From: Farysia itapuensis
Lineage: Eukaryota; Basidiomycota; Ustilaginomycetes; Ustilaginales; Ustilaginaceae
Direction: 5' to 3'
Length of the DNA stretch: 64,000 bases
Assembly (NCBI GenBank): GCA_023212645.1
Contig: JALBYC010000014.1
Location: forward strand, 248,001 to 312,000
Shown here: piece by piece, positions 1 to 64,000 of the stretch
Numbering within the stretch: position 1 is the stretch's first letter
How the letters are laid out: every line of letters begins with the position of its first letter
Program-made: the position numbers and the translations under genes
Notes under the pieces: model-generated
Seen by the model: only the letters and a program-made list of their open reading frames with translations
Database searches by the model: none
Told to the model about the DNA's origin: nothing

Positions 1-141
1 CTTGTGACTTTGTCGTGTTAGATCAAAGGACAGATCTGAACCATACCCTTGTAGTCTAACATGCCTTTTTTTTGCGCTGCACGTGCCGTGTGTGTGGAGG
101 AAGATGGCGATGGGTAATGTGGTGCTTGTGATCCAGCAGTC
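1..141 (+). promoter_or_regulatory. 5' flank of the BAG-domain gene
   Basis: This is the window edge upstream of the BAG gene start at 142. It holds a T-run (about 65-73) and a palindromic CACGTG at 80-85, a possible bHLH or bZIP site. No other element is recognised. The open frame that appears to begin at 83 uses GTG and is not taken as the start. Confidence 0.3.
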
Positions 142-1012
142 ATGTCCTGGTTCTCGAAACAGTGGGACAAGTGGGCGGCCGACGACGCTGCTTCAGGCCG
201 TGGATCGAACAGCGGTGCAATCCGACGGATCGAGGTGGTATGGGGCAAAGAACGGTAAGCAATGCAGCTTGGAATTCCAACAGGTTCGACAAAGACTGAC
301 CCCAACCTGTGCGAACAACAGATTGCAGATTGTGCTGCCCAAGACGGCGGTGGCGGTGACACTGGGTGACTTGAAGCACGAGATTTCGTCCATCACCTCG
401 CTTCCCTACGAACGTTTGAAGCTGATTTCGCGCGGACTTGTGATGAAGGATGACCGACTGCCCCTATCGGCGTACGGTTTGCAGGACGGATCACGGATCG
501 GACTCGTGGGTAGTCGAGACGAGGGCGATCGACCAGGCAACAAGACAAGCGTCCTGCCCGTGGGAGAACAAAAGGCGCGCGAAAAAAAGGCCAAAGAAGC
601 AGACACGTCCGAATCAGGTCTGTTGGCGCGCATTCAGGAGTCGCTGGACCACTGTCGACACCAGCTCTTCCCAGACGTGGTGCGTGTCGAGAAAAGCGTA
701 GCCGCCGCGCTCACACCCACACCGACAAGAAGCGCAGCTGCACCCACACCCCTCCCCCACCCCACTGCACTACCACACGACTCGCCAAACGACCCACCGC
801 TCACCCTGACCCAGATTCAAGACGCACACCGTCGCCTCTCGGAATTTCTCCTGCGTCAGCTCCTCGCCCTCGACTCGGTGCAGGTCAACAGCGAATCCAC
901 ACGACAAGCACGCAAACTCGCCGTCAAAGAAGTCCAGTCGCACCTCGACCGACTCGACAGCGCATGGACACTCGTCAAGCAACAACAGCACAACGGCAGT
1001 GCCACCGCATAG
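142..1012 (+). CDS. BAG-family Hsp70 co-chaperone with ubiquitin-like domain
   Basis: Two exons, 142-254 and 322-1012, give 267 residues. The 67-nt intron (GTAAGC...CAG) restores one frame and joins VVWGKE to RLQIVLPKT, making a continuous ubiquitin-like fold at about residues 31-105. The C-terminal part, about 175-262, is a helical BAG-type segment rich in charged residues, ending in a helix around SHLDRLDSAWTLVKQQQ. BAG proteins bind the Hsp70 ATPase domain and promote nucleotide release; Ubl-BAG proteins can link Hsp70 to the proteasome. A low-complexity Pro/Thr linker separates the two domains. I chose ATG 142 because the upstream frame starts at a GTG and the spliced product gives an intact Ubl. 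No membrane segment is seen, unlike yeast Snl1, so the Bag1/Bag101 type is the better match. Confidence 0.8.
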
Positions 1013-1186
1013 CTCTTTGTAACGAAAGAACCTTTGTCAATCTGTGAGATCGGCTGCGATCGGGCCTCGATGTGTGTGAGATTGGGTTAAAGTTGCGTTT
1101 TTTTGATCGATTCGCAGTGATTCGAAGTGAGCTCGTTCCTTCCAATTGTGCCAAGTAGCAGCAGCAGCAGCAGTAGCATCATCAGT

Positions 1187-2245
1187 ATGGCGAGGGCATT
1201 TACGATTCGCGTGCCGTGTACGTCGTCCAACATTGGCCCCGGATTCGACGTGGTGGGCCTCTCTCTCTCGCTCTACCTCACGCTTTCCGTCACGGTGGAT
1301 GAGAGCGCACATGATGGACCGCCAACGTTATCGTACACAGGTCTAGGCGCAGAAGAGGCACCACTGGATGCCTACAAGAACTTGACCACACGCACTGCGC
1401 TCTATGTACTGCGCTCGAATGGTGTAGCGCGCTTTCCGGCGGGGGTCGAGATTCGCGTGCACAACGAGGTGCCGTTTGGGCGCGGGCTGGGCAGTTCTGG
1501 CGCTGCCGTGGTAGCCGGTCTGCTGTTGGGCAATGAGCTGGGTCAGCTAGGCCTGTCCAAAGACCGACTGCTGGACCATGCACTGATGATTGAGAGACAT
1601 CCAGACAACGTGACTGCTGCGCTCATGGGCGGGTTCGTAGGCTCCTACCTCCTCGAACTCACCCCCGCCGAGGAAGAACGCAGAGACGTACCCCTCTCGG
1701 AAGTCATCCCAGAGTACCCAGCCAATGCATCAGAACAGTGGGGGCAAAACCCGCCTGCTCCACCACACAACATTGGTCACTACATCCGCTTCGGCTGGGC
1801 ACCGGAAATCAAGGTCATCGCCATTATCCCCGATTTCCAGGTGTCGACAGCACGCGCACGGCAAGTCTTGCCCGAAAGCTACACGAAGCGCGATCTCGTC
1901 TTCAACCTCCAGCGCCTGGCCGTACTCACAACCGCCCTCACCCGAAGTCCACCCGATCAGAATCTCATCTACCAAGCCATGCAGGATAAAGTCCACCAGC
2001 CCTACCGCAAACACTTAATCCCAGGCCTACCGGAAGTACTGGCAAGCGTAACGCCCACTTCACACCCAGGCCTGCTCGGTATCTGTCTATCCGGCGCCGG
2101 TCCCACCATCCTAGCCCTCGCAACACAGAACGAACAACACATCGCCCAAACCATTATCCAAACCTTCCGTGAACACGGTATCCAAAATTCCGACGCCAAG
2201 TTCCTTCACGTCACAAACGATGGCGCTACCTGCTCCCCCGCTTAG
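1187..2245 (+). CDS. THR1: Homoserine kinase
   Basis: A 352-residue GHMP kinase, intronless. It phosphorylates homoserine with ATP in the threonine branch of the aspartate pathway and is cytosolic. The N-terminus (MARAFTIRVPCTSSNIGPGF) carries the family's substrate-contact motif. The glycine-rich ATP loop GRGLGSSG lies at residues 98-105. The C-terminal GHMP motif GICLSGAGPTILAL is also present. The length agrees with yeast Thr1 (about 357). ATG 1187 was preferred because the frame extends upstream only to a GTG through a serine-coding AGC repeat at about 1157-1176. It lies 174 bp downstream of the BAG gene and is convergent with the dynein intermediate chain gene (66 bp between stop codons). 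Confidence 0.95.
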   Translation: MARAFTIRVPCTSSNIGPGFDVVGLSLSLYLTLSVTVDESAHDGPPTLSYTGLGAEEAPLDAYKNLTTRTALYVLRSNGVARFPAGVEIRVHNEVPFGRGLGSSGAAVVAGLLLGNELGQLGLSKDRLLDHALMIERHPDNVTAALMGGFVGSYLLELTPAEEERRDVPLSEVIPEYPANASEQWGQNPPAPPHNIGHYIRFGWAPEIKVIAIIPDFQVSTARARQVLPESYTKRDLVFNLQRLAVLTTALTRSPPDQNLIYQAMQDKVHQPYRKHLIPGLPEVLASVTPTSHPGLLGICLSGAGPTILALATQNEQHIAQTIIQTFREHGIQNSDAKFLHVTNDGATCSPA

Positions 2246-2311
2246 AACCCCCTCTCGCGCGCCCGCCCATAAGAGCGTTGTTGTGTGCAGCACCGTGTGT
2301 GAAAAAAAAAA

Positions 2312-4462
2312 TCATTTTGCGAGGAGCTGCGTGACGGTGTTTTGAAAAGCGAGGAAGTCAGCCTGACTCGGCGTGGCTAGTGGATCGGGAAGCTGGTAGA
2401 TGTACACGCGACCGTCGGATCCACCCATGGCGACGTTTGTGCCGTTTTTCGACCAGCTGAGTCGATTAAGACCCTTTATCGCTGCTCCAGTGGTGCTGCT
2501 GCTGCCCGCGTCGGCGTCGTTGGCGGGGAAGCAAGATGCAATGGGACGCTCGGTATCCAGGTTGAGGTTGAACACGTCGAATCGACCTGTTCCGTCGACC
2601 TGCGCGAATACAGCCGGATGCGAGGGACTCCACTTGACATCGTACACGTAGTCGTTGCTCTCCTCAAACGTCAGAATGGCCGACTGACTGTCTGACGCGT
2701 CGGTGGAGGAAGGTGTGCGTTTCCCCGCCGTGTGAGCACTGCTGGTGGTGGTGGAGGAGGAGGAGGAGGAAGAGAGGCGCCAGAGTTTCGAGGTCCAGTC
2801 CATGGAGCTGGTGAGGAAGAGGTCGGAGAAGTCGACGCCTGCGTGTCGTTGAAGCTGCTGGTGTTGCTCGCTCGGCACGGCTGAGGCGTCCTGCTGTGCT
2901 GCTGTGTAGGATTGCGAGAGCGGGTGGAAGTCGATTCCAGTGATGGGGGCTAGATGGCCACGGTAGATTTCGTGGAGATTGAGTCCGGCTTTGAGCCCCG
3001 CGCGGTCGTAGCGGTTGGCTGCGTAGATGGTACCTTGTTCCGTGCCGACGAGTAGGGAGTTGGACTCCTGATCGGCGACGCCAAGCGTGGTGATGGCCAC
3101 CTCGTCCGTCTTGCCGTGCAGAGGTGAGGTGAGTTCCAGCGTCTCGCTGGGACGCGCTAGCATGTCGAGCATCCACCAGCACAGCGTGCCATCGGACGAG
3201 GCGCTGACCAGATGATGGGCGTTGGCGCTGCCCACCATCTTGAGGCCGTACACGGGATGCGTATGCCCCGCGGCAGACAGCGGCGTCTTGAGCACAGGAA
3301 GATGCCGCGCGCGCGTATCCCACACCACCACCTGGCCCGAATACGTACCTCCCATCACCAGCGTCGGGTGGAAGGGCGAAAAGCACACCGACACCACATC
3401 CGTCTGTGCATAGAAGACAAACTCGGGACGGTCACGCAGACGCAAATTCCACACAGCCACCAGGCCATCCGGCTGCTCCTCGTCCTGTGCATTTCGGTTG
3501 TACGCAACCACACACAGCTCCGGAAAGCGCGTACTCCAGTCAAGTGCCGTCACACTCCGGTTCTCAAACAGCTTGGCGTCCGACCCAGTCGGGGTAAAGG
3601 TGCGCACGAGGCGCAGTTGCGACGTTCTCGCCGCAGCCATCGCCGCCGCGTCTGCATCCGCAGAGTCCAGCCGGTAGTCGACCATGTAGTCGTACTTATC
3701 CGCCATGGCACGCTCGACGATTTTGGTAGAGTGCGTGACAAAGTCGCTGAAATCGTGGGCGGCATAGACGGCCAGTCGCTCCTGGTCGGTAAGCTCGCGG
3801 AGCTGTTGCTGGATCTCGCGTTCCAGACGCTCCTCCTCTTGGCGCGCAGAGAGTTCGGCCGCGTGTTCGGCGAGGATTCGTGCACGGAGGGTCTGTTCGG
3901 TTTCGCGCGGTTCGGCACCTACGCCTCCGCCGCCGCTGCTGGAGCCAGTGTCGGTAGGCGTGGTGGTCTCGGTGGTTTGGACCTGCTTGGTGTAGTAGAC
4001 ACGCTGCTTTTGCGGTAGTTCAAACAGTTCCCGCTGCGTATCCACCAATGTGCGTGCGGCATGCGGTGCTGTTGGTGGTGCAGCACGAAGGGCGGTAGCA
4101 GCAGCAGCATCTGCTTCGCTCTCGCCAAAGTCAGACGAGGGTGGGTCTGGCGCATGTCCACTCGCCCTGCTGACTACACTCTTGCGCGGCGAGTCTTCAC
4201 CCGTAGCCACCGATGCACGGCTGGTGTTGGTGCCGCCGGATATGAGAGAGTTGACGAGGTCGTCGAGGTCCTTGCGTGACGCTTGGGCAAGTGCGGGTGT
4301 CGCAGATCCCGAGGCTGAGCCAGAAGCAGGATCGAGCGGTGCTGCGCCGGTAGGTTTGAGTCGAGTCGCGCGTTCCTCGCGCTGCCGTCGGATCTCGACC
4401 AGCTTGGCCTTCTTAGCCTCGATCTCGGCTTTCCTCCTGGCATCACTCGCAGAAGCTGACAT
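2312..4462 (-). CDS. Cytoplasmic dynein intermediate chain
   Basis: A 716-residue protein read from ATG 4462. The charged N-terminal helix (residues 1-35, ARRKAEIEAKKAKLVEIRRQ) is the typical dynactin p150-binding helix of dynein intermediate chains. A disordered linker follows, with a likely LC8 light-chain site KQVQT at about residues 155-160. WD40 repeats run from about residue 297 to the end, with recognisable repeat cores such as VVSVCFSPFHPTLVMGGTYSGQVVVWD. The protein would scaffold light chains and connect the dynein motor to dynactin in the cytosol. The frame continues 25 codons further upstream only to a non-ATG. It shares a 203-bp divergent promoter with PRP38. Confidence 0.92.
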   Translation of the reverse strand: MSASASDARRKAEIEAKKAKLVEIRRQREERATRLKPTGAAPLDPASGSASGSATPALAQASRKDLDDLVNSLISGGTNTSRASVATGEDSPRKSVVSRASGHAPDPPSSDFGESEADAAAATALRAAPPTAPHAARTLVDTQRELFELPQKQRVYYTKQVQTTETTTPTDTGSSSGGGGVGAEPRETEQTLRARILAEHAAELSARQEEERLEREIQQQLRELTDQERLAVYAAHDFSDFVTHSTKIVERAMADKYDYMVDYRLDSADADAAAMAAARTSQLRLVRTFTPTGSDAKLFENRSVTALDWSTRFPELCVVAYNRNAQDEEQPDGLVAVWNLRLRDRPEFVFYAQTDVVSVCFSPFHPTLVMGGTYSGQVVVWDTRARHLPVLKTPLSAAGHTHPVYGLKMVGSANAHHLVSASSDGTLCWWMLDMLARPSETLELTSPLHGKTDEVAITTLGVADQESNSLLVGTEQGTIYAANRYDRAGLKAGLNLHEIYRGHLAPITGIDFHPLSQSYTAAQQDASAVPSEQHQQLQRHAGVDFSDLFLTSSMDWTSKLWRLSSSSSSSTTTSSAHTAGKRTPSSTDASDSQSAILTFEESNDYVYDVKWSPSHPAVFAQVDGTGRFDVFNLNLDTERPIASCFPANDADAGSSSTTGAAIKGLNRLSWSKNGTNVAMGGSDGRVYIYQLPDPLATPSQADFLAFQNTVTQLLAK

Positions 4463-4665
4463 GGCTAGCGCGCGGTGGTGGTGGTTGCGGACTAAGCTTC
4501 CTTCGTGGACACCAACACTGCAAGCTGCAAATTGCAAAGTCGTGAGTGTTACTTTTGCGCGACTCTAACAGTCCTTTGCCACCACAACTAGCACAACTGC
4601 ACAACGACGACGTGTACGACGACAACGACGAGGACGAGCAGGCAGTGTCTCTCCTGTAGACCACC
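4463..4665. promoter_or_regulatory. Divergent promoter, dynein intermediate chain / PRP38
   Basis: These 203 bp separate two divergent start codons, so transcription of both genes must begin here. An ACGACG-rich stretch (about 4600-4640) lies near the PRP38 start. No specific factor site is recognised. Confidence 0.5.
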
Positions 4666-5490
4666 ATGGCCAACGCTACCATTAGAGGTGCACAGAGCAT
4701 CCATGGAACCAACCCGCAGTTTCTGGTCGAGAAGGTAGTGCGTGCACGCATCTACGAATCGCCCTACTGGAAGCAACACTGTTTCGCCCTCTCTGCCGCC
4801 AGCATTCTCGACCGCGCCATTGAGCTGGACCACGTTGGCGGTCTGTATGGCATGCAGCGTCCATCCCCCTTTCTGTGCTTGGTGCAGAAGCTGCTCCAGA
4901 TCCAGCCTGAGCGCGAAATCCTGCGCGAGTATCTGGCACAGACGGTCGAGTTCAAGTACATTCGTGCACTCGTCGCCTTCTACATCCGTCTAACTCTCCC
5001 TTCATCCGATGTCTACCGCTTGCTCGAACCTTTGCTCAACGACTACCGCAAACTACGCTGGCGCGATAACGCCGGTCAGTTCACGCTGGTCCACATGGAC
5101 GAGTTTATTGACGATTTGTTGCGCCAGGAGCGCGTGTGTGATATCATCCTCCCACGCTTGACCAAACGCGAGACATGTCAGCTTCGAGACGGTCTACCCC
5201 CGCGCAAAAGTAAACTAGCGCAGTCACTAGGACAGCAGCACGCCTCCTCCTCCTCCTCCGCTGACAGTAGTGCAAGCGACGACGACGAAGAAGACGATGT
5301 GGCAAGATGGAACCGCACTCGCACCTCCGCACAATCCCCCATCTACACCTCTCAAGAAGATACCACCACCGACGACGACGACGACGATGAAGAAGCAGCG
5401 GCGAGCAAGAAACGACGATTCGTATCACCATCACCCAGTATCTCACCCGATCGACAGCTTGCAGAACGCCCCTCTCCCGATCGCACATGA
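4666..5490 (+). CDS. PRP38: PRP38-family pre-mRNA splicing factor
   Basis: A 274-residue intronless protein. Residues about 10-185 form the PRP38 domain (IHGTNPQFLVEKVVRARIYE, then GLYGMQRPSPFLCLVQKLLQ and FKYIRALVAFYIRLT). These match the family that sits in the U4/U6.U5 tri-snRNP and is needed for spliceosome activation. The tail (about 190-274) is Ser/Asp/Glu rich with runs of serine and aspartate and a basic AASKKRRF patch, a plausible nuclear localisation signal. The start ATG follows an ACC Kozak-like context. The stop codon lies inside the first copy of a short tandem repeat described separately. Confidence 0.93.
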   Translation: MANATIRGAQSIHGTNPQFLVEKVVRARIYESPYWKQHCFALSAASILDRAIELDHVGGLYGMQRPSPFLCLVQKLLQIQPEREILREYLAQTVEFKYIRALVAFYIRLTLPSSDVYRLLEPLLNDYRKLRWRDNAGQFTLVHMDEFIDDLLRQERVCDIILPRLTKRETCQLRDGLPPRKSKLAQSLGQQHASSSSSADSSASDDDEEDDVARWNRTRTSAQSPIYTSQEDTTTDDDDDDEEAAASKKRRFVSPSPSISPDRQLAERPSPDRT

Positions 5491-5537
5491 CCACCTCTCC
5501 CGCACATGACCACCTCTCCCGCACATGACACCTCTCC
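5480..5537 (+). repeat. Short tandem repeat spanning the PRP38 stop codon
   Basis: About three copies of a 19-bp unit, CGCACATGACCACCTCTCC; the third has lost a base. The TGA of the first copy is the PRP38 stop codon. The repeat therefore forms the start of the 3' UTR, directly before the convergent ARP8 tail. Confidence 0.7.
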
Positions 5538-5588
5538 TGCACACATAAAAAGAACAACCGGACCATCGAATTCTGCCCTGCCGTGGGT

Positions 5589-8219
5589 TTACAGGAAGAG
5601 GGTTTTCTCCTTGAGCGCACGGTATCCAAAGAGGATCCAGTCTTGACGACGAAGACAGAGTTCGGCGGTGGCTGCGTCGAGGCGGGCAAAGACCGACATG
5701 CCTTTCCAGGCGAGCAGCTGTGGGTCCATATCGCGCGGGGGCGGGATCACTGTCACCTTGGGCGCATTGTTCGCATCCCCCGTTGTCGTGTGGAAATGTA
5801 GACTGAGCAGAGACACTACGCGAGCCTGCAGCGCAGCGGCCAGGCCTGGGATGAGTGCTGTGCCGCCGACGCAGACAATGTTGTTGGCCATCTTGCGCAG
5901 TCGTTCGTCCCCCGCTGGGCCCACCTGTCCAATCGACGCCAGCAGCGAGTTGAGCACCGCCGTGTCCAGCGGCGTCTTGGAGGCTTCGTATGCGATGTCA
6001 ACGGTCGGTTTCGGTGCGTCACTCGGCAGTGCTGCGTCCCCATTGGCGTTGGCGGCGGCCGTACTGCTAGCGGGAAGGGCGCCGTTGGGCTGCGGCGCAG
6101 GCGATGGACGTGCAGAAGCAGCGGCAGAAGCAAGCAGACTGTCGGCAGGTATCGCCGCACCACCCGCACCCGGCGCGCTCGATGAAGGCGTAGTGGCGCG
6201 CGAGCCAACCGCACTTTCACTAGCTTCCCCGACCACTTTGACCGCCGGTGGCACTGGCGTACCCGTCTCAGACCCACTCGGTCCCACCATGGCGGCAGCA
6301 GCAGCAGCCGGCGTTGCAGTTGCCGCCGCAGCACCAGACGACGCACTCGCCGCCGCAGGAGGCGCGACAATCGGCGCTGCTGCTGGCAACAAGTGCCTCA
6401 CACAACTCGTCATCGCCCCCGTCACTGCAATGTCGAGCGCAGCAAACGCGCTCAACTCGGGCGCGTCCTCGGCCACCACATCGTCCACAGCAGCATCCTC
6501 GGTATACCCAGCTCGAAACTTGCCCTTGAGCATCGGCTTGCTGTCCAGATCAAACACCGCTGGGTCAAACAGACTCATAGGCCCCAGAATCAACTCGTCG
6601 TACGTGCGGAACAGATACTTGGTCGTCGGGCGTGACGGCAGACGGAGGTAGAAATCGTGAATGTTGAGACCAATGTCGGACGGGTTGAGCGTGACCAGTT
6701 TGCGTTTCAGCTCGTCCATCAGCTGGTAATCGGCCATGTTGGCGGTATAATTGAGCTGGCGGTAGGGAAATTTGGAGCGGAGAAAGAGTTCAGCCAGGAA
6801 GCGCGTTACCTCACTACCGGCGTAGGAAAGGTGGATGCGTGTTTCGGGCAGGATGAGGCCTTCTTCCACGCACGAGATGGAAATGTACTCTGCGCCCAGA
6901 TCGACTACACAACCGGAGGACAGACCTGCGCCGAACGTCGCACACACGCTCTCCTGCTGTAAGCACACCTGAGCGAACCCCATATCGACGAGTAGGACGT
7001 CGGTGAGCGCCTTGACGTCTGCGCGGGAGAACAAGTCTGGAATGATGAGAATCACCGAGTAGCTGCCTAGGTCTTGGCGTGGAATGCCGAGGCCGTGGAA
7101 AGGCACAGTGGCCGTCTCGCCCCGTTCCTCTGTGCCCTCGGGTGGGGCAGTGATGGCGTGTTCGAATATGCAGCTGATATCGTTCAGTAGGGCACGTACG
7201 GCACTCGATGTGCCATAATGTCGTTCGTAACCGTTGACGTTCAACGTGCCGCGTTGAAAGGGGCGGAAGAGCGTCCATGGCCGCTGTGGATCGGGCGGCG
7301 AGAGAGGCTTGGCACCTGCCATTTGCTGCTGTCGACGCTGCTGCACATTAGCCTCTTTGGTTTTGGGCTCAGAGAAACAAGCTAGACGCAGAGCCTGGTT
7401 GCCAAAGAGAACATCATTCTGACCCCCGGGATCCTCGTCCATCCACGGCAGGCCGAAATCGTCGTTGTGCTCAGGTACGTCTTCTGGCTGACTGCTGTCG
7501 TTGTAGTTGCTCGCCAGGTAGCGCGCGTTTCCAACCGATCGGAGCTTCTCCTGCCGCATGATGGCGCGCAGATCGTTTCGAATCGTCTCGATCCCCTCGT
7601 CTAGTCGCGCTTTACTTTTGCCAGCATTCGCGGAGACGGCGGCGGGAGGGGCGGCGGCCTCGCCGTTGGGTTTGCGCGACACGTTTTTGCGTGAGAGACG
7701 CGCGACTTGCTCTTCCGCCTCATCGCGCATCTCGACATCACCCTCTTGCGCCATCTTCGTCGTCTGGCGTGAGCTTGCGCCCTTTTTGGCCCGGCGCGCT
7801 ATCGCATTAGGGATGGTGATGGGGTAGAGATCCGTCGCCCTTCCTATACGAATGTTTTCCGAGCCGGGGTGGATGACAAGGGTGCGGTAGGCGGGAGTGC
7901 TTTCCAGCGCTTCGGTCTGCTCATCGTCTGCTTCGAGATCTTCTTCTTCGTCGTCGAGCATGACACTCGACTCTCCCGCTCCTGTGCCGTTGTCGTCGTA
8001 CTGTTTGCGCTTCTTGCCACCCAGGCTCGCTGGTTGACTGGCAGCTACGGCAGCCTGTGAGCGCGAGATCCACGTCTGTGACTCGGTCTTGAGATAGGAA
8101 GACGAGACATTCTTGGCATTCAGCGGCGCAACCGAGAAGAAAGTCGTGTACTGAAACGGAATGTGCTGCGATGCATGCGATGGAGGGTTCGGCGGCAGCG
8201 AGACCTTCTTGGGCGGCAT
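5589..8219 (-). CDS. ARP8: Actin-related protein 8 (INO80 complex subunit)
   Basis: An 876-residue actin-fold protein from ATG 8219. It starts with a Pro/Lys-rich leader and an FQYTTFFSVAPLNAKNVSSS segment, followed by an acidic patch (DDEEEDLEADDE, about residues 90-105). The actin fold follows, with the Arp8-type motif TLVIHPGSENIRIGRATDLY and a phosphate-loop-like VVDLGAEYISISCVEEG. A low-complexity Ala/Pro/Ser insert of about 140 residues (about 596-736) interrupts the C-terminal half before NIVCVGGTALIPGLAAALQA. Arp8 binds nucleosomes and linker DNA in the INO80 remodeller. The frame extends 48 codons further upstream without an ATG-supported conserved segment, so MPPKKVSLPP is preferred as the N-terminus. 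Confidence 0.92.
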   Translation of the reverse strand: MPPKKVSLPPNPPSHASQHIPFQYTTFFSVAPLNAKNVSSSYLKTESQTWISRSQAAVAASQPASLGGKKRKQYDDNGTGAGESSVMLDDEEEDLEADDEQTEALESTPAYRTLVIHPGSENIRIGRATDLYPITIPNAIARRAKKGASSRQTTKMAQEGDVEMRDEAEEQVARLSRKNVSRKPNGEAAAPPAAVSANAGKSKARLDEGIETIRNDLRAIMRQEKLRSVGNARYLASNYNDSSQPEDVPEHNDDFGLPWMDEDPGGQNDVLFGNQALRLACFSEPKTKEANVQQRRQQQMAGAKPLSPPDPQRPWTLFRPFQRGTLNVNGYERHYGTSSAVRALLNDISCIFEHAITAPPEGTEERGETATVPFHGLGIPRQDLGSYSVILIIPDLFSRADVKALTDVLLVDMGFAQVCLQQESVCATFGAGLSSGCVVDLGAEYISISCVEEGLILPETRIHLSYAGSEVTRFLAELFLRSKFPYRQLNYTANMADYQLMDELKRKLVTLNPSDIGLNIHDFYLRLPSRPTTKYLFRTYDELILGPMSLFDPAVFDLDSKPMLKGKFRAGYTEDAAVDDVVAEDAPELSAFAALDIAVTGAMTSCVRHLLPAAAPIVAPPAAASASSGAAAATATPAAAAAAMVGPSGSETGTPVPPAVKVVGEASESAVGSRATTPSSSAPGAGGAAIPADSLLASAAASARPSPAPQPNGALPASSTAAANANGDAALPSDAPKPTVDIAYEASKTPLDTAVLNSLLASIGQVGPAGDERLRKMANNIVCVGGTALIPGLAAALQARVVSLLSLHFHTTTGDANNAPKVTVIPPPRDMDPQLLAWKGMSVFARLDAATAELCLRRQDWILFGYRALKEKTLFL

Positions 8220-8718
8220 CCTGAGGCAGGTGACTGCTCGAATGCACGGTCGGGCGGGCGGGGAAGAGAGGAGAGAAAGAGGCACAATTCTTCTTCGGAG
8301 CCGATTCCGATTGTGACTGCCATGCACACACTTCTCCTCACCATCAACCGCTGTTCTTCTCACATCACACTTTGCTTGGCATCGATTCGGCTATTCCGAC
8401 ACTGCTGTACTTTGCTCAGTCAACGGCCAATCTGCCTTCGTTCCTTTCTCGGTCCCCATATTGCTAGCACCATCTGCTGCAGCGAACTCTGCAGCTCTGA
8501 GCTCTGCGCTCTGCGTGGGGGTGCTTTCACAACCTAACACAATATCCTCCTCCACTTTTGTTGCATTGTTGCATGCTTGCAGGGAAGCGTGGGCAAATGT
8601 GTCAAAGCGTCTTTCCCACCCTCCCCTTTCTTTCCCCACCACCCTCATCTCTAGGGACGATATGCTCTAGCTTTCTGCGGGTTGAAGCCTGAGCTCAGGA
8701 TTAAAAGCACCACCGGAC
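8220..8718. promoter_or_regulatory. Divergent intergenic region, ARP8 / cation-chloride cotransporter
   Basis: These 499 bp separate two divergent starts. A CTGCAG/GAGCTC-rich stretch (about 8475-8515) and a pyrimidine-rich tract (about 8615-8650) precede the cotransporter. No coding potential is supported; the short frames here lack any recognisable domain. Confidence 0.45.
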
Positions 8719-11700
8719 ATGTCCCACTTTGTATCGGGTCGTGCTTCGCATGACTTTGAGTCCTTCCAAAATCAGCTGCTGCGTCGACAACCGGTAGAGG
8801 AGCAAGTACACGAGGAGGAAGATGGTGGTGGACAAGAGCAGCTAGACGCAGACATGAGCGCAGACTCGCGCGCTCAAATCAGCGCATCTCTGGCAAGTAG
8901 ACGCAAACGCGACGATAAGTCTCTCCCTGACGATCAGAGAGCATCCATGTACTCGCGACGCAACAGCCCCGAACCCGAGGAAGCAGGTCCGTCTCGTCCA
9001 CGCAGTGTTGCTGGCAGCATCAACGACGCTCGCTCCAGTGACTACTTTTCCAAACCACAGAGCAGCTCCGGCCAGGCCTATCAAGTCGATCTCGAAAACG
9101 GTCATGTGCATGGAGATCCTTTTTCTTCTGCACCCTCTGACGATGTAGAGCATTCTGCAAAGCTGTCCCTTCCAACCGCTGATCACCCCTATTCCACAGG
9201 CAACTCAAGTCCTGCATCCTCAATACGACCGAGGCGGCCCAACAAAGGTGTATCTTTTATCCATCCTCCCGCAGGGCCTGGCGAAGAGGGTCATGACGCC
9301 CATCCTAAAACCCGTCGACACCCGATACGATCCAATAGTGGATTCCAGGAGCCCGTGCCAGCCGCACATCTGCCACGCACCAGAAGTCTTGGCATGATCA
9401 GCCCCGCCGAAATGGCGCCGCGCAAACTCGGCACCTGGGACGGAGTGTTCATGCCTGTCAGTCTCAACATTCTCGGCATTATTCTCTTCCTTCGCTTTGG
9501 CTTCATTCTGGGGCAGGCGGGCTTACTGGGCGCCCTCTTTCTTCTGATTGTCAGCTACGCTATAGACACGCTTACCGCTATGAGTCTCAACGCCATCAGC
9601 ACAAATGGCCAAGTGCGCGGCGGTGGCGCTTACTATCTCATCTCGCGCTCCTTGGGTCCGGAATTCGGTGGCTCCATCGGCCTCATTTTCTTCGCAGGTC
9701 AGGCACTCAATGCCGCCATGAACGTGCTTGGTTTCGTCGAGACACTGACCGACGCCTTTGGTGAGAGTCGAGACTCGTCTGGCTTTCTTCCCGAAGGTCC
9801 TTGGTATTTCTTCTTCTACGGGTCAGTCATTCTGCTGCTCAGTGCCGTCGTTTGTTTGGTTGGATCCAAACTGTTTGCACGCGCCACGCTCGGCCTCGCA
9901 CTGGTCCTCGGGGTGTCTATTATCAGCATTCCCGTCTCCTCCTTATTGGTCAAGCCCTTTATCGATGATGACCGTGGAGCGTACTACACTGGATGGGCGT
10001 GGGAGACATTGCGTGGGAACCTCTTTCCCAACTTTACTTCGGGGGCCGTCGGCTCTTCCACAGGTAGCGACACCGAGAACTGGCAGAGCGTCTTTGGCGT
10101 TCTGTTCCCTGCTGTCACAGGGATTTTGGCAGGCGCTTCCATGTCTGGCGACCTACGCAAACCAAGCAAGAGCATCCCCAAGGGAACCAACTGGTCGCTC
10201 GTCTTTACCTTTGTCGTCTACTTTCTCAGCTTCATCGTCTTTGCCGGCACCATCGAGCGCGAGTCGTTCTACATAGACGTAGGTATCGTGTCAGATGTAG
10301 CCCTCAGTCCTCAGATTATCACCTTTGGCGCTCTGGCGTCCACCGCGTTCTCAGCACTGATGGGCGTCATGGCTTGCGGCAAGGTGCTGCAGGCAATTGC
10401 ACGCGACAACCTCTTGCCTGCTCTCGACATCTTTGCACAGGGCACCGAAGTCAGCGATACACCAATCTACGCCGTGATTGTGACCTATATCTTTTGTCAA
10501 ATGATCCTGTTCGTCGACTCAGTCAACACAATTGCGCAGTTGGTTACCATGACGACGCTGCTCACCTTTGGCACGCTGTGTTTCGCCACATGTGCACTGA
10601 AAGCCGGCGGAGCTCCTAGCTTCCGCCCTTCGTTCAAGTACTGGAATATCTGGACCGCAGCCGGCGGCGCGGTGAGCTGCTTTGGCGCCATGTTCTTCAC
10701 CGACCCGGCGGCCGCAATTGCCTGCATCATCTTTGCCGTCCTCTTATTTGTCATGATTCACTTTTTCTCCCCGCCAAAGCCGTGGGGGGATGTGACGCGC
10801 AATATCACCTACCATTTCGTCCGCAAGTATCTGCTCCGGCTCGACGAGCGCAAGGGACACGTCAAGTACTGGCGTCCGCAGATCCTGCTGCTTGCCAACA
10901 ACCCACGCAGCGAATGGAACCTGATTATCTTCTGCAACTCGCTGAAAAAGGGCGCGCTGTACGTCCTTGGACATGTGCTCAAGGGCGAGTTCACCGAGTG
11001 TCTGCACGAGTTGCGCAAACAGCAGGTAGCCTGGCTGAAGCTGGTGGATCTGACAGGCATCAAGTCATTTGTCGATGTAGTAATTGCGCACGACGAGCGG
11101 GAGGGTGCGCGCAATTTGATCCTGTCGTGCGGGTTGGGTGGGATGCGACCCAATATTGTCGTGATGGGCTATCCGAGCGACATGCGGAACACGGCCAAGG
11201 TGGCACGCGAGCATGTCGCCAGCGGCTCCAGCAGTGGCCATCGCAGCAGTGACGGGAGCGAAATCACGATTCGAGGGCTGGCATGGCCGCATCGCCAACA
11301 CCGGGCAATTGACATTGGCAGTCTACCCACCGACGTTGCGCGCAAAGAGACGCCGATCAAGGCAACAACCTACGTCGGTATTATGGAAGACTCGCTGGCG
11401 CTCAACAAGGCGCTCGCCATCGCGTACGGTTTCGACCTGATGCAGATGCCCACCTCGGCTCCTCCCAGCTCTAGTCCGTTTGACAAGCTCAAGGAGAAAG
11501 AGGAGCGGTTTATTGATCTGTGGCCCATACAGATTACGAGCGCTGGAGCAGACGAGAGCCACGCCTGGGACACGTACACCATGGTGCTTCAATTGGGCAC
11601 CATTCTCAGCTTTACCGGAACTTGGAAGGCGCACAAGCTGCGTGTCTCGGTCTTTGTCGAACACGCAAGCGAGATTGAAGAGGAGAGGCGGCGAATTCGA

Positions 11701-13260
11701 GCACTGCTGGACAACCTGCGCATTCCAGCGTCCCTGCGCGTGTTCTGCCTCGCAGACCAGAGTGTACAGACGTACCAGACGATTGTGCACGGCCGCAGTG
11801 CAGCTGTTGGTGAGGTGGACGAGGCTTTGCGCGGCGATCCTTGGTGGGAAGCGCTGAAACAGTTGCGTCGTGATGACGAACGTCGTACCAAGGCGGCCGC
11901 CAAACGACAATCCACCGCCTCGCCCGTTCAACCCATCCCCGCATCGCCTTCATCAGCCACTGCCGTCACTGGCACCACCACGGACGCCAGCCGGAAACAG
12001 TCCAAGCGCGAGCAGAAACTGTTTGGCATCAGCTTGCCCGCCGAACACCTGGCGTTTCACAAGCAAAACATCCGTCTAGGCCTCTCGCACCCGCGAGCGC
12101 GACGGATGGATGTCGAGGACGGAGACTCTTCTGACGACGATGACGATGACGATGATGACGAGCTGGCGCTGCTGTCCGAAGATGATGCTTGGTTGATGGA
12201 TGGGCAGCAGGGCTATCGGGGAATGGCGAAGCAACGCCGGGCGTCTACGGTGGACAATGCCCATCCGAGGATGGCGACGATGGGTGGTGCTCGACAGCGG
12301 TCGTTTTCCATCACGGGCTCGTCGAGCGTGCCGGACGAGCTTCGGGCTGAAGCAGAGCGGCCTCTTTTGAGTTCGAGCGTGTCGAGTGTCAACACAGCTG
12401 GCTATGGGTCGTTGAGCTCAAGTCAACGCACCGCTACGCCGGACACTGTTCGCGCTGCGGCCAAACGGAACGGTAGTGCCTCGCAGCTGAGCAGCTCGCA
12501 CCTTTCCAACGACTCGAACGCGACGCCGAAAGCATCGCTCCATCCGCAGGACATGCATCCGTCTCCACTGCGGAAAACGCTGGAATCAGAACGGCCGAGG
12601 GAAGACAAGGATTCGACGTTGAAAGCGTCTGACCGTAAGAAGCTGCAGCGCGGAGGAGTAGATGTGCCCGCACCTGGAGGGTCGAATGCGTTGTTGCGTC
12701 CGCCAATGGAGCAGCGCTTCGCCTCGTCTTCGTCGTCGGTGTCTTCCAGCAACAGCGTTGCGAGTGACGATGCTTCGGATGGGAATGGATCGGGCGAGTC
12801 GTCCCAAGAGAGTCTGGGGCATTCGTTTGCGACGCCCACGCAGAAACGGTATCGACAGGCGTCTTCCGGGTCGATTGCGCACAGCCGGACACGGTCCTCC
12901 GAGGAAACCTGGTCAGCGCGGGATACCACGCCGCAGCGGCGGCTTCGTCCCAGCCGCTCGGCATCGCGCACCTCGTCAAGCGGCAAAGTCGCCAGCATCT
13001 ACTCGACCGACTTACCCGTGATCTCGTTCAACGAGCTGCCCAACAAGGCGCAGTACTTGATTCTCAACGAGCTGATTCGTACCAACAGCTCGGCCTCAAC
13101 GGGGGTCGTACTGACAGCCCTGCCGGCGCCCGAACCAGGCACCAGCCTGGACGAACTGAAGTCTCTCCGCTACCTCGAACAGCTGGAAAGCCTCTTCTCT
13201 GGCGGTCCACCGGTCCTCGGTGTCCATGCTAAGACGCTCACCATGACAATGAGTCTGTAG
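8719..13260 (+). CDS. Cation-chloride cotransporter (SLC12 family, Vhc1-like)
   Basis: A 1513-residue intronless membrane protein. Residues 1-230 are disordered and Ser/Pro rich. The 12-helix transporter core begins with LGTWDGVFMPVSLNILGIIL (about residue 234), the SLC12 signature at helix 1, and ends near residue 684 (FAVLLFVMIHFFSPP). The cytosolic C-terminal domain (about 685-1130) contains the family's WKAHKLRVSVFV segment. A long Ser-rich tail with a run of ten Asp (about 1139-1148) follows, and the end matches the conserved cotransporter C-terminus (YLEQLESLFSGGPPVLGVHA). Fungal members such as yeast Vhc1 are vacuolar K-Cl cotransporters. The C-terminal tail is much longer than in yeast and is probably a phosphorylation platform (inference). 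Confidence 0.92.
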   Translation: MSHFVSGRASHDFESFQNQLLRRQPVEEQVHEEEDGGGQEQLDADMSADSRAQISASLASRRKRDDKSLPDDQRASMYSRRNSPEPEEAGPSRPRSVAGSINDARSSDYFSKPQSSSGQAYQVDLENGHVHGDPFSSAPSDDVEHSAKLSLPTADHPYSTGNSSPASSIRPRRPNKGVSFIHPPAGPGEEGHDAHPKTRRHPIRSNSGFQEPVPAAHLPRTRSLGMISPAEMAPRKLGTWDGVFMPVSLNILGIILFLRFGFILGQAGLLGALFLLIVSYAIDTLTAMSLNAISTNGQVRGGGAYYLISRSLGPEFGGSIGLIFFAGQALNAAMNVLGFVETLTDAFGESRDSSGFLPEGPWYFFFYGSVILLLSAVVCLVGSKLFARATLGLALVLGVSIISIPVSSLLVKPFIDDDRGAYYTGWAWETLRGNLFPNFTSGAVGSSTGSDTENWQSVFGVLFPAVTGILAGASMSGDLRKPSKSIPKGTNWSLVFTFVVYFLSFIVFAGTIERESFYIDVGIVSDVALSPQIITFGALASTAFSALMGVMACGKVLQAIARDNLLPALDIFAQGTEVSDTPIYAVIVTYIFCQMILFVDSVNTIAQLVTMTTLLTFGTLCFATCALKAGGAPSFRPSFKYWNIWTAAGGAVSCFGAMFFTDPAAAIACIIFAVLLFVMIHFFSPPKPWGDVTRNITYHFVRKYLLRLDERKGHVKYWRPQILLLANNPRSEWNLIIFCNSLKKGALYVLGHVLKGEFTECLHELRKQQVAWLKLVDLTGIKSFVDVVIAHDEREGARNLILSCGLGGMRPNIVVMGYPSDMRNTAKVAREHVASGSSSGHRSSDGSEITIRGLAWPHRQHRAIDIGSLPTDVARKETPIKATTYVGIMEDSLALNKALAIAYGFDLMQMPTSAPPSSSPFDKLKEKEERFIDLWPIQITSAGADESHAWDTYTMVLQLGTILSFTGTWKAHKLRVSVFVEHASEIEEERRRIRALLDNLRIPASLRVFCLADQSVQTYQTIVHGRSAAVGEVDEALRGDPWWEALKQLRRDDERRTKAAAKRQSTASPVQPIPASPSSATAVTGTTTDASRKQSKREQKLFGISLPAEHLAFHKQNIRLGLSHPRARRMDVEDGDSSDDDDDDDDDELALLSEDDAWLMDGQQGYRGMAKQRRASTVDNAHPRMATMGGARQRSFSITGSSSVPDELRAEAERPLLSSSVSSVNTAGYGSLSSSQRTATPDTVRAAAKRNGSASQLSSSHLSNDSNATPKASLHPQDMHPSPLRKTLESERPREDKDSTLKASDRKKLQRGGVDVPAPGGSNALLRPPMEQRFASSSSSVSSSNSVASDDASDGNGSGESSQESLGHSFATPTQKRYRQASSGSIAHSRTRSSEETWSARDTTPQRRLRPSRSASRTSSSGKVASIYSTDLPVISFNELPNKAQYLILNELIRTNSSASTGVVLTALPAPEPGTSLDELKSLRYLEQLESLFSGGPPVLGVHAKTLTMTMSL

Positions 13261-13270
13261 CCCCCCCCCC
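13261..13270 (+). repeat. C10 homopolymer immediately after the cotransporter stop
   Basis: Ten consecutive C follow the TAG stop codon directly, within the 97-bp gap before the next gene on the same strand. Confidence 0.9.
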
Positions 13271-13357
13271 TCGCGCGCTGTTTCTCCCCCACAGAAATCT
13301 GATTTTATTCTAGAGTGAAATTGTGTAACTTTGGAGCGTGTTTGCACTCCAATTGCG

Positions 13358-14821
13358 ATGATGAGTGGCGAGGAGGGAGATGCGAGGCGGCTTTCGTATG
13401 GTCAGCCTGCATTTGTGCGCGATGGTGGGAGTGCGTCGACCATGGTGGTGAAGAAGGAGGAGGAGGGGGATGGGCCGGGCTTGATGGTGCCAGGATTGGG
13501 CGATGAATCGCTGATGGCCGAGCTGCCAAGTGTCGATCCTCTGGCGACCTTACTGGCCAAGCATCTGCCGACGCACTTGCGACCACCGCGCGACCGCGAT
13601 CTCTCCGGCACCTGGTCTTCGCCACCCACTGGAAGCAACCCAGACCCCTTCTTTACCGACGACGCCACCGCCGCCGCCGCCGGTGGGGGGGACGATGTGT
13701 ACAGAGCAACGCAGAGTAATGCTTGGCGCAAGGTAGCCACCCTAGCCCGTACCCAGATTCAAAGCTACCCCGTCACCCACCACCAGCAGCGTCTGGCACG
13801 CGCGACGGCTGACGGGAGGCAAGAACTCGAAACAGTGCTGCAGTGGTGGACCGTTCGACTGTATGCGCTTTTGCGCCTGCGCTTGTTTTCCATGATGGCC
13901 AACGAAGTGACTGCCATATGGGGTATTCTGGCCACCACCACCGCGACGACGACGACGACGGTTCAGGGGCAAGGTGCGCGGTGCGTGCTGGAGACAGACC
14001 TGGTGCCGTTCACACTGCGTGTGCTTAAAGCAATAGCGCCGAGATACGCAGGCAAGGATGTGGTGGGTGCACTGGAGCAGGTGTGTCATTTGACCGCCTA
14101 CGCACGCACGCGTCTCCAACAGACACTCTCCCTGCCCAGCAGCACGGACTACGTACGTCTTTGGCGGGAACGAGTCCTGCATCTAACGCTGACACAGAGC
14201 ATGCTGCTGTGCGAAGCAAAGGACTTTTCTCAAGCAGTCGACACTCTGCAAGACCTAGCCACACATCTCACATCGTCGTCGTCGTCGTCGAGTGATCTGC
14301 TTACTCCGTCCATGCGCGTGCTCATTTTGCTCTATCTAGCCCGAGTCTGGATCCAAGCGGGTAGTCTGCACGACGCTGAGAACCTCGTCAACGCCGCCGC
14401 TGCTCAGGTAGACAGCGTGCCGGAACAAGACAGAACGGCGGTGGAGAACGAAGTGGCCATCTCCAAAGGCACACTCTCGGCCATGCGCTGCGACTTTGCC
14501 GCTGCCTCAACCCACTTTGCCACCGCCGCCGCCGCCATCAGGAGTGGTAGCTTCAAACAAGGTGTACAGGCTCAGTCCAATCTGGCGCTCTCCACCTTCT
14601 ACGCAGGCCGGCTCAGCCCCGCCATCGACACTCTGGAAACTCTGCTCGCATCGCACCCAGCAACGGCGGTCAATGCGGAACCGTTCCTGTTCAACTTGAC
14701 CACGTTGCTCGAATTGCGGTCCGAGGATGTGCTGGTCGACAAGCGCCGGATTCTCGCACTCCTCGGGCAGCATGCGACACATTCCTCCGGCGTACTCACC
14801 GCTTCAGGCCTCAAACTGTAG
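13358..14821 (+). CDS. TRAPPC12-like TPR protein (TRAPP complex)
   Basis: A 487-residue intronless protein. The central part (LETDLVPFTLRVLKAIAPRY, then YVRLWRERVLHLTLTQSMLL) and the C-terminus (EPFLFNLTTLLELRSEDVLV, then a final GLKL) follow the order of motifs in animal TRAPPC12, whose C-terminal half is a TPR solenoid. TPR-like helices cover about residues 250-470. TRAPPC12 is a subunit of the TRAPP complexes that regulate Rab-dependent ER-Golgi traffic and autophagy. The N-terminal about 130 residues are low complexity with an Ala run. Two adjacent ATGs (13358 and 13361) are available; the upstream in-frame extension begins with TTG and was not used. It is convergent with the AP-2 sigma gene. 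Confidence 0.78.
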   Translation: MMSGEEGDARRLSYGQPAFVRDGGSASTMVVKKEEEGDGPGLMVPGLGDESLMAELPSVDPLATLLAKHLPTHLRPPRDRDLSGTWSSPPTGSNPDPFFTDDATAAAAGGGDDVYRATQSNAWRKVATLARTQIQSYPVTHHQQRLARATADGRQELETVLQWWTVRLYALLRLRLFSMMANEVTAIWGILATTTATTTTTVQGQGARCVLETDLVPFTLRVLKAIAPRYAGKDVVGALEQVCHLTAYARTRLQQTLSLPSSTDYVRLWRERVLHLTLTQSMLLCEAKDFSQAVDTLQDLATHLTSSSSSSSDLLTPSMRVLILLYLARVWIQAGSLHDAENLVNAAAAQVDSVPEQDRTAVENEVAISKGTLSAMRCDFAAASTHFATAAAAIRSGSFKQGVQAQSNLALSTFYAGRLSPAIDTLETLLASHPATAVNAEPFLFNLTTLLELRSEDVLVDKRRILALLGQHATHSSGVLTASGLKL

Positions 14822-14873
14822 TGCGAAATTAGATGGGTAACGGGTACAAATACAAGATGCGATGGAAACGTGC

Positions 14874-14876
<3 letters not shown>

Positions 14877-14936
<60 letters not shown>
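14877..14936. repeat. (GT)30 dinucleotide microsatellite
   Basis: Thirty uninterrupted GT units. On the minus strand this is (AC)30 and starts one base after the AP-2 sigma stop codon (complement of 14938-14940), so it forms the beginning of that gene's 3' UTR. It also lies 55 bp past the stop of the convergent TRAPPC12-like gene. Confidence 0.98.
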
Positions 14937-14937
<1 letters not shown>

Positions 14938-14938
<1 letters not shown>

Positions 14939-15369
14939 CAATCGAGTTTCTCCAGTTGGTCTAAGCGACTTAGGACGACATGTTTGCTGGTCTCTTCGAT
15001 CTCGCCAGCGAGAAAGACTTCGTCGAGAATGGCATAGACCTTGTAAAAGTTAAACACGAGGTCCAGCTCGCAGACATTGCCAAAGAAGGCGTCGAGGATT
15101 TCGACGAGCAGGTGTACTGCTTCGAGATGTGCTAGTTCGTTGTCCTGCTGGTCGATGCAGACGCAGAAAAAGAGACCGGCATAGCGACGGTAGACGAGCT
15201 TGTAGTTGCGGAACTCGACAAAGTTGCTCTGGTACTTTTGATCGCGCGGCGCAATCAATCTGTGCACCTCGCCGCGCAGTCGTACCTTTTCATCGTCCTC
15301 GTAGGGCACATAAAACTTGCTGAGACGCGTCTTGCCCTGTCTGTTCTGGACCAGGATGAAGCGGATCAT
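14938..15369 (-). CDS. APS2: AP-2 adaptor complex sigma subunit
   Basis: A 143-residue intronless protein with the classic small-adaptin sequence. It starts [20 protein letters not shown], continues with [20 protein letters not shown], and has [20 protein letters not shown] near the end. The extended match to AP-2 sigma (142 residues in human) distinguishes it from AP-1 sigma and AP-3 sigma. It is part of the plasma-membrane clathrin adaptor that recognises dileucine cargo during endocytosis. The start at 15369 follows family length; the open frame upstream has no ATG-supported homology. It shares a 145-bp divergent region with the SEC72-like gene. Confidence 0.96.
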
Positions 15370-15514
15370 GATGGCGTGGAGAGAGAGAGGTGTACAACGG
15401 CGGTCGGTGCGCAAGTTGATGAAGTGTTCTCGTGATCTAACATCTGATGAGGTGTCAATGCAGCGCATGCAGCGCAACTTCACTCGCTCTCTCCCCTTTT
15501 CTATCATCATCATC

Positions 15515-16168
15515 ATGGAGGCTCCACCACAGCCACAACAACAGCAGCAGGGGCCACCTCCGCCAACAGAAGAGCAGCTGGCCATCACAGACTCGACTTT
15601 TCAGCAAGTACCTCTCGGGCTGGACAAGGAGAGTGGGACGCTGCAGACTCCGGTGCCGGGACTGGATCTCACCGTGCTCAATGCCTTGATTCGCAGCGTG
15701 CGTGGTCTACCACCGGGTGTACCTTTCCCTCCACCACCCAACGTCATCCCACCACAGCGTAGTATGGCAGTCAACCAGGCCAAGGAGCAGGGCAATACGG
15801 CGTTTCGCAATAAAGACTGGGCGGAGGCGGTCAAGATGTACACGCTCGCCATTGACGTTGCAGCCTCGCGTCCTCTGTGGGAAGCCAACCAGGTGGCGAG
15901 GGACGAGTTGTCGCTCTGCCTTGCCAACCGTTCGGCAGCATTCGCTGGATGCCAAGACTGGATTGGCGCGCTGTGCGACGCTGAAGCGGTGACCCAACTC
16001 AAGAAACCATGGGCCAAAGGTCACTACCGCAAAGGCAAGGCTCTTGTCGGCCTTGAACGTCATCGAGAAGCACGCCAGGCATTTGAACTCGGTCTGCAAT
16101 TCGATCCAGACAACAGCGATCTCAAACAAGCGCTCAACGAACTGCCGCAAACCAAGAACCAACTGTAG
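15515..16168 (+). CDS. SEC72-like TPR protein of the ER translocon
   Basis: A 217-residue intronless protein. A Pro/Gln-rich N-terminus precedes a conserved segment ([21 protein letters not shown]). TPR repeats run from about residue 85 to 205 ([60 protein letters not shown]). Small fungal TPR proteins with this layout include Sec72 of the Sec62/63 post-translational translocation complex, which receives Hsp70-bound precursors at the ER. The TPR region is certain; the Sec72 identity rests on layout and size (yeast Sec72 is about 193 residues) and is likely but not proven. ATG 15515 was chosen because the longer frame overlaps the divergent AP-2 sigma gene. Confidence 0.72.
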
Positions 16169-16214
16169 CCCCCCTCCGCGCGATTGATAAAACAGCGTTG
16201 TGTATGCGACCCAG

Positions 16215-16913
16215 CTAGGATGATGATTGTGACGAGTCGGAGGTTGGTTGACCGCCATGGTATGGGTGGTTGACAAAGTTGAACCACGGAATCGTACCTA
16301 CAGTGCAGCAGTTTCAGTAAGGGTGGTGCACGGGCAGATGCGCAAAGGCGGAAGGGAGCACTTACTGAATTTGAGTTGGGAAAAGGAACTGTTGCGGTGA
16401 GCGACACCTTGCATGTAGGGAGTCAGGTCACTCTGGCTGGTATCCGTTCCGGGTGCCTTGATTCCGGCGTCGGCCATGGATTTGGCCACCGTCTGCTCCT
16501 GCTCGTTCTCCGTCCAGCCCCAGAAGCGGAAAGAGGATCGTTGGTAGGCAAACAGGAATCCACCGCACAAACCGAGGAAGCCAGCAACACGAAGGCCAGT
16601 CCCCAGTCCACGCTTGGGTCTTGTCGGGTCAAACATTTCTACCACAACAGCGTGTCAGTCCTGTGTCTACCGCTGTTGTGCGTGCGCCAACAACTTACCC
16701 ATGAGGTAGACGCCCGAGGGGAAACCAGCGGTCAGAGCGGCCCATGCGGCATAGTCGCTGGTGCGAAAGCTACGCACGACACGCGAAAAGTGCGGATCGG
16801 CATCGATGGTAGGAAACGGCGTGTCAAGCTGCTTGATCGCTGCTCCGCGTGAAAGAACTCTCCATGTCAGCTTGAGGACGGGGGGAAGAGCGGGTATTGC
16901 CCTACTTACGCAT
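16215..16913 (-). CDS. Complex I (NADH:ubiquinone oxidoreductase) 21-kDa-type accessory subunit
   Basis: Four exons: 16910-16913, 16699-16842, 16366-16638 and 16215-16297, giving 167 residues. Exon 1 contributes only ATGC. The assembled protein has the family's N-terminal block (PFPTIDADPHFSRVVRSF, then SDYAAWAALTAGFPSGVYLM) and C-terminal block (SDLTPYMQGVAHRNSSFSQL, then PWFNFVNHPYHG). These match the fungal NUXM-type 21-kDa subunit of mitochondrial complex I. Two hydrophobic segments lie at about residues 25-45 and 65-85. The introns are 60-68 nt. The second exon may start at 16842 or 16839 because GAG and CAG acceptors sit three bases apart; both keep frame. It is divergent from the mitochondrial fusion gene, 201 bp away. 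Confidence 0.88.
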
Positions 16914-17114
16914 GCTGGTGAATCGCGGTGGTTTGGAGGGCAGAGACGAGAGATGCTTCCGATGAATATCACACTCACACTTTTGGCGATCAAACACGAC
17001 TCGTGCGAGAAGCAAGGCTGAATGTCAGATCGCATTTCTTAAAATCAGAAGAAAAGAAAGAAATTTCTTGCGTGTCAAAGTGGAGAATGACATCTTGCTT
17101 GCTACACAACTCTG
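16914..17114. promoter_or_regulatory. Divergent promoter shared by two mitochondrial genes
   Basis: These 201 bp lie between the complex I subunit gene (-) and the mitochondrial fusion gene (+). An A-rich stretch (about 17039-17062) is the only obvious composition feature. Co-regulation of the pair is an inference from the arrangement. Confidence 0.4.
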
Positions 17115-20100
17115 ATGCTGTCCAGACATACCGCAGCCGCTGCAAGGCTATCGCGCACACTCGGGCCCATCGCTTCCGCTTCAGCATCAGCGCGAAACTT
17201 GACACAGTCTTCCGTCCAGCATCTGCCGCGTCAAGTACCAACAAAGTCGTACGGGCAGCCAAGTAGTGCCAGAGACAATGTCTCCAACGTCACCGAAGAA
17301 CTGAGCGGCACGGATCCAGCCGTCCCATGGTTTCTTCAGAGCGAGATCGTCGATCAGCCCACACAGACGCAAGACTCGCAGTCAACACCAGACTCGTCGT
17401 CTACAGACCATTTCTCCTACCTTCCAGCTGATGTCAGTACCCATCTGCCCGAGCCCATAGCCCAGCTCCAGTCCCATATCTTCTCTGGCCCATCGGCCAA
17501 CCTCATTGCAAGACCCGAAAATGCAGACCCGGAGCAGACTCCCATCACGCTGATTCATCCAGCTTCGCTCTCCAAGGACCCCGCCAGCGATGCGTACGGA
17601 GAGAATGACTGGATTGTGGTTGTTCAGGTACGAAGCAGCGCAGCCGGCAGTGTCCGTAGAGTCGCCCTCGACATTGGCAACTATCTCCGACACGCTCGAA
17701 CGCCAGCCATGGGTCCCGAGCCGATGGACGCTGAGGACTTTCTCGGTCCACCCCCCTCTCGTTCCCCATTACCGGCCAAGGAAAGCGCACCTATACCGCC
17801 ACAGCGTCCCAAAGGCGTCTCCCGCATCGAGCATCAGCTTGGCAAAAGTCTCCCCTCGTGGGCCGTCAACCGCATCGCGCTCCAGCGCAAATTTCCCGAA
17901 GGCTGGAAACCTCCCAAAGTGCTATCGCGCGAAGCACAAGAGGGGATCCGACTATTGCATACCACCAATCCGGAACAGTTTGGCGTCGAGGAACTGAGCA
18001 TGCGCTTCCGCATCTCGCCCGAAAGCATACGACGTATCCTCAAAGCGGGCAAATGGGTCGCTCCCGGTGAAGTGAGAAGCAGACAGGACCGTCGAGCTCG
18101 CGAAAACGCTCACAAGTCGGAAAGCGCCGAAATTGCAGAACTGCGCAGAATGGAACAAGAGAACAACGAGGTGGTGGCCGATGGCGAAAGCCCTATCATT
18201 GAGGACGACGTGGTCCTGGACGATCCTGATGCCATTGAAGCCGAGATTAAAGCGCAAGAGTCCAACCCTGGTGTCGTCCCCGTGCGTTACGAAGGCCTGG
18301 TCATGACCGCATCCGACGCGGCTAGCACCAACACCACCTCCAAACACAAGACCAACAGCAAGCGTGGAGATGGAAACTGGTGCCTCGTCGACGCAGAGTG
18401 GTGTGTCGTGCATGTCATGACAGCTCAAGCCCGCTTCAACTACGACATTGAAGGCATGTGGCGAGAATTTCAACAAGGCAGTCAGCAACGTGCCGAAAAT
18501 CCACAAGATATTACCTCGTTTGTAGCCGCACCGCCACTCAAAGCGCGCAGCAGAGCCAGACGTGACGTCCTTGGCCAAGATATAGCCAAGAAGAACCGCT
18601 TCGCCCTCGCAGCTCAACACCGCTCTGGTAACGCCTTTGGCGACAGCGAAAGGCGCTTTGGAGAACCAACAAAGTCCTCCTCCTCCGCCGCCGCCACACG
18701 CAGTGTCGGTGCAAACAAGTTCCGACGTGGACTCGCAACTAGTGCTGTAAGCAGGTCGACTGATCCCGCACTTGACCTTCCCGCCACGCTAAACCAATTA
18801 TTGTCTCGCGTCCAACAACACAGTTCCTCCCTCCCAGAGACGACGGTAACCATCAAGGCGTGGATTAGGTCCAACCGCCGTCAGAAGTCGGCCACGTTTC
18901 TCGAAGTGACAGATGGGAGCTTGGCCGGTGCGCGCACGCTTCAGGCCGTCTTGCGCACAACGCCGCAAGACCATTTCGGCACCAGCTTGCACAAGGAACA
19001 ACTTGCCGGTCTTTCCGTTGGAACCGCAGTCGAGCTCACGGGTCAGCTTCGGCCAGGCAAAGGCTCCAAAGCGGGTCAAGAGATTGAACTGCACGTGTCT
19101 GCACTCACTGTCCTCTCAGCCTGCGATCCCACATGCCCAGTCGCCGTCAAGCAGCAGCAGCAGCAGCACAGTAGCACAACAGCAGCAGGGGCAAGCACGC
19201 CAGAGTCTGCAGCTCCTTACTCGGCCTCGTTGGCCGAGAGACGCAATCCGCACCTGTTGGGCAGACTCCCCCGCTTTGCCGCACTGATGCGAACCCGAGA
19301 CCGCATCGAACAAGGCATGGCCGCCTACCTGGCGCAGAACGAGTTTGTCAAAGTCGCATGCCCCATTATCACATCAACAGACTGCGAGGGCGCGGGAGAG
19401 GTGTTCCAGCTCGGGGCTGACACCGACGTGCAGTCTCAAACCCCGCTCTCCTCCTTCTGGGCAGCTTCACCAGCTTACCTGACCGTCTCGTCGCAGCTCC
19501 ATCTCGAAGCGCTCGGTCTGGGTCTGTCGCGCGTCTGGACGCTCAATCCTGCCTTTCGCGCAGAAAGTAGTGCGACCAACCGCCATCTGGCTGAGTTCTG
19601 GATGCTCGAAGCGGAAATGTACTTTGCCGAGCTTGAAGATGCAATGGATCTGGCTGAGGGCGTGATTCGAGCGGCTATCCGCGCCGCGCTCACCGGCACC
19701 GAGGATATGCAGCTCTTGACTCACGCTCACACCCAGCATCTCGACGCACTGCAAGCTGTGCTGCAACCACGCAAATGGGCTCGAATCACCTACCACGCCG
19801 CACACGAGCTACTCAGCACCGCACATAGTCAACAACATGCATTCGTCACTCCGCCAGATTTTCACGCAGGTCTGGCGTCCGAGCATGAAAAGTTTCTCGC
19901 AGAGCAGGTCTTTCGTGCGCCCGTGTTTGTAACCCACTACCCGCGCGACCAAAAGGCGTTTTACATGCAGACCACACCGCGTGACCCCTCGCTGGTCGAG
20001 TGTTTCGACCTGCTAATCCCCGGTGTGGGCGAGCTGGTTGGTGGATCAGCACGCAGCATCACCGTCCAACCCAACATGAACGATAACTTACACTGGTACA

Positions 20101-20246
20101 CCCACGATCTTAAAGCCTACGGCGGCGCCCTACCCCACGCCGGCTTCGGCCTCGGCATGGAACGTCTAGCTGCCTACATCACTTTCACCAACAACGTACG
20201 AGATGTTGTACCCTTCCCGCGCACCAAAGGAAGAGTACGATACTAA
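17115..20246 (+). CDS. Mitochondrial fusion protein: Atp25/RsfS-like + neugrin/Rrg9-like + asparaginyl-tRNA synthetase
   Basis: A single open frame of 1043 residues. Residues 1-50 are Arg/Ser/Ala rich without acids, a mitochondrial presequence. A PWFLQ motif (about 71) recalls fungal Atp25. DWIVVVQVR...VRRVALDIGNYLRHA (about 164-195) resembles the first half of the RsfS/Iojap fold, and WCLVDAEWCVVHVMTAQARF (about 422-441) its second half. Between them, about 243-320 (SLPSWAVNRIALQRKFPEGW; FRISPESIRRILKAGKWV) is neugrin/Rrg9-like. From about 555 the protein is a class II AsnRS: an OB-fold anticodon domain, FRAESSATNRHLAEFWMLEA (motif 2) and GFGLGMERLAAYI (motif 3), close to mitochondrial Slm5/NARS2. 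A presequence-like stretch (FRRGLATSAVSRS, about 536-548) lies at the junction. The AsnRS has no nearby ATG of its own. RsfS and Rrg9 assignments are by eye; the AsnRS is certain. Confidence 0.85.
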   Translation: MLSRHTAAAARLSRTLGPIASASASARNLTQSSVQHLPRQVPTKSYGQPSSARDNVSNVTEELSGTDPAVPWFLQSEIVDQPTQTQDSQSTPDSSSTDHFSYLPADVSTHLPEPIAQLQSHIFSGPSANLIARPENADPEQTPITLIHPASLSKDPASDAYGENDWIVVVQVRSSAAGSVRRVALDIGNYLRHARTPAMGPEPMDAEDFLGPPPSRSPLPAKESAPIPPQRPKGVSRIEHQLGKSLPSWAVNRIALQRKFPEGWKPPKVLSREAQEGIRLLHTTNPEQFGVEELSMRFRISPESIRRILKAGKWVAPGEVRSRQDRRARENAHKSESAEIAELRRMEQENNEVVADGESPIIEDDVVLDDPDAIEAEIKAQESNPGVVPVRYEGLVMTASDAASTNTTSKHKTNSKRGDGNWCLVDAEWCVVHVMTAQARFNYDIEGMWREFQQGSQQRAENPQDITSFVAAPPLKARSRARRDVLGQDIAKKNRFALAAQHRSGNAFGDSERRFGEPTKSSSSAAATRSVGANKFRRGLATSAVSRSTDPALDLPATLNQLLSRVQQHSSSLPETTVTIKAWIRSNRRQKSATFLEVTDGSLAGARTLQAVLRTTPQDHFGTSLHKEQLAGLSVGTAVELTGQLRPGKGSKAGQEIELHVSALTVLSACDPTCPVAVKQQQQQHSSTTAAGASTPESAAPYSASLAERRNPHLLGRLPRFAALMRTRDRIEQGMAAYLAQNEFVKVACPIITSTDCEGAGEVFQLGADTDVQSQTPLSSFWAASPAYLTVSSQLHLEALGLGLSRVWTLNPAFRAESSATNRHLAEFWMLEAEMYFAELEDAMDLAEGVIRAAIRAALTGTEDMQLLTHAHTQHLDALQAVLQPRKWARITYHAAHELLSTAHSQQHAFVTPPDFHAGLASEHEKFLAEQVFRAPVFVTHYPRDQKAFYMQTTPRDPSLVECFDLLIPGVGELVGGSARSITVQPNMNDNLHWYTHDLKAYGGALPHAGFGLGMERLAAYITFTNNVRDVVPFPRTKGRVRY
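18747..18823 (+). other. Intron-like segment inside the fusion gene (candidate alternative splice)
   Basis: This 77-nt stretch starts GTAAGC, contains GCTAAAC at 18788-18794 as a possible branch site and ends ACAACACAG. Its length and signals match the real introns of the window. Removing it shifts frame and brings in TAG at 18866-18868, giving a 558-residue protein that ends after the presequence-like junction. Keeping it gives the fusion. Whether it is spliced is unknown. Confidence 0.35.
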
Positions 20247-20294
20247 CCCCTAGCAAGCAAGCAAGCGCTAGTTTTCCCTCGAAAACAATGATGT

Positions 20295-22400
20295 TTATTC
20301 CTCTACAGTGTCGTTGTTGGTGCTGCGTTTGGAGAGGGATTGTTGGAGCCACTTTGCGTTTCGGATCTGGAAGTGAGTTTCCCGCATGCGGCGGGCGAGG
20401 GGCTGGTAGTTGTGGGAACCTTTGTAGTCACCATTGCCCAGCGGGATGACGCGAGCGGTAGATGGCTGGGCCGATATGGTGGCGGCGCCGGCGGCGCTGG
20501 CGGTGGTGGTGGTTGGGCAAGTGGGGAAGTGGGGGAAGCAGGCGTCGTCGTAGCGGGTGCGGGAGGCAATCGTCCCCGTGTGTGGACTCGCGCCAGCAAG
20601 GACAAAGTGTCGTGCCAACTCGGTAGATATCGCCGACTGGATCCACTCCTTGTGCAGTCTCAGCGCATTCCCGGACGCCGAAGCCACGTTCATCACGCCG
20701 CCCACACCTTGTGCCACCGCCATCGCGGACTCCTCCTCGTCATGACCGCCCTCGGTTGTCGACGGCGGTATTGGGCCGTCAAAACTGCTGACACGCCACT
20801 GCACGTCTGTGGGGAGAAACCCACACTCCCACAACATCAGCGGTCGATCGGCGGCCATTTCGAAGTTCGGCTTGGTCTCATACACCTCCAAGCGTGCATC
20901 TCGTTGTCGCTGTGCCTCTTGTTCTTCTGGGGTGGTGGAAGTGGGGGAGGAGAGAGAGGGGAGGATCCACATGGGCAGTCCTAGTGCCTCCTTTTCCGCT
21001 TTTGTCGGCGCACGTCGATCGCTCACCGCAGGTGGTAGTGGATCAGTGGGGTTCACTGGCATCCACCATTTTAAGCCACGCACAATCTCGCCCCCGAGCA
21101 AGTCTCCCTGTTCAAGCCGGTCCACGTCCCCCTCGTTGTCGTCGCCGTAGGTTTTGAGCGCGAATAGACGCGCGCGCACCCGATCGGCTGCAACCCTACC
21201 CTTCTCCGTATTCATCAATTCCTCCATCACCGACGGGCTTTCCAGCCGCGCACCGACGAGAAACAGGATGGCCATAATGTTGCGCACCTGGTGGTACAGG
21301 AATGCCGTTCCGCGCAGATTGAGCACGTACATGGGCTCCACCTCGCTCTGAACTGGACCACTTTGTGGCCAGAGTGTGGGGGAGCCAACAGCATCGATCG
21401 AAACGCCATCGACTCGCCGACGGTAGTTGGAAATCTGCTTGCTAGCATCGATCTTGCAGAGGTTGCGAAAATCGTGCTCGCCCAGCAGCTTGGCCGCCGC
21501 CTGGCGCATGAGCCCAATGTCCAAGCGTGTTTCCTCATGGGCAGTGCTGCTCTGCCCGTGGTGTGGCGGGTAGAAGATCGAGGGCGGGCCGGCGGTGAAA
21601 AAGTACTTGTAGTGGCGGTAGACGCAGTCGAACCTGGCGGAGAATGTGGAGCGAACAGGAGCCCATGCCTGTACGCGGATTGAGGGGGGTAAGATACGGT
21701 TAAGGGTGTGGACGTAGGCGATTTCCTCGTCCTGCAGATCCTTTTCTTGTAGCGAGGTTGATGGGTGGGGTGAATTGGGGGTGGAACGGAGGGTGTCGAC
21801 TGCGTGTCGTTCGTGCCAGAGGTTGACTTTCCGACTGCGCACCCAGAGTGCTACGACCTGTCCTGCCGCACTCACGCCCCGGTCGGTGCGACCACATCGA
21901 CTGAAGCCAGCACCGTCCATACCGAGCTCTGGATCGACCAGTCGTCCCTTGCACAGCGCATGCCACAGCACACTCTCCACCGTCAAAAGCTTACTGTCCT
22001 CTGTATTCTGCGCTGCAAGACCAGAATACAGCGCGCCGTCGTAGGAAAAGCGCAGTGCGATCTTGCGTGTCCCCGCACGTGCAAAATCCACCCCTTCACT
22101 CTCCACTTTTTTCTCCCGCTTGCTCTTGACAGATGTCTTCCTCTGCTCTGACTTCGCATGTTCCACCGCTGCTAAGCTTGCCGATTCGTCCGAGATGTTC
22201 GCGGGTTGATCCTCGGCGTTGAGACGCAGTTCAAGCTCAGCTATGCGGAGCAAGAGGTTGTCCGTACTCCAGCCTTTGTACTTTAGCGCAGCTTCCATCT
22301 TGGCGTTCCAGATGTTGAGAGGTTGACGAACAGCGGTGCTGGTAGTGAATGGCGCTTTGGGATTCGCGCGGAGTAGACAGAGTGCGGTGCGTAGCCGCAT
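20295..22400 (-). CDS. PUS3: tRNA pseudouridine(38/39) synthase
   Basis: A 701-residue intronless TruA-family enzyme (yeast Deg1/Pus3). The catalytic block FSRCGRTDRGVSAAGQVVAL contains the nucleophile Asp173. RVQAWAPV...FSARFDCVYRHYKYFF and LRGTAFLYHQVRNIMAILFL are the other TruA signatures. The enzyme converts U38/U39 in the tRNA anticodon stem to pseudouridine. The first ATG (22400) gives an Arg-rich, acid-free leader (MRLRTALCLLRANPKAPFTT) typical of a mitochondrial presequence. A second ATG at 22298 (MEAALKYKGWSTDNLLLRIA) would give the cytosolic/nuclear form. The C-terminal about 250 residues, with Pro-rich and low-complexity parts, extend beyond the catalytic core. It is convergent with the fusion gene (48 bp between stops). 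Confidence 0.92.
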   Translation of the reverse strand: MRLRTALCLLRANPKAPFTTSTAVRQPLNIWNAKMEAALKYKGWSTDNLLLRIAELELRLNAEDQPANISDESASLAAVEHAKSEQRKTSVKSKREKKVESEGVDFARAGTRKIALRFSYDGALYSGLAAQNTEDSKLLTVESVLWHALCKGRLVDPELGMDGAGFSRCGRTDRGVSAAGQVVALWVRSRKVNLWHERHAVDTLRSTPNSPHPSTSLQEKDLQDEEIAYVHTLNRILPPSIRVQAWAPVRSTFSARFDCVYRHYKYFFTAGPPSIFYPPHHGQSSTAHEETRLDIGLMRQAAAKLLGEHDFRNLCKIDASKQISNYRRRVDGVSIDAVGSPTLWPQSGPVQSEVEPMYVLNLRGTAFLYHQVRNIMAILFLVGARLESPSVMEELMNTEKGRVAADRVRARLFALKTYGDDNEGDVDRLEQGDLLGGEIVRGLKWWMPVNPTDPLPPAVSDRRAPTKAEKEALGLPMWILPSLSSPTSTTPEEQEAQRQRDARLEVYETKPNFEMAADRPLMLWECGFLPTDVQWRVSSFDGPIPPSTTEGGHDEEESAMAVAQGVGGVMNVASASGNALRLHKEWIQSAISTELARHFVLAGASPHTGTIASRTRYDDACFPHFPTCPTTTTASAAGAATISAQPSTARVIPLGNGDYKGSHNYQPLARRMRETHFQIRNAKWLQQSLSKRSTNNDTVEE

Positions 22401-22630
22401 ACGTAAGTGAATCAACCCCCCCCCCCCTTCTCTCTCTTACACGCCGGCAGTACTTGATGGGAGAAAAGCGTCAAAATCCAGCCGCGAATATTCTCACTCA
22501 TTTGTTGCCCAAAACAACCTCCGAGTTCCGGTATCCGACTTCCATCGTGTCCCAAACACACAACGGTGGGTATGGGATTATAAAAGTGTCCGTGGTGGGG
22601 GAAAACAAGTGGGGTCGGGGGGGGGGAGAT
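22401..22630. other. Intergenic region with C12 and G10 homopolymers
   Basis: These 230 bp separate two minus-strand genes. C12 (22416-22427) lies 16 bp upstream of the PUS3 start, and G10 (22617-22626) lies just after the stop of the Smr-domain gene. This must contain the PUS3 promoter and the upstream gene's 3' end. Confidence 0.6.
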
Positions 22631-25615
22631 CTAGGTGTGTGTGAGGTGGTCTACGACGAGCACACCGTCGCACTCGGCAAATGGGTAGGCGTAGGTGGCG
22701 AGAAAGTGTTTGAGTGCCGATGCGAGGTGTACGCGTCTGCGGTGTGTGGATTTGGCCGTGTGCGACTCTTTGCCGACCGCGAGAAAGGCGAGGCCGTGAA
22801 ACGACTCGGATTCGAGTGAGAGGAGAAAGTGTTCGGCCAGTTCGACGGCTTCGTGCGCGTGCAGGGCGTGCAAGTCCAGCAGCACTTCCGACCGCTCATC
22901 CACCGAGAGACTTGCGCAGTTCGCCGGTAGCGACGAACGACGCACGGCACCGAGATGAATACCGAGTCCGCTACCGGCTGGTTTGCCACGCTGTGAGCGA
23001 ACGCCTGCTTCGTCACTCAGATGGGCACTCGCACTCGTCCCCGCATCGTCTCGAACTCGTTGCGCTAGCTCCGCCATGCGGTCCCGGAGCAAGTCGCGCG
23101 AAGCGGTCCGCGCCTCGTCCTCGTACTGCGTGTTGATCGACGAGGCTTCTTTGCTCAGCTTGCGCGCCGCATTCACGTCGTTCCGCCCAAACGCATCGGC
23201 CGCGCGCACAAGAAGCTTGTTACGTCGCTCAGCGAGGGTGAGCGAATCGCCTCTGTGGGCAGCATACGAAGCTGCAGCCTGCTTGCCAGTCGCCAGGGTC
23301 GGCAACAGCAGCGGTGCACGTAACGGAAGTCGTCCCGACACGGCCGTGCGTGAGATCTTGCCACCACCTTTACCTCCAGCGCCGCTCGCAGCGCGTCCCG
23401 CTGGCCCAGCCTTGGAATGAATGCTGATCACCCCGGCCGAAGAATCTTTAGACATGACCTGTGACATGGCATCAGACGGCGCACGCTTTTGCACGGTAGC
23501 CGCCCATCGATTCCTCGACTCTGCCCCTGCTGATCCGAGTGTCGCGGCTGCATACGAGCCTTTGGCGGATCCCGCTCGGCCCAGCTCCGGGAACTCGTCA
23601 CGCACAGGCGTCTGAGCGTCGGCTTCCGCCAGCACCACGCCCTGGTCGTCGAGCTGCACCCCGGTGGCAATGCCAGATGCTAGCTGGTTCAGCGCATCGT
23701 AATCATGAAGAAAGTTGCACGGGTCGTGCGCACACTGCCCTTTCAGCCAATACCGACACACGGTCCGATTCTCGAGATCGTGTGAAAACTTGCAGTCGCT
23801 GCGTCGACACTCTCCGGCGAGGTAGTAGCGACATACGCGGTTGGCGCCCACGCCGCCAGCAGTGGCGGAAAGCTGAGTCGGAGCGCCTTTGGTGGATGCG
23901 AGTGTTCGACCGCCAGAGCCTCGTTGAGAGAGCGCTTCGCGTGGCAGCACATTCACGCCAGCCTTGACGGTGGCCGTTGCTGGAGTGAACCGGGGCGACA
24001 AAGCACCACTGACCAGCGTGGTTTGAGCAATGTATCCGGACATGGACGACCGCGTGCCGTCGCCCAACGGCTTTCCATCGTTCTCCCAAATCGCATTCAG
24101 GGTCCTCTCGACATCGTACTGGTGCAGAACCAGAGCCTCGTCTACCTGTTCTGGACTCCATTCGGATGTGCCGGCTTTGGTGCCAGTGACGAGGATCGAG
24201 TAAAGCATGTCAAAGGGCGTTAACGCCGCGACCGCCGTCTCACCACTGCCATCTTCGTGGTTTGAGTTGAGCTGATCTAGTGTGGGTGGGGGGACCCAAC
24301 TTCCGCCCGACCAAGACGCATCGTCCTGCGGCACGAAGCCAGCATCGCTCTCATAGTCACTATGGCTGTAGGAAGGCATGCTCTGTATTGGCTTGGCGCT
24401 GGCAAATGGCGAGAACTCGTCCTCATCGTCGTCATCATCGGCAGTGGCATGACTCTTGTTGGCCAGAGCAAGATTGGTACTGCTGGTACTAGAGCTAGAA
24501 CGGGCAAGCAAGGGCGCCGGTCTGGTTGGTGTGAGACTAGTAGCGCCAGCGGCGGCAAGGTTGGTAGAAGAAGTGTTGCGCGGCTTGAACTCGGTCGCCG
24601 AAATGTTGAGCCGGGGTGAGCCAAAGGGGGAGGGTGAGACGGGTCTACTTGTCGTCCCTGCCTGTGCTACGGGAGACGAAACGCCAACGCCGGGGCCTGA
24701 GGCAGTGGTCAACGAGGTCATGCCGGTGGTCGAAAGATTTGACAGCGTCCGGTTCCAGGGCCGGGGCGATGCTCTCGGTGATCCTGATCCGATAACACCT
24801 GGATGCTGTCGCGGGCTCGCGCTTGCTAGTATAGCAGATGTAGGTGTCGAGGCGACCAGAGGCGAGGTAGGTTGCTGCGGTGTGGTGAGGATGGCGCTGG
24901 GATCGTGGCCCATACTGAAAGAGGATGACGCGGAAAAGGGTGGACGGGAGGGAGTCCAGGGACGTGAAGACGTCGAACGGACGCTGGCCGGACGACGTGA
25001 AGGCGACTGGAGGGGCATGGGCGAAAACGTAGCGCCGGTTGGGTACTTGTCCTCGCGATGCCGATGCATGAGGTCGAGCACAAGGCCGTCGATACGTGAC
25101 GACGGAGAAGCAACACCTTCGATTGCGTACATTGCAGCGGCGAGGATCGAGTGTACCTTTTCAATTCGCTCGTCCTCGTCCATCGATTCATTGTTGAGGA
25201 TGGCGAGAATCTCGGATGAAGAATCGGCGATGGTTGAGGCAGAGGTAGAGGTACGCCGGCTGCTGGATGCGGACGGCGAGGCGGTGAACTGTGACAGGGT
25301 CTGCATGGATAGCTGTGCCGCTTTGAACGACGACGAGAAGGAAGGGGAAGTAGCGAGGAGCGAGCCGGAACCGTCACTGTCGCTCTCGGCACCGTCGGTG
25401 GACGACGTTCGCAGAGCAGACGGCTCCCGCTCCGCAGCACCATCCTCTGACGCCGAGGCCGACGCAGAGGAAGAGAGCGAGGATGGGGTATGCGGCTTGA
25501 ATGTCGGCGTCAACAGTGCAGCGGATGAACTGGACGCAGCGGCATTCTTGAGCGAAGAGGAGAAGAGGGTATCTAGAAACGCCTTGGCATGGCTGCCCGA
25601 TCGGGATTGCGCCAT
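22631..25615 (-). CDS. PAM2 / CCCH zinc finger / DUF1771 / Smr-domain protein
   Basis: A 994-residue intronless protein from ATG 25615. Long Ser/Pro-rich stretches carry a PAM2-like motif SPRLNISATEFKP (residues 333-345), the pattern that binds the MLLE domain of poly(A)-binding protein. A UBA/CUE-like helical stretch (QVDEALVLHQYDVERTLNAI) sits at about 485-512. Two CCCH zinc fingers (VCRYYLAGECRRSDCKFSHD and TVCRYWLKGQCAHDPCNFLH) lie at about 589-637. DUF1771 (RGDSLTLAERRNKLLVRAAD) is at about 782-850 and a C-terminal Smr domain (LLDLHALHAHEAVELAEHFL) at about 905-994. Smr domains include RNA endonucleases such as yeast Cue2 in no-go decay. A role as a poly(A)-binding-protein-linked RNA nuclease or decay adaptor is inferred. 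It is divergent from PAF1 over 297 bp. Confidence 0.85.
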   Translation of the reverse strand: MAQSRSGSHAKAFLDTLFSSSLKNAAASSSSAALLTPTFKPHTPSSLSSSASASASEDGAAEREPSALRTSSTDGAESDSDGSGSLLATSPSFSSSFKAAQLSMQTLSQFTASPSASSSRRTSTSASTIADSSSEILAILNNESMDEDERIEKVHSILAAAMYAIEGVASPSSRIDGLVLDLMHRHREDKYPTGATFSPMPLQSPSRRPASVRSTSSRPWTPSRPPFSASSSFSMGHDPSAILTTPQQPTSPLVASTPTSAILASASPRQHPGVIGSGSPRASPRPWNRTLSNLSTTGMTSLTTASGPGVGVSSPVAQAGTTSRPVSPSPFGSPRLNISATEFKPRNTSSTNLAAAGATSLTPTRPAPLLARSSSSTSSTNLALANKSHATADDDDDEDEFSPFASAKPIQSMPSYSHSDYESDAGFVPQDDASWSGGSWVPPPTLDQLNSNHEDGSGETAVAALTPFDMLYSILVTGTKAGTSEWSPEQVDEALVLHQYDVERTLNAIWENDGKPLGDGTRSSMSGYIAQTTLVSGALSPRFTPATATVKAGVNVLPREALSQRGSGGRTLASTKGAPTQLSATAGGVGANRVCRYYLAGECRRSDCKFSHDLENRTVCRYWLKGQCAHDPCNFLHDYDALNQLASGIATGVQLDDQGVVLAEADAQTPVRDEFPELGRAGSAKGSYAAATLGSAGAESRNRWAATVQKRAPSDAMSQVMSKDSSAGVISIHSKAGPAGRAASGAGGKGGGKISRTAVSGRLPLRAPLLLPTLATGKQAAASYAAHRGDSLTLAERRNKLLVRAADAFGRNDVNAARKLSKEASSINTQYEDEARTASRDLLRDRMAELAQRVRDDAGTSASAHLSDEAGVRSQRGKPAGSGLGIHLGAVRRSSLPANCASLSVDERSEVLLDLHALHAHEAVELAEHFLLSLESESFHGLAFLAVGKESHTAKSTHRRRVHLASALKHFLATYAYPFAECDGVLVVDHLTHT

Positions 25616-25912
25616 ACTTGACGGAACTGTTTTTTGGGTGTCAATGTTCAAATCAAGCGTGCCGGATTCGATGGCGATAGTGTAGCGAACTGGCTTTGAT
25701 ATGCATCGGCATCCTTTGATGCCTTGAGTCGAGAGGGAGACACACGCACTACGGGATGGGGAGCGTGGTGGTAGGCAGGAGCGCACAAACCACGCCAAAA
25801 ATCAGACAATTTCGGATCCGAGATCCCAGGGCCAAAGCTGCCCCGAGTTCCGAGATTGGGAAGCCAAAAGCTGTTTGCGAAGAAACACAGACGCTTCTCT
25901 CACCCTGCAAAC

Positions 25913-27931
25913 ATGTCGTACTCGAATGGCACGCCTGCTTCGGCCACAGCGAGCTCGCGCAGCTCAAAGCGCGAGCTCATAGACAGGGTTCGCTATCCCA
26001 ACCCTATCCCACAACCTCCTTATCCGCCCAAGCTCGTCAAGATAGCGGCAGAGCCAAGTCGGTATGCCAACCCGCACTTTGCCGATCGACTCGCTAGTCA
26101 GCATCTCTTGCCTGTCATTGTCGACGCAAACGCTGGAATGCCCATAGATCTCGCCAACTTTCAGAATTTGTGGGAGGGCGACCTGTCCGAAGTGGTACCT
26201 TCATCAGATGCAACTCTGGATGTAACGCAGATTGATGATGGGGATGCCTTTCTGTTGCAAGACTTTGCCTCGACGTTGCCGGCGACCGTGCCTTCGACTT
26301 CAGGTAGTGTTGGACTTGTGACGTCGCTGCATGCCATTGACGATCCAACAGCTAGTGCTTCGCTTGCAGCAGCAGCTCAGCAGCGTCATGCACAGGCATT
26401 GGGACCGGGAGCCAAATCTGCCCTCGCAGCCGACGACGTGACGTGGCTGAGAAGAACGGAATACCTCGGTGTTCAACGGCACGCCCAACAGCAAGTACAA
26501 AAGCCACGCGTCGTGGAGCAAATTGACGTATCGCGGGAAGCACAGCTGGCAAAGATCGAGCAGTCGTTTCAGGACGCACAGAAGCCCATGCACACTCTCC
26601 GCCATCCCAACAAGCGAGGCGTCAAAGCAGTGCAGGTCTTTGACTTTCTCCCAGATCCAGAGACGTGGGCTACCGAGTATCAGGTGGTGCGGTTCGTGGA
26701 CCATCCCGGTCGGATTGTCAACGGTATGCCGCAAGCAGATCCGCGACTGGATGTTGCCATTCTCCGCCCAGCTGCGTCGGCCGATGGCGAACAACGTGTC
26801 TCGTACTACCTCCCCGCTGGTGAAGAAGTCAGCGACGAGATCGATGCACCCATGACGCTCGTCGAAAGCAAAGAGGTCGAAGAACAGAACGCCAAGCGTC
26901 TGCGCAAACGACGTCGAACGGGCAAATTCCCTCCTGCTCAAGGCCAAGACGAGGTCCCACGTAGCCTCCATTCCACTGCATACAGATTCACACGCGACTA
27001 TGTGCCAAAGGACACTGCCGAGACGGCGCACGATGTTTTGGTCCTTACTCTGGACGACGGCGTTCCCGATCCAGATCCGGACCACGATGTTGATCCGATC
27101 CGAGGCGTCAAGCGATCTGCAAACGCCTCTGGCGTCCCGCAAGAAGATGACGATGACCTGTTCGGCGCAGATGAGGATGAAGAAGCCACCAACACCATTC
27201 ATGACTCTGCCGACGTCAACACCACACTCCCCGCTCAATCCGACTACGAACGTAAACAACGTTCGCGAACGTCCAAAGGCAAAGCGGCAGGCACACCTGC
27301 CAGTGATGCTCCCAAACTTCGCGCTTACTACCACAAAATTGGCATGCGCTTCACTCTCCGTGTCTGGCGCTCCCGCTTTGCCAACAACGAAAAGCTTCGC
27401 AATCGCGACCGTCGGTATCCTGGCAAATGGGACGCAATCGTCCTGTCCAACCGCGAGCTGCAGGAACGCGAGAGGCTGCGTGCGCTCCATGCGCGTAGCC
27501 AGGTCGATGACGTCGGTGAGTTGGATCCCTACGAAAGTAGCGAGGACGACGGAGAAGACTTGGAGGAAGAGGAAGAGGATCAGCCACCAGTCAGTGCCGA
27601 TCTCGCCAATGTCGACGCCGGTGCAAGTGAAGAAAACAAAGACGAAGAAGACGGTCCTACGAAAGCCGTGGCTAACGATGACGATGGGGAAGAAGCACAA
27701 GCCAGCGGCGACAACGACGAGAACGATGACGAAGATAGCGACGACGATGACGAGGATCTGGACGAGGACGAGGACGGAACGGTGGACGGAGACGAAGAAC
27801 TTGCCGCTCTACGTGCCGAATTGGAAGACGCAGGCCAGGACGACACCGCTGCACAAGACGGAACTCGTTCCTCACGCTCCCGTCGAGACCGCGCCGCACC
27901 CGCAACCTCGATGGACGAGGACGCAGAGTAG
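25913..27931 (+). CDS. PAF1: RNA polymerase II-associated factor 1 (Paf1)
   Basis: A 672-residue intronless protein. The N-terminal block (LIDRVRYPNPIPQPPYPPKL, then PSRYANPHFADRLASQHLLP and DANAGMPIDL) is the Paf1 signature. Further conserved stretches follow, such as LRRTEYLGVQ and PDPETWATEYQVVRFVDHPG. The last about 150 residues are Asp/Glu rich, as in other Paf1 proteins. It is the scaffold of the Paf1 complex, coupling elongating RNA polymerase II to H2B ubiquitylation and H3K4/K36 methylation. ATG 25913 follows AAC; the longer frame begins at a non-ATG. The acidic tail codes for many overlapping antisense frames, which are not genes. Confidence 0.94.
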   Translation: MSYSNGTPASATASSRSSKRELIDRVRYPNPIPQPPYPPKLVKIAAEPSRYANPHFADRLASQHLLPVIVDANAGMPIDLANFQNLWEGDLSEVVPSSDATLDVTQIDDGDAFLLQDFASTLPATVPSTSGSVGLVTSLHAIDDPTASASLAAAAQQRHAQALGPGAKSALAADDVTWLRRTEYLGVQRHAQQQVQKPRVVEQIDVSREAQLAKIEQSFQDAQKPMHTLRHPNKRGVKAVQVFDFLPDPETWATEYQVVRFVDHPGRIVNGMPQADPRLDVAILRPAASADGEQRVSYYLPAGEEVSDEIDAPMTLVESKEVEEQNAKRLRKRRRTGKFPPAQGQDEVPRSLHSTAYRFTRDYVPKDTAETAHDVLVLTLDDGVPDPDPDHDVDPIRGVKRSANASGVPQEDDDDLFGADEDEEATNTIHDSADVNTTLPAQSDYERKQRSRTSKGKAAGTPASDAPKLRAYYHKIGMRFTLRVWRSRFANNEKLRNRDRRYPGKWDAIVLSNRELQERERLRALHARSQVDDVGELDPYESSEDDGEDLEEEEEDQPPVSADLANVDAGASEENKDEEDGPTKAVANDDDGEEAQASGDNDENDDEDSDDDDEDLDEDEDGTVDGDEELAALRAELEDAGQDDTAAQDGTRSSRSRRDRAAPATSMDEDAE

Positions 27932-28066
27932 ATATTCACCATCACCAGCAAAAAGCACTTTTACCTACTCAATCGTCGCGCGCGCTTCCTCTTTTGCAAC
28001 CCATTCTGGTATATCGAGATTGCACAATGTACAAGGCACAACTTTTTGTAGCCCTACGTAGAAATT

Positions 28067-28817
28067 CTAACGGTCCTCGGCCCACTCCTGCGTGAACAAA
28101 GGTGCACATACGTGTCAGTAAATGCAACGCCGAACGAGGGAGAAAAGGGCAACTTACGTTTTCTTTGCGGATCTGGGCCTCTTCTTCAGGTGTAAAGTCG
28201 TTCTGAATGTTGAACAGCTTTCGGATCTCCTCGGGTGTCTTTCCTTTAATCATATTAGCGCTGTGTGTGAGAAGTTAGAGAGGAAGTGAGTCAGAGTGAC
28301 CATGTGCGATGAGTTGGATAGGAGAGACTTACACAGTTTTGCAGCCGACGTCAAGCAGAGGCTTGATATCGAGGTAGTTGGCAGCTAGAATGATCTCGAA
28401 AAGCATTTCCTGGTCGACTTGGATGAACTTGGCGTCCCAGTCCGAGATGTCGGTCGTGCGACGACGCGCTTCTTCAGCATCGTCGGTTGGCGCGGGAGGA
28501 TCATCGCGGTGCTGCGAACAGTACTCAAGCACCTAGGCCATAAAAAGCAGTCTTGTTAGCAGCGCTGGATACAACTAAGCACAGCATGGGACTCACTTTC
28601 TTGAGAACGTTGGACGATACATTAGGCAGTGGAATAGGTTGATCCGTATCACCAATATCTGCAGTGACACCAGAGAGGGGTTTTAGCTCGAACGATACGG
28701 CAATAAAGTGGCGCTCCAATACGTACCTTCTAGCATCTGTCGGATGAGGATGGAGCGTTCTGCCACATCGCGGTCTACGGTGAACTGCTCGTTGTCGGAC
28801 GTTGTAAGGCTGACCAT
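28067..28817 (-). CDS. SKP1: SCF ubiquitin ligase adaptor Skp1
   Basis: Five exons: 28727-28817, 28597-28658, 28333-28532, 28158-28260 and 28067-28087, giving 158 residues. All four introns (64-72 nt) have GT-AG ends and restore one frame. The product starts [20 protein letters not shown], includes [40 protein letters not shown] and [20 protein letters not shown], and ends KENEWAEDR. This is a full-length Skp1, with the BTB/POZ-type cullin-binding N-terminus and the C-terminal helices that bind F-box proteins. It is the most intron-rich gene in the window. The last exon codes for only six residues plus the stop. Confidence 0.95.
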
Positions 28818-29133
28818 GGCTGTTGTGCTTGAAGTGGTAGTTGGCGATGTCGTTGCTGCGAGATGGAATTGAGTGTGGAGTCTTCGCAATTGCGCACGTG
28901 ACGCCACATTCAACCCGCCAAACCTGCTGCGCCCACTATCTGAGCGCCAAGAGGAAAATCAAAAACTGGGGTATGCATTGTTGAAAGCACTATAGGGTTA
29001 CATGCGATGATTGTCCGAGAAAGCAGATGCAGAGGGATGAGGGCAGAAAGGAGAGGAGCGGGAACAGGTGCGATTACGACGAAAGCTGGCAGTTGAGTGC
29101 ATGATAGCTTCTTGAGATTTTAATCACACGTCT
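28818..29133. other. Intergenic region between SKP1 start and MTHFR stop
   Basis: These 316 bp hold the SKP1 promoter and the 3' UTR of the methylenetetrahydrofolate reductase gene; both genes are on the minus strand. A purine-rich stretch (about 29020-29070) is visible. No gene or named element is recognised. Confidence 0.4.
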
Positions 29134-31065
29134 CTATGCGGTGGCGGAATGGCCGTTGAGGTGACCATTGGCAAGGTTCGATACAGCGTTGGATGCTCCA
29201 TTGATGGCAGTTCCGACCGTGGAACTCAGCTCGGAGAGCACTCCGTTGGTCGAAGCGGCCTGACCCAACTGGAGGAACGGCGAAAAGATGGCGTCGGAAG
29301 CCTTGAAGTCGTTGTGCACTACATTGACCAGGAAGTAGGTGCTAAAGATCGACTCGAGCAGCTTGCGTGACTCAGAGTTGGGCTCGTACACTTTGGCCCA
29401 GTTGCGTCCAATCTCGTAAGCCTCATCCTTCCATGCCAGGAACGAAATCGACTCAACAATGGTCGGTTGGATGATCTCGCAGTGGGGAAAGACACCCCAT
29501 GTGACTGCGTTGGGTGCTTCCGAGTTGGTGTTTGTGCGCATATCACCCTCGCAATTGACGGCGTGGTAGGTGATTTGCGGGTCTGCTTCAATCCGCGAAA
29601 TCAAAGTGTCCAAGTCCTCGGGGGACACAAAGAATTCGAGATAAGCCTTTTGGTAAACGTAGCCATTCTTAGGGCCCCAGCCGTGTACTTTGTCGTCGCT
29701 GCGTGCTCCGTCGACGGAAGGTTGTGAATTGATTGTCAAGAAGCCGAGCTCGTTCATCTTGGACAGCTTTTCGCTGATCACATGTGTCTCGCGAGCCACT
29801 GGCGTCTCGGACCATGGCAAAGCTTTCACGTCGCCCGCACAGAACTTTTGAAACAGGTCCTTGACGTCTTTGAGCGAGGTTGGCGAGCCCCACATTTGCT
29901 TGGCTTCTTCGTTACTGTAGCGCAACTTGACACCGTACGCATCAACGTCGCCATAAGCGGGAGAGCGTGCATCACCCCATCGGCCATTAGGAAACTCGTC
30001 CCAGGTCTCGGTTCGGTTGACGTAGCTCTTGGCGCGGTTGGCCCAGAAGATAGGTCGGATCTTTTCTTCGCGCCGCTTGGGCGTCAAACTTGGTGTCCAT
30101 GGTAAAGGGCTGACCTGGTTGACAGAGGCATTCAATCCCAAGTATTCGAGAAGCATGCGTGAACCGCGCTCCAGGTTCATGGTATAGATATGCAGTCCGC
30201 TGATGCCGAGACCAGAGCCGACAATCTTCTTGCACATGTCTCCCACCAATCGCAGACCAACTTCTCGGACTTTTTGGTCGTCATCCTTGACTGGGTCGAG
30301 AGCGTCATGGAAGTACTGCGGTACGATGGTGCCGAATCGGTCGGTGGCGCGTTGAAATCCGCCGTAGGTCTGGATAGGCATGACGCCTGGCACGATGGGA
30401 CAGGTGATGCCAGCTGCACGGACATCCTTGACCCATTTGGCAAAAATGTCAAAGTCGTAGAACATCTGTGTAAAGATGAAGTCGGCACCGGCGTCAATCT
30501 TTTCTTTGAGGTATCGGAGCTCCTTTTCGTAGCCGTCTGCCGCTTCAGGATGACCTTCGGGAAAGCCAGCGACAGCAATGGCAAAGTAGTCGCCGTATTG
30601 CTCGCGAATGTATTCGACGAGCTCTTGTGCCCGGCTGAACCCAGCTGCATGTGCTTCCCACTCAGACTGGCCGTGTGGTGGGTCGCCTCGCAGAGCCAGA
30701 ATGTTACGACAGCCAAACTCTTTGGCTTCTTTGAGCGCTGTGTCGATCTTTTCACGGGGCATGTTTGTGCACGTAAGATGCATGCATGTTTCGAGACCGA
30801 TGTACGTGTGGACCGTCTTGACCAGGGACGCAGTCAAGTCAGATGTACGTCCGCCCGCATTCCAGGTAATGTCGACGAACTCGGGGCCCAAGTCAGCCAT
30901 ACGCTCGATGCGGTCATAGAGATTGGTAAGACCCTGTGCTGTACGCGGTGGAAAGTACTCGAAGCTCCACCAGATACGGCCCTCTTTCTCGGCCTTGGCG
31001 ATCTTGTTGGTAATCTTCCACGATGTGTCGCCTTTGGGTGGGAGAGAGTCGATCGAGGACATCAT
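29134..31065 (-). CDS. MET13: Methylenetetrahydrofolate reductase
   Basis: A 643-residue intronless enzyme. The N-terminal FAD-binding TIM-barrel domain (about residues 20-310) carries WWSFEYFPPRTAQGLTNLYD, LTCTNMPREKIDTALKEA and ALRGDPPHG, then DAGADFIFTQMFYDFDIFAK. The C-terminal eukaryotic regulatory domain (about 340-600) contains DEFPNGRWGDARSPAYGDVD and KVHGWGPKNGYVYQKAYLEF. The enzyme reduces 5,10-methylene-THF to 5-methyl-THF for methionine synthesis. Motif order and spacing are closest to yeast Met13, the major isoform; the paralogue Met12 cannot be excluded. Two ATGs are adjacent (31065 and 31062). It is divergent from the APP1-like gene over 332 bp. Confidence 0.95.
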   Translation of the reverse strand: MMSSIDSLPPKGDTSWKITNKIAKAEKEGRIWWSFEYFPPRTAQGLTNLYDRIERMADLGPEFVDITWNAGGRTSDLTASLVKTVHTYIGLETCMHLTCTNMPREKIDTALKEAKEFGCRNILALRGDPPHGQSEWEAHAAGFSRAQELVEYIREQYGDYFAIAVAGFPEGHPEAADGYEKELRYLKEKIDAGADFIFTQMFYDFDIFAKWVKDVRAAGITCPIVPGVMPIQTYGGFQRATDRFGTIVPQYFHDALDPVKDDDQKVREVGLRLVGDMCKKIVGSGLGISGLHIYTMNLERGSRMLLEYLGLNASVNQVSPLPWTPSLTPKRREEKIRPIFWANRAKSYVNRTETWDEFPNGRWGDARSPAYGDVDAYGVKLRYSNEEAKQMWGSPTSLKDVKDLFQKFCAGDVKALPWSETPVARETHVISEKLSKMNELGFLTINSQPSVDGARSDDKVHGWGPKNGYVYQKAYLEFFVSPEDLDTLISRIEADPQITYHAVNCEGDMRTNTNSEAPNAVTWGVFPHCEIIQPTIVESISFLAWKDEAYEIGRNWAKVYEPNSESRKLLESIFSTYFLVNVVHNDFKASDAIFSPFLQLGQAASTNGVLSELSSTVGTAINGASNAVSNLANGHLNGHSATA

Positions 31066-31397
31066 CTTGGAGTATAGATGGACGGTGTGCTCGCAATCAG
31101 CAGACGACGCCTACACACGCCAGAGTGTAAGCTTTTGCCAGCAGTGCTTCTGTCGGTGAGGAAGCGGTTGAAGCGGGGGTTTCAGAGTATGGAGGCGGCG
31201 AGAAGAATGTGAATGCTGATCATTCCGTGATTTTTGGTTTTCTGGAAGGATGGCAGAACGTGGCTGTCGGGGATTTGGCTAAGCAATCGGCATCTGGATC
31301 GGGCGAAGTGCATACCCGATGCCAGGGTTGTGGAGAAGCATGAGGGCCCTCGTCGTGAACAACAACACCATCGACCCGCCATGTTCTCTCAATCTCG
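31066..31397. promoter_or_regulatory. Divergent intergenic region, MTHFR / APP1-like
   Basis: These 332 bp separate two divergent starts and must contain both promoters. I see no TATA box, CACGTG or other named element. Confidence 0.4.
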
Positions 31398-33446
31398 ATG
31401 AACAACCATGGCCCTCCACCCACTGCCGGCCCAGACAGAGCAGAATCCTCCATGAGTCGATTTCGAATACGCAGCAGGACCGCCTCCTTGCTCACCTCGA
31501 GCGTCGACTATCTGGCCAGCCGTGATTGGCAGGCAGCCTCGGGGTCCATACGCAGAAATCTGCAGCCCTCTGTCGGCAAACAAGCAGCACCTCCAGACGG
31601 CCACTCGTTGACAAGCAGCGCGAATCTGCAGCGTTTCAAGGACATGTCGGGTCGGGCTGGACCTGAAAATGTAGTGCTGCTGCCCGGTTGGGTACAGCGC
31701 ACAGTCGCGCGGGATCGCTTTCCACAGACGTGGGGTAAAGTAGACGCGCCAGAGGATCTTGAAGATGGAGAGATTGAGCTACACATATCCCTGCATGGCT
31801 TTGTTTCGAAAGCACTCGAGACGCAGAGCCGAAGCCAGCGAATATTCAACCAGATGGCCCGACAGATGGCAGGACTGCCCAAGGTGCAATTCTCTGGATC
31901 CACCGAACAACCGGTGTTAGCACCTAACGGACGCTTGACTGAAGAGCCTCAGAGCTTGGAAGAAAGCGGAGAAGCAGCTAGTGAACACAAACATGGCCCC
32001 GAAAAGCTCGCTGCCAAGATGGTTGAAAACGCCGATGACGAGGCTCTCGTCCGCATGATGGAGAATCTCAACGCCTTTCCGACCGAGACTGCAGCTCAAG
32101 ACCGTCCAAAGCCGCATCACGCGAGCACCACCTCTACCTTGCCCGAGAGAAAGTCATCGATGGCAGGTGGATCCGTACAGTGGGAATCGCGCACTGTAGA
32201 CGACATAGCTGGCTTTCACCAGAATCTCAATCAGCGTCTGAAAGCCTACTGGATCTACCGGTCGCCGCACAAAGACGTGCTCGTCGAGGTCTCACCCGTG
32301 ATGGGGGGCAAAGTGGCTCGAGACAAGGACGGTGACCGTTTGATACTGGCCTCTACCCGTCTTACAACCGATGCCACGGGTCAATTCGAGTATCGGCTCG
32401 TTGTTCCTTGGCACATGTTGACTGCCTTTTGTCAACACTACGCCGGCGTAGTCGGTGCGACGCCCAACAAGATTGAGGCAGTAGAGGTCAGGGCTCAATT
32501 GGTCGACAATCGACACCAAGTTGCTGCGTCTGATTGGCGTCATTTGTCTGTACAGGAGGACGGTGCTCGAAAAGTGCGTGTCATTTCCGACATTGACGAT
32601 ACAGTCAAGCAAACGGGCGTGCTACAAGGTGCTAGACAGATCCTGCGCAACGTCTTTGTTCTGCCGTATCACGAAGCCGAAGTGGTCGGCGTAGCAGCCT
32701 GGTATCATTCCATGATGGAGCTTGGTGTGGGGTTACACTATGTGACCAACGCTCCTCTCGAGCTGTATAGTTTGGTGATTGATTTTCTGCAGGCGGTCCG
32801 TTTGCCAGTGAGCCATTTGGTGCTCAAGCATTATCCCAGTGGCGCACGTAGCCTGTTCAGTAGCTGGCTGGAGCCAGCTGGCGAAAGAAAGCGAAGCAAC
32901 GTGACTCGCATCCTGGACGACTTCAAGAGTTCTCAGTTCCTGCTCATTGGCGATTCGGGCGAATTGGATCTTGAGCTCTACTGTCAAATAGCGGCAGAAC
33001 GTCCCTGGCAGATTCGGGGTGTGTTTATTCGCGATGTCAGCACGCCACGGTCACGTAGTAGCAAGACTGCGTCGCTCTCGTCTGTCGCTACAGATCTTCC
33101 TCAAGCTCCACAGACTGCACTCAAACCGCCAAGCGCCGCTCTCAGATCGTCTACCAACAGGGAAGCGCCTCCCTTTTTTGACACATCCTATCCGCCCAAG
33201 CCCACCATGACACTCGACCTCCCCGTCGACCGAGTCACGACACAAACCGATGCTGCAGCACGACTCTCGGAAGCAGAGATGAAGCGAGCTCAGGCATTCC
33301 AGTCGCGCCTGACACGAGCGACGAGCATGCTACCAAGAAGCACTGTCTTCCGCCTCTTTCGCGAGGGCGGAGACGTCCAAGCCGAAGCGTTGCAGCTCAT
33401 TCGGGAACTGCAAAGTGGCACACGGCCAGCCGAACGGCCAAGGTAA
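31398..33446 (+). CDS. APP1-type phosphatidate phosphatase
   Basis: A 682-residue intronless protein. The catalytic domain (DUF2183/App1, about residues 390-560) has the HAD-like DxDxT motif as D398-I-D-D-T402 within VRVISDIDDTVKQTGVLQGA. It also has LHYVTNAPLELYSLVIDFLQ and a lysine-containing LKHYPSG, then LIGDSGELDLELY. Yeast App1 dephosphorylates phosphatidate to diacylglycerol at cortical actin patches and endosomes. The region before it (about 220-380) matches the App1 N-terminal beta-rich part (LTTDATGQFEYRLVVPWHML). The ends of the protein are disordered. Its position next to ACC1 puts two lipid-metabolism genes side by side, which may be chance. Confidence 0.88.
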   Translation: MNNHGPPPTAGPDRAESSMSRFRIRSRTASLLTSSVDYLASRDWQAASGSIRRNLQPSVGKQAAPPDGHSLTSSANLQRFKDMSGRAGPENVVLLPGWVQRTVARDRFPQTWGKVDAPEDLEDGEIELHISLHGFVSKALETQSRSQRIFNQMARQMAGLPKVQFSGSTEQPVLAPNGRLTEEPQSLEESGEAASEHKHGPEKLAAKMVENADDEALVRMMENLNAFPTETAAQDRPKPHHASTTSTLPERKSSMAGGSVQWESRTVDDIAGFHQNLNQRLKAYWIYRSPHKDVLVEVSPVMGGKVARDKDGDRLILASTRLTTDATGQFEYRLVVPWHMLTAFCQHYAGVVGATPNKIEAVEVRAQLVDNRHQVAASDWRHLSVQEDGARKVRVISDIDDTVKQTGVLQGARQILRNVFVLPYHEAEVVGVAAWYHSMMELGVGLHYVTNAPLELYSLVIDFLQAVRLPVSHLVLKHYPSGARSLFSSWLEPAGERKRSNVTRILDDFKSSQFLLIGDSGELDLELYCQIAAERPWQIRGVFIRDVSTPRSRSSKTASLSSVATDLPQAPQTALKPPSAALRSSTNREAPPFFDTSYPPKPTMTLDLPVDRVTTQTDAAARLSEAEMKRAQAFQSRLTRATSMLPRSTVFRLFREGGDVQAEALQLIRELQSGTRPAERPR

Positions 33447-34530
33447 GCTCACGCGCTCACGAGCATGCAAAAGCATGAAGCAATTGATCGAGCAATTGAT
33501 CGGCAATTGACGATATTGACGATGTTAGAGAATGACCTCGAGAACGGAAAATTAAATTTTGAGCCGGCCCACGCCCGTGCGTATGGTTTCTTTTTTTTGC
33601 ATCACCAAAATTTCCAGAAGTTCTCTGGTTCCCAACAACGCCGCCATGAACTCGCGTCTTCGATTCCACTGATAGCCGGCAAGCCCGATACGGCTTCCGA
33701 CCGTTCCCGTCCCGGATCGATCGACTCTTTTGTGTGACATCGGGTGCCTCTGCCCGATCTGAGCGTCACGCGGTACCTACTTGACGTACCCCAACATCAC
33801 GCGTCACTCTAGATCAGCGCATCACTCTTGCGCGACAACAATGGACGTGCACATGACAAAGGATGAACGAGACCTCGGTCGGCAGGATGTGGTCTGAATC
33901 TGTCGTGAAGGGTGTGGTTAGCAAGTATATCAATCGATGGGCGATGGGAGTCTTGACGAACGAGGTTCAGCAGGGTCCCAAAAAAAACCCAACAGGGACT
34001 GCTTAAACGAAAGTCATTTACCTCCACGTCTGCCGAAAGGTCAACTTTTGGGAAATTCCCCATCTTTGCGCACACATTTAGCCGAAGCGGAAAGAAAGTG
34101 CAATCCTCTCACTTTTGCGCACAGACAGCATGGGATTGAGATTGAGAAGTTTGAGTTTGGCTGGGCACCGGTCATGCTTCGGATGTCAGATGGGCTCAAG
34201 TTGATAATATGAGGGCAGGGCTGATGATGGTTTTGGAAATTGTTGAGCATGGACCCACTCGCCCGTCAGCGATAAGTGACAAATACAAAGACGCACATAC
34301 TAGTTTCCTCCTCAGATCCGCTTTTTCCCCAGCTCGAAGGTGTATACCCATCATTCACGGCACCGACAACACCCTTTCTCTTCTCGCCGTCATCATTGCC
34401 CCTCACTACCACCATCGCCATCTCTGCTGAACAACAAGGTTTCCCTCGGCCTTGCCTGCTTCATCCATAGTGCGCGTCTCATCAAGTTCCTCCTCCTCAC
34501 CATCTTCCGTTTAGCTCAAAAGCGCTAACC
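33447..34530 (+). promoter_or_regulatory. Long upstream region of ACC1
   Basis: At 1084 bp this is one of the longest gene-free stretches in the dense part of the window. It contains a repeated CAATTGATCG-type stretch (33481-33510) and an AT patch near 33548. Closer to the gene is a long C/T-rich leader (about 34370-34510) with several CCTCCT, CATC and CTC tracts, ending GCTAACC before the ATG. A pyrimidine-rich leader is common in strongly transcribed fungal genes. No small ORF with a recognisable domain was found. Confidence 0.45.
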
Positions 34531-37500
34531 ATGCCAGCTCCAGACCACAAGGCTGTCAGCCATTTCATCGGTAAGTCGAGCTCTCTTTGCGGGTCTTGGT
34601 GCTGTATTCTGACTCGCTCCTTGATGATGCAATGCAGGCGGAAATCCGCTCGAGACAGCACCATCTGGCGCTGTTGCCGACTTTATTCGCAAACAGGGTG
34701 GTCACAGTGTTATCACCAAGGTCCTCATCTGCAACAATGGTATCGCTGCCGTAAAGGAAATCCGCTCCATTCGCAAATGGGCCTACGAGACTTTTGGCGA
34801 CGAGCGAGCCATTGAGTTCACCGTTATGGCTACGCCCGAAGATCTCAAGGTCAATGCCGACTACATTCGCATGGCAGACCAGTACGTAGAAGTACCAGGC
34901 GGCTCCAATAACAACAATTATGCAAACGTCGACCTTATCGTCGATGTCGCCGAGCGCGCCGGAGTTCACGCCGTTTGGGCTGGTTGGGGTCATGCTTCCG
35001 AAAATCCTCGTCTGCCAGAATCTCTCTCGGCCTCCAAGCACAAAATCATCTTCATCGGCCCTCCCGGCTCTGCTATGCGATCTTTGGGTGACAAGATCTC
35101 GTCCACCATTGTCGCACAGCATGCCGACGTGCCCTGCATGCCCTGGTCCGGTACCGGAATCAAGGAGACTATCATGAGTGAACAGGGCTTCATGACCGTC
35201 TCGGACGAGGTTTACCAAAAGGCTTGCATTCACAGTGCCGAAGAGGGCCTCGAGCGAGCCCTGACCATTGGCTTCCCCGTTATGATCAAAGCTTCCGAAG
35301 GAGGTGGAGGTAAAGGTATCCGAATGTGCGGAAACGCCGAAGACTTCAAGCAGCTCTACAATGCCGTTCTTGGAGAAGTTCCCGGCTCCCCCGTCTTTGT
35401 CATGAAGCTGGCCGGCAAAGCCCGCCATCTGGAAGTCCAGCTCATGGCTGATCAGTACGGAAACGCTATCAGCATTTTCGGTCGTGACTGCTCCGTCCAG
35501 CGACGTCATCAGAAGATTATCGAAGAGGCTCCCGTTACCATTGCCAACGAAGATGCTCGAGAGGCCATGGAAAAGGCTGCTGTTCGTCTCGCCAAACTGG
35601 TCGGCTATGTCTCAGCAGGTACCGTCGAATGGCTCTACTCGCCTGACTCTGGTGAGTTCTCGTTCCTCGAGCTCAACCCACGTTTGCAGGTCGAGCATCC
35701 CACTACCGAGATGGTTTCGGGAGTAAACATCCCTGCTGCTCAGCTTCAGGTTGCCATGGGTATCCCGCTCTATTGCATCCGCGACATCCGAACCCTCTAC
35801 GGCATGGACCCCCGTGGAAGCGAAGTCATCGACTTCGACTTCTCCAACCCTGAATCCTTCAAGACGCAGCGAAAACCTCAACCCCAGGGCCACGTCGTCG
35901 CCTGTCGTATCACTGCCGAGAACCCAGACACTGGTTTCAAGCCCGGCATGGGAGCCCTCACGGAACTCAACTTCCGATCCAGCACCTCTACCTGGGGCTA
36001 CTTCTCCGTCGGCACCAGTGGTGCCTTGCACGAGTATGCCGATTCGCAGTTCGGACACATCTTCGCCTACGGTGCCGATCGATCCGAAGCTCGAAAGCAG
36101 ATGGTCATTTCCCTCAAGGAGCTCTCCATTCGAGGTGACTTCCGAACCACAGTCGAGTACCTCATCAAGCTGCTCGAAACCGACGCGTTTGAGTCCAACA
36201 CGATCACCACTGGTTGGCTTGATGGTCTGATTCAGGACCGTCTCACTGCTGAGCGTCCTCCTTCGGACCTCGCTGTCATTTGCGGTGCTGCCGTCAAGGC
36301 TCATCTTCTGTCCCGTGAGTGTGAGGACGAGTACAAGCGTATCCTGAACAAGGGTCAAGTGCCTCCTCGAGACACGATCAAGACGGTATTCTCCATCGAC
36401 TTCATCTACGAAAACGTCAAGTACAACTTTACCGCTACCCGAAGCTCCGTTTCGGGCTGGACTCTCTACCTCAACGGTGGCCGAACCCTGGCTCAGCTTC
36501 GACCCCTCACTGACGGCGGTCTCCTGATCGGCTTGAGCGGAAAGTCGCACCCAGTCTACTGGAGAGAGGAGGTCGGAATGACCCGTCTCATGATCGACTC
36601 CAAGACATGCCTTATCGAGCAAGAGAACGACCCGACTCAGATCAGATCGCCCTCGCCCGGAAAGCTTGTACGCTTCCTCGTCGAATCCGGTGACCATGTC
36701 AAGTCTGGCCAGGCTATTGCCGAAATCGAGGTCATGAAGATGTATCTGCCTCTTGTCGCAGCTGAGGACGGTATTGTCTCGTTCGTCAAATCGGCCGGAG
36801 TCTCACTCAGCCCTGGTGATATCATTGGTATCCTGTCGCTGGACGATCCCAGTCGAGTGCAGCATGCCAAGCCCTTCGCCGGTCAGATCCCTGATTTCGG
36901 TCTGCCCATCATCATTGGCAGCAAGCCTCATCAGCGATTCAGCTACTTGGTCGAAGTCCTGAACGACATCCTCGACGGTTACGACCAGTCCTTCCGCATG
37001 CAGGCCGTCATCCGCGAGCTCATCGAGACTCTGCGTAATCCGGAGCTGCCCTATGGCCAAGCATCGCAGATCCTTTCCAGTCTTGGAGGCCGCATTCCCG
37101 CTCGACTTGAAGATGTAGTACGCAACACGATCGAGATGGGTCACTCCAAGCATGTCGACTTCCCTGCCGCCCGTCTGCGCAAGCTGACGGACAACTTTTT
37201 GCGCGACAGCGTTGACCCTGCGATTCGAGTGCAAGTTCAAACTACCATCGCCCCTCTCATCCAGCTGTTTGAAGAGTACGCTGGCGGTCTCAAGGCTCAC
37301 GAGGGCAACGTACTTGCTGCTTTGCTCGACAAGTACTACGCCATCGAATCCAAATTCACTGGCGAGGCCGACAAGGTTCTTGAGCTTCGACTCGAGGCCG
37401 AAGGTGATCTGGACAAGGTCGTTGCTCTGCAGACTTCGCGTAACGGCATCAACCGCAAGAATGCCCTGCTTCTGACCCTGTTGGACAAGCACATCAAGGG

Positions 37501-40500
37501 AACGACGCTTGTCTCTCGCGCCACGGGTGCTCGCATGATCGAGGCACTCCGAAAGCTTGCGTCGCTCCAGGGCAAGTCGACCGCTCCTGTCGCGCTCAAG
37601 GCCCGCGAAGTTTCCCTGGATGCCGACATGCCCAGCCTTGCTGATCGTTCGGCCCAGATGGAAAGCATTCTCAAAGGCTCCGTCACCTCTTCCAAGTACG
37701 GTGGCGACAACGAGTACCACGCTCCTGAGCTCGAAGTCCTTCGCGAGCTCAGTGACTCTCAGTACAGTGTCTACGACGTGCTTCACAGCTTCTTTGGCCA
37801 CCCCGAGCACCATGTGGCCTTTGCTGCGCTTTGCACCTACGTCGTACGTGCCTATCGAGCGTACGAGATCGTCAACTTTGACTACGCCGTCGAAGACTTT
37901 GACGCCGAGGAACGCGCTGTCTTGTCATGGCAGTACCAGCTGCCTCGAAGCGCTTCGTCCCTCAAAGAGCGCGAGCGTCAAGTGTCGCTGAGCGATCTCA
38001 ACATGATGAAGAGCAAGAAGACCCGCACTGTCACCGAGGTGCGCACCGGTGTCATGACCAGTCTCAACACAGTGGAAGACATTCCGGATCTGCTTCCCAA
38101 GATTGCCAAATTCTTCGGCAGCAAGGGTGAAGGCGCTCCTATCAATGTGCTCAACATTGCCGTCGTCGAGCAGACCGACTTTGTTGACGCAGAGGTGCGA
38201 AGCAAGCTTGTGCAATACACCAACGCCTTCAGCAAGAGCTTTGCCGCTGCTCGAATTCGTCGAGTGACCTACTTGCTCTGCCAGCCAGGCTTGTACCCGT
38301 ACTTTGCTACTTTCCGACCCAACGATCACGGTATCTGGGCTGAAGAGAAGGCGATTCGAAACATCGAGCCTGCGCTTGCCTACCAGCTGGAGCTCGACCG
38401 AGTCAGCAAGAACTTCGAGCTGACTCCCGTCCCCGTCTCTTCGTCGACGATCCACTTGTACTTTGCCCGAGGTATCGAGAACTCCGCTGATACTCGATTC
38501 TTTGTCCGATCGCTGGTTCGACCCGGTCGAGTCCAAGGTGACATGGCCGCTTACCTCATTTCCGAGTCTGACCGAATTGTCAACGACATTCTCAACGTCA
38601 TCGAGGTTGCGCTTGGTCAGGCAGAGTACCGAACAGCCGATGCTTCGCACATCTTCATGTCTTTCATCTACCAGCTCGATGTCAGTCTCGAGGACGTGCA
38701 AAAAGCTATCGTTGGCTTCCTAGACCGTCACGGAACGCGCTTCTTCCGACTGCGCATCACCGGTGCCGAGATTCGAATGATTCTCAGCCAGCCCAATGGC
38801 GAGCCTCGGCCCATCCGTGCCTTCGTACACAACGAAACTGGTCTGGTCGTGCGATACGAGACCTACGAGGAGATTTCGGCGGACGACGGATCCGTTGTGC
38901 TTCGAGCTATCGAGCCTCAAGGTAATGAAGCTCTGCTCAATGCTCAGAGTGCCCACTTCCCCTATACTACCAAGGTGGCTCTGCAGTCGCGACGATCGCG
39001 AGCTCACGCTCTGCAGACAACCTTTGTGTACGACTTTGTCGACGTTCTGGGCCAAGCTATCCGCGCTTCGTGGAGAAAAGTGGCTGCCAGCAAAATCCCT
39101 GCCGACGTCATCAAGTCGTGTGTCGAGCTCGTGTTTGACGAGCAGGAGCAGCTGCGCGAAGTCAAGCGGGCACCCGGCATGAACTCAATTGGCATGGTTG
39201 CATGGTTGATCGAGGTGCTCACCCCAGAGTACCCCGCTGGACGAAAGCTGGTGGTGATTGGAAACGACGTCACTATCCAGGCTGGCTCCTTTGGTCCTGT
39301 CGAGGATCGGTTCTTTGCTGCTGCTTCGAAGCTTGCTCGAGAGCACGGCATCCCCCGTCTGTATATTTCGGCCAACTCTGGTGCCCGTATCGGTCTGGCT
39401 ACCGAGGCCATGGACCTGTTCAAGGTCAAGTTCATCGGCGATGATCCTGCTAAGGGCTTCGAGTACATTTACTTGGACAATGACGCTCTTCACGCCATCG
39501 AGGCCAAGACACCCAACAGTCTGATGACCAAGGCCCTGCAAGCTGCCGACGGCACTACCCACAACGTCATCACCGACATCATCGGCCTGTCCCAGAACGG
39601 GCTCGGTGTCGAATGTCTGTCCGGAAGTGGTCTGATCGCTGGTGAGACTAGCCGCGCGCGCGAGCAGATCTTTACGGCAACCATTGTCACCGGCCGAAGT
39701 GTCGGTATCGGAGCATACCTTGCCCGACTTGGCGAGCGTGTTATTCAGGTCGAAGGATCCCCATTAATCTTGACTGGTTATCAGGCGCTGAACAAGTTGC
39801 TGGGACGCGAAGTGTACACTTCCAATCTGCAGCTTGGTGGTCCTCAGATCATGTACAAGAACGGTGTCTCGCACCTTACTGTGCAGGATGACTCGGATGC
39901 AGTCAAGGCGTTTGTCAACTGGATGGCTTATGTGCCTGCACGACGAGCTGGACCCTTGCCGATCATGCCCACCACCGACAGCTGGGACCGAGATGTGACT
40001 TACTCACCTCCTCGAGGACCTTACGATCCTCGATGGTTGATCAACGGCAAGCGCGAGGAAGACGGCACCACGCTCAAAGGTCTATTTGACGCAGGCTCGT
40101 TTGTCGAGACGCTCGGCGGTTGGGCTACCTCCGTGGTCACTGGTCGTGCTCGACTTGGTGGCATTCCCGTGGGTGTGATCGCCGTAGAGACTCGAACGCT
40201 GGAGCGCGTGGTCCCGGCCGACCCGGCCAACCCGAATTCGACTGAACAGCGAATCATGGAAGCTGGTCAGGTGTGGTACCCCAACTCGGCATACAAGACA
40301 GCGCAGGCGATCTGGGACTTTGACAAGGAGGGCCTTCCACTCGTCATCTTGGCCAACTGGCGAGGATTCTCGGGCGGACAACAGGACATGTACGATGAGA
40401 TCCTCAAGCAAGGCTCCAAGATTGTGGATGGCTTGTCTTCGTACAAGCAGCCCGTCTTTGTCCACATTCCACCGATGGGAGAGCTGCGAGGTGGTTCGTG

Positions 40501-41146
40501 GGTCGTTGTGGACTCTGCCATCAACGACAACGGCATGATTGAAATGTCGGCCGATGTCAACAGCGCCCGAGGAGGTGTGCTGGAAGCCTCTGGTCTGGTT
40601 GAAATCAAGTACCGAGCCGACAAGCAGCGGGCGACAATGGAGCGCTTGGATCCTGTCTATGCCGATCTGGTCAAGAAGGCCGCCGATGCGACCGACTACA
40701 CGGCGCAATCTGCGGCACGAAAGCAGCTTGCCGACCGCGAGAAGCAGCTGTCGCCCATCTTTACAGCGATCGCCACCGAGTATGCGGATGCGCACGACCG
40801 AGCTGGACGTATGCTTGCCACCGGAGTGCTCAAGGCAGCGCTGCCATGGACGAATGCCAGACGATACTTTTACTGGAGACTACGCAGACGAGTTACCGAG
40901 GTGGCTGCCGAGCGCATGTTGTCGGAAGCCAATCCGCTGCTCAAGCACGCCGAGCGCTTAGCAGCTTTACGGCAGTTTATCGGTGCTGCTGCCGGCGAGG
41001 ACGACAAGTCGGTCGTTGAACACATGGAGGCTTCAACCTCCCAGCTTTTGTCAGCGGCCAACCAGGTCAAGGCGCAGTACATTATGGCGCAAATCTCGAC
41101 ACTGGATCCGGAGCTGAAAGCAAACCTGCTCGCCTCTCTCAAATGA
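34531..41146 (+). CDS. ACC1: Acetyl-CoA carboxylase
   Basis: Two exons, 34531-34570 and 34638-41146, give 2182 residues, the usual size of the fungal multifunctional enzyme. It makes malonyl-CoA from acetyl-CoA and bicarbonate, the first committed step of fatty acid synthesis, in the cytosol. The biotin carboxylase domain (about 45-560) has KASEGGGGKGIRM and EFSFLELNPRLQVEHPTTEM. The biotin carrier motif EVMKM places biotin on Lys714. A long central region follows, then the carboxyltransferase domains (about 1450-2080) with ISANSGARIGLATEAMDLF and NWRGFSGGQQDMYDEILKQG. The intron is 67 nt after codon 13. Arginine is written very often as CGA, unlike several neighbours, which suggests strong codon selection. 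Large open frames on the opposite strand are shadows. Confidence 0.98.
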
Positions 41147-41564
41147 TTGTGGCCCCACATAGCGAGGTCCGAACAACACGATGAAGGCAGCCCTGGATTT
41201 TACCCAAAGAACGACAGGATTGAGGGATTCTGCTCTCTTTCTTTGGCACTCGGCGGCTGTCTTTCCGCGTATGGTCGGACGCTATCACTTTCCGTTGCCC
41301 TGGTCCCGAACTTTTTCTTTTGCTTAGCTTGCCTCACTACTGATAGACTTGTGTTTTCCCCGTGCAATTGATGATACGTATTTCTTCGGTGCACAGTCAG
41401 CGCGGTTTTTAGCCATGGAATTATGAGGGCTCAATTTTCAGCTGGATTATTTGGGCGCGCAAAATTTAGCGGTGTGTGGGGTGTGTGTCTTCACGCTTGT
41501 TGGCTTAGCAGCACGATTCTAGTTGCCTAGACTCTGTGGTGCCTTGCTGTTCTCAGCAGGAAGC
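41147..41564 (+). other. Intergenic region after ACC1
   Basis: These 418 bp contain the ACC1 3' end and the upstream region of the next gene. A CGCGCAAAATTTAGCG stretch with short AT runs lies at about 41455-41471. No gene is supported. Confidence 0.4.
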
Positions 41565-42283
41565 ATGACAATTGGTCTTGCAGATGGGACGAGCGAGGCA
41601 CTGCGTCTGATGGGTGCTACGGCGCGTACCGCATACATTGCCGGGATTCTCGAGGAGCAGACACCCGATCGACTACTCATCCCGTCGCAGATTCCAGAGC
41701 GATCCCGTCTCACCGCACCGGCGTCCAGTGGCAAGCTGGTTCAGGTGTTTGGCGAGAAAGACATAGCTGCAGCGCTCAAAGTGCCTCTGTACTACAAGTC
41801 AAGAGGTAAGGGTCGAGGCAAGCCGGTCTTCTTCGACCCAGAGAAGACATCAGTAGGCCAACTCTTTGGTACGTAGCAGTGCATTCGTGTGGGCTTAGCT
41901 GGACTAGCGCAGATTGGATTGATACCCTGGGAGATGATTGTCATAGAAGTGGCGCAGCAATTGGGACTACGTGAGCCCGAGTTCACACACTATCCGATGG
42001 GCGTTTGGTAAGTTTGGCCTCTTTCTCCAGGCACCGCTCAGAGAGGCTGACTACTGCTGAGGCGCCAATTGACAGTCATGCTCCGAGACATGCAGTGTCG
42101 GTGCATTTTGCTGGTCTCACGGCACAAGACATGTCTGGCTCGCAAAGTCTCAAGAACGGCAAAGAACACGTGGCCAAGCAGATCCTGCTGCAAATCATCA
42201 ACGAGAACCGCGCCGCTGAGCCGGAGACCGACACAGCTGCCATTCTAGCCAAGATCAGCCATGCTGCAGCGGTAACGCACTAA
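41565..42283 (+). CDS. Unrecognised protein with a double-stranded RNA-binding-like C-terminus
   Basis: Probably three exons: 41565-41868, 41908-42007 and 42076-42283, about 203 residues. The second intron (68 nt, GTAAGT...GACAG) is secure. The first is not: the frame needs one near 41869 (GTACGT), but the in-frame acceptors at 41907 or 41898 leave only 39 or 30 nt. A donor at 41806 (GTAAGG) would give 93-102 nt. The C-terminal half (PWEMIVIEVAQQLGL, EPEFTHYP, HAVSVHFAGL, SLKNGKEHVAKQILLQII) has the helix-strand-strand-helix order and the terminal basic helix of a dsRBD. The N-terminal half is not recognised. The frame begins with TTG upstream, so ATG 41565 is used. It is convergent with the Scm3-like gene, with only 17 bp between stops. 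Confidence 0.6.
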
Positions 42284-42300
42284 GATACCATTTGACCTGT

Positions 42301-43218
42301 CTATTGCGCAAGATCGACATAGAGACGGGATGTGTCGCCAGATAGGCCGAGAAGGTCGGCGAGGCCAAACACGTCGTTGTATGGTAATGTGTTGAACGGC
42401 CTCGTGCAGTGCAACAGGTCTTCGATGTTTTGTCGCTTGATGAGCGTACAGTCGTCCAATTCGTCGTCCGAGTCGCTGTACACGGTGATTGCGTCTGCTT
42501 GATCGTCGTCGCTTTCGTCGTCATCGTCGTTGTCGCTACTGGAGCAGGAAGAGACAGCTTTGGGTTTCTGAGGGGAGCGCGCAGGGCGAAGTGTCTCGAG
42601 CTTTGGCGGTTTCCACACGGGGGAAGGCGAGGTTTGTGCCTCGGCCCAGCTTGGGTCATTGAGATCGACTAGATCGTCTTCCTCATCCTCGAGATGCCGC
42701 GGTGTGTGAATGGCTTTGCGTCGCGCCTCTGCCTCGAGGAATTCGCGCAGATCCGGATCATGCTCCGCTGGATCTTCTGATCGCACGTCGTCCGAGTCAT
42801 TGTCCTCTGAGCCAAGATTCCAATGGTGGTGTTCGTCGTCGTTGTCGTCGCCAAAAGGCTCGGTGCTTGCTTCCGGTCGACTCTTCCAGCCCTGCAGCTC
42901 TTCGTCCTTGATAAAGTCGCCAAAGTTCATCGTACGTTCGAGGGCACGCAGACTCCCCCGGTCTTTGATCACGACGAGCGGTTCGCCATTGGCAACATTG
43001 CCGAGGTACAGCTCGTCCTGATCCTGCAGGTGCGCATCTTTGAAGCGATCAAAGATGCTTTCCCACTTGGCTTTGAGACGTTGTGCGGATTGGTACTGGA
43101 GCCACTCGATCGTCTCGTTCCCCTGGTCATCGTACCTTTCGATGGCAGCTTTGCTCAGCTCAGATGTAAAGAGCAGTCTGCGTCGCTTGCGACTCGAAGG
43201 CCCTGCCTCGGCACTCAT
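42301..43218 (-). CDS. Scm3/HJURP-like CENP-A chaperone (probable)
   Basis: A 305-residue intronless protein from ATG 43218. The basic N-terminus (PSSRKRRRLLFTSEL) is followed by a segment of about residues 38-95 (LKAKWESIFDRFKDAHLQDQ, ELYLGNVANGEPLVVIKDRG, SLRALE). This matches the pattern of the Scm3 domain: a W-x-x-I-F helix, an acidic loop, a short strand pair ending in a D-x-G turn and a Leu-containing helix. Scm3 loads the centromeric histone H3 variant. The remainder is acidic with Asp/Ser runs, as in other histone chaperones. The assignment is by eye and moderate. The frame upstream begins at GTG. It shares a 192-bp divergent region with the DUF1746 gene. Confidence 0.58.
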   Translation of the reverse strand: MSAEAGPSSRKRRRLLFTSELSKAAIERYDDQGNETIEWLQYQSAQRLKAKWESIFDRFKDAHLQDQDELYLGNVANGEPLVVIKDRGSLRALERTMNFGDFIKDEELQGWKSRPEASTEPFGDDNDDEHHHWNLGSEDNDSDDVRSEDPAEHDPDLREFLEAEARRKAIHTPRHLEDEEDDLVDLNDPSWAEAQTSPSPVWKPPKLETLRPARSPQKPKAVSSCSSSDNDDDDESDDDQADAITVYSDSDDELDDCTLIKRQNIEDLLHCTRPFNTLPYNDVFGLADLLGLSGDTSRLYVDLAQ

Positions 43219-43410
43219 CCGTGCAAGTGCAGCCACTTCCTACAGATGGTCCACCGTGACCTACAGGCTACAGGAAAGAACGTCGCGTCAGGGTAAAACA
43301 GCGTCCTAACAATGCATGCATGGACCCTTGATCTTTTAATGGCGCCGCAATGTGAATGGCGTAGCGCTGCAACCTTCTCCACTCTCATCGACCAAGCATG
43401 ATGCAAGAGC

Positions 43411-44402
43411 ATGTACTTTGAGAGAAAGGAACTGATTCAGTCTGTAAGTAAGGCAAAAGCCTGTAGTACAACTGCACACAACAGACGCTGACTCGCGATT
43501 GGTGACAGCTGGATCTGGCATGCTACGTGCTGTACGTCTATGTGTGGCTGCTCGACGGACGAACGCTCTGGCTGGTGCTCAAGTGTGTGTTGCAGCTGCA
43601 GTTCTGCAACCCGACACAGATGCATCCGAAACGGTCGCTGCCCTTCTTCCTCTTGATCCTCGCTGGCTGGAACTGTGTGGTGGCAATTGCACATCTTGCG
43701 GGTCCGGCTGTCGTCACTAGCGGCAAAGATCGGAGTATTATGCTCGACTTTGTAGGGCAGCACCACAGTCCATCCCGTCTGCACATGCTCGGCATTGACG
43801 TGCTCATCTGTATTTTTCAGATCGGTCTTACCATCGTTGCATTTGAAGTGGGAAGGGACGAGTTGAAGCCCGATACTGAAGCAAGTGTTCTCGACGTCAC
43901 CCCTCGCGATTTAGGCGAGCCTCAAGGCCAAGGCTGGGACGTTCGCGACGAAGAAGCAACCCTCTTCACGCCAACAAACGACACAAAAGATCAGCCCACG
44001 AGTTTATCCCATCCCATCGCTGTCATACGACCAGACGAGATATGGAACCAGATTCGCCAACTGCGCCTCCCATCCGACGACGACGACCAGCTCCCAGCAC
44101 AACAAGATGCAACGCCCGTGCCCGTCGATCTGTCCCGACCAGACACGTCTCGCATTCGTCGCTTTTCCCGCCACCATCGGCACCGTGCCGCTCCTCCTGC
44201 CCCGGCACAAGCGGCACAGGCGTCCGTCGACGACTCTTGGCCGCCCATGTGGCTCGTCATTGCACGCAACATGGTCGGCACCCGCCAACCTATCTCACTC
44301 CTCCGCCAGCCAACTCAGGCATTTACCTCGCTTCGCACAACACTCGCCTCCCGATTCGCCAGCAACACACCTGAAGAGCCATCACCACCACCAAATCCAT
44401 AG
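43411..44402 (+). CDS. DUF1746 membrane protein (Dsc4-like)
   Basis: Two exons, 43411-43443 and 43509-44402, give 308 residues. The 65-nt intron joins MYFERKELIQS to LDLACYVLYVYVWLLDGRTL, producing the family's RKxLIxSLDLLxY opening. Hydrophobic segments lie at about 12-41, 54-76 and 106-127; LDFVGQHHSPSRLHMLGIDV between them is the most diagnostic block. The C-terminal half is hydrophilic and disordered. In fission yeast a DUF1746 protein (Dsc4, as I recall) is part of the Golgi Dsc E3 ligase that activates SREBP, so a membrane quality-control role is possible. The frame upstream of ATG 43411 is closed by TGA. Confidence 0.72.
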
Positions 44403-44782
44403 CTTGTCATCGCCGCATCACTCGCTCGCCTCGAAACAGGATGGGCATGGTTCTGCATTTCTTTTGTATATGTGTTGGGGATGTGGGGTGAATGCATGAG
44501 AGAAATAGACGACCGTGAAACTTCTCGGTGAAGATGTTCGTTTTTGTATAGGAGACCCCCCAAAAGAGTAGCAAGCCTGACCGACGAACGGGCATAGAGA
44601 AAGACCAAAAGAAATGAGGAAAGAAAGAAGCTAAAAAAACACAGAGTCGTGATAGCCAGACTTGAGAGCCGATGGGGGGATCGAAAGATCTTCAAAGAAG
44701 CAGAAGAGTCGACGGGGTTGGGGGGAAAGAAAGAACAGCGTCGGAATGATCACGCGCTGTCATGGCGCGGACGATGCTGCAA
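44403..44782. other. Convergent 3' region between DUF1746 and eL33 genes
   Basis: These 380 bp lie between two facing stop codons and are A/G rich near 44595-44650. They should contain both 3' UTRs and terminators. No further gene is supported. Confidence 0.4.
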
Positions 44783-45394
44783 TTAGATGCTGGAGGGGTA
44801 GAGCATGATTCGGACACGGGCGGCGAAAGCCTGGGGTGGGATGTTGTGTGTGAATTTGGCGCGAACGACACCCGAGTTGCCGTGAGGGCGCGAGATACGG
44901 CCCCAGATGACGCGGATCTTGCTGCCACGAACCTCCTTGTTGGCCTTGTAGACATAAGCCACACGCTTGCCAAGGTAGAACTTGGCATCCTTGGTAGCTT
45001 CAACACCCTCAATCTTGATCAGAGAAGTGTGGCAAGTAGCCACCTTCTTGGAGCGCTTGTGGCCCATGATCCTTCCCTTTACGTACAGTCGAGACTAGAA
45101 ACAGACAATGCAAACAATGTTAGTACGAGTTGCTCTGGATACGCTCTACAGCTCCAGCTCGTCGTCGGAATCATCTCTGATGCATCTCGTCTGCAAGCAT
45201 TGCTGATGTTGGAACGAGAAGCAGTGGGACGATTGTGCAGTTTTGTTGCGGCGTAGGTCACATCATTTGCAGTTGCCAAATCCATCTGCGCTTGACACAG
45301 GTTGGCGAAAAGACGTCGATATACGGCAAGACGATGACATTGACGACGAGCTGATGCTGGCAACGTGCTGAGCGCTGGCAATAAAGCTTACCAT
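44783..45394 (-). CDS. RPL33: 60S ribosomal protein eL33 (L35Ae family)
   Basis: Two exons: 45392-45394 (exactly the ATG) and 44783-45094, giving 104 residues. After the 297-nt intron (GTAAGC...TTTCTAG) the protein reads [20 protein letters not shown], then [39 protein letters not shown] and ends [11 protein letters not shown]. This is a complete eL33 (yeast Rpl33 107, human RPL35A 110 residues). Starting instead at the internal Met (45067) would lose the conserved RLYxKGR block. The intron is over four times longer than others in the window. It is divergent from the BUD20 gene. Confidence 0.94.
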
Positions 45395-45687
45395 TGTGAC
45401 AGATATGTGGTGTTGATGGTGCAGCGTCAGGGTACGATTGCAGATTGCAGCCAAGTACCTCTACTCACCAGCGGCTCCGGCCAAACCTTCTGGTTCCAAA
45501 AAAGGCTCGGCCGAGCTCCACGTGACTTACTTTTTGCAATTGTTAGAGTGTCTCTGATATATGCTTATACAATCATGAGTCAGCAATGCGAAAGTTTGAC
45601 TTCGAAATTTCCTGAAGAAGACCCTGGACAGGACAACTCTTTGGGCAGCAGGTGTGTCGTGCATTTCTAGACTACCATAGTGACAAG
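45395..45687. promoter_or_regulatory. Divergent promoter shared by RPL33 and BUD20
   Basis: These 293 bp separate the starts of a 60S ribosomal protein gene and a 60S export factor gene. A CTCCACGTGAC stretch at about 45515-45526 contains CACGTG. AT-rich sequence flanks both ends. Confidence 0.55.
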
Positions 45688-46074
45688 ATGACGAGAACGA
45701 GGCATGGCAAGAAGACCCATCACGCGAGACGCGATGTCAAACGTGGCATGCGCACACGAGCGCGCAAACTTGATCCCGATCAAATCCAGGCAAATCTGAA
45801 CAACCCGAAGAAGCTGGAGGAGCTACAAAACCCACAGGAGCTCGACGTCGACAAGGCTGGTCTCGGTCTGTTCTACTGTGTCGAGTGCGATCGCAACTTC
45901 CCCAGTCAAAAAGATCAGCTCACACACATTGCATCCAAACTGCACAAACGCAAGGCCAAGAAGATCCACGAAGAACAGGCTTACACCATCGAAGAGAGTC
46001 TTCGCGCCGTCGGCATGGGTATCGACAACAAGCAGCGTAACAAGCCTGAAGATCCGCAGCCTATCCAAACCTAA
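45688..46074 (+). CDS. BUD20: BUD20/ZNF593-type C2H2 zinc-finger ribosome export factor
   Basis: A 128-residue intronless protein. The very basic start (MTRTRHGKKTHHARRDVKRG) is followed by a conserved helix and one C2H2-like zinc finger at about residues 63-89 (YCVECDRNFPSQKDQLTHIA, then LHKRKAKK). Bud20 shuttles with pre-60S particles and aids their nuclear export. The length and the basic-finger-basic layout fit; yeast Bud20 is about 166 residues. A short tail follows the finger (YTIEESLRAVGMG), which matches the family's conserved post-finger stretch. Only the first in-frame ATG before the basic run is used; upstream sequence is non-coding. Confidence 0.9.
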   Translation: MTRTRHGKKTHHARRDVKRGMRTRARKLDPDQIQANLNNPKKLEELQNPQELDVDKAGLGLFYCVECDRNFPSQKDQLTHIASKLHKRKAKKIHEEQAYTIEESLRAVGMGIDNKQRNKPEDPQPIQT

Positions 46075-46429
46075 GCACAACGCAAGCACGGACTTTCACT
46101 TCACTGTCTTGTCGCATTCTCATCCAGCTGTCACATAGTCGCCGCTTTCTTGCCACTCGCATGTGTCAATGATTTGCCCGCCCATCGCTCCTTGTCCCTT
46201 CAACTCCACTGTAGACCCAGTGTATACCCCTTCTGCTCACACATGTATTTGTACGCTCACCTTGACCTGCATTGACAATCATCCTTGAAGAACTTCCCGT
46301 TACCATCAGAAAGATCCTGTCCTCGCTCTACTTCCGGGTTCCGAAGTATGCAAATCGCGTCGCTAGAACAACATTCCGTTATTCTCCCTTTGAGCTTCAA
46401 CCTCGCCGCGCTCTACCGCCTACATCACA
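46075..46429 (+). promoter_or_regulatory. Intergenic region BUD20-NUP85
   Basis: These 355 bp hold the BUD20 3' end and the NUP85 promoter. The sequence is C/T rich (about 46140-46260) with no recognisable motif or gene. Confidence 0.4.
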
Positions 46430-48493
46430 ATGCCGGATGCCAGCATGGCTTCTGGGTCCAAAGTCAGCTATGACTGGGGCACTACTTCTGTCCAGAAGGC
46501 GCTGTATACCCAGACATACACCATCTTTAACTCGCTACAGCGCATTCAAGAGGAAGCCTTGTTGTCCAAATCGGCAGGCGGAGAGGCACTCATCCCATCT
46601 GTAGAAACGATCCAGTACTACCAGCGCATCAGCGAGCATTACGCGCGCGCCATTCAGGAATTTCTCGTCAAATCACAGCAGGCTATAGATCAGCCAGACA
46701 TCGCAACTCTGAGAAAGTGGCAGGAGATCCAAACTGTGTTACGCCTCGCCGAGCTCCTGTACTATCCCAAAGACGGACGCGGCATCAGTGTAGTGGGCGA
46801 GGAGCTGCTACACTGGCTCAACTCGTTTGACGTTGCGCCAACCACGGAAGAAGGCCAAGAAATTGCACAGTCGGCCACACCCCATACCCATCCGGCCTAT
46901 TGGGATTACATTCTGCGATGTGTACTTCGTGGCTTCCACACCTCAGCCGCGTCGGTGCTGAAGTCGCTTGACTCGCATTCTTCAGCCGTCATCCGTAGCG
47001 TTGCACAGAAAGCAGCACGCTTGCTCTCAGCGCTTCCGCGGTCCACCAACTTTGCCATGGAGCACGAATTCGTCGCCGCACACAGATCTTGGCTTGCCTC
47101 GGTTCGAAAGCTCCTCAGCAGCTTGGAGCAGGAAATGGACGAAATGGAAGCAGAGGCCGGAAGCTCAGAACAAGTCGAGGACGAAAGACTGGAGTACGAA
47201 GCGCAATTTCGGTGCTTGCTTGAACTCATGGCAGGCGTAAAGGACCGCATCTTCGAGGCATGCGAGGACTGGAGGGAAGCTCTTGGCGCTTGGGGTACAC
47301 TAGTACACCCGACGCTAAAAAGAGACGATGTGCCAAGCGCAGTCTCCATCATCTTCGACAAATTTCCGGTCGATGGCACTTTGACCGCAGAGCTAGTGCA
47401 ATCGTACCTAGTCCAGGGCCAGGTTCGGCAAGCGGTGAATCAGTCGCAAAAACTCGACATTTGGCTCGCTGCACACTTGGGCGATCTCATGGACAAGGTC
47501 GGACTCTTGGACGATGACGAGAAAGGGAGCACAACAGGACACGACTTGCGCAAACAGTTACTACTTGCCTACGCCCAAAACATGCTCGATGAGCAGGGGC
47601 TTTGGCGTATAAGCATCGACTACCTGGCCGTTTGCGGTGCAGAAGGTCGCAAAAAGATGACCAACGTCATTCTTTCGGTTCCGACTGTCGGACTCTCTGC
47701 CGACGACGCTATGGACGAGGATGCGACCGATGATGCCAAACCGAAGCTGGAAAGGGCGGAACAAGTGCTTCGAGCTTGCACAGAGCACGGTCTCGAGGCA
47801 GAAGCGCGCGTTGTCTGCAAACGAATGTCACGCTCGCTTCTCCATCTAGACGAATTTGGCTTGGCGATCGCGTACTGCGTGCGCGCGTCGGATACAGTGC
47901 TGATCCGCACCATTGCCGACAAGATCCTCGAGGTGTACGTCACCAAGGGGGCCGATGCGTTCAACGAAATTGTCGATTCATTCCCATCTTCACTGATCGA
48001 ACCTTCGCGCAGCTTTGAGCAGGACGGCGTAGCACCAGCCTCCGAAGGTGTCGCTCATGGCTTCTTTTCGAGAAGGCTGGCCTTTCTGGCCCGCTTCAGA
48101 GATTTTCATCGACTGTACGCCGACGGACACTGGGGACCTGCGGCAGATCTGCTCGTTGAGCTGATCACAACCGAAGCAGCACCAGAGACATTTATCGCTG
48201 TACTTCTCGTGGACACCATACCTCTGCTAGAAGACGCGCAGGCAGCCTGGTTCGACAAAGCCCAGACATTTGAACTGCTGCGAATCGTCGAGCGCGTTAC
48301 TAATGCCGTCTCGATGCATCCAAATATGTCAAGTCACTTCCTTGGCTCATTGGATAGACTCCTCGGTGTTGGCTCGGAGCGCACGCAGCAGTCTTCCAGC
48401 ACTGCCAGAGCGTCCGACAAACTCGACGTTGTGCGTTTGTCGCTCGCACGCAACCTCGCCCGTGTCGGCATCACCCAAACAGGCATCGTGTAA
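46430..48493 (+). CDS. NUP85: Nucleoporin Nup85
   Basis: A 687-residue intronless, mostly alpha-helical protein. Blocks such as LRKWQEIQTVLRLAELLYY, HPAYWDYILRCVLRGFHTSA and LLELMAGVKDRIFEACEDWR follow Nup85, including the region that pairs with Seh1. The C-terminal helices (FHRLYADGHWGPAADLLVEL) fit the ancestral coatomer element fold. Nup85 is a spoke of the Y-shaped Nup84 complex in the nuclear pore scaffold. The start ATG is preceded by CACA. It is followed in tandem by RFC3 (130 bp). Confidence 0.88.
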   Translation: MPDASMASGSKVSYDWGTTSVQKALYTQTYTIFNSLQRIQEEALLSKSAGGEALIPSVETIQYYQRISEHYARAIQEFLVKSQQAIDQPDIATLRKWQEIQTVLRLAELLYYPKDGRGISVVGEELLHWLNSFDVAPTTEEGQEIAQSATPHTHPAYWDYILRCVLRGFHTSAASVLKSLDSHSSAVIRSVAQKAARLLSALPRSTNFAMEHEFVAAHRSWLASVRKLLSSLEQEMDEMEAEAGSSEQVEDERLEYEAQFRCLLELMAGVKDRIFEACEDWREALGAWGTLVHPTLKRDDVPSAVSIIFDKFPVDGTLTAELVQSYLVQGQVRQAVNQSQKLDIWLAAHLGDLMDKVGLLDDDEKGSTTGHDLRKQLLLAYAQNMLDEQGLWRISIDYLAVCGAEGRKKMTNVILSVPTVGLSADDAMDEDATDDAKPKLERAEQVLRACTEHGLEAEARVVCKRMSRSLLHLDEFGLAIAYCVRASDTVLIRTIADKILEVYVTKGADAFNEIVDSFPSSLIEPSRSFEQDGVAPASEGVAHGFFSRRLAFLARFRDFHRLYADGHWGPAADLLVELITTEAAPETFIAVLLVDTIPLLEDAQAAWFDKAQTFELLRIVERVTNAVSMHPNMSSHFLGSLDRLLGVGSERTQQSSSTARASDKLDVVRLSLARNLARVGITQTGIV

Positions 48494-48512
48494 ATTTAAC
48501 ACCAATTTCATC

Positions 48513-48533
48513 ACGCGTTTAGCGTTTACGCGT
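48513..48533 (+). promoter_or_regulatory. Two MluI cell-cycle boxes (ACGCGT) upstream of RFC3
   Basis: Exact ACGCGT at 48513-48518 and 48528-48533, about 90-110 bp before the RFC3 start, with a TATATTAA stretch at 48550-48557. ACGCGT is the MBF site that drives G1/S expression of replication genes in yeasts. Confidence 0.6.
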
Positions 48534-48623
48534 AAAGTGCGATTGGCGCATATATTAACTGTGTGACACGGTGAGTGAGACCGACTCGTGTACATCTTCT
48601 TTTCCCTTTTCTCCGCCAACACA

Positions 48624-49821
48624 ATGAGCTCAGCAGCGTCCAAGGGCAAGGGCAAGGCTGCTACATCAGCACCCGCCGATGCTCAGGATGGTCTGGATCT
48701 ACTACCGTGGGTGGAAAAGTACCGTCCCGCGACGCTCGACGATTTGGTGTCGCACAAGGACATTACCTCGACCATTCAGAACTTTATCGAGAAAAACCGG
48801 TTGCCACACTTGCTCTTCTACGGACCGCCAGGAACAGGAAAGACGTCTACTATTCTGGCCATGGCGCGCAAGATCTACGGACCGCAGTTCCGTAATAGTG
48901 TACTGGAACTCAACGCTTCCGACGAACGTGGCATTGACGTTGTTCGCGAACAGATCAAGAGCTTTGCGTCGACCAAGAGTGTCTTTAGCTCCAGCGTGCA
49001 GCCCGCTGGCAACCACGGCGGCTTCAAACTCATTGTTCTTGATGAGGCAGATGCTATGACCCAGGCGGCTCAGGGCGCTTTGCGCAGAGTCATCGAGCAA
49101 TACACCAAGAACGTCCGATTCTGCATCATCTGCAATTACGTCAACAAGATCATCCCTGCTATCCAGAGTCGTTGCACGCGCTTCCGCTTCAATCCGTTGG
49201 AGCTCGACCAGGTCGAAGACCGACTCAATCATGTCATCGAGAATGAGGGGTAAGTGAAGCGTCTCTTTGTCGCTCAAGCTGATGCCCTTTCGCTGACCTC
49301 TTTTTCCGTGCATACAGTTGCAAGATGACAAAGGACGGCAAGGAAGCACTGCTGAAGCTCTCGCGCGGAGACATGCGCAGGGCACTGAATGTGCTGCAGG
49401 CATGCCATGCTGCGCATGAACTGATCGACGAGTCCGCCGTCTACAATTGCACAGGCAACCCACATCCTTCGGACCTGGAGGCCATCCTCAAGTCCATGAT
49501 GCAGGATGAATTCACCACCGCCTACAATAACATCTCAACAATGAAGTCAGCCAAAGGTATCGCGCTGGCCGATATGATTTCTGGCATTTACGAGCTACTC
49601 GCCACGATTGCCCTGCCGCCCAAAAGCAGGATCTACCTTCTTGATCATCTTGCAGATACAGAGTAAGTTCGGACGTGGGCGACTTTGGCGCGCAAGACTT
49701 ATTGCTGATGTTCTTTGCAACGGCCAGACATCGTCTCAGTACAGGAGGCTCGGAGAAGCTTCAGCTCACAGCGCTGCTCGGTGCCGTCAAGATCGCGGTC
49801 GAGATCTCTCAACAAGCCTAG
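48624..49821 (+). CDS. RFC3: Replication factor C small subunit (yeast Rfc3 / human RFC5 type)
   Basis: Three exons: 48624-49249, 49318-49662 and 49728-49821, giving 354 residues. The introns are 68 and 65 nt. The start of the AAA+ domain reads LPWVEKYRPATLDDLVSHKD. Walker A is GPPGTGKT (67-74) and Walker B includes DEAD at 140-143. The RFC arginine-finger block SRCTRFRF lies near 182. YNCTGNPHPSDLEAILKSMM and EHRLSTGGSEKLQLTALLGA identify the Rfc3/RFC5 type rather than Rfc2 or Rfc4. The clamp loader opens PCNA at primer ends. The stop is 48 bp from that of the convergent AMP deaminase gene. Confidence 0.95.
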
Positions 49822-49869
49822 GTGCAATTCATAAACGTCGTGTACATTTCCTATCGCATACAGGCTCCC

Positions 49870-52764
49870 TCAGTTTACGGGATGCTGCCAGACAAGGTCG
49901 AGCTCTTCGCGCAGAGTCTCTTCTCTGAACCGCATTCGAATATCCTGTTTTGACCGACGAAATCATATGATAAAGCTGTCAGTGGTGGTCGTCGCGATAC
50001 ACGCGGAAAATAAACTTACAGGTACATTGCTCTTGGCCACGACGTTGCCTCGGGGTCCAGGCAGCTGGAAGTCGGGCCCGAGCCAGTGTCTCTTGATCTC
50101 CATCTCCCACCCAGACTGCAGGACTGAGTTGCGCGCAAGCTCGCACATGTCGGCCGGTGTCAGTTTGTAGATCTGCGTCGCCACCGAGTACTCTTCCAAC
50201 AGAGGCTCTTTGGACAGATGGAATTGGAGTGGATCATCGGTGCTGATCGACACGTTCATGCCGAGCTTGAGGAAGTTGGGGAACGGATTGCGCTCGTACG
50301 ACAAGAACAGAGCATTGTTGCTCAGCGGCGACATGGCCAAACCGACCTGTTTGAGATAATAAAGATACTGCAATGCCGGAACTTTGCGCAGCAGAATTCC
50401 GTGCGAGATCGATTGCGAGGTAAGGAACGCAGCCGCCATGTGATCCGTGTCGCCAGCTTCGCCGGCGTGCGGTCGCAGGACAAAAGTGTTGAACCCACGC
50501 ATCTTGCGCCATTGGTTGAGACTCGAAATATTGGCAAACATGTAGTACAGCCAGTAGTTGAACGGCGGGCTGTCCTTAAAGTCCCACAGCTTGGGCACAG
50601 GGAACTTCTTGTGGACACGGCGCTCTGGCTTGCTCTCGTCGTCGACAAGGTCAAAGCCAACGACTCGCTGGAGGAACACGTGCATCTTGGGGTGGCTGGA
50701 TGGGTCTTGTGTCACCTCGAACAGCGGCTCAAAGACATTGCGAATGATTTGCTCGAAATTGTCGACAGTGCCGTTGGCCTTGTATACGTCGTACAGTCGG
50801 GGCACCTGGATGAGCCATCGAACGTTGGGGCTGAAGAGGTCATTGTCGACGACCCACTTTGCTAGCTTGTCCCATTCGCCACGGGTTCGTCCGTAGATTG
50901 ACACTCGATATTCGGCCATCTGGTACTTGCTCTGCTCAAAGTCGGCCATCACCTCTTTGGTCAACTCGGCAAGATACCGACCTTGAATCAAGTTATCGGT
51001 CTTGAGGAAGATTTCTCGCAGGCGCGACTCGCCCATAGGATTGTACTTGAGGTTGAACTTGTCGAAACGATGGAAAGCGTCCTGATGGGCATGCATGTCG
51101 AGCGTGTCGATGCTCAGGTCGTATGCGGTCAAATTCAGCGATTCAAAGACCTCCTGCAGCGTCAGATCCCGACCGTCACGGTGAATGACTACATCGTCAG
51201 GGTAGCGCTTGATTTTGGCCTTGATAAAGCGCAGCAGATGCTTTTGATTCATCGAAGCGCTGTGGTGTACGTGCGTATCAACCTTACGAACGTTGTAAAA
51301 GTCTCGATGCGGAACGCGCTTCATGTCGGCCAGCTCTCGGTACTCGTTAAGCAAAAAGTACAGGTTCCACTTGCTCTCTAGATACTTGAGCCGTCTCCAG
51401 GCGAAACTTTTCACCGGGCCATCCGAGATAACACTCAACAGGTAGTCGAGGTCGCGGAAATACTCGCGGATCGAAGGCACCGAGAAGATAGGCATTTTGC
51501 CAACGTCGGCTGTGGGGGTAGATGCCGAGCCGGGCTCGTCCACGTTCTGCGTAGGTGTGGCAAGTGCTTTCGGAGGCTCACCATCGTACACCTGGATCAC
51601 GCCAGATTCGTCCATGCGCCAGGTCACTAAAGAGCCCTTGATCTTGTGCGGTGAAGGAATGGCTATGTCTTCTTGGCGGTAGACACCGGGTTTTCCACCC
51701 GTGCTTTCGAGTAGAGCTTGCGCAGCTCTTGCATTGGCAGGACTGGCCGGCGGAATGGGGGGAGGCAACGGGTTGACCGAAGTCGGGCGGACGACGAACG
51801 AAGACGCCGGAGGCGGATCAAAGAGCTCCCAGTGAGGTCGAGGGGGAGAAGGGTAGATCCTCCAAGGCTTGGGCCTGTCCATCTTTTCGTCGAGAGAGGA
51901 GCCATCGATCTTGATGGATGCCTCCGCGGTCTGTCCCGGCTGGTTTTGCACAAAGGTCTCGCCCTTGGAAGCTGCAAGTCGTGCACAGTGCTCGGCGTCC
52001 CAATTCTTGGGATTGTCCTCCATGTTTCCCTGCAAGCTCGCGCTCATGTACTTGTCTCGCAGCTCCAGACATGTCTGCAAGCTCGTATACAAGGCGCGCA
52101 GCTCGCCAGAAAGCTCAGAATGGACGGCGACATTGTTATCACGCACAGTGGCGCCTTTAGGCTCAGTCGAGACCGGGTTGCCAGCTACGCCTAAACCTGC
52201 GACTGCGGCAGCAGCCTCTGCGGGCGATGCAGCAAAGTGAAGCTTGGCCTGTGCTGCAAGATGCGGCTGCGGGTGAGGTACAGCGCCGTCTTTCTGATCT
52301 GGATTGAAAAGTGTAGCGACATTTGGAGGAGGTACAGCGGTTCCGTCGCCTGAAACGTCCAGATCCGCATTGGACCTGCGATCATCGTGCAGAGAGCTAG
52401 AAAAGACCGACGACCTGTCCGCCAACGAGGTAGACGCCAGCGCAAATTCTAGTTCCTGCTGCGACGCAGCAGTGAAGGAGCCTTGCATTCGCGCTGGAAT
52501 GTCCATGGCGGGAGAGTTGTGCTGCGATGAAGAGATGCGTCGATGAGCCCAAAAGTGACCGTCAGATTCGTGCAGTCGCTTCTCGTCTGCCTCTGAGTAG
52601 TGAGAGGCGTCTGCACGTAGCGACGACTGCGTTTCTGCCAACGGTGAATCGGTTTCGTAGGCCATATCTTCGCTGGAGGCAGGAGAAGAATCGCGAGCCT
52701 CGCTGGAGAGGCCCCTTGCCAGGCCAGAAGAGCCGTTGATACCATGCGATCGAGAGCCACACAT
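49870..52764 (-). CDS. AMD1: AMP deaminase
   Basis: Two exons, 50020-52764 and 49870-49944, give 939 residues. The 75-nt intron is needed: without it the protein would end in an unrelated tail, while splicing gives [20 protein letters not shown], the usual AMP deaminase C-terminus. The catalytic amidohydrolase barrel starts with [20 protein letters not shown] (about 495-515). The late metal and substrate block is [20 protein letters not shown] (about 832-852), and the C-terminus carries [15 protein letters not shown]. The enzyme converts AMP to IMP and ammonia. The N-terminal about 250 residues are disordered and Ser rich. ATG 52764 is the first in-frame ATG; the upstream frame starts with GTG. 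Confidence 0.95.
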
Positions 52765-53040
52765 AGCGTCGACTGATGACACCAAGATGCACGTACGAAG
52801 GCAAGACACTTGACTCGACCTTATCTAGGCGGTACTTCTTCCTTTTTTGCAACGTTCAGGGTGCTCTTGCTGCCGGACAGCCATGCTTCCGAACATCCTC
52901 ACCGCGAAGCACTCGGACATGGCCGAGATGTTGGATCGTAGTGTTTTCTATCGCACGATAGTTTTTAGCGACGCGTCGAGAGTTGATGGAAAGATGCGCA
53001 ACGCGCTTTGGAGAACAACACTTGTCGATCAACCGTCATC
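52765..53040. promoter_or_regulatory. Divergent promoter AMP deaminase / SPC34-like, with one MCB box
   Basis: These 276 bp contain ACGCGT at 52971-52976, 65 bp before the SPC34-like start. A short inverted repeat CTATCG-CA-CGATAG lies just upstream (52949-52962). Confidence 0.45.
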
Positions 53041-54780
53041 ATGGAAAACGCATTGCAGTCTCTCACCAACACCCTCGGCGCCATCAACTCGCGTCAAGCA
53101 GCCGTACGTAAGCGTGCACGAAAGGGAGCGAACGCCACACCTTTTACCACCGCCGTACTCAATCGTGAGAGGCTCGACATTATCACCTACATTCGAGATG
53201 CCGACCCGCTCACTGAAGCCAGTCTCTTCTGGTATCCACCCGTAGCTCAGCCAAGTCAGCAGTCTCGTGCTGGGCCTAGCAACCTGTCTGCACGCACTCA
53301 TCAACCTGGTGCTGGCCGCGCTGCGGGACAGCTGAGTGAAGATCAGAACGAGTCCGAATTGCTCATCGCACCTCGACTGCCAGAGCCCCGACACATTGCT
53401 CCTCCGACACCTTTGCGCAAAGGATTCTCCTCCAAGTCCAAGGACTATGCCTCTGCAGCAGATGATGGTCCTGTGGATGCGCGTGTCTTGCTGCTCGCCG
53501 CACAGCGCCTCAACGACACCTATCGTAGAGCGCCTCGCGCCGCCAAACACATCAAGACGCTGATCAAGACCCACTCTACTCTCACCAGCACCATCAAGCA
53601 GTACGAAGTCCTGATCCGTGAGAACGAGCGTACGCTGCGCAACGCATCCGAGGGCAAGGACATTGACGATGTCGAAACGCAGGAAGCTCCTCAGTCGCGT
53701 CAAGAGGATAAGAACAGCGAGAAACTACGCCAAGAACTTGCTCGCGTCCAGGAGACTATCCAGAACGAGGAGCTGGAAGTCTTGGCGCTGGAAGAGATGA
53801 TTGCTGAACTCAATCACGCCAGAGAGCAGGCTGCCGAAAAAGCCGTCGAAGAACCCGATCAGACCATGTCGACTCCGGAATACGATGAGACGCTTAGACG
53901 CCGACCATCGTCCTTTGGCGCGCCCGCATCGTACGACCTCAGCAAAGTACGATCCGAGCCCGATGAGGAAGAAGATGTCAACCAGCCCGACGTCTCGGCA
54001 ACAGAACAATCGTACAGTCTTGACGAGCCAGAGCCGGTGCACCAGGAGTACAGCCATGTCTCGGAATCTGTTCAGCAAGATGAGCTTAGCGAGGCTGAAG
54101 AGACCATACTCGCCGATGACACACTGGACGAGACAGAGACACCAGGCAACGAGAGTCTGGCAACAGTACCAGCGAGAGCTGAACGCGAACCCACACCAGT
54201 CGTGCTACAGGAAGAGCAGCAACCCGAGCGAGAACCTGAGCCGACTCCTGAAAGCTCAGAAGAATTGGAGCGAGTCACGGAGAAGGTCTGGGAGGTCTTT
54301 GGCGATGCGCTTCGATATGCAGCACCGGAAAGGGAGCTGGCCGACTTTGTCGAGACTCTCGACGTCCTGCACAAGCTCATGTCGGGCGGTGAAAAGTCAC
54401 ACTTGGGCGACTACTCGGTCGGGTCCACAAACACTTCATCTACACTCTCTACTGCCATCAGCGAAGCCTCGGCGGGAGCAGCACAGTTGACGCCAGAGAT
54501 TCTCATGACAGCCTTTGTCATATGGCAGATGCTGGTCAGTCCTGAGCCGCATCAGATGAACATTGACGACCTTAAGATCCGAGGACATGAATGGTGGGCT
54601 GCTCAAGGCATGCAGACGTGGCGCCGATCCCGATCGTCGGACGAGCCCGAGCTGACCAGCCAAGTCGAGGCATTCGAAGACGGCCAGAATCTTGCTCGAA
54701 AGGCTACTTACGGCATGATCTCCAAGAAGCTCTTTGCCATCAAGCGACAAAAGGGCGTAGGCCTCGTCGCATTCGCTTAG
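53041..54780 (+). CDS. DASH complex subunit Spc34-like protein
   Basis: A 579-residue intronless protein. Residues about 30-75 (TPFTTAVLNRERLDIITYIR, then DADPLTEASLFWYPPV) match the opening of the Spc34 family, where a short conserved block precedes IRD-x(4-6)-E-x-x-LF. Coiled-coil helices follow (about 150-290: HIKTLIKTHSTLTSTIKQYE; QELARVQETIQNEELEVLAL). A long acidic, Pro/Glu-rich insert and a helical C-terminus come after. DASH/Dam1 forms rings on spindle microtubules at kinetochores. The protein is about twice the length of yeast Spc34 (295), so most of the C-terminal half is extra. Identity is moderate and by eye. Confidence 0.55.
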   Translation: MENALQSLTNTLGAINSRQAAVRKRARKGANATPFTTAVLNRERLDIITYIRDADPLTEASLFWYPPVAQPSQQSRAGPSNLSARTHQPGAGRAAGQLSEDQNESELLIAPRLPEPRHIAPPTPLRKGFSSKSKDYASAADDGPVDARVLLLAAQRLNDTYRRAPRAAKHIKTLIKTHSTLTSTIKQYEVLIRENERTLRNASEGKDIDDVETQEAPQSRQEDKNSEKLRQELARVQETIQNEELEVLALEEMIAELNHAREQAAEKAVEEPDQTMSTPEYDETLRRRPSSFGAPASYDLSKVRSEPDEEEDVNQPDVSATEQSYSLDEPEPVHQEYSHVSESVQQDELSEAEETILADDTLDETETPGNESLATVPARAEREPTPVVLQEEQQPEREPEPTPESSEELERVTEKVWEVFGDALRYAAPERELADFVETLDVLHKLMSGGEKSHLGDYSVGSTNTSSTLSTAISEASAGAAQLTPEILMTAFVIWQMLVSPEPHQMNIDDLKIRGHEWWAAQGMQTWRRSRSSDEPELTSQVEAFEDGQNLARKATYGMISKKLFAIKRQKGVGLVAFA

Positions 54781-54837
54781 CCTGGAAATGCGGTGTAGTC
54801 TATACATTGATGGGTATACTATGGGTACAATACTTGT

Positions 54838-55645
54838 CTATTGGCTGGTGAGAACGCCGACCATAGCGGTGTCGATCATGGCGTCAATGTTGACCCAGGA
54901 ATGTGTGAGAGCTGCGAGCAAAGGCGGCGAGGGGTTAGCATCGACAGGAGCAAGGCAAGAAAGTTTTAGCGTTCTACTTACCGAATAGACGTGTGCCGTC
55001 TCGCCCCGCGACACGCATCAGGTCATCTTCACCTCCTGGATGAAATCGCATGTAGGGCGTTATGTTGTACACTTTGCCGTAGAAGGCGGACCAAGCGTCT
55101 TCTCGCGTGTTGTGCTTCTTGAGCTCTGCTGGCGTGACTTTCAGCAGGCTTGTGACGCCGCCACGCAGATCTGTCGAATTCTTGAGCCTAGCCCAGTCCA
55201 GGGGACTACAACCAGGGGCTAGAGCCACCTTTTTACGCTTCTTCTCTGTGCTTGCACTCATCCCTGACGCTCCACCGACGCCAGCCGGAGCTGTAAGTGC
55301 CGATGTAGACGGTGGAACATACAGCCCACCAGAGCGAGGTGGAGCAAGTCCGCCCGTTGACGGCGGGGCCATCAGCCCATTAGACGCGTCCTTAGGCGGT
55401 GCAATCGACTGCAGCAAATCGGTTGCTCTGCTTATTGGCTTTTCTGCTCTTGATGATGGAGCTTGACGCTGAGCACTGTTCAAGCTTGGGAATGCCGGTG
55501 GCGCATCGTCCTCTTCTCCATGTGCGGGCGCAGTCGCAGTCTGAACGTCATCATCTGTTTCGCTTTCATCGTCATCGTTTACTGACAGCTGCATGCCGCT
55601 GAGACTGATACTGGCCAAGTCCTCGGCGTGCTGAGTTGGCGCCAT
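54838..55645 (-). CDS. Cytochrome b5-like heme-binding protein (IRC21 type)
   Basis: Two exons, 54982-55645 and 54838-54911, give 245 residues; the intron is 70 nt. The C-terminal cytochrome b5 domain (about 145-240) has the heme-ligand motif HPGG at 202-205 within YNITPYMRFHPGGEDDLMRV. The second exon supplies the second-ligand region (LFALTHSWVN, with His in place of the usual spot). The arrangement DWARLKNSTDLRGG at the start of the domain is that of yeast Irc21 and the N-terminal part of animal cyb5-reductase 4. The first about 140 residues are disordered. No membrane anchor is seen, so it is probably soluble. Its electron partner is unknown. Confidence 0.82.
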
Positions 55646-55808
55646 AGTGTACCGGACAGAGCGCTGACAGCAACAACCAAGATTCGTTTTGGTGTTGTTT
55701 TGCTTTTCCCTTTCTTTTCCGAGCTGAGCATATCTAACAATGGAATGTGTTGTTCAAAGCGTGGCTGTGCTCAGACCACTTGAATCTATTCCACCAACCA
55801 CCACCACC

Positions 55809-57596
55809 ATGTTCGCATCAAAGAATCCTTTCGAGGATATCGTCACAAAGGCTACATCCGAGGAACTCACTTCTGAGAACTGGGAACTCAACCTCGAAGT
55901 ATGCGACAAGATCACTTCTGGTGGCGAGTCGAGGTAAGTTCAAAGTGATCCACCCCCGCAAAATATGCTCTCTTTGACTCTTGTGCCAAATATATGCAGT
56001 GCTCGTAATTGCGTATCTGCTGTGCAAAAGCGCTTGGTACACCGCAATGCCAACGTACAGCTCTACGCTCTGACTCTGGCCGACGCTGTCGCCAAGAACT
56101 GCGGACTCACAGCGCATCAAGAAATTGCCAGTCGCTCCTTCACGCAAACGCTGGCACGCATCTGCCTCGACCGGAATACCCATGCCACCGTCAAGAAGCG
56201 CTGCGCTGCTCTCGTCAAAGAATGGGCTGGCGAGTTCGACGACGAGAGTCTGGGCCTCATGAAGGAAACGTACGAGTCGCTCAAGTCGCAGAATGTTGCA
56301 GTCGAGGACGCGCCACAAGCCAAGCCTGCAGAACACACTTCCGAACAGCTTCGAGCCGAGGACGAAGAGCTCAGACGCGCTCTCGAGCTCTCTCTTAAGG
56401 ATCAAGGGGGCAGATCAGCAGCTACTGAATACAATGCTTATCGGGGGGAAGGGTCATCGTCATCAGCTGCGCAGACGCAGACGAGCGCGCCGCCCGCACA
56501 GTCTAGCTATGCATCTCAGAACAGCGCCGCTGCTGGAAGCGCACCTACACACGTACAACCAGCATCAAATGCAGCTCCCAGCGCTACAGTCGCCACGCGC
56601 GTTAGGGCTTTGTACGATTTCTCACCAACCGAGCAAGGAGAGCTGGCTTTTGCTCGAGGTGATGTCATCCGTGTCCTCGACAGCGTCTACGAACACTGGT
56701 GGAGAGGCGAGGTGCGAGGCGAAGCCGGTATCTTTCCCGTCAACTACGTCGAAGTTCTACCAGATCCTACACCGCAAGAACTACAGCGTGAAGCCGAGAT
56801 GGAGGCGCGTATCTTCTCCCAGGCAGCCAGCATCGACAAGTTGCTCAACAAGCTCCGGGGCCTCGATCCTCAGCGTGACAATCTTGCCGATGACGAAGAG
56901 CTACAAGAGCTGTACCAAACATCTCTGGCTATGCGCCCAAAGATTGTTAAGCTCATAGATCGCTACAGCAGCAAAATAACGGAACTCAAGGCGATCAACG
57001 ACAAATTCGTCCGAGCCCGTGGGTCTTTTGACGAAATGATGGAACAGAGTCTCTCACGCCCCAATCACTACGCAGGCCAGCCTCAGCAAGATCACGGACA
57101 GTCTCGCCCCAGCTTTCAGCAACAGCCTTCGGCCGAGTATGCCGGCTACGGTACTGCTGCTCAGTCGTACGCTGTCCAGCCCTCCCATAGCAACCAGTCG
57201 CAAGCTTACCCTCAGTATCAGCACTACGGCAACGGCCCCTCCGCGTCCGACCCTGCCTATGTCCAACCGCCTCAGCAGCAGTATTTGCAACAGACAGGCT
57301 CGCAGCAGCACTCGGTTGGGTATGCGCCGGCTCCCCAGGATCTGCAGCACAGCAACGCCCCGCACGACGATGAGAAGCGCAGGCTTTACGAGCGTGCCAG
57401 AGCCGAAAGCGAGGCTTTCCAGGCATCCCACTTCCAGCAATCTTCCGCCGACGGGTACCACTCCGGTCCATCGAGCGGTTTCGCTCAACCGCCTCCATCC
57501 TCATCCGGGCCCCATGGCCTGACCCAGCAGATGAACGGTATGCACCTTGACGGCCAGGCCGCCCACGCTTATCCCTCCCATCCCGTAGGACACTAG
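55809..57596 (+). CDS. HSE1: ESCRT-0 subunit Hse1 (STAM homologue)
   Basis: Two exons, 55809-55933 and 56000-57596, give 573 residues; the intron is 66 nt. The VHS domain is at about 1-140 ([40 protein letters not shown]). A ubiquitin-interacting motif sits at about 163-178 ([15 protein letters not shown]) and an SH3 domain at about 243-296 ([32 protein letters not shown]). A coiled-coil GAT-like stretch follows, and a Gln/Pro/Tyr-rich tail ends the protein. Hse1 pairs with Vps27 to sort ubiquitylated cargo into multivesicular bodies. This is the last recognisable gene before the repeat-rich region. Confidence 0.96.
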
Positions 57597-59119
57597 TACT
57601 GCAACTCGTCCGCATGCTGCAGTCCCCTTCACTTTGGCTTCGCACTTGCATGTTCCGAGATCTCCCTTTGGGCTCATGACCGTCTCTCAATATGGTGATT
57701 GCTTGCTCTATGACCGAGACAAGGCCGTGCTGAATTGCTTACGGGTGCGAAGCTGCACGCTTTTGACGTTGCTTAGGCAAGCCCTGGAGGCTCAGGAGAC
57801 CAGTCTTACAGGGCTGGCCTCGCATCCGCTGGACCGCTTTCTGGTCTCTTGCACATCCATTGCGTTATGTATCTGTTTTCTCTTGCCGTGGGATGCTTCA
57901 CGGTCATATGTCATTGCTCCTGAGCCCCGTCTGCCGCGCTAAGCCCTCGCGGCTGAGCAATAGCGATTCGCATGTTTTTCGCGATTTGCGCAATGGCGCT
58001 CTCGTCTTCTGCACGATATTGCCGAAACATGCAGCTACCCTTTCGCCCTGCTGTGGAGAGATTCTTAACAGATAGAGTATGATTCTGCTCAGACGCACGC
58101 TGGGACTTGCTAATTTATGCATTTCCCCAAAGTGTTACAGCTTCCATCTGCAAAAGATTGCTTTGACCTCTTCGACAATTTTCCGAGACTCACGCTGAAC
58201 AAAACCTTAGGTCGTGGGCCGGCCCAGATCGCATATATTCGTAGTTTTCCTTCACAGCATCGTCTCGTGCTGCTTTGTCCACGATTTAAGCTGTCATCGT
58301 AAGCATGGCTTCCTCAGTGTGCCACAGACTGGTTGAGCACGCAGCTGAAAGCCCTAGCTAGACGATAAAGGCTCGTGCGGTGATCCTCTTCATACTTCGT
58401 CTATCTACTGCGTGTGGCTCTCCGGTTGCTCCCGAGACAGGCAGCAGCTATCGCAAACAGCGGTTCCTAGGTAATTCTGCACTGATCAGGTCTTATTCTT
58501 TGACTACGCCTTGTCTTCGCTAACCATGACGTCATCACTCGACTCAGCATTTATGGCTAAGAGCAGAAAGACTACTCAGCCTTCACGGCTAAATTGCAGA
58601 CGCAATCACAGTGTATAAATGGACCTCCTTCTTTCCCTTTCGATAGTATAATGTCCTCTTTCCTCTGCAGTAGCTACCTCCTGAATGATGCAGTTAAAAG
58701 AAGAACTAAAGCCAACACTGAAGACGTGTTTCGCAGATCAGCCATCCCGACCACATCGGCGAGTTTCCAGGGACGTGGCTCTGCTCTCCAGCGACATTAC
58801 TCTGCAAATGGCGATCCACAGTGTATGCTTGCAGGTACTTGTCGTCATATCGCCGAGCGTACAATGCTTTCTGATGCTCAACACAATTTGATTCAAGGAA
58901 GTCGCACAACGTGGCGGCTGGCAGTCTATAGCTGACCAGCAAGGCCTGCAATGGTAGGCCAAGTATGGCCACAAAATAAGTACTTTGTACAGCAGAAGAA
59001 CTCGAAGAGCGCCTCAAGTTGTTTTAACGTCGGCCTGTCGGGTTGTGCTTATCGGTGTAAAATTTCTTCTTTGATCGTCCGTTCATCACGGGTCCGACCA
59101 AATGAAGAAACCAGATGTG
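57597..59119. other. Gene-free stretch after HSE1
   Basis: I see no coding sequence here beyond short frames with no domain, including one minus-strand frame at 58706-59017. One copy of the perfect palindrome TGGGCCGGCCCA lies at 58215-58226. The first few hundred bases are probably the HSE1 3' UTR. Confidence 0.5.
58215..58226. repeat. Palindrome TGGGCCGGCCCA, copy 1
   Basis: Perfect 12-bp palindrome, first of three exact copies in the gene-poor region. Confidence 0.9.
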
Positions 59120-60005
59120 AAACTTACGGATGACGCCTCTGGCATGCCGGACCGGGTTCCAAGCCTCGACGTCCGATTTTCGAAAGCTCAGTCAGCGAAC
59201 GGATGAAGGATCGCTGTCGCCAACGGTTTACATAATCAGCTTCCCCACGCAGCTCTCGACCGTTCCGCTGCTACCAGCTACGTTTTCCGACTTCTCGCAA
59301 CCTCGTCGCCCGGAATCGTCTAATCTCCATGAACAAAATGTAGCGAGACCCCTCAGTCCGATTATAGCGGCTAGCCGTACAAGGCTGTGTTCTGAAAGCT
59401 TCCTTCGTGCAAGACGGTTCCCAACGTCTGGACGCATCTTGATGGCAGCTACAATCTTCATCTGCCTTCGACGGCTCTCGCAAGAACGCTCACTTGATGC
59501 TTTTCGCATAAGGCGGATCTTTGCCATCTCCTTGATCAAGACGAAGGACGGGAACACTGCAGTTCATGTACAACGTGTACACCGAAATGCCGTTCGGAGA
59601 CTCCAGACCGAATCAATTCCTTACTCGATTCTCTGATCCACGACATTCCTTCTACGATCCACGACACCTCTCCCACGATCCACGACATTCCTTCTACGAT
59701 TCACGACACCTCTCCCACGATCCACGATACCTCTCCTACGATCCGTGACACCTTTCCTATGACCCGCGACACCCTTCCGCATTGGCGACTATCTTCCATC
59801 CCTTTCAGAGTCACAGCTCGAGGCATCTGGTCGTCGCATCGTCTTCCAGCGCCACTGGTGGTCTCACAAATCCTTCGTGAGCCTGTGGTCTGCCCGGCCT
59901 TCTGTTGCCTGCTTGGCTTTCTGTCCTGACATCCAAAGTCCGTTGCGCCCGCCCGGGCCGATGCTCTGCCGTCATCATTGCCTTTGCTCCTTGGACCGTA
60001 GCACG
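59120..60005 (+). repeat. Diverged duplication, copy A
   Basis: Shares ordered blocks with 60325-61070, including ACAAGGCTGTG, CAAGACGGT, GATCAAGACGAA, CTTTCTGTC..GACATCC and GCCTTTGCTCC. Copy A carries an extra 21-bp minisatellite. The identity of the element is not recognised. Confidence 0.65.
59634..59778 (+). repeat. 21-bp minisatellite inside copy A
   Basis: About seven units of CGATCCACGACACCTCTCC(C/T)A with a CATTCCTTCTA variant. The unit length is seven codons, so the plus frame reads DPRHLSH/DPRHSFY repeats, but the frame ends quickly and is not considered a gene. Confidence 0.85.
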
Positions 60006-60324
60006 AAGCAATTTTCATCTCAAAGACTCGGATGCTGACCACAGCGGACGTGCCCGCCCTGTCATGTTGACCGGCCGCAGTTGCTCTCGCGGTCTTTTCT
60101 TCTGTACACTTTCCCAACGCTCTCGTGTCCTGTTGAGCGTGTAGTAAGCCGCTCGATCAACTCTACGTTCCGAAGGAGTTGCCCAGCAAATTTAGCAATC
60201 TCACGTAGCACTCGCTTGACTCTTCTCGCCCTCTCGCTCGAGGGCACAGGAATGGGGTAGCTGTCTTCATCTAATTCAATAGCCAGGTTCTCGATAGCCC
60301 GGTTCTCGAATGCCAACGTAATTG

Positions 60325-61070
60325 TCATGAATGACACCTGACATGTTAGACCGGCTTCCCCGACCCCGCACTCCAACTGCGTATTTCGGCCATGACAGCT
60401 CGGCTAACTGTGGCGAATCCATCCGCTCGCTAACACCAACGGTTTGAGACATCCACCTCGCGATCCAGCTCGCGATCATTCCGTTGTCACCGGCTAGCTT
60501 CCGAGGTCTCGCGAATCAAGTCGCCGTGGTTCGATGATGTCGTCGATCACGCCATCGCGAGACTCCTCAGTCCAAGTGCAGCGGGAGGCTGTACAAGGCT
60601 GTGCTCTGGCGGATCCTCTCCTACAAGACGGTCACCACCGTAAGAGGCCGCACTCCTCTGATGCCTTACGACCTTATTCCTGTTACACGACCTTCGCAAG
60701 AACACTCGTCTGATGCTCCGCGTACATGACGACTCTTTGCCACTTTCTAGATCAAGACGAAAGGTATATATATCGCCCTTCGCGACTCCCCACTTAGTTC
60801 ACATCTTCCCTTAGTTTTCTGATCTCAAAGCGATCGTTCCCAACGATCGGTCACACCCTGTTCCGTCGGCAACTGTCTTCTGTCCTCTGTCTTCCACCTT
60901 GGAATCTACTTGTCCCCCGAGACTTCTGTGTGCCTTGTATCCACTTGGCCTTCTGTAGCCTGCCTGGCTTTCTGTCTTGACATCCGACCCTCTGTTCTGC
61001 CTGCCTGGGCCACCGCCTCCCGTCTGTCACCGCCTTTGCTCCCTAGCATAGGCCGCCCGGTGACCTTTCC
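60325..61070 (+). repeat. Diverged duplication, copy B
   Basis: The second copy of the 59120-60005 unit, in the same orientation, without the minisatellite. The copies differ by many substitutions and small indels, so the duplication is old. Confidence 0.65.
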
Positions 61071-62480
61071 GATCCGCGATAGTTGTCGTTCGTGACAGTA
61101 ATTGTCACAAGCAGCGTGTGGCAGCTGAAGCGTTTACGCACCTGTTTTGAGGTGCTTTCGTAGCTAAGAGCATGATATTCTCTACTTTCACAGCCGCAAA
61201 TTGACTATCCACAAAACAAACCGACTGGTTCGAAGTGTTTCGCAACGCCTCTACACTATTTTCATAGGCTACTGTTAAGACACATGCAACAAGGTCGCAG
61301 ATCGCTGCGATGCATCGAAGCGCTTGAAAGGAAGCCATGAGCCAATTGAATTGGCTTCACTGGCCACGAAGTGATTGGTATTGAAGGATGGCCCCCTTTT
61401 TTTGACCCGGTCGCCGCGCACGAGATATGCACCTCTGAACATCGGACTCGATCAGTATCAGCGCTCAGAAAACACTCGGGTGCGAATATGCGTCGAATTA
61501 CACTGAACAGGTTTAATTTGTCATGATTTTCGACCAAATTTTCAAGATAATTAATTAAACGATAAAATTAAAATAAATAAATTAATTAATTGTGGGCCGG
61601 CCCATAATTAAATAATTAAATAATTATAAAATTCGAAATAAATAAAATCCTGTTCCAATGATTGTAATTGACAACATAAGTCCTCACGACACTTCTCTTT
61701 CGACAGCGCGGAGTAGGGCAGGGCCCTGCGACCTGCCGTACACATGAGTTGGGGATGACTTGGGAGTTCAACATCGTCTACGCCACCAGCTTTACTTGTC
61801 TTGTCAACTGTCTTGCTTGGGGGATCCGCAAGCCGGGGCAACACAACTACCATATCTATTCGAACGGCCCTCAACGATGTGGCCCGACTATAATTTAAAC
61901 GATTACATTGATGGACTATGATGTCGGGAGAAATGCATCTATCAGTATCTGAAAGTCTCGCATGCCTGCTCAAGCAGTGGCTTTTGTTCCGAATCACCGC
62001 TAACGCTTCCGAGTTGTTCCCTGACGATGCAAATTTGTTGCGGACCAGCAGCTACCTCGTGGTGAAGTTCTGCGCCAGTCCGTGTGCCGCTGTCTCTTAA
62101 ATTGTAGTCTCCATCTAAGCCCATACACCAGTATTCAGGCACCGACACAGGAGAGTAATTGCTTGCAAGTCAGAGGTCCGCCAACAAACTCCTCAGACGG
62201 AATCAAAGGTCGCTTCAAACTCAATTAAACCCACGATTGAAAGGTGACTTTGACCGGATAAGAGCGTTCTTTCTGGAAGGTCGCAAAGCTAATTAATGTC
62301 ATAAATGACATCGTTCGTGACAATTAAATCCATCGTGTTTAAATGTGCTTTGTAGCAAAAATATAGCCCCTTGCGGTCTAGATTTCATCAATGCCAATAT
62401 CGAGCGACCATATACTTGCATTGCAAGCGCTATCACACACGAGACAAAAGGGGCCACTACGTTAGCAAAGCGTGCTGAGT
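61071..62480. other. Gene-free AT-rich stretch
   Basis: No gene is recognised. The centre (61535-61650) is very AT rich with ATTAATTAATT and AAATAATTAAATAATT tracts around palindrome copy 2. Short frames here have no domain. Confidence 0.5.
61593..61604. repeat. Palindrome TGGGCCGGCCCA, copy 2, in AT-rich island
   Basis: Lies in the 20-bp context TTGTGGGCCGGCCCATAATT, identical to copy 3 in the same orientation. Confidence 0.9.
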
Positions 62481-62484
62481 GAAG

Positions 62485-62615
62485 AGCGGCAAGCGGAGGG
62501 CATGGGCAATAAGTCCAGGCCCAGAAGCATGCGTCCACGGCAACAGAAGAGAGGTCAAAGTAAAGAAGATGTGGTGCAAGAAGTCGGAAGGTGCCTGCGG
62601 GTACAGGTGGCTAGC
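62485..62615 (+). repeat. Dispersed repeat, copy 1
   Basis: Blocks GCGGCAAGCGGAGG, GGCAACAGAAGAGAG and AAGGTGCCTGCGGG occur in the same order at 63860-63976. The sequence between is diverged. Confidence 0.7.
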
Positions 62616-63085
62616 GTAGTAAGGTTGCGGTCCTGCGCGCCCTACTGAAATGCAATTCCTGAGCCCTCAGAGCAAGCCAAGATAGCGTCGAAAGAGAGCA
62701 TCTTCGAACTCGTGCGCCTCAAGTCCAGCTAAATAAGAGCAGCACTCAGCCATAGTGCGCGGAACCTGTACTTATATACGCACCGAGAACGTTTCTTGCT
62801 CAACACAAGAGAAGTATGCAAGGTGTCGCTGAGATATACTAGGCCGGCCGGCCCGCCGGACTTGTCAGACTGGCAACCTCTACACGCTTTCTGCATGGGA
62901 CTCTGAACTCCAACATCTTTAAGCGCACACAGCGTCTCGGAGCCACATCGAAGGCTGCATCAGATACCTTGGTGGGCGTCAAGCAAAGCAAATGAGAGTC
63001 ACTTGCTCAGCCACTTGTTCAGCCAATTGCTCAGCCATAGAAGCAGCGATCTTGCACCGAGCTAAACAGATGACTGCCACCTGAT

Positions 63086-63505
63086 GTCAGCTATAGTAAA
63101 AGCGACCCGTGGTCTTCTAAATCGCAGCCAGGTGTTGCTCTTCCAGTTCTTCGGACCGCATTTAGCCTCGTTGGCCACGCTTCCGAGGCTATCCCGCCAC
63201 ATCCGGATCCCCGGGCATCATCAGCTGTAGTAGAAGCGACCCGTAGTCTTCGAAAACACAGCAAGGTGTGCTTCTTCCAGCTCTCAGTACCGCACACAGC
63301 CTTGTCGGTCACACTTCCGAGGCAATCCGGCCACATGTAGATGGCTCAAGATCGTCAGGCATGCCTCAGGATCATCAGCTATAGTACAAGGACACTTGGC
63401 CTTCTAAACCACAGCCGGGTATTTTTTGACCAGCTCTTCGGACCGCATATAGCCTTCTTGGTCACACTTCCGAGGCACTCCCGCGACATCTGTACCCCTC
63501 ACGAT
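63086..63505 (+). repeat. Degenerate tandem repeat, about 135-155 bp, three units
   Basis: Units begin near 63086, 63220 and 63374 with TCAGCTATAGTA-like sequence. They share GCGACCCGT, TCTTCCAG, GACCGCATATAGCC-like and CACACTTCCGAGGC blocks. No coding meaning is seen. Confidence 0.75.
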
Positions 63506-63552
63506 CATCATCACGATAATAAGATTAAATAATTAGCAATAAAAAAAAATTG

Positions 63553-63564
63553 TGGGCCGGCCCA
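63553..63564. repeat. Palindrome TGGGCCGGCCCA, copy 3, in AT-rich island
   Basis: Same 20-bp context as copy 2, 1960 bp away, again surrounded by A/T tracts (63520-63595). Confidence 0.9.
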
Positions 63565-63859
63565 TAATTTAATCAATTATTAAATATTGATATTTGGGCG
63601 AAGCGTTTTAGCTGTTTCGGAGGCTTTTTGACCGCAAAAGTGGCGAAAAGCAGGTACGCCGCGTCAGAGTTCACGCAGAAGCTTAAATCAACCTTATTTT
63701 CACTGCCCGCGCTGAGTCACCGGTCTGGGGCCCCCACTTTTTATCAGAGCCCAAACTGCGCAACGATCGCACGCAAGACGAGAAGGCCACTGCGGTCTTA
63801 GTTTTGGCGCAAATCGCAAAACGAATCTGCAAAACGCGATTGCTCCGCCGTCAGGGCTT

Positions 63860-63976
63860 AGCGCGGCAAGCGGAGGTCATGAGCAATAACTTATGACCGT
63901 CGAGCATCTGTTCCTGGCAACAGAAGAGAGAATCATAAGGCCGTCTTGATGCAAAAAGTCAAAAGGTGCCTGCGGG
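63860..63976 (+). repeat. Dispersed repeat, copy 2
   Basis: Partner of 62485-62615 in the same orientation. The pair brackets the three-unit tandem repeat and palindrome copy 3. Confidence 0.7.
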
Positions 63977-64000
63977 AATTTCGATTGGCATATTGCAAAG

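Follow-up and report, generated by a model that had tools for sequence, protein, structure and literature searches.

Atp25 of Saccharomyces cerevisiae is a composite mitochondrial precursor that is headed by an RsfS domain and is cut between its parts in yeast. The paper describing this (PMC7560712) also reports the idea that the fusion protects cytosolic ribosomes from the RsfS factor in transit. An MPP-type site likewise lies inside other tandem precursors, namely Arg5,6 of S. cerevisiae, Rsm22-Cox11 and Etp1 of S. pombe, and RPS14 of rice, as described in PMC8847149. Among proteins with related domains, the MALSU1 module binds at uL14, where it is believed to keep the subunits from joining too early, and loss of NGRN depletes 16S rRNA (both from PMC8067846).

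A long open reading frame on the plus strand of the window, a 64,000-nucleotide stretch of the genome of the smut fungus Farysia itapuensis, was analysed. The initial annotation had described it as an uninterrupted frame of 1043 codons joining two mitochondrial genes head to tail and had named Atp25 as a precedent for a cleaved RsfS-like precursor. The precedent is documented in PMC7560712, and the raw DNA indeed reads from ATG to stop without a single internal stop. Across 200 base-shuffled versions of this DNA the longest stop-free run was 285 codons (mean 155). The start of the frame aligns with the starts of its relatives. A Pfam search revealed five families in the ORF. The HMM comparison of both halves called for by the annotation gave matches to Neugrin, RsfS, OB-fold and class II synthetase that all exceed the Pfam cut-offs, as well as a match to TIGR00457.

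Features of the composite open reading frame and the basis of each assignment (↓, predicted cut)
Feature	Positions	Strand	Residues	Basis
Putative composite-precursor ORF, RsfS-neugrin / mitochondrial AsnRS	17115..20246	+	1043 aa	both halves likewise fused in 20 relatives
Predicted N-terminal presequence; predicted cut after RNL (R27-N28-L29↓T30)	17115..17201	+	1-29	inferred
RsfS domain, first half	17442..17699	+	about 110-195	
Neugrin domain, inserted in RsfS domain (helix-turn-helix core 270-314)	17910..18188	+	266-358	
RsfS domain, second half	18282..18497	+	about 390-461	Pfam PF02410; profile match to solved RsfS chains
Linker, predicted disordered, zero ATG in forward frames	18498..18758	+	462-548	pLDDT <50; ATG scan
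Predicted MPP/Icp55 cleavage motif RGL↓ATS (R538-G539-L540↓A541-T542-S543); predicted first residue of mature AsnRS, A541 (18735)	18726..18743	+	538-543	motif match
AsnRS OB-fold anticodon-binding domain	18846..19115	+	578-667	Pfam PF01336
AsnRS class II catalytic domain	19242..20228	+	710-1038	Pfam PF00152, 186.9 bits; TIGR00457

Judged by its sequence, the C-terminal half is a complete AsnRS of the mitochondrial type, as had been claimed for it. Both the OB and class II domains are recognized by Pfam, and with 373.6 bits the TIGR00457 (asnS) score exceeds its cut-off of 342.6. This half was aligned to the solved AsnRS structures 6pqh and 5zg8. In a tree that held no cytosolic rows it clusters with free-standing fungal AsnRS, several of them annotated as mitochondrial. 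The genome has a single further AsnRS match, which shares 33% identity with it and resembles cytoplasmic AsnRS (8tc8, 2e-185).

In the N-terminal half a neugrin domain interrupts a domain of the RsfS/MALSU1/Atp25-N type, and a complete RsfS fold was found there. The Pfam matches are partial: PF02410 covers residues 402-449, the C-terminal part of RsfS (31.1 bits, gathering score 21.6; profile positions 66-98 only), and the neugrin match (36.9 bits, gathering score 24) covers profile positions 7-95 of 218. When the neugrin insert was removed and the RsfS parts were joined, Pfam scores in three such rescans rose from 31.1 to 34.4, from 38.6 to 40.8 and from 36.7 to 39.6 bits; the alignment reached the first half of the profile for just one of these constructs. 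Since this gain is small, the nesting is deduced from structure alignment. The name Atp25/RsfS-neugrin given initially thus holds as far as the presence of both domains is concerned, but neugrin lies within RsfS and not after it. Identity with Atp25 sensu stricto was rejected: none of the five Pfam families found in the ORF is the C-terminal M-domain of Atp25, whose place is occupied by AsnRS.

RsfS, neugrin and synthetase were found joined in 20 relatives among 32 database matches, with the OB-fold also listed by Pfam in 18 of them. Those with a named organism (13 of 20) belong to Ustilaginales and Violaceomyces; the protein search by 5-residue words is limited and is not evidence that groups other than Ustilaginomycotina lack RsfS-neugrin or the fusion. 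RsfS-neugrin and AsnRS are separate proteins in Malassezia and Exobasidiomycetes. In the only two outgroup species where both halves were found, they lie on different contigs, of 4981867 and 7127044 bases in Exobasidium rhododendri and of 3138396 and 4498260 bases in Sympodiomycopsis kandeliae. The fused proteins, including the 20 full-length relatives, form one clade in the AsnRS tree (100/97), beside a clade that holds 10 free-standing rows, of which two bear the name Malassezia, and one clade in the RsfS-neugrin tree (98/98). Because the trees of both halves agree in this, the sequences point to one fusion event. The fused relatives, the unfused related lineages and both trees support the proposal that two mitochondrial genes were fused head to tail. 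The annotation had held that unlinked halves in relatives, with the frame proving a local assembly artefact, would speak against it; the halves are unlinked in outgroups only, and the frame did not prove to be such an artefact. No description of a smut RsfS-neugrin/AsnRS fusion was found among the titles and abstract openings listed, in a search that covers few subscription journals, and the literature search returned no mention of UMAG_04607, the U. maydis protein. As a separate observation, at least two Malassezia RsfS-neugrin proteins are named asparagine--tRNA ligase while having no synthetase domain.

The junction stretch FRRGLATSAVSRS, which the annotation had likened to a second presequence, is present in the ORF. 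The cut it had placed near residues 540-555 fits the predicted motif at R538-S543. This motif follows the MPP/Icp55 consensus taken from PMC8847149, RX(F/Y/I/L)↓(S/A)(S/T); a widened pattern was written after the alignment was seen. The published pattern occurs just before AsnRS in 20 of the 21 linkers, against a mean shuffle expectation of 0.071 per linker, and in 233 of 3063 segments of equal length elsewhere in the same proteins. The widened pattern occurs shortly before AsnRS in all 21; P0011 has RSFTT in its linker, outside the published consensus. In U. maydis UMAG_04607 the junction motif reads RGF↓SSC. The relatives behind these counts are not independent, 17 of 20 lying within one clade above Testicularia; for six rows picked to represent separate lineages, and treated as independent, the shuffle expectations multiply to 1e-7. 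The stretch preceding the motif is positively charged, at the median 89th percentile of the 30-mers of the same proteins, but only weakly amphipathic.

The widened motif stands 5-23 residues ahead of the AsnRS LPxT/S-L block in 20 of 21 fused proteins (those in which the block was recognized), and 0-19 residues ahead of it in the 39 free-standing AsnRS where both features were found. A similar motif is present at the start of 52 of 92 free-standing AsnRS with a recognizable start. Even the widened form is absent from the other 40, and just two of the 10 rows of the sister clade (P0069 and P0076) have the motif, so simple retention of a cleavage site from free-standing AsnRS is not certain.

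At the N-terminus, a widened motif of the R-x-L-T/S-S type was found in 14 of the 21 fused proteins, and four of the seven models without it lack the N-terminus. The window protein, whose RNLTQS fits neither the widened nor the published pattern exactly, is among the other three. By the published S/A consensus, 5 of 16 fused proteins have the motif (4 of 16 without counting P0003).

Two mitochondrial proteins, as judged by domain content, are thus found in one frame with an MPP/Icp55-type motif between them, as in a composite precursor. We consider it probable that the gene encodes such a precursor, which would undergo a single import and be cleaved near residues 539-541 by MPP/Icp55. The N-terminal presequence would carry the whole chain into the matrix, where MPP would remove it and also cut inside the linker at RG↓L-ATS, and Icp55 would then trim the leucine. 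Two separate proteins would result. The RsfS-neugrin factor may act on the maturing large mitoribosomal subunit, through anti-association at uL14 by RsfS and rRNA assembly by neugrin, and the free AsnRS would charge mitochondrial tRNA-Asn. At fusion, the AsnRS presequence would have lost its start codon and its targeting role, with the cleavage site kept or regained.

An alternative, which we regard as unlikely, is that the protein stays uncut and is bifunctional, with AsnRS tethered to RsfS-neugrin on the large mitoribosomal subunit and tRNA charging coupled to subunit assembly. Both halves serve mitochondrial translation, none of the 21 proteins examined has them apart, and the cleavage is a prediction. 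Alignment of the fused proteins reveals a linker of variable sequence, predicted to be disordered, in which a presequence-type motif is nevertheless kept before AsnRS, which argues for cutting; however, a second conserved linker island, of the KRD-x-FG type, is present in 20 of 21 and shows that conservation of a linker motif need not mean cutting. A permanently tethered AsnRS might obstruct maturing subunits, and the documented composite precursors are cut, according to PMC8847149.

Separate expression of the two proteins, AsnRS from an internal promoter, by alternative splicing or from a non-AUG start and RsfS-neugrin by early polyadenylation, appears quite improbable. As annotated, AsnRS has no ATG nearby: none occurs in any forward frame at positions 18457-18912, residues 449-724 contain no in-frame Met, and a start at the next in-frame ATG (residue 725, inside the catalytic domain) would drop the OB domain. 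Near-cognate codons are available in frame (ATT at 18510, ATA at 18582), and non-AUG starts are known from mitochondrial synthetases of yeast. A Met is found between RsfS and the motif in 9 of the 21 fused proteins, but the remaining 12, including those of the window and of U. maydis, have none. An ancestral internal ATG at the KRD(M/V/L)FG site was rejected, the aligned site being Val, Ile or Leu in early branches (P0001, P0003, P0021, P0020), with Met confined to some of the later branches. One donor-like GTAAGC at 18747 found no paired branch and acceptor in a limited splice scan. Inspection of the linker by eye revealed no 2A-type stop-carry-on peptide. Within the ORF no ATG-free gap is longer than this one of 457 nt; taken alone it is weak evidence, because two longer gaps exist on the plus strand of the window, and it was rejected as positive evidence.

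An artefact, either misassembly in the window or wrong joining of gene models by predictors in relatives, is largely refuted and scarcely credible: some models of relatives have evident faults (the catalytic domain is missing from P0022 and part of the OB region from P0017, and P0010, P0012, P0013 and P0014 start late), but the frame is open in raw window DNA, and 20 further sequences, drawn from several sources, show this order too, with a junction that can be aligned.

Cleaved composite mitochondrial precursors are already known; the new points are the neugrin domain nested in RsfS and a probable second RsfS composite precursor. The smut case would add a tRNA synthetase as a partner, and a single frame would fix both products at equal synthesis. 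The protection idea becomes testable by convergence, on RsfS fused to a different partner in a lineage far from yeast. We tentatively suggest that cleavable composite precursors headed by RsfS have arisen two or more times, ascomycetes having joined it to the M-domain and smuts to AsnRS, which are unrelated partners. If true, this would point to selection for masked import, with RsfS unable to silence cytosolic ribosomes. The nested neugrin, which combines two large-subunit assembly factors in one unit, would then be a further masking layer or would couple two steps of large-subunit assembly within one protein. For annotation, the name asparagine--tRNA ligase, as given to smut proteins, covers two proteins.

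Like the smut protein, Atp25 of S. cerevisiae and Neurospora crassa has an N-terminal RsfS domain and a second protein downstream, but in Atp25 the latter is an M-domain that stabilises ATP9 mRNA and in the smut protein a tRNA synthetase. Atp25 is not known to have a neugrin domain nested in its RsfS domain. Arg5,6, Rsm22-Cox11, Etp1 and RPS14 join other protein pairs, and cleavage of Arg5,6 was shown by experiment, whereas that of the smut protein is predicted. The free-standing mitochondrial AsnRS of basidiomycetes, named Slm5 in yeast, has the same OB and catalytic domains as the smut AsnRS half, and its R-x-F/L-S-S/T motif, where present, typically stands right before the LPxTI-x-QLL block; unlike the smut half, it is not fused and has its own start codon and presequence. 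The RsfS-neugrin proteins of Malassezia and Exobasidiomycetes share the layout of the smut N-terminal half but end soon after the RsfS domain, without linker or AsnRS. Human MALSU1 and NGRN and yeast Rrg9 are domain relatives of that half described as acting on the large mitoribosomal subunit, the likeness to NGRN and Rrg9 being partial, as the extent of the neugrin profile match indicates. MALSU1 and NGRN are separate proteins in humans, and domains related to theirs are joined in the smut protein.

The frame joining an RsfS–neugrin part to a mitochondrial-type asparaginyl-tRNA synthetase (AsnRS), claimed in the initial annotation to be open for 1043 codons, was confirmed on the raw sequence: it runs from ATG to stop without interruption. 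When this DNA was shuffled base by base 200 times, the longest stop-free run reached 285 codons. Profile searches revealed the Pfam domains listed in the table, and the fusion protein scored 373.6 bits with TIGR00457 (asnS; cut-off 342.6). The synthetase core can be aligned to solved AsnRS structures 6pqh and 5zg8. The upstream complex I gene was matched as two pieces, as though an intron divided it. It points away from the fusion gene, and if it starts at the ATG at 17035 the two start codons are ~80 bases apart; the downstream gene is convergent.

Features of the fusion gene and its surroundings (window positions; residues of the 1043-residue product)
Feature	Window position	Residues	Strand	Basis
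Complex I 21 kDa subunit gene	16301–17035		−	
Fusion gene	17115–20246		+	Open frame
Neugrin		266–358	+	Pfam, over cut-off
RsfS, C-terminal part		402–449	+	Pfam, over cut-off
Predicted disordered linker		462–548		pLDDT <50, full-length structure model
Second linker island	18552–18575	480–487		
Predicted cleavage motif		538–543		
OB-fold		578–667	+	Pfam, over cut-off
Class II synthetase core		710–1038	+	Pfam, over cut-off
Donor-like GTAAGC	18747			
tRNA pseudouridine synthase gene	20298–22415		−	

The genome (13.7 Mb, 53 contigs), which belongs to the Ustilaginomycotina judging by the relatives of this protein, was searched for RsfS, neugrin and AsnRS. Among the best candidates, which were the ones scored, the fusion locus was the sole match for RsfS, for neugrin and for mitochondrial-type AsnRS. 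A second AsnRS, on contig C18, resembles the cytoplasmic enzyme, and two further matches in the AsnRS search were judged by eye to be AspRS-like. A 1032-aa frame on contig C23 (locus L003, 391–3489, minus strand) combines an AspRS-like domain with a further C-terminal part, presumably akin to that of fungal ergosteryl-aspartate synthase (AspRS-DUF2156).

A whole-length search returned 32 proteins. Twenty carry RsfS, neugrin and synthetase together (OB-fold also listed in 18), 11 are synthetases without RsfS, and the remaining one (P0022) is an incomplete model that covers just the N-terminal half and the OB-fold. The 13 fused relatives with organism names come from Violaceomyces palustris and Ustilaginales, including Sporisorium, Ustilago, Mycosarcoma maydis (UMAG_04607), Testicularia, Melanopsichium, Moesziomyces, Kalmanozyma and Pseudozyma. 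With the N-terminal half as query 35 proteins were found, 25 of which (P0036–P0060) have RsfS, mostly with neugrin, and no synthetase; named ones are from Malassezia, Exobasidium, Acaromyces, Microstroma and Sympodiomycopsis. The AsnRS half matched 5554 proteins; of the 120 listed, 2 are fused and the other 118 are for the most part free-standing AsnRS, some of them fragmentary. The concern that the halves are unlinked in relatives and the frame is a local artefact held in its first part only: they lie on different contigs in Exobasidium rhododendri (4981867 versus 7127044 bases) and Sympodiomycopsis kandeliae (3138396 versus 4498260 bases), the two species with both halves in named records among the matches listed, but 20 relatives are fused.

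In an AsnRS tree of the 21 fused rows and 30 of the 118 others, all fused rows form one clade (support 100/97), whose sister is a group of 10 free-standing rows including two named Malassezia (join 97/94). An RsfS–neugrin tree of 45 rows, several flagged as long branches, unites all 22 fused rows, P0022 included (98/98). The head-to-tail joining of two genes read initially from one locus is thus old, real and conserved, and we regard the fusion itself as virtually certain. From these sequences we infer a single event in an ancestor shared by Violaceomyces and Ustilaginales, once the Malassezia lineage had branched off.

Several database records deserve comment. Malassezia P0036 and P0039 (433 and 399 aa) have RsfS and neugrin and no synthetase domain, yet are named asparagine--tRNA ligase, a name probably transferred from the smut fusion. 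Among P0034, P0075 and P0080 are records labelled Cichorium endivia with a copy of the fusion gene, split into two models with adjoining locus tags, both on contigs of 180987 bases, and similar by eye to Moesziomyces P0018; an AsnRS labelled Adiantum nelumboides clusters with Meira in the AsnRS tree. Both are likely fungal contamination of plant assemblies. P0004 and P0017 model the same Pseudozyma hubeiensis gene (1059 versus 1026 aa); part of the OB region that the other aligned sequences have is missing from P0017, probably through a miscalled intron.

The linker is 92–132 residues long in the fused proteins. The Icp55 consensus R-X-(F/Y/I/L)-(S/A)-(S/T), as given in PMC8847149, occurs in 20 of 21 linkers, P0011 having RSFTT instead; composition shuffling predicts 0.071 matches per linker, and 233 of 3063 equal-length segments drawn elsewhere from the same proteins contain one. 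A slightly wider pattern, composed after the alignment was seen, matched 21/21 linkers against 0.045 expected. The relatives do not count as independent, 17 of the 20 falling within one clade of the AsnRS tree; shuffle expectations multiplied over six rows picked to represent separate lineages, and treated as independent, give 1e-7. By the wider pattern, the motif lies 5–23 residues upstream of a conserved LPxT/S-L block in 20 proteins, the block being unrecognised in P0019. The 30 residues ahead of the motif are basic (median 89th percentile) but weakly amphipathic. A second conserved island, which varies slightly around R-x-(K/R)-(R/K)-D-(V/M/L/I)-(F/L)-G, is found ~20–50 residues upstream of the predicted cut in every linker except that of P0020 (20/21); it is perhaps a functional C-terminal tail of mature RsfS–neugrin.

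Separate expression of the AsnRS half is unlikely. As initially stated, this half has no ATG near its own beginning: none occurs from 18457 to 18912 in any forward frame, and there is no in-frame Met between residues 448 and 725; a start at 725 would drop the OB domain. Such a gap is not exceptional, two longer ones being present on the plus strand of the window, and Met between RsfS and the motif is absent from 12 fused proteins but present in 9. The donor-like GTAAGC could favour a separate transcript, but a limited splice scan found no paired branch and acceptor.

In many Agaricomycetes, free-standing AsnRS opens with a short presequence that follows the pattern M..RRFASTS..LPPTIRQLL. Among the 92 free-standing rows whose start could be recognised, 52 have the wider motif and 40 lack it; where both motif and block were seen (n=39), the motif lies 0–19 residues ahead of the block. 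The junction site is best read as the former AsnRS presequence site, kept or newly strengthened after fusion; plain retention is less certain because only 2 of 10 sister-clade rows (P0069, P0076) have the motif. At the N-terminus, the wider pattern finds a related motif in 14 of 21 fused proteins and the published one in 4/16 (5/16 once the P0003 cut is corrected), so the predicted presequence there is plausible, not proven.

The most likely course of events is import followed by two MPP cuts yielding two mature proteins. The N-terminal presequence would import the whole chain, MPP would cleave twice, near residue 29 and at 539/540, and Icp55 would trim L540, leaving RsfS–neugrin (~30–539) and AsnRS (541–1043). 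The latter would charge mitochondrial tRNA-Asn, and the former would act on the large mitoribosomal subunit by analogy with MALSU1/Atp25 and neugrin, whose roles there are described in PMC7560712 and PMC8067846. We consider cleavage into two proteins probable, and the low sister-clade count leaves this estimate unchanged because nearly all fused proteins have the motif. Processing of Atp25 and of Arg5,6 was reportedly described originally in Woellhaf 2016 and Friedl 2020. According to a suggestion cited in PMC7560712, the Atp25 fusion spares cytosolic ribosomes off-target effects. This idea is consistent with RsfS having been fused a second time, here to a different partner, but two cases are few and the partner could be a matter of chance. 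Known parallels to the arrangement described here are Atp25, Arg5,6, Rsm22-Cox11 and Etp1 (PMC7560712, PMC8847149).
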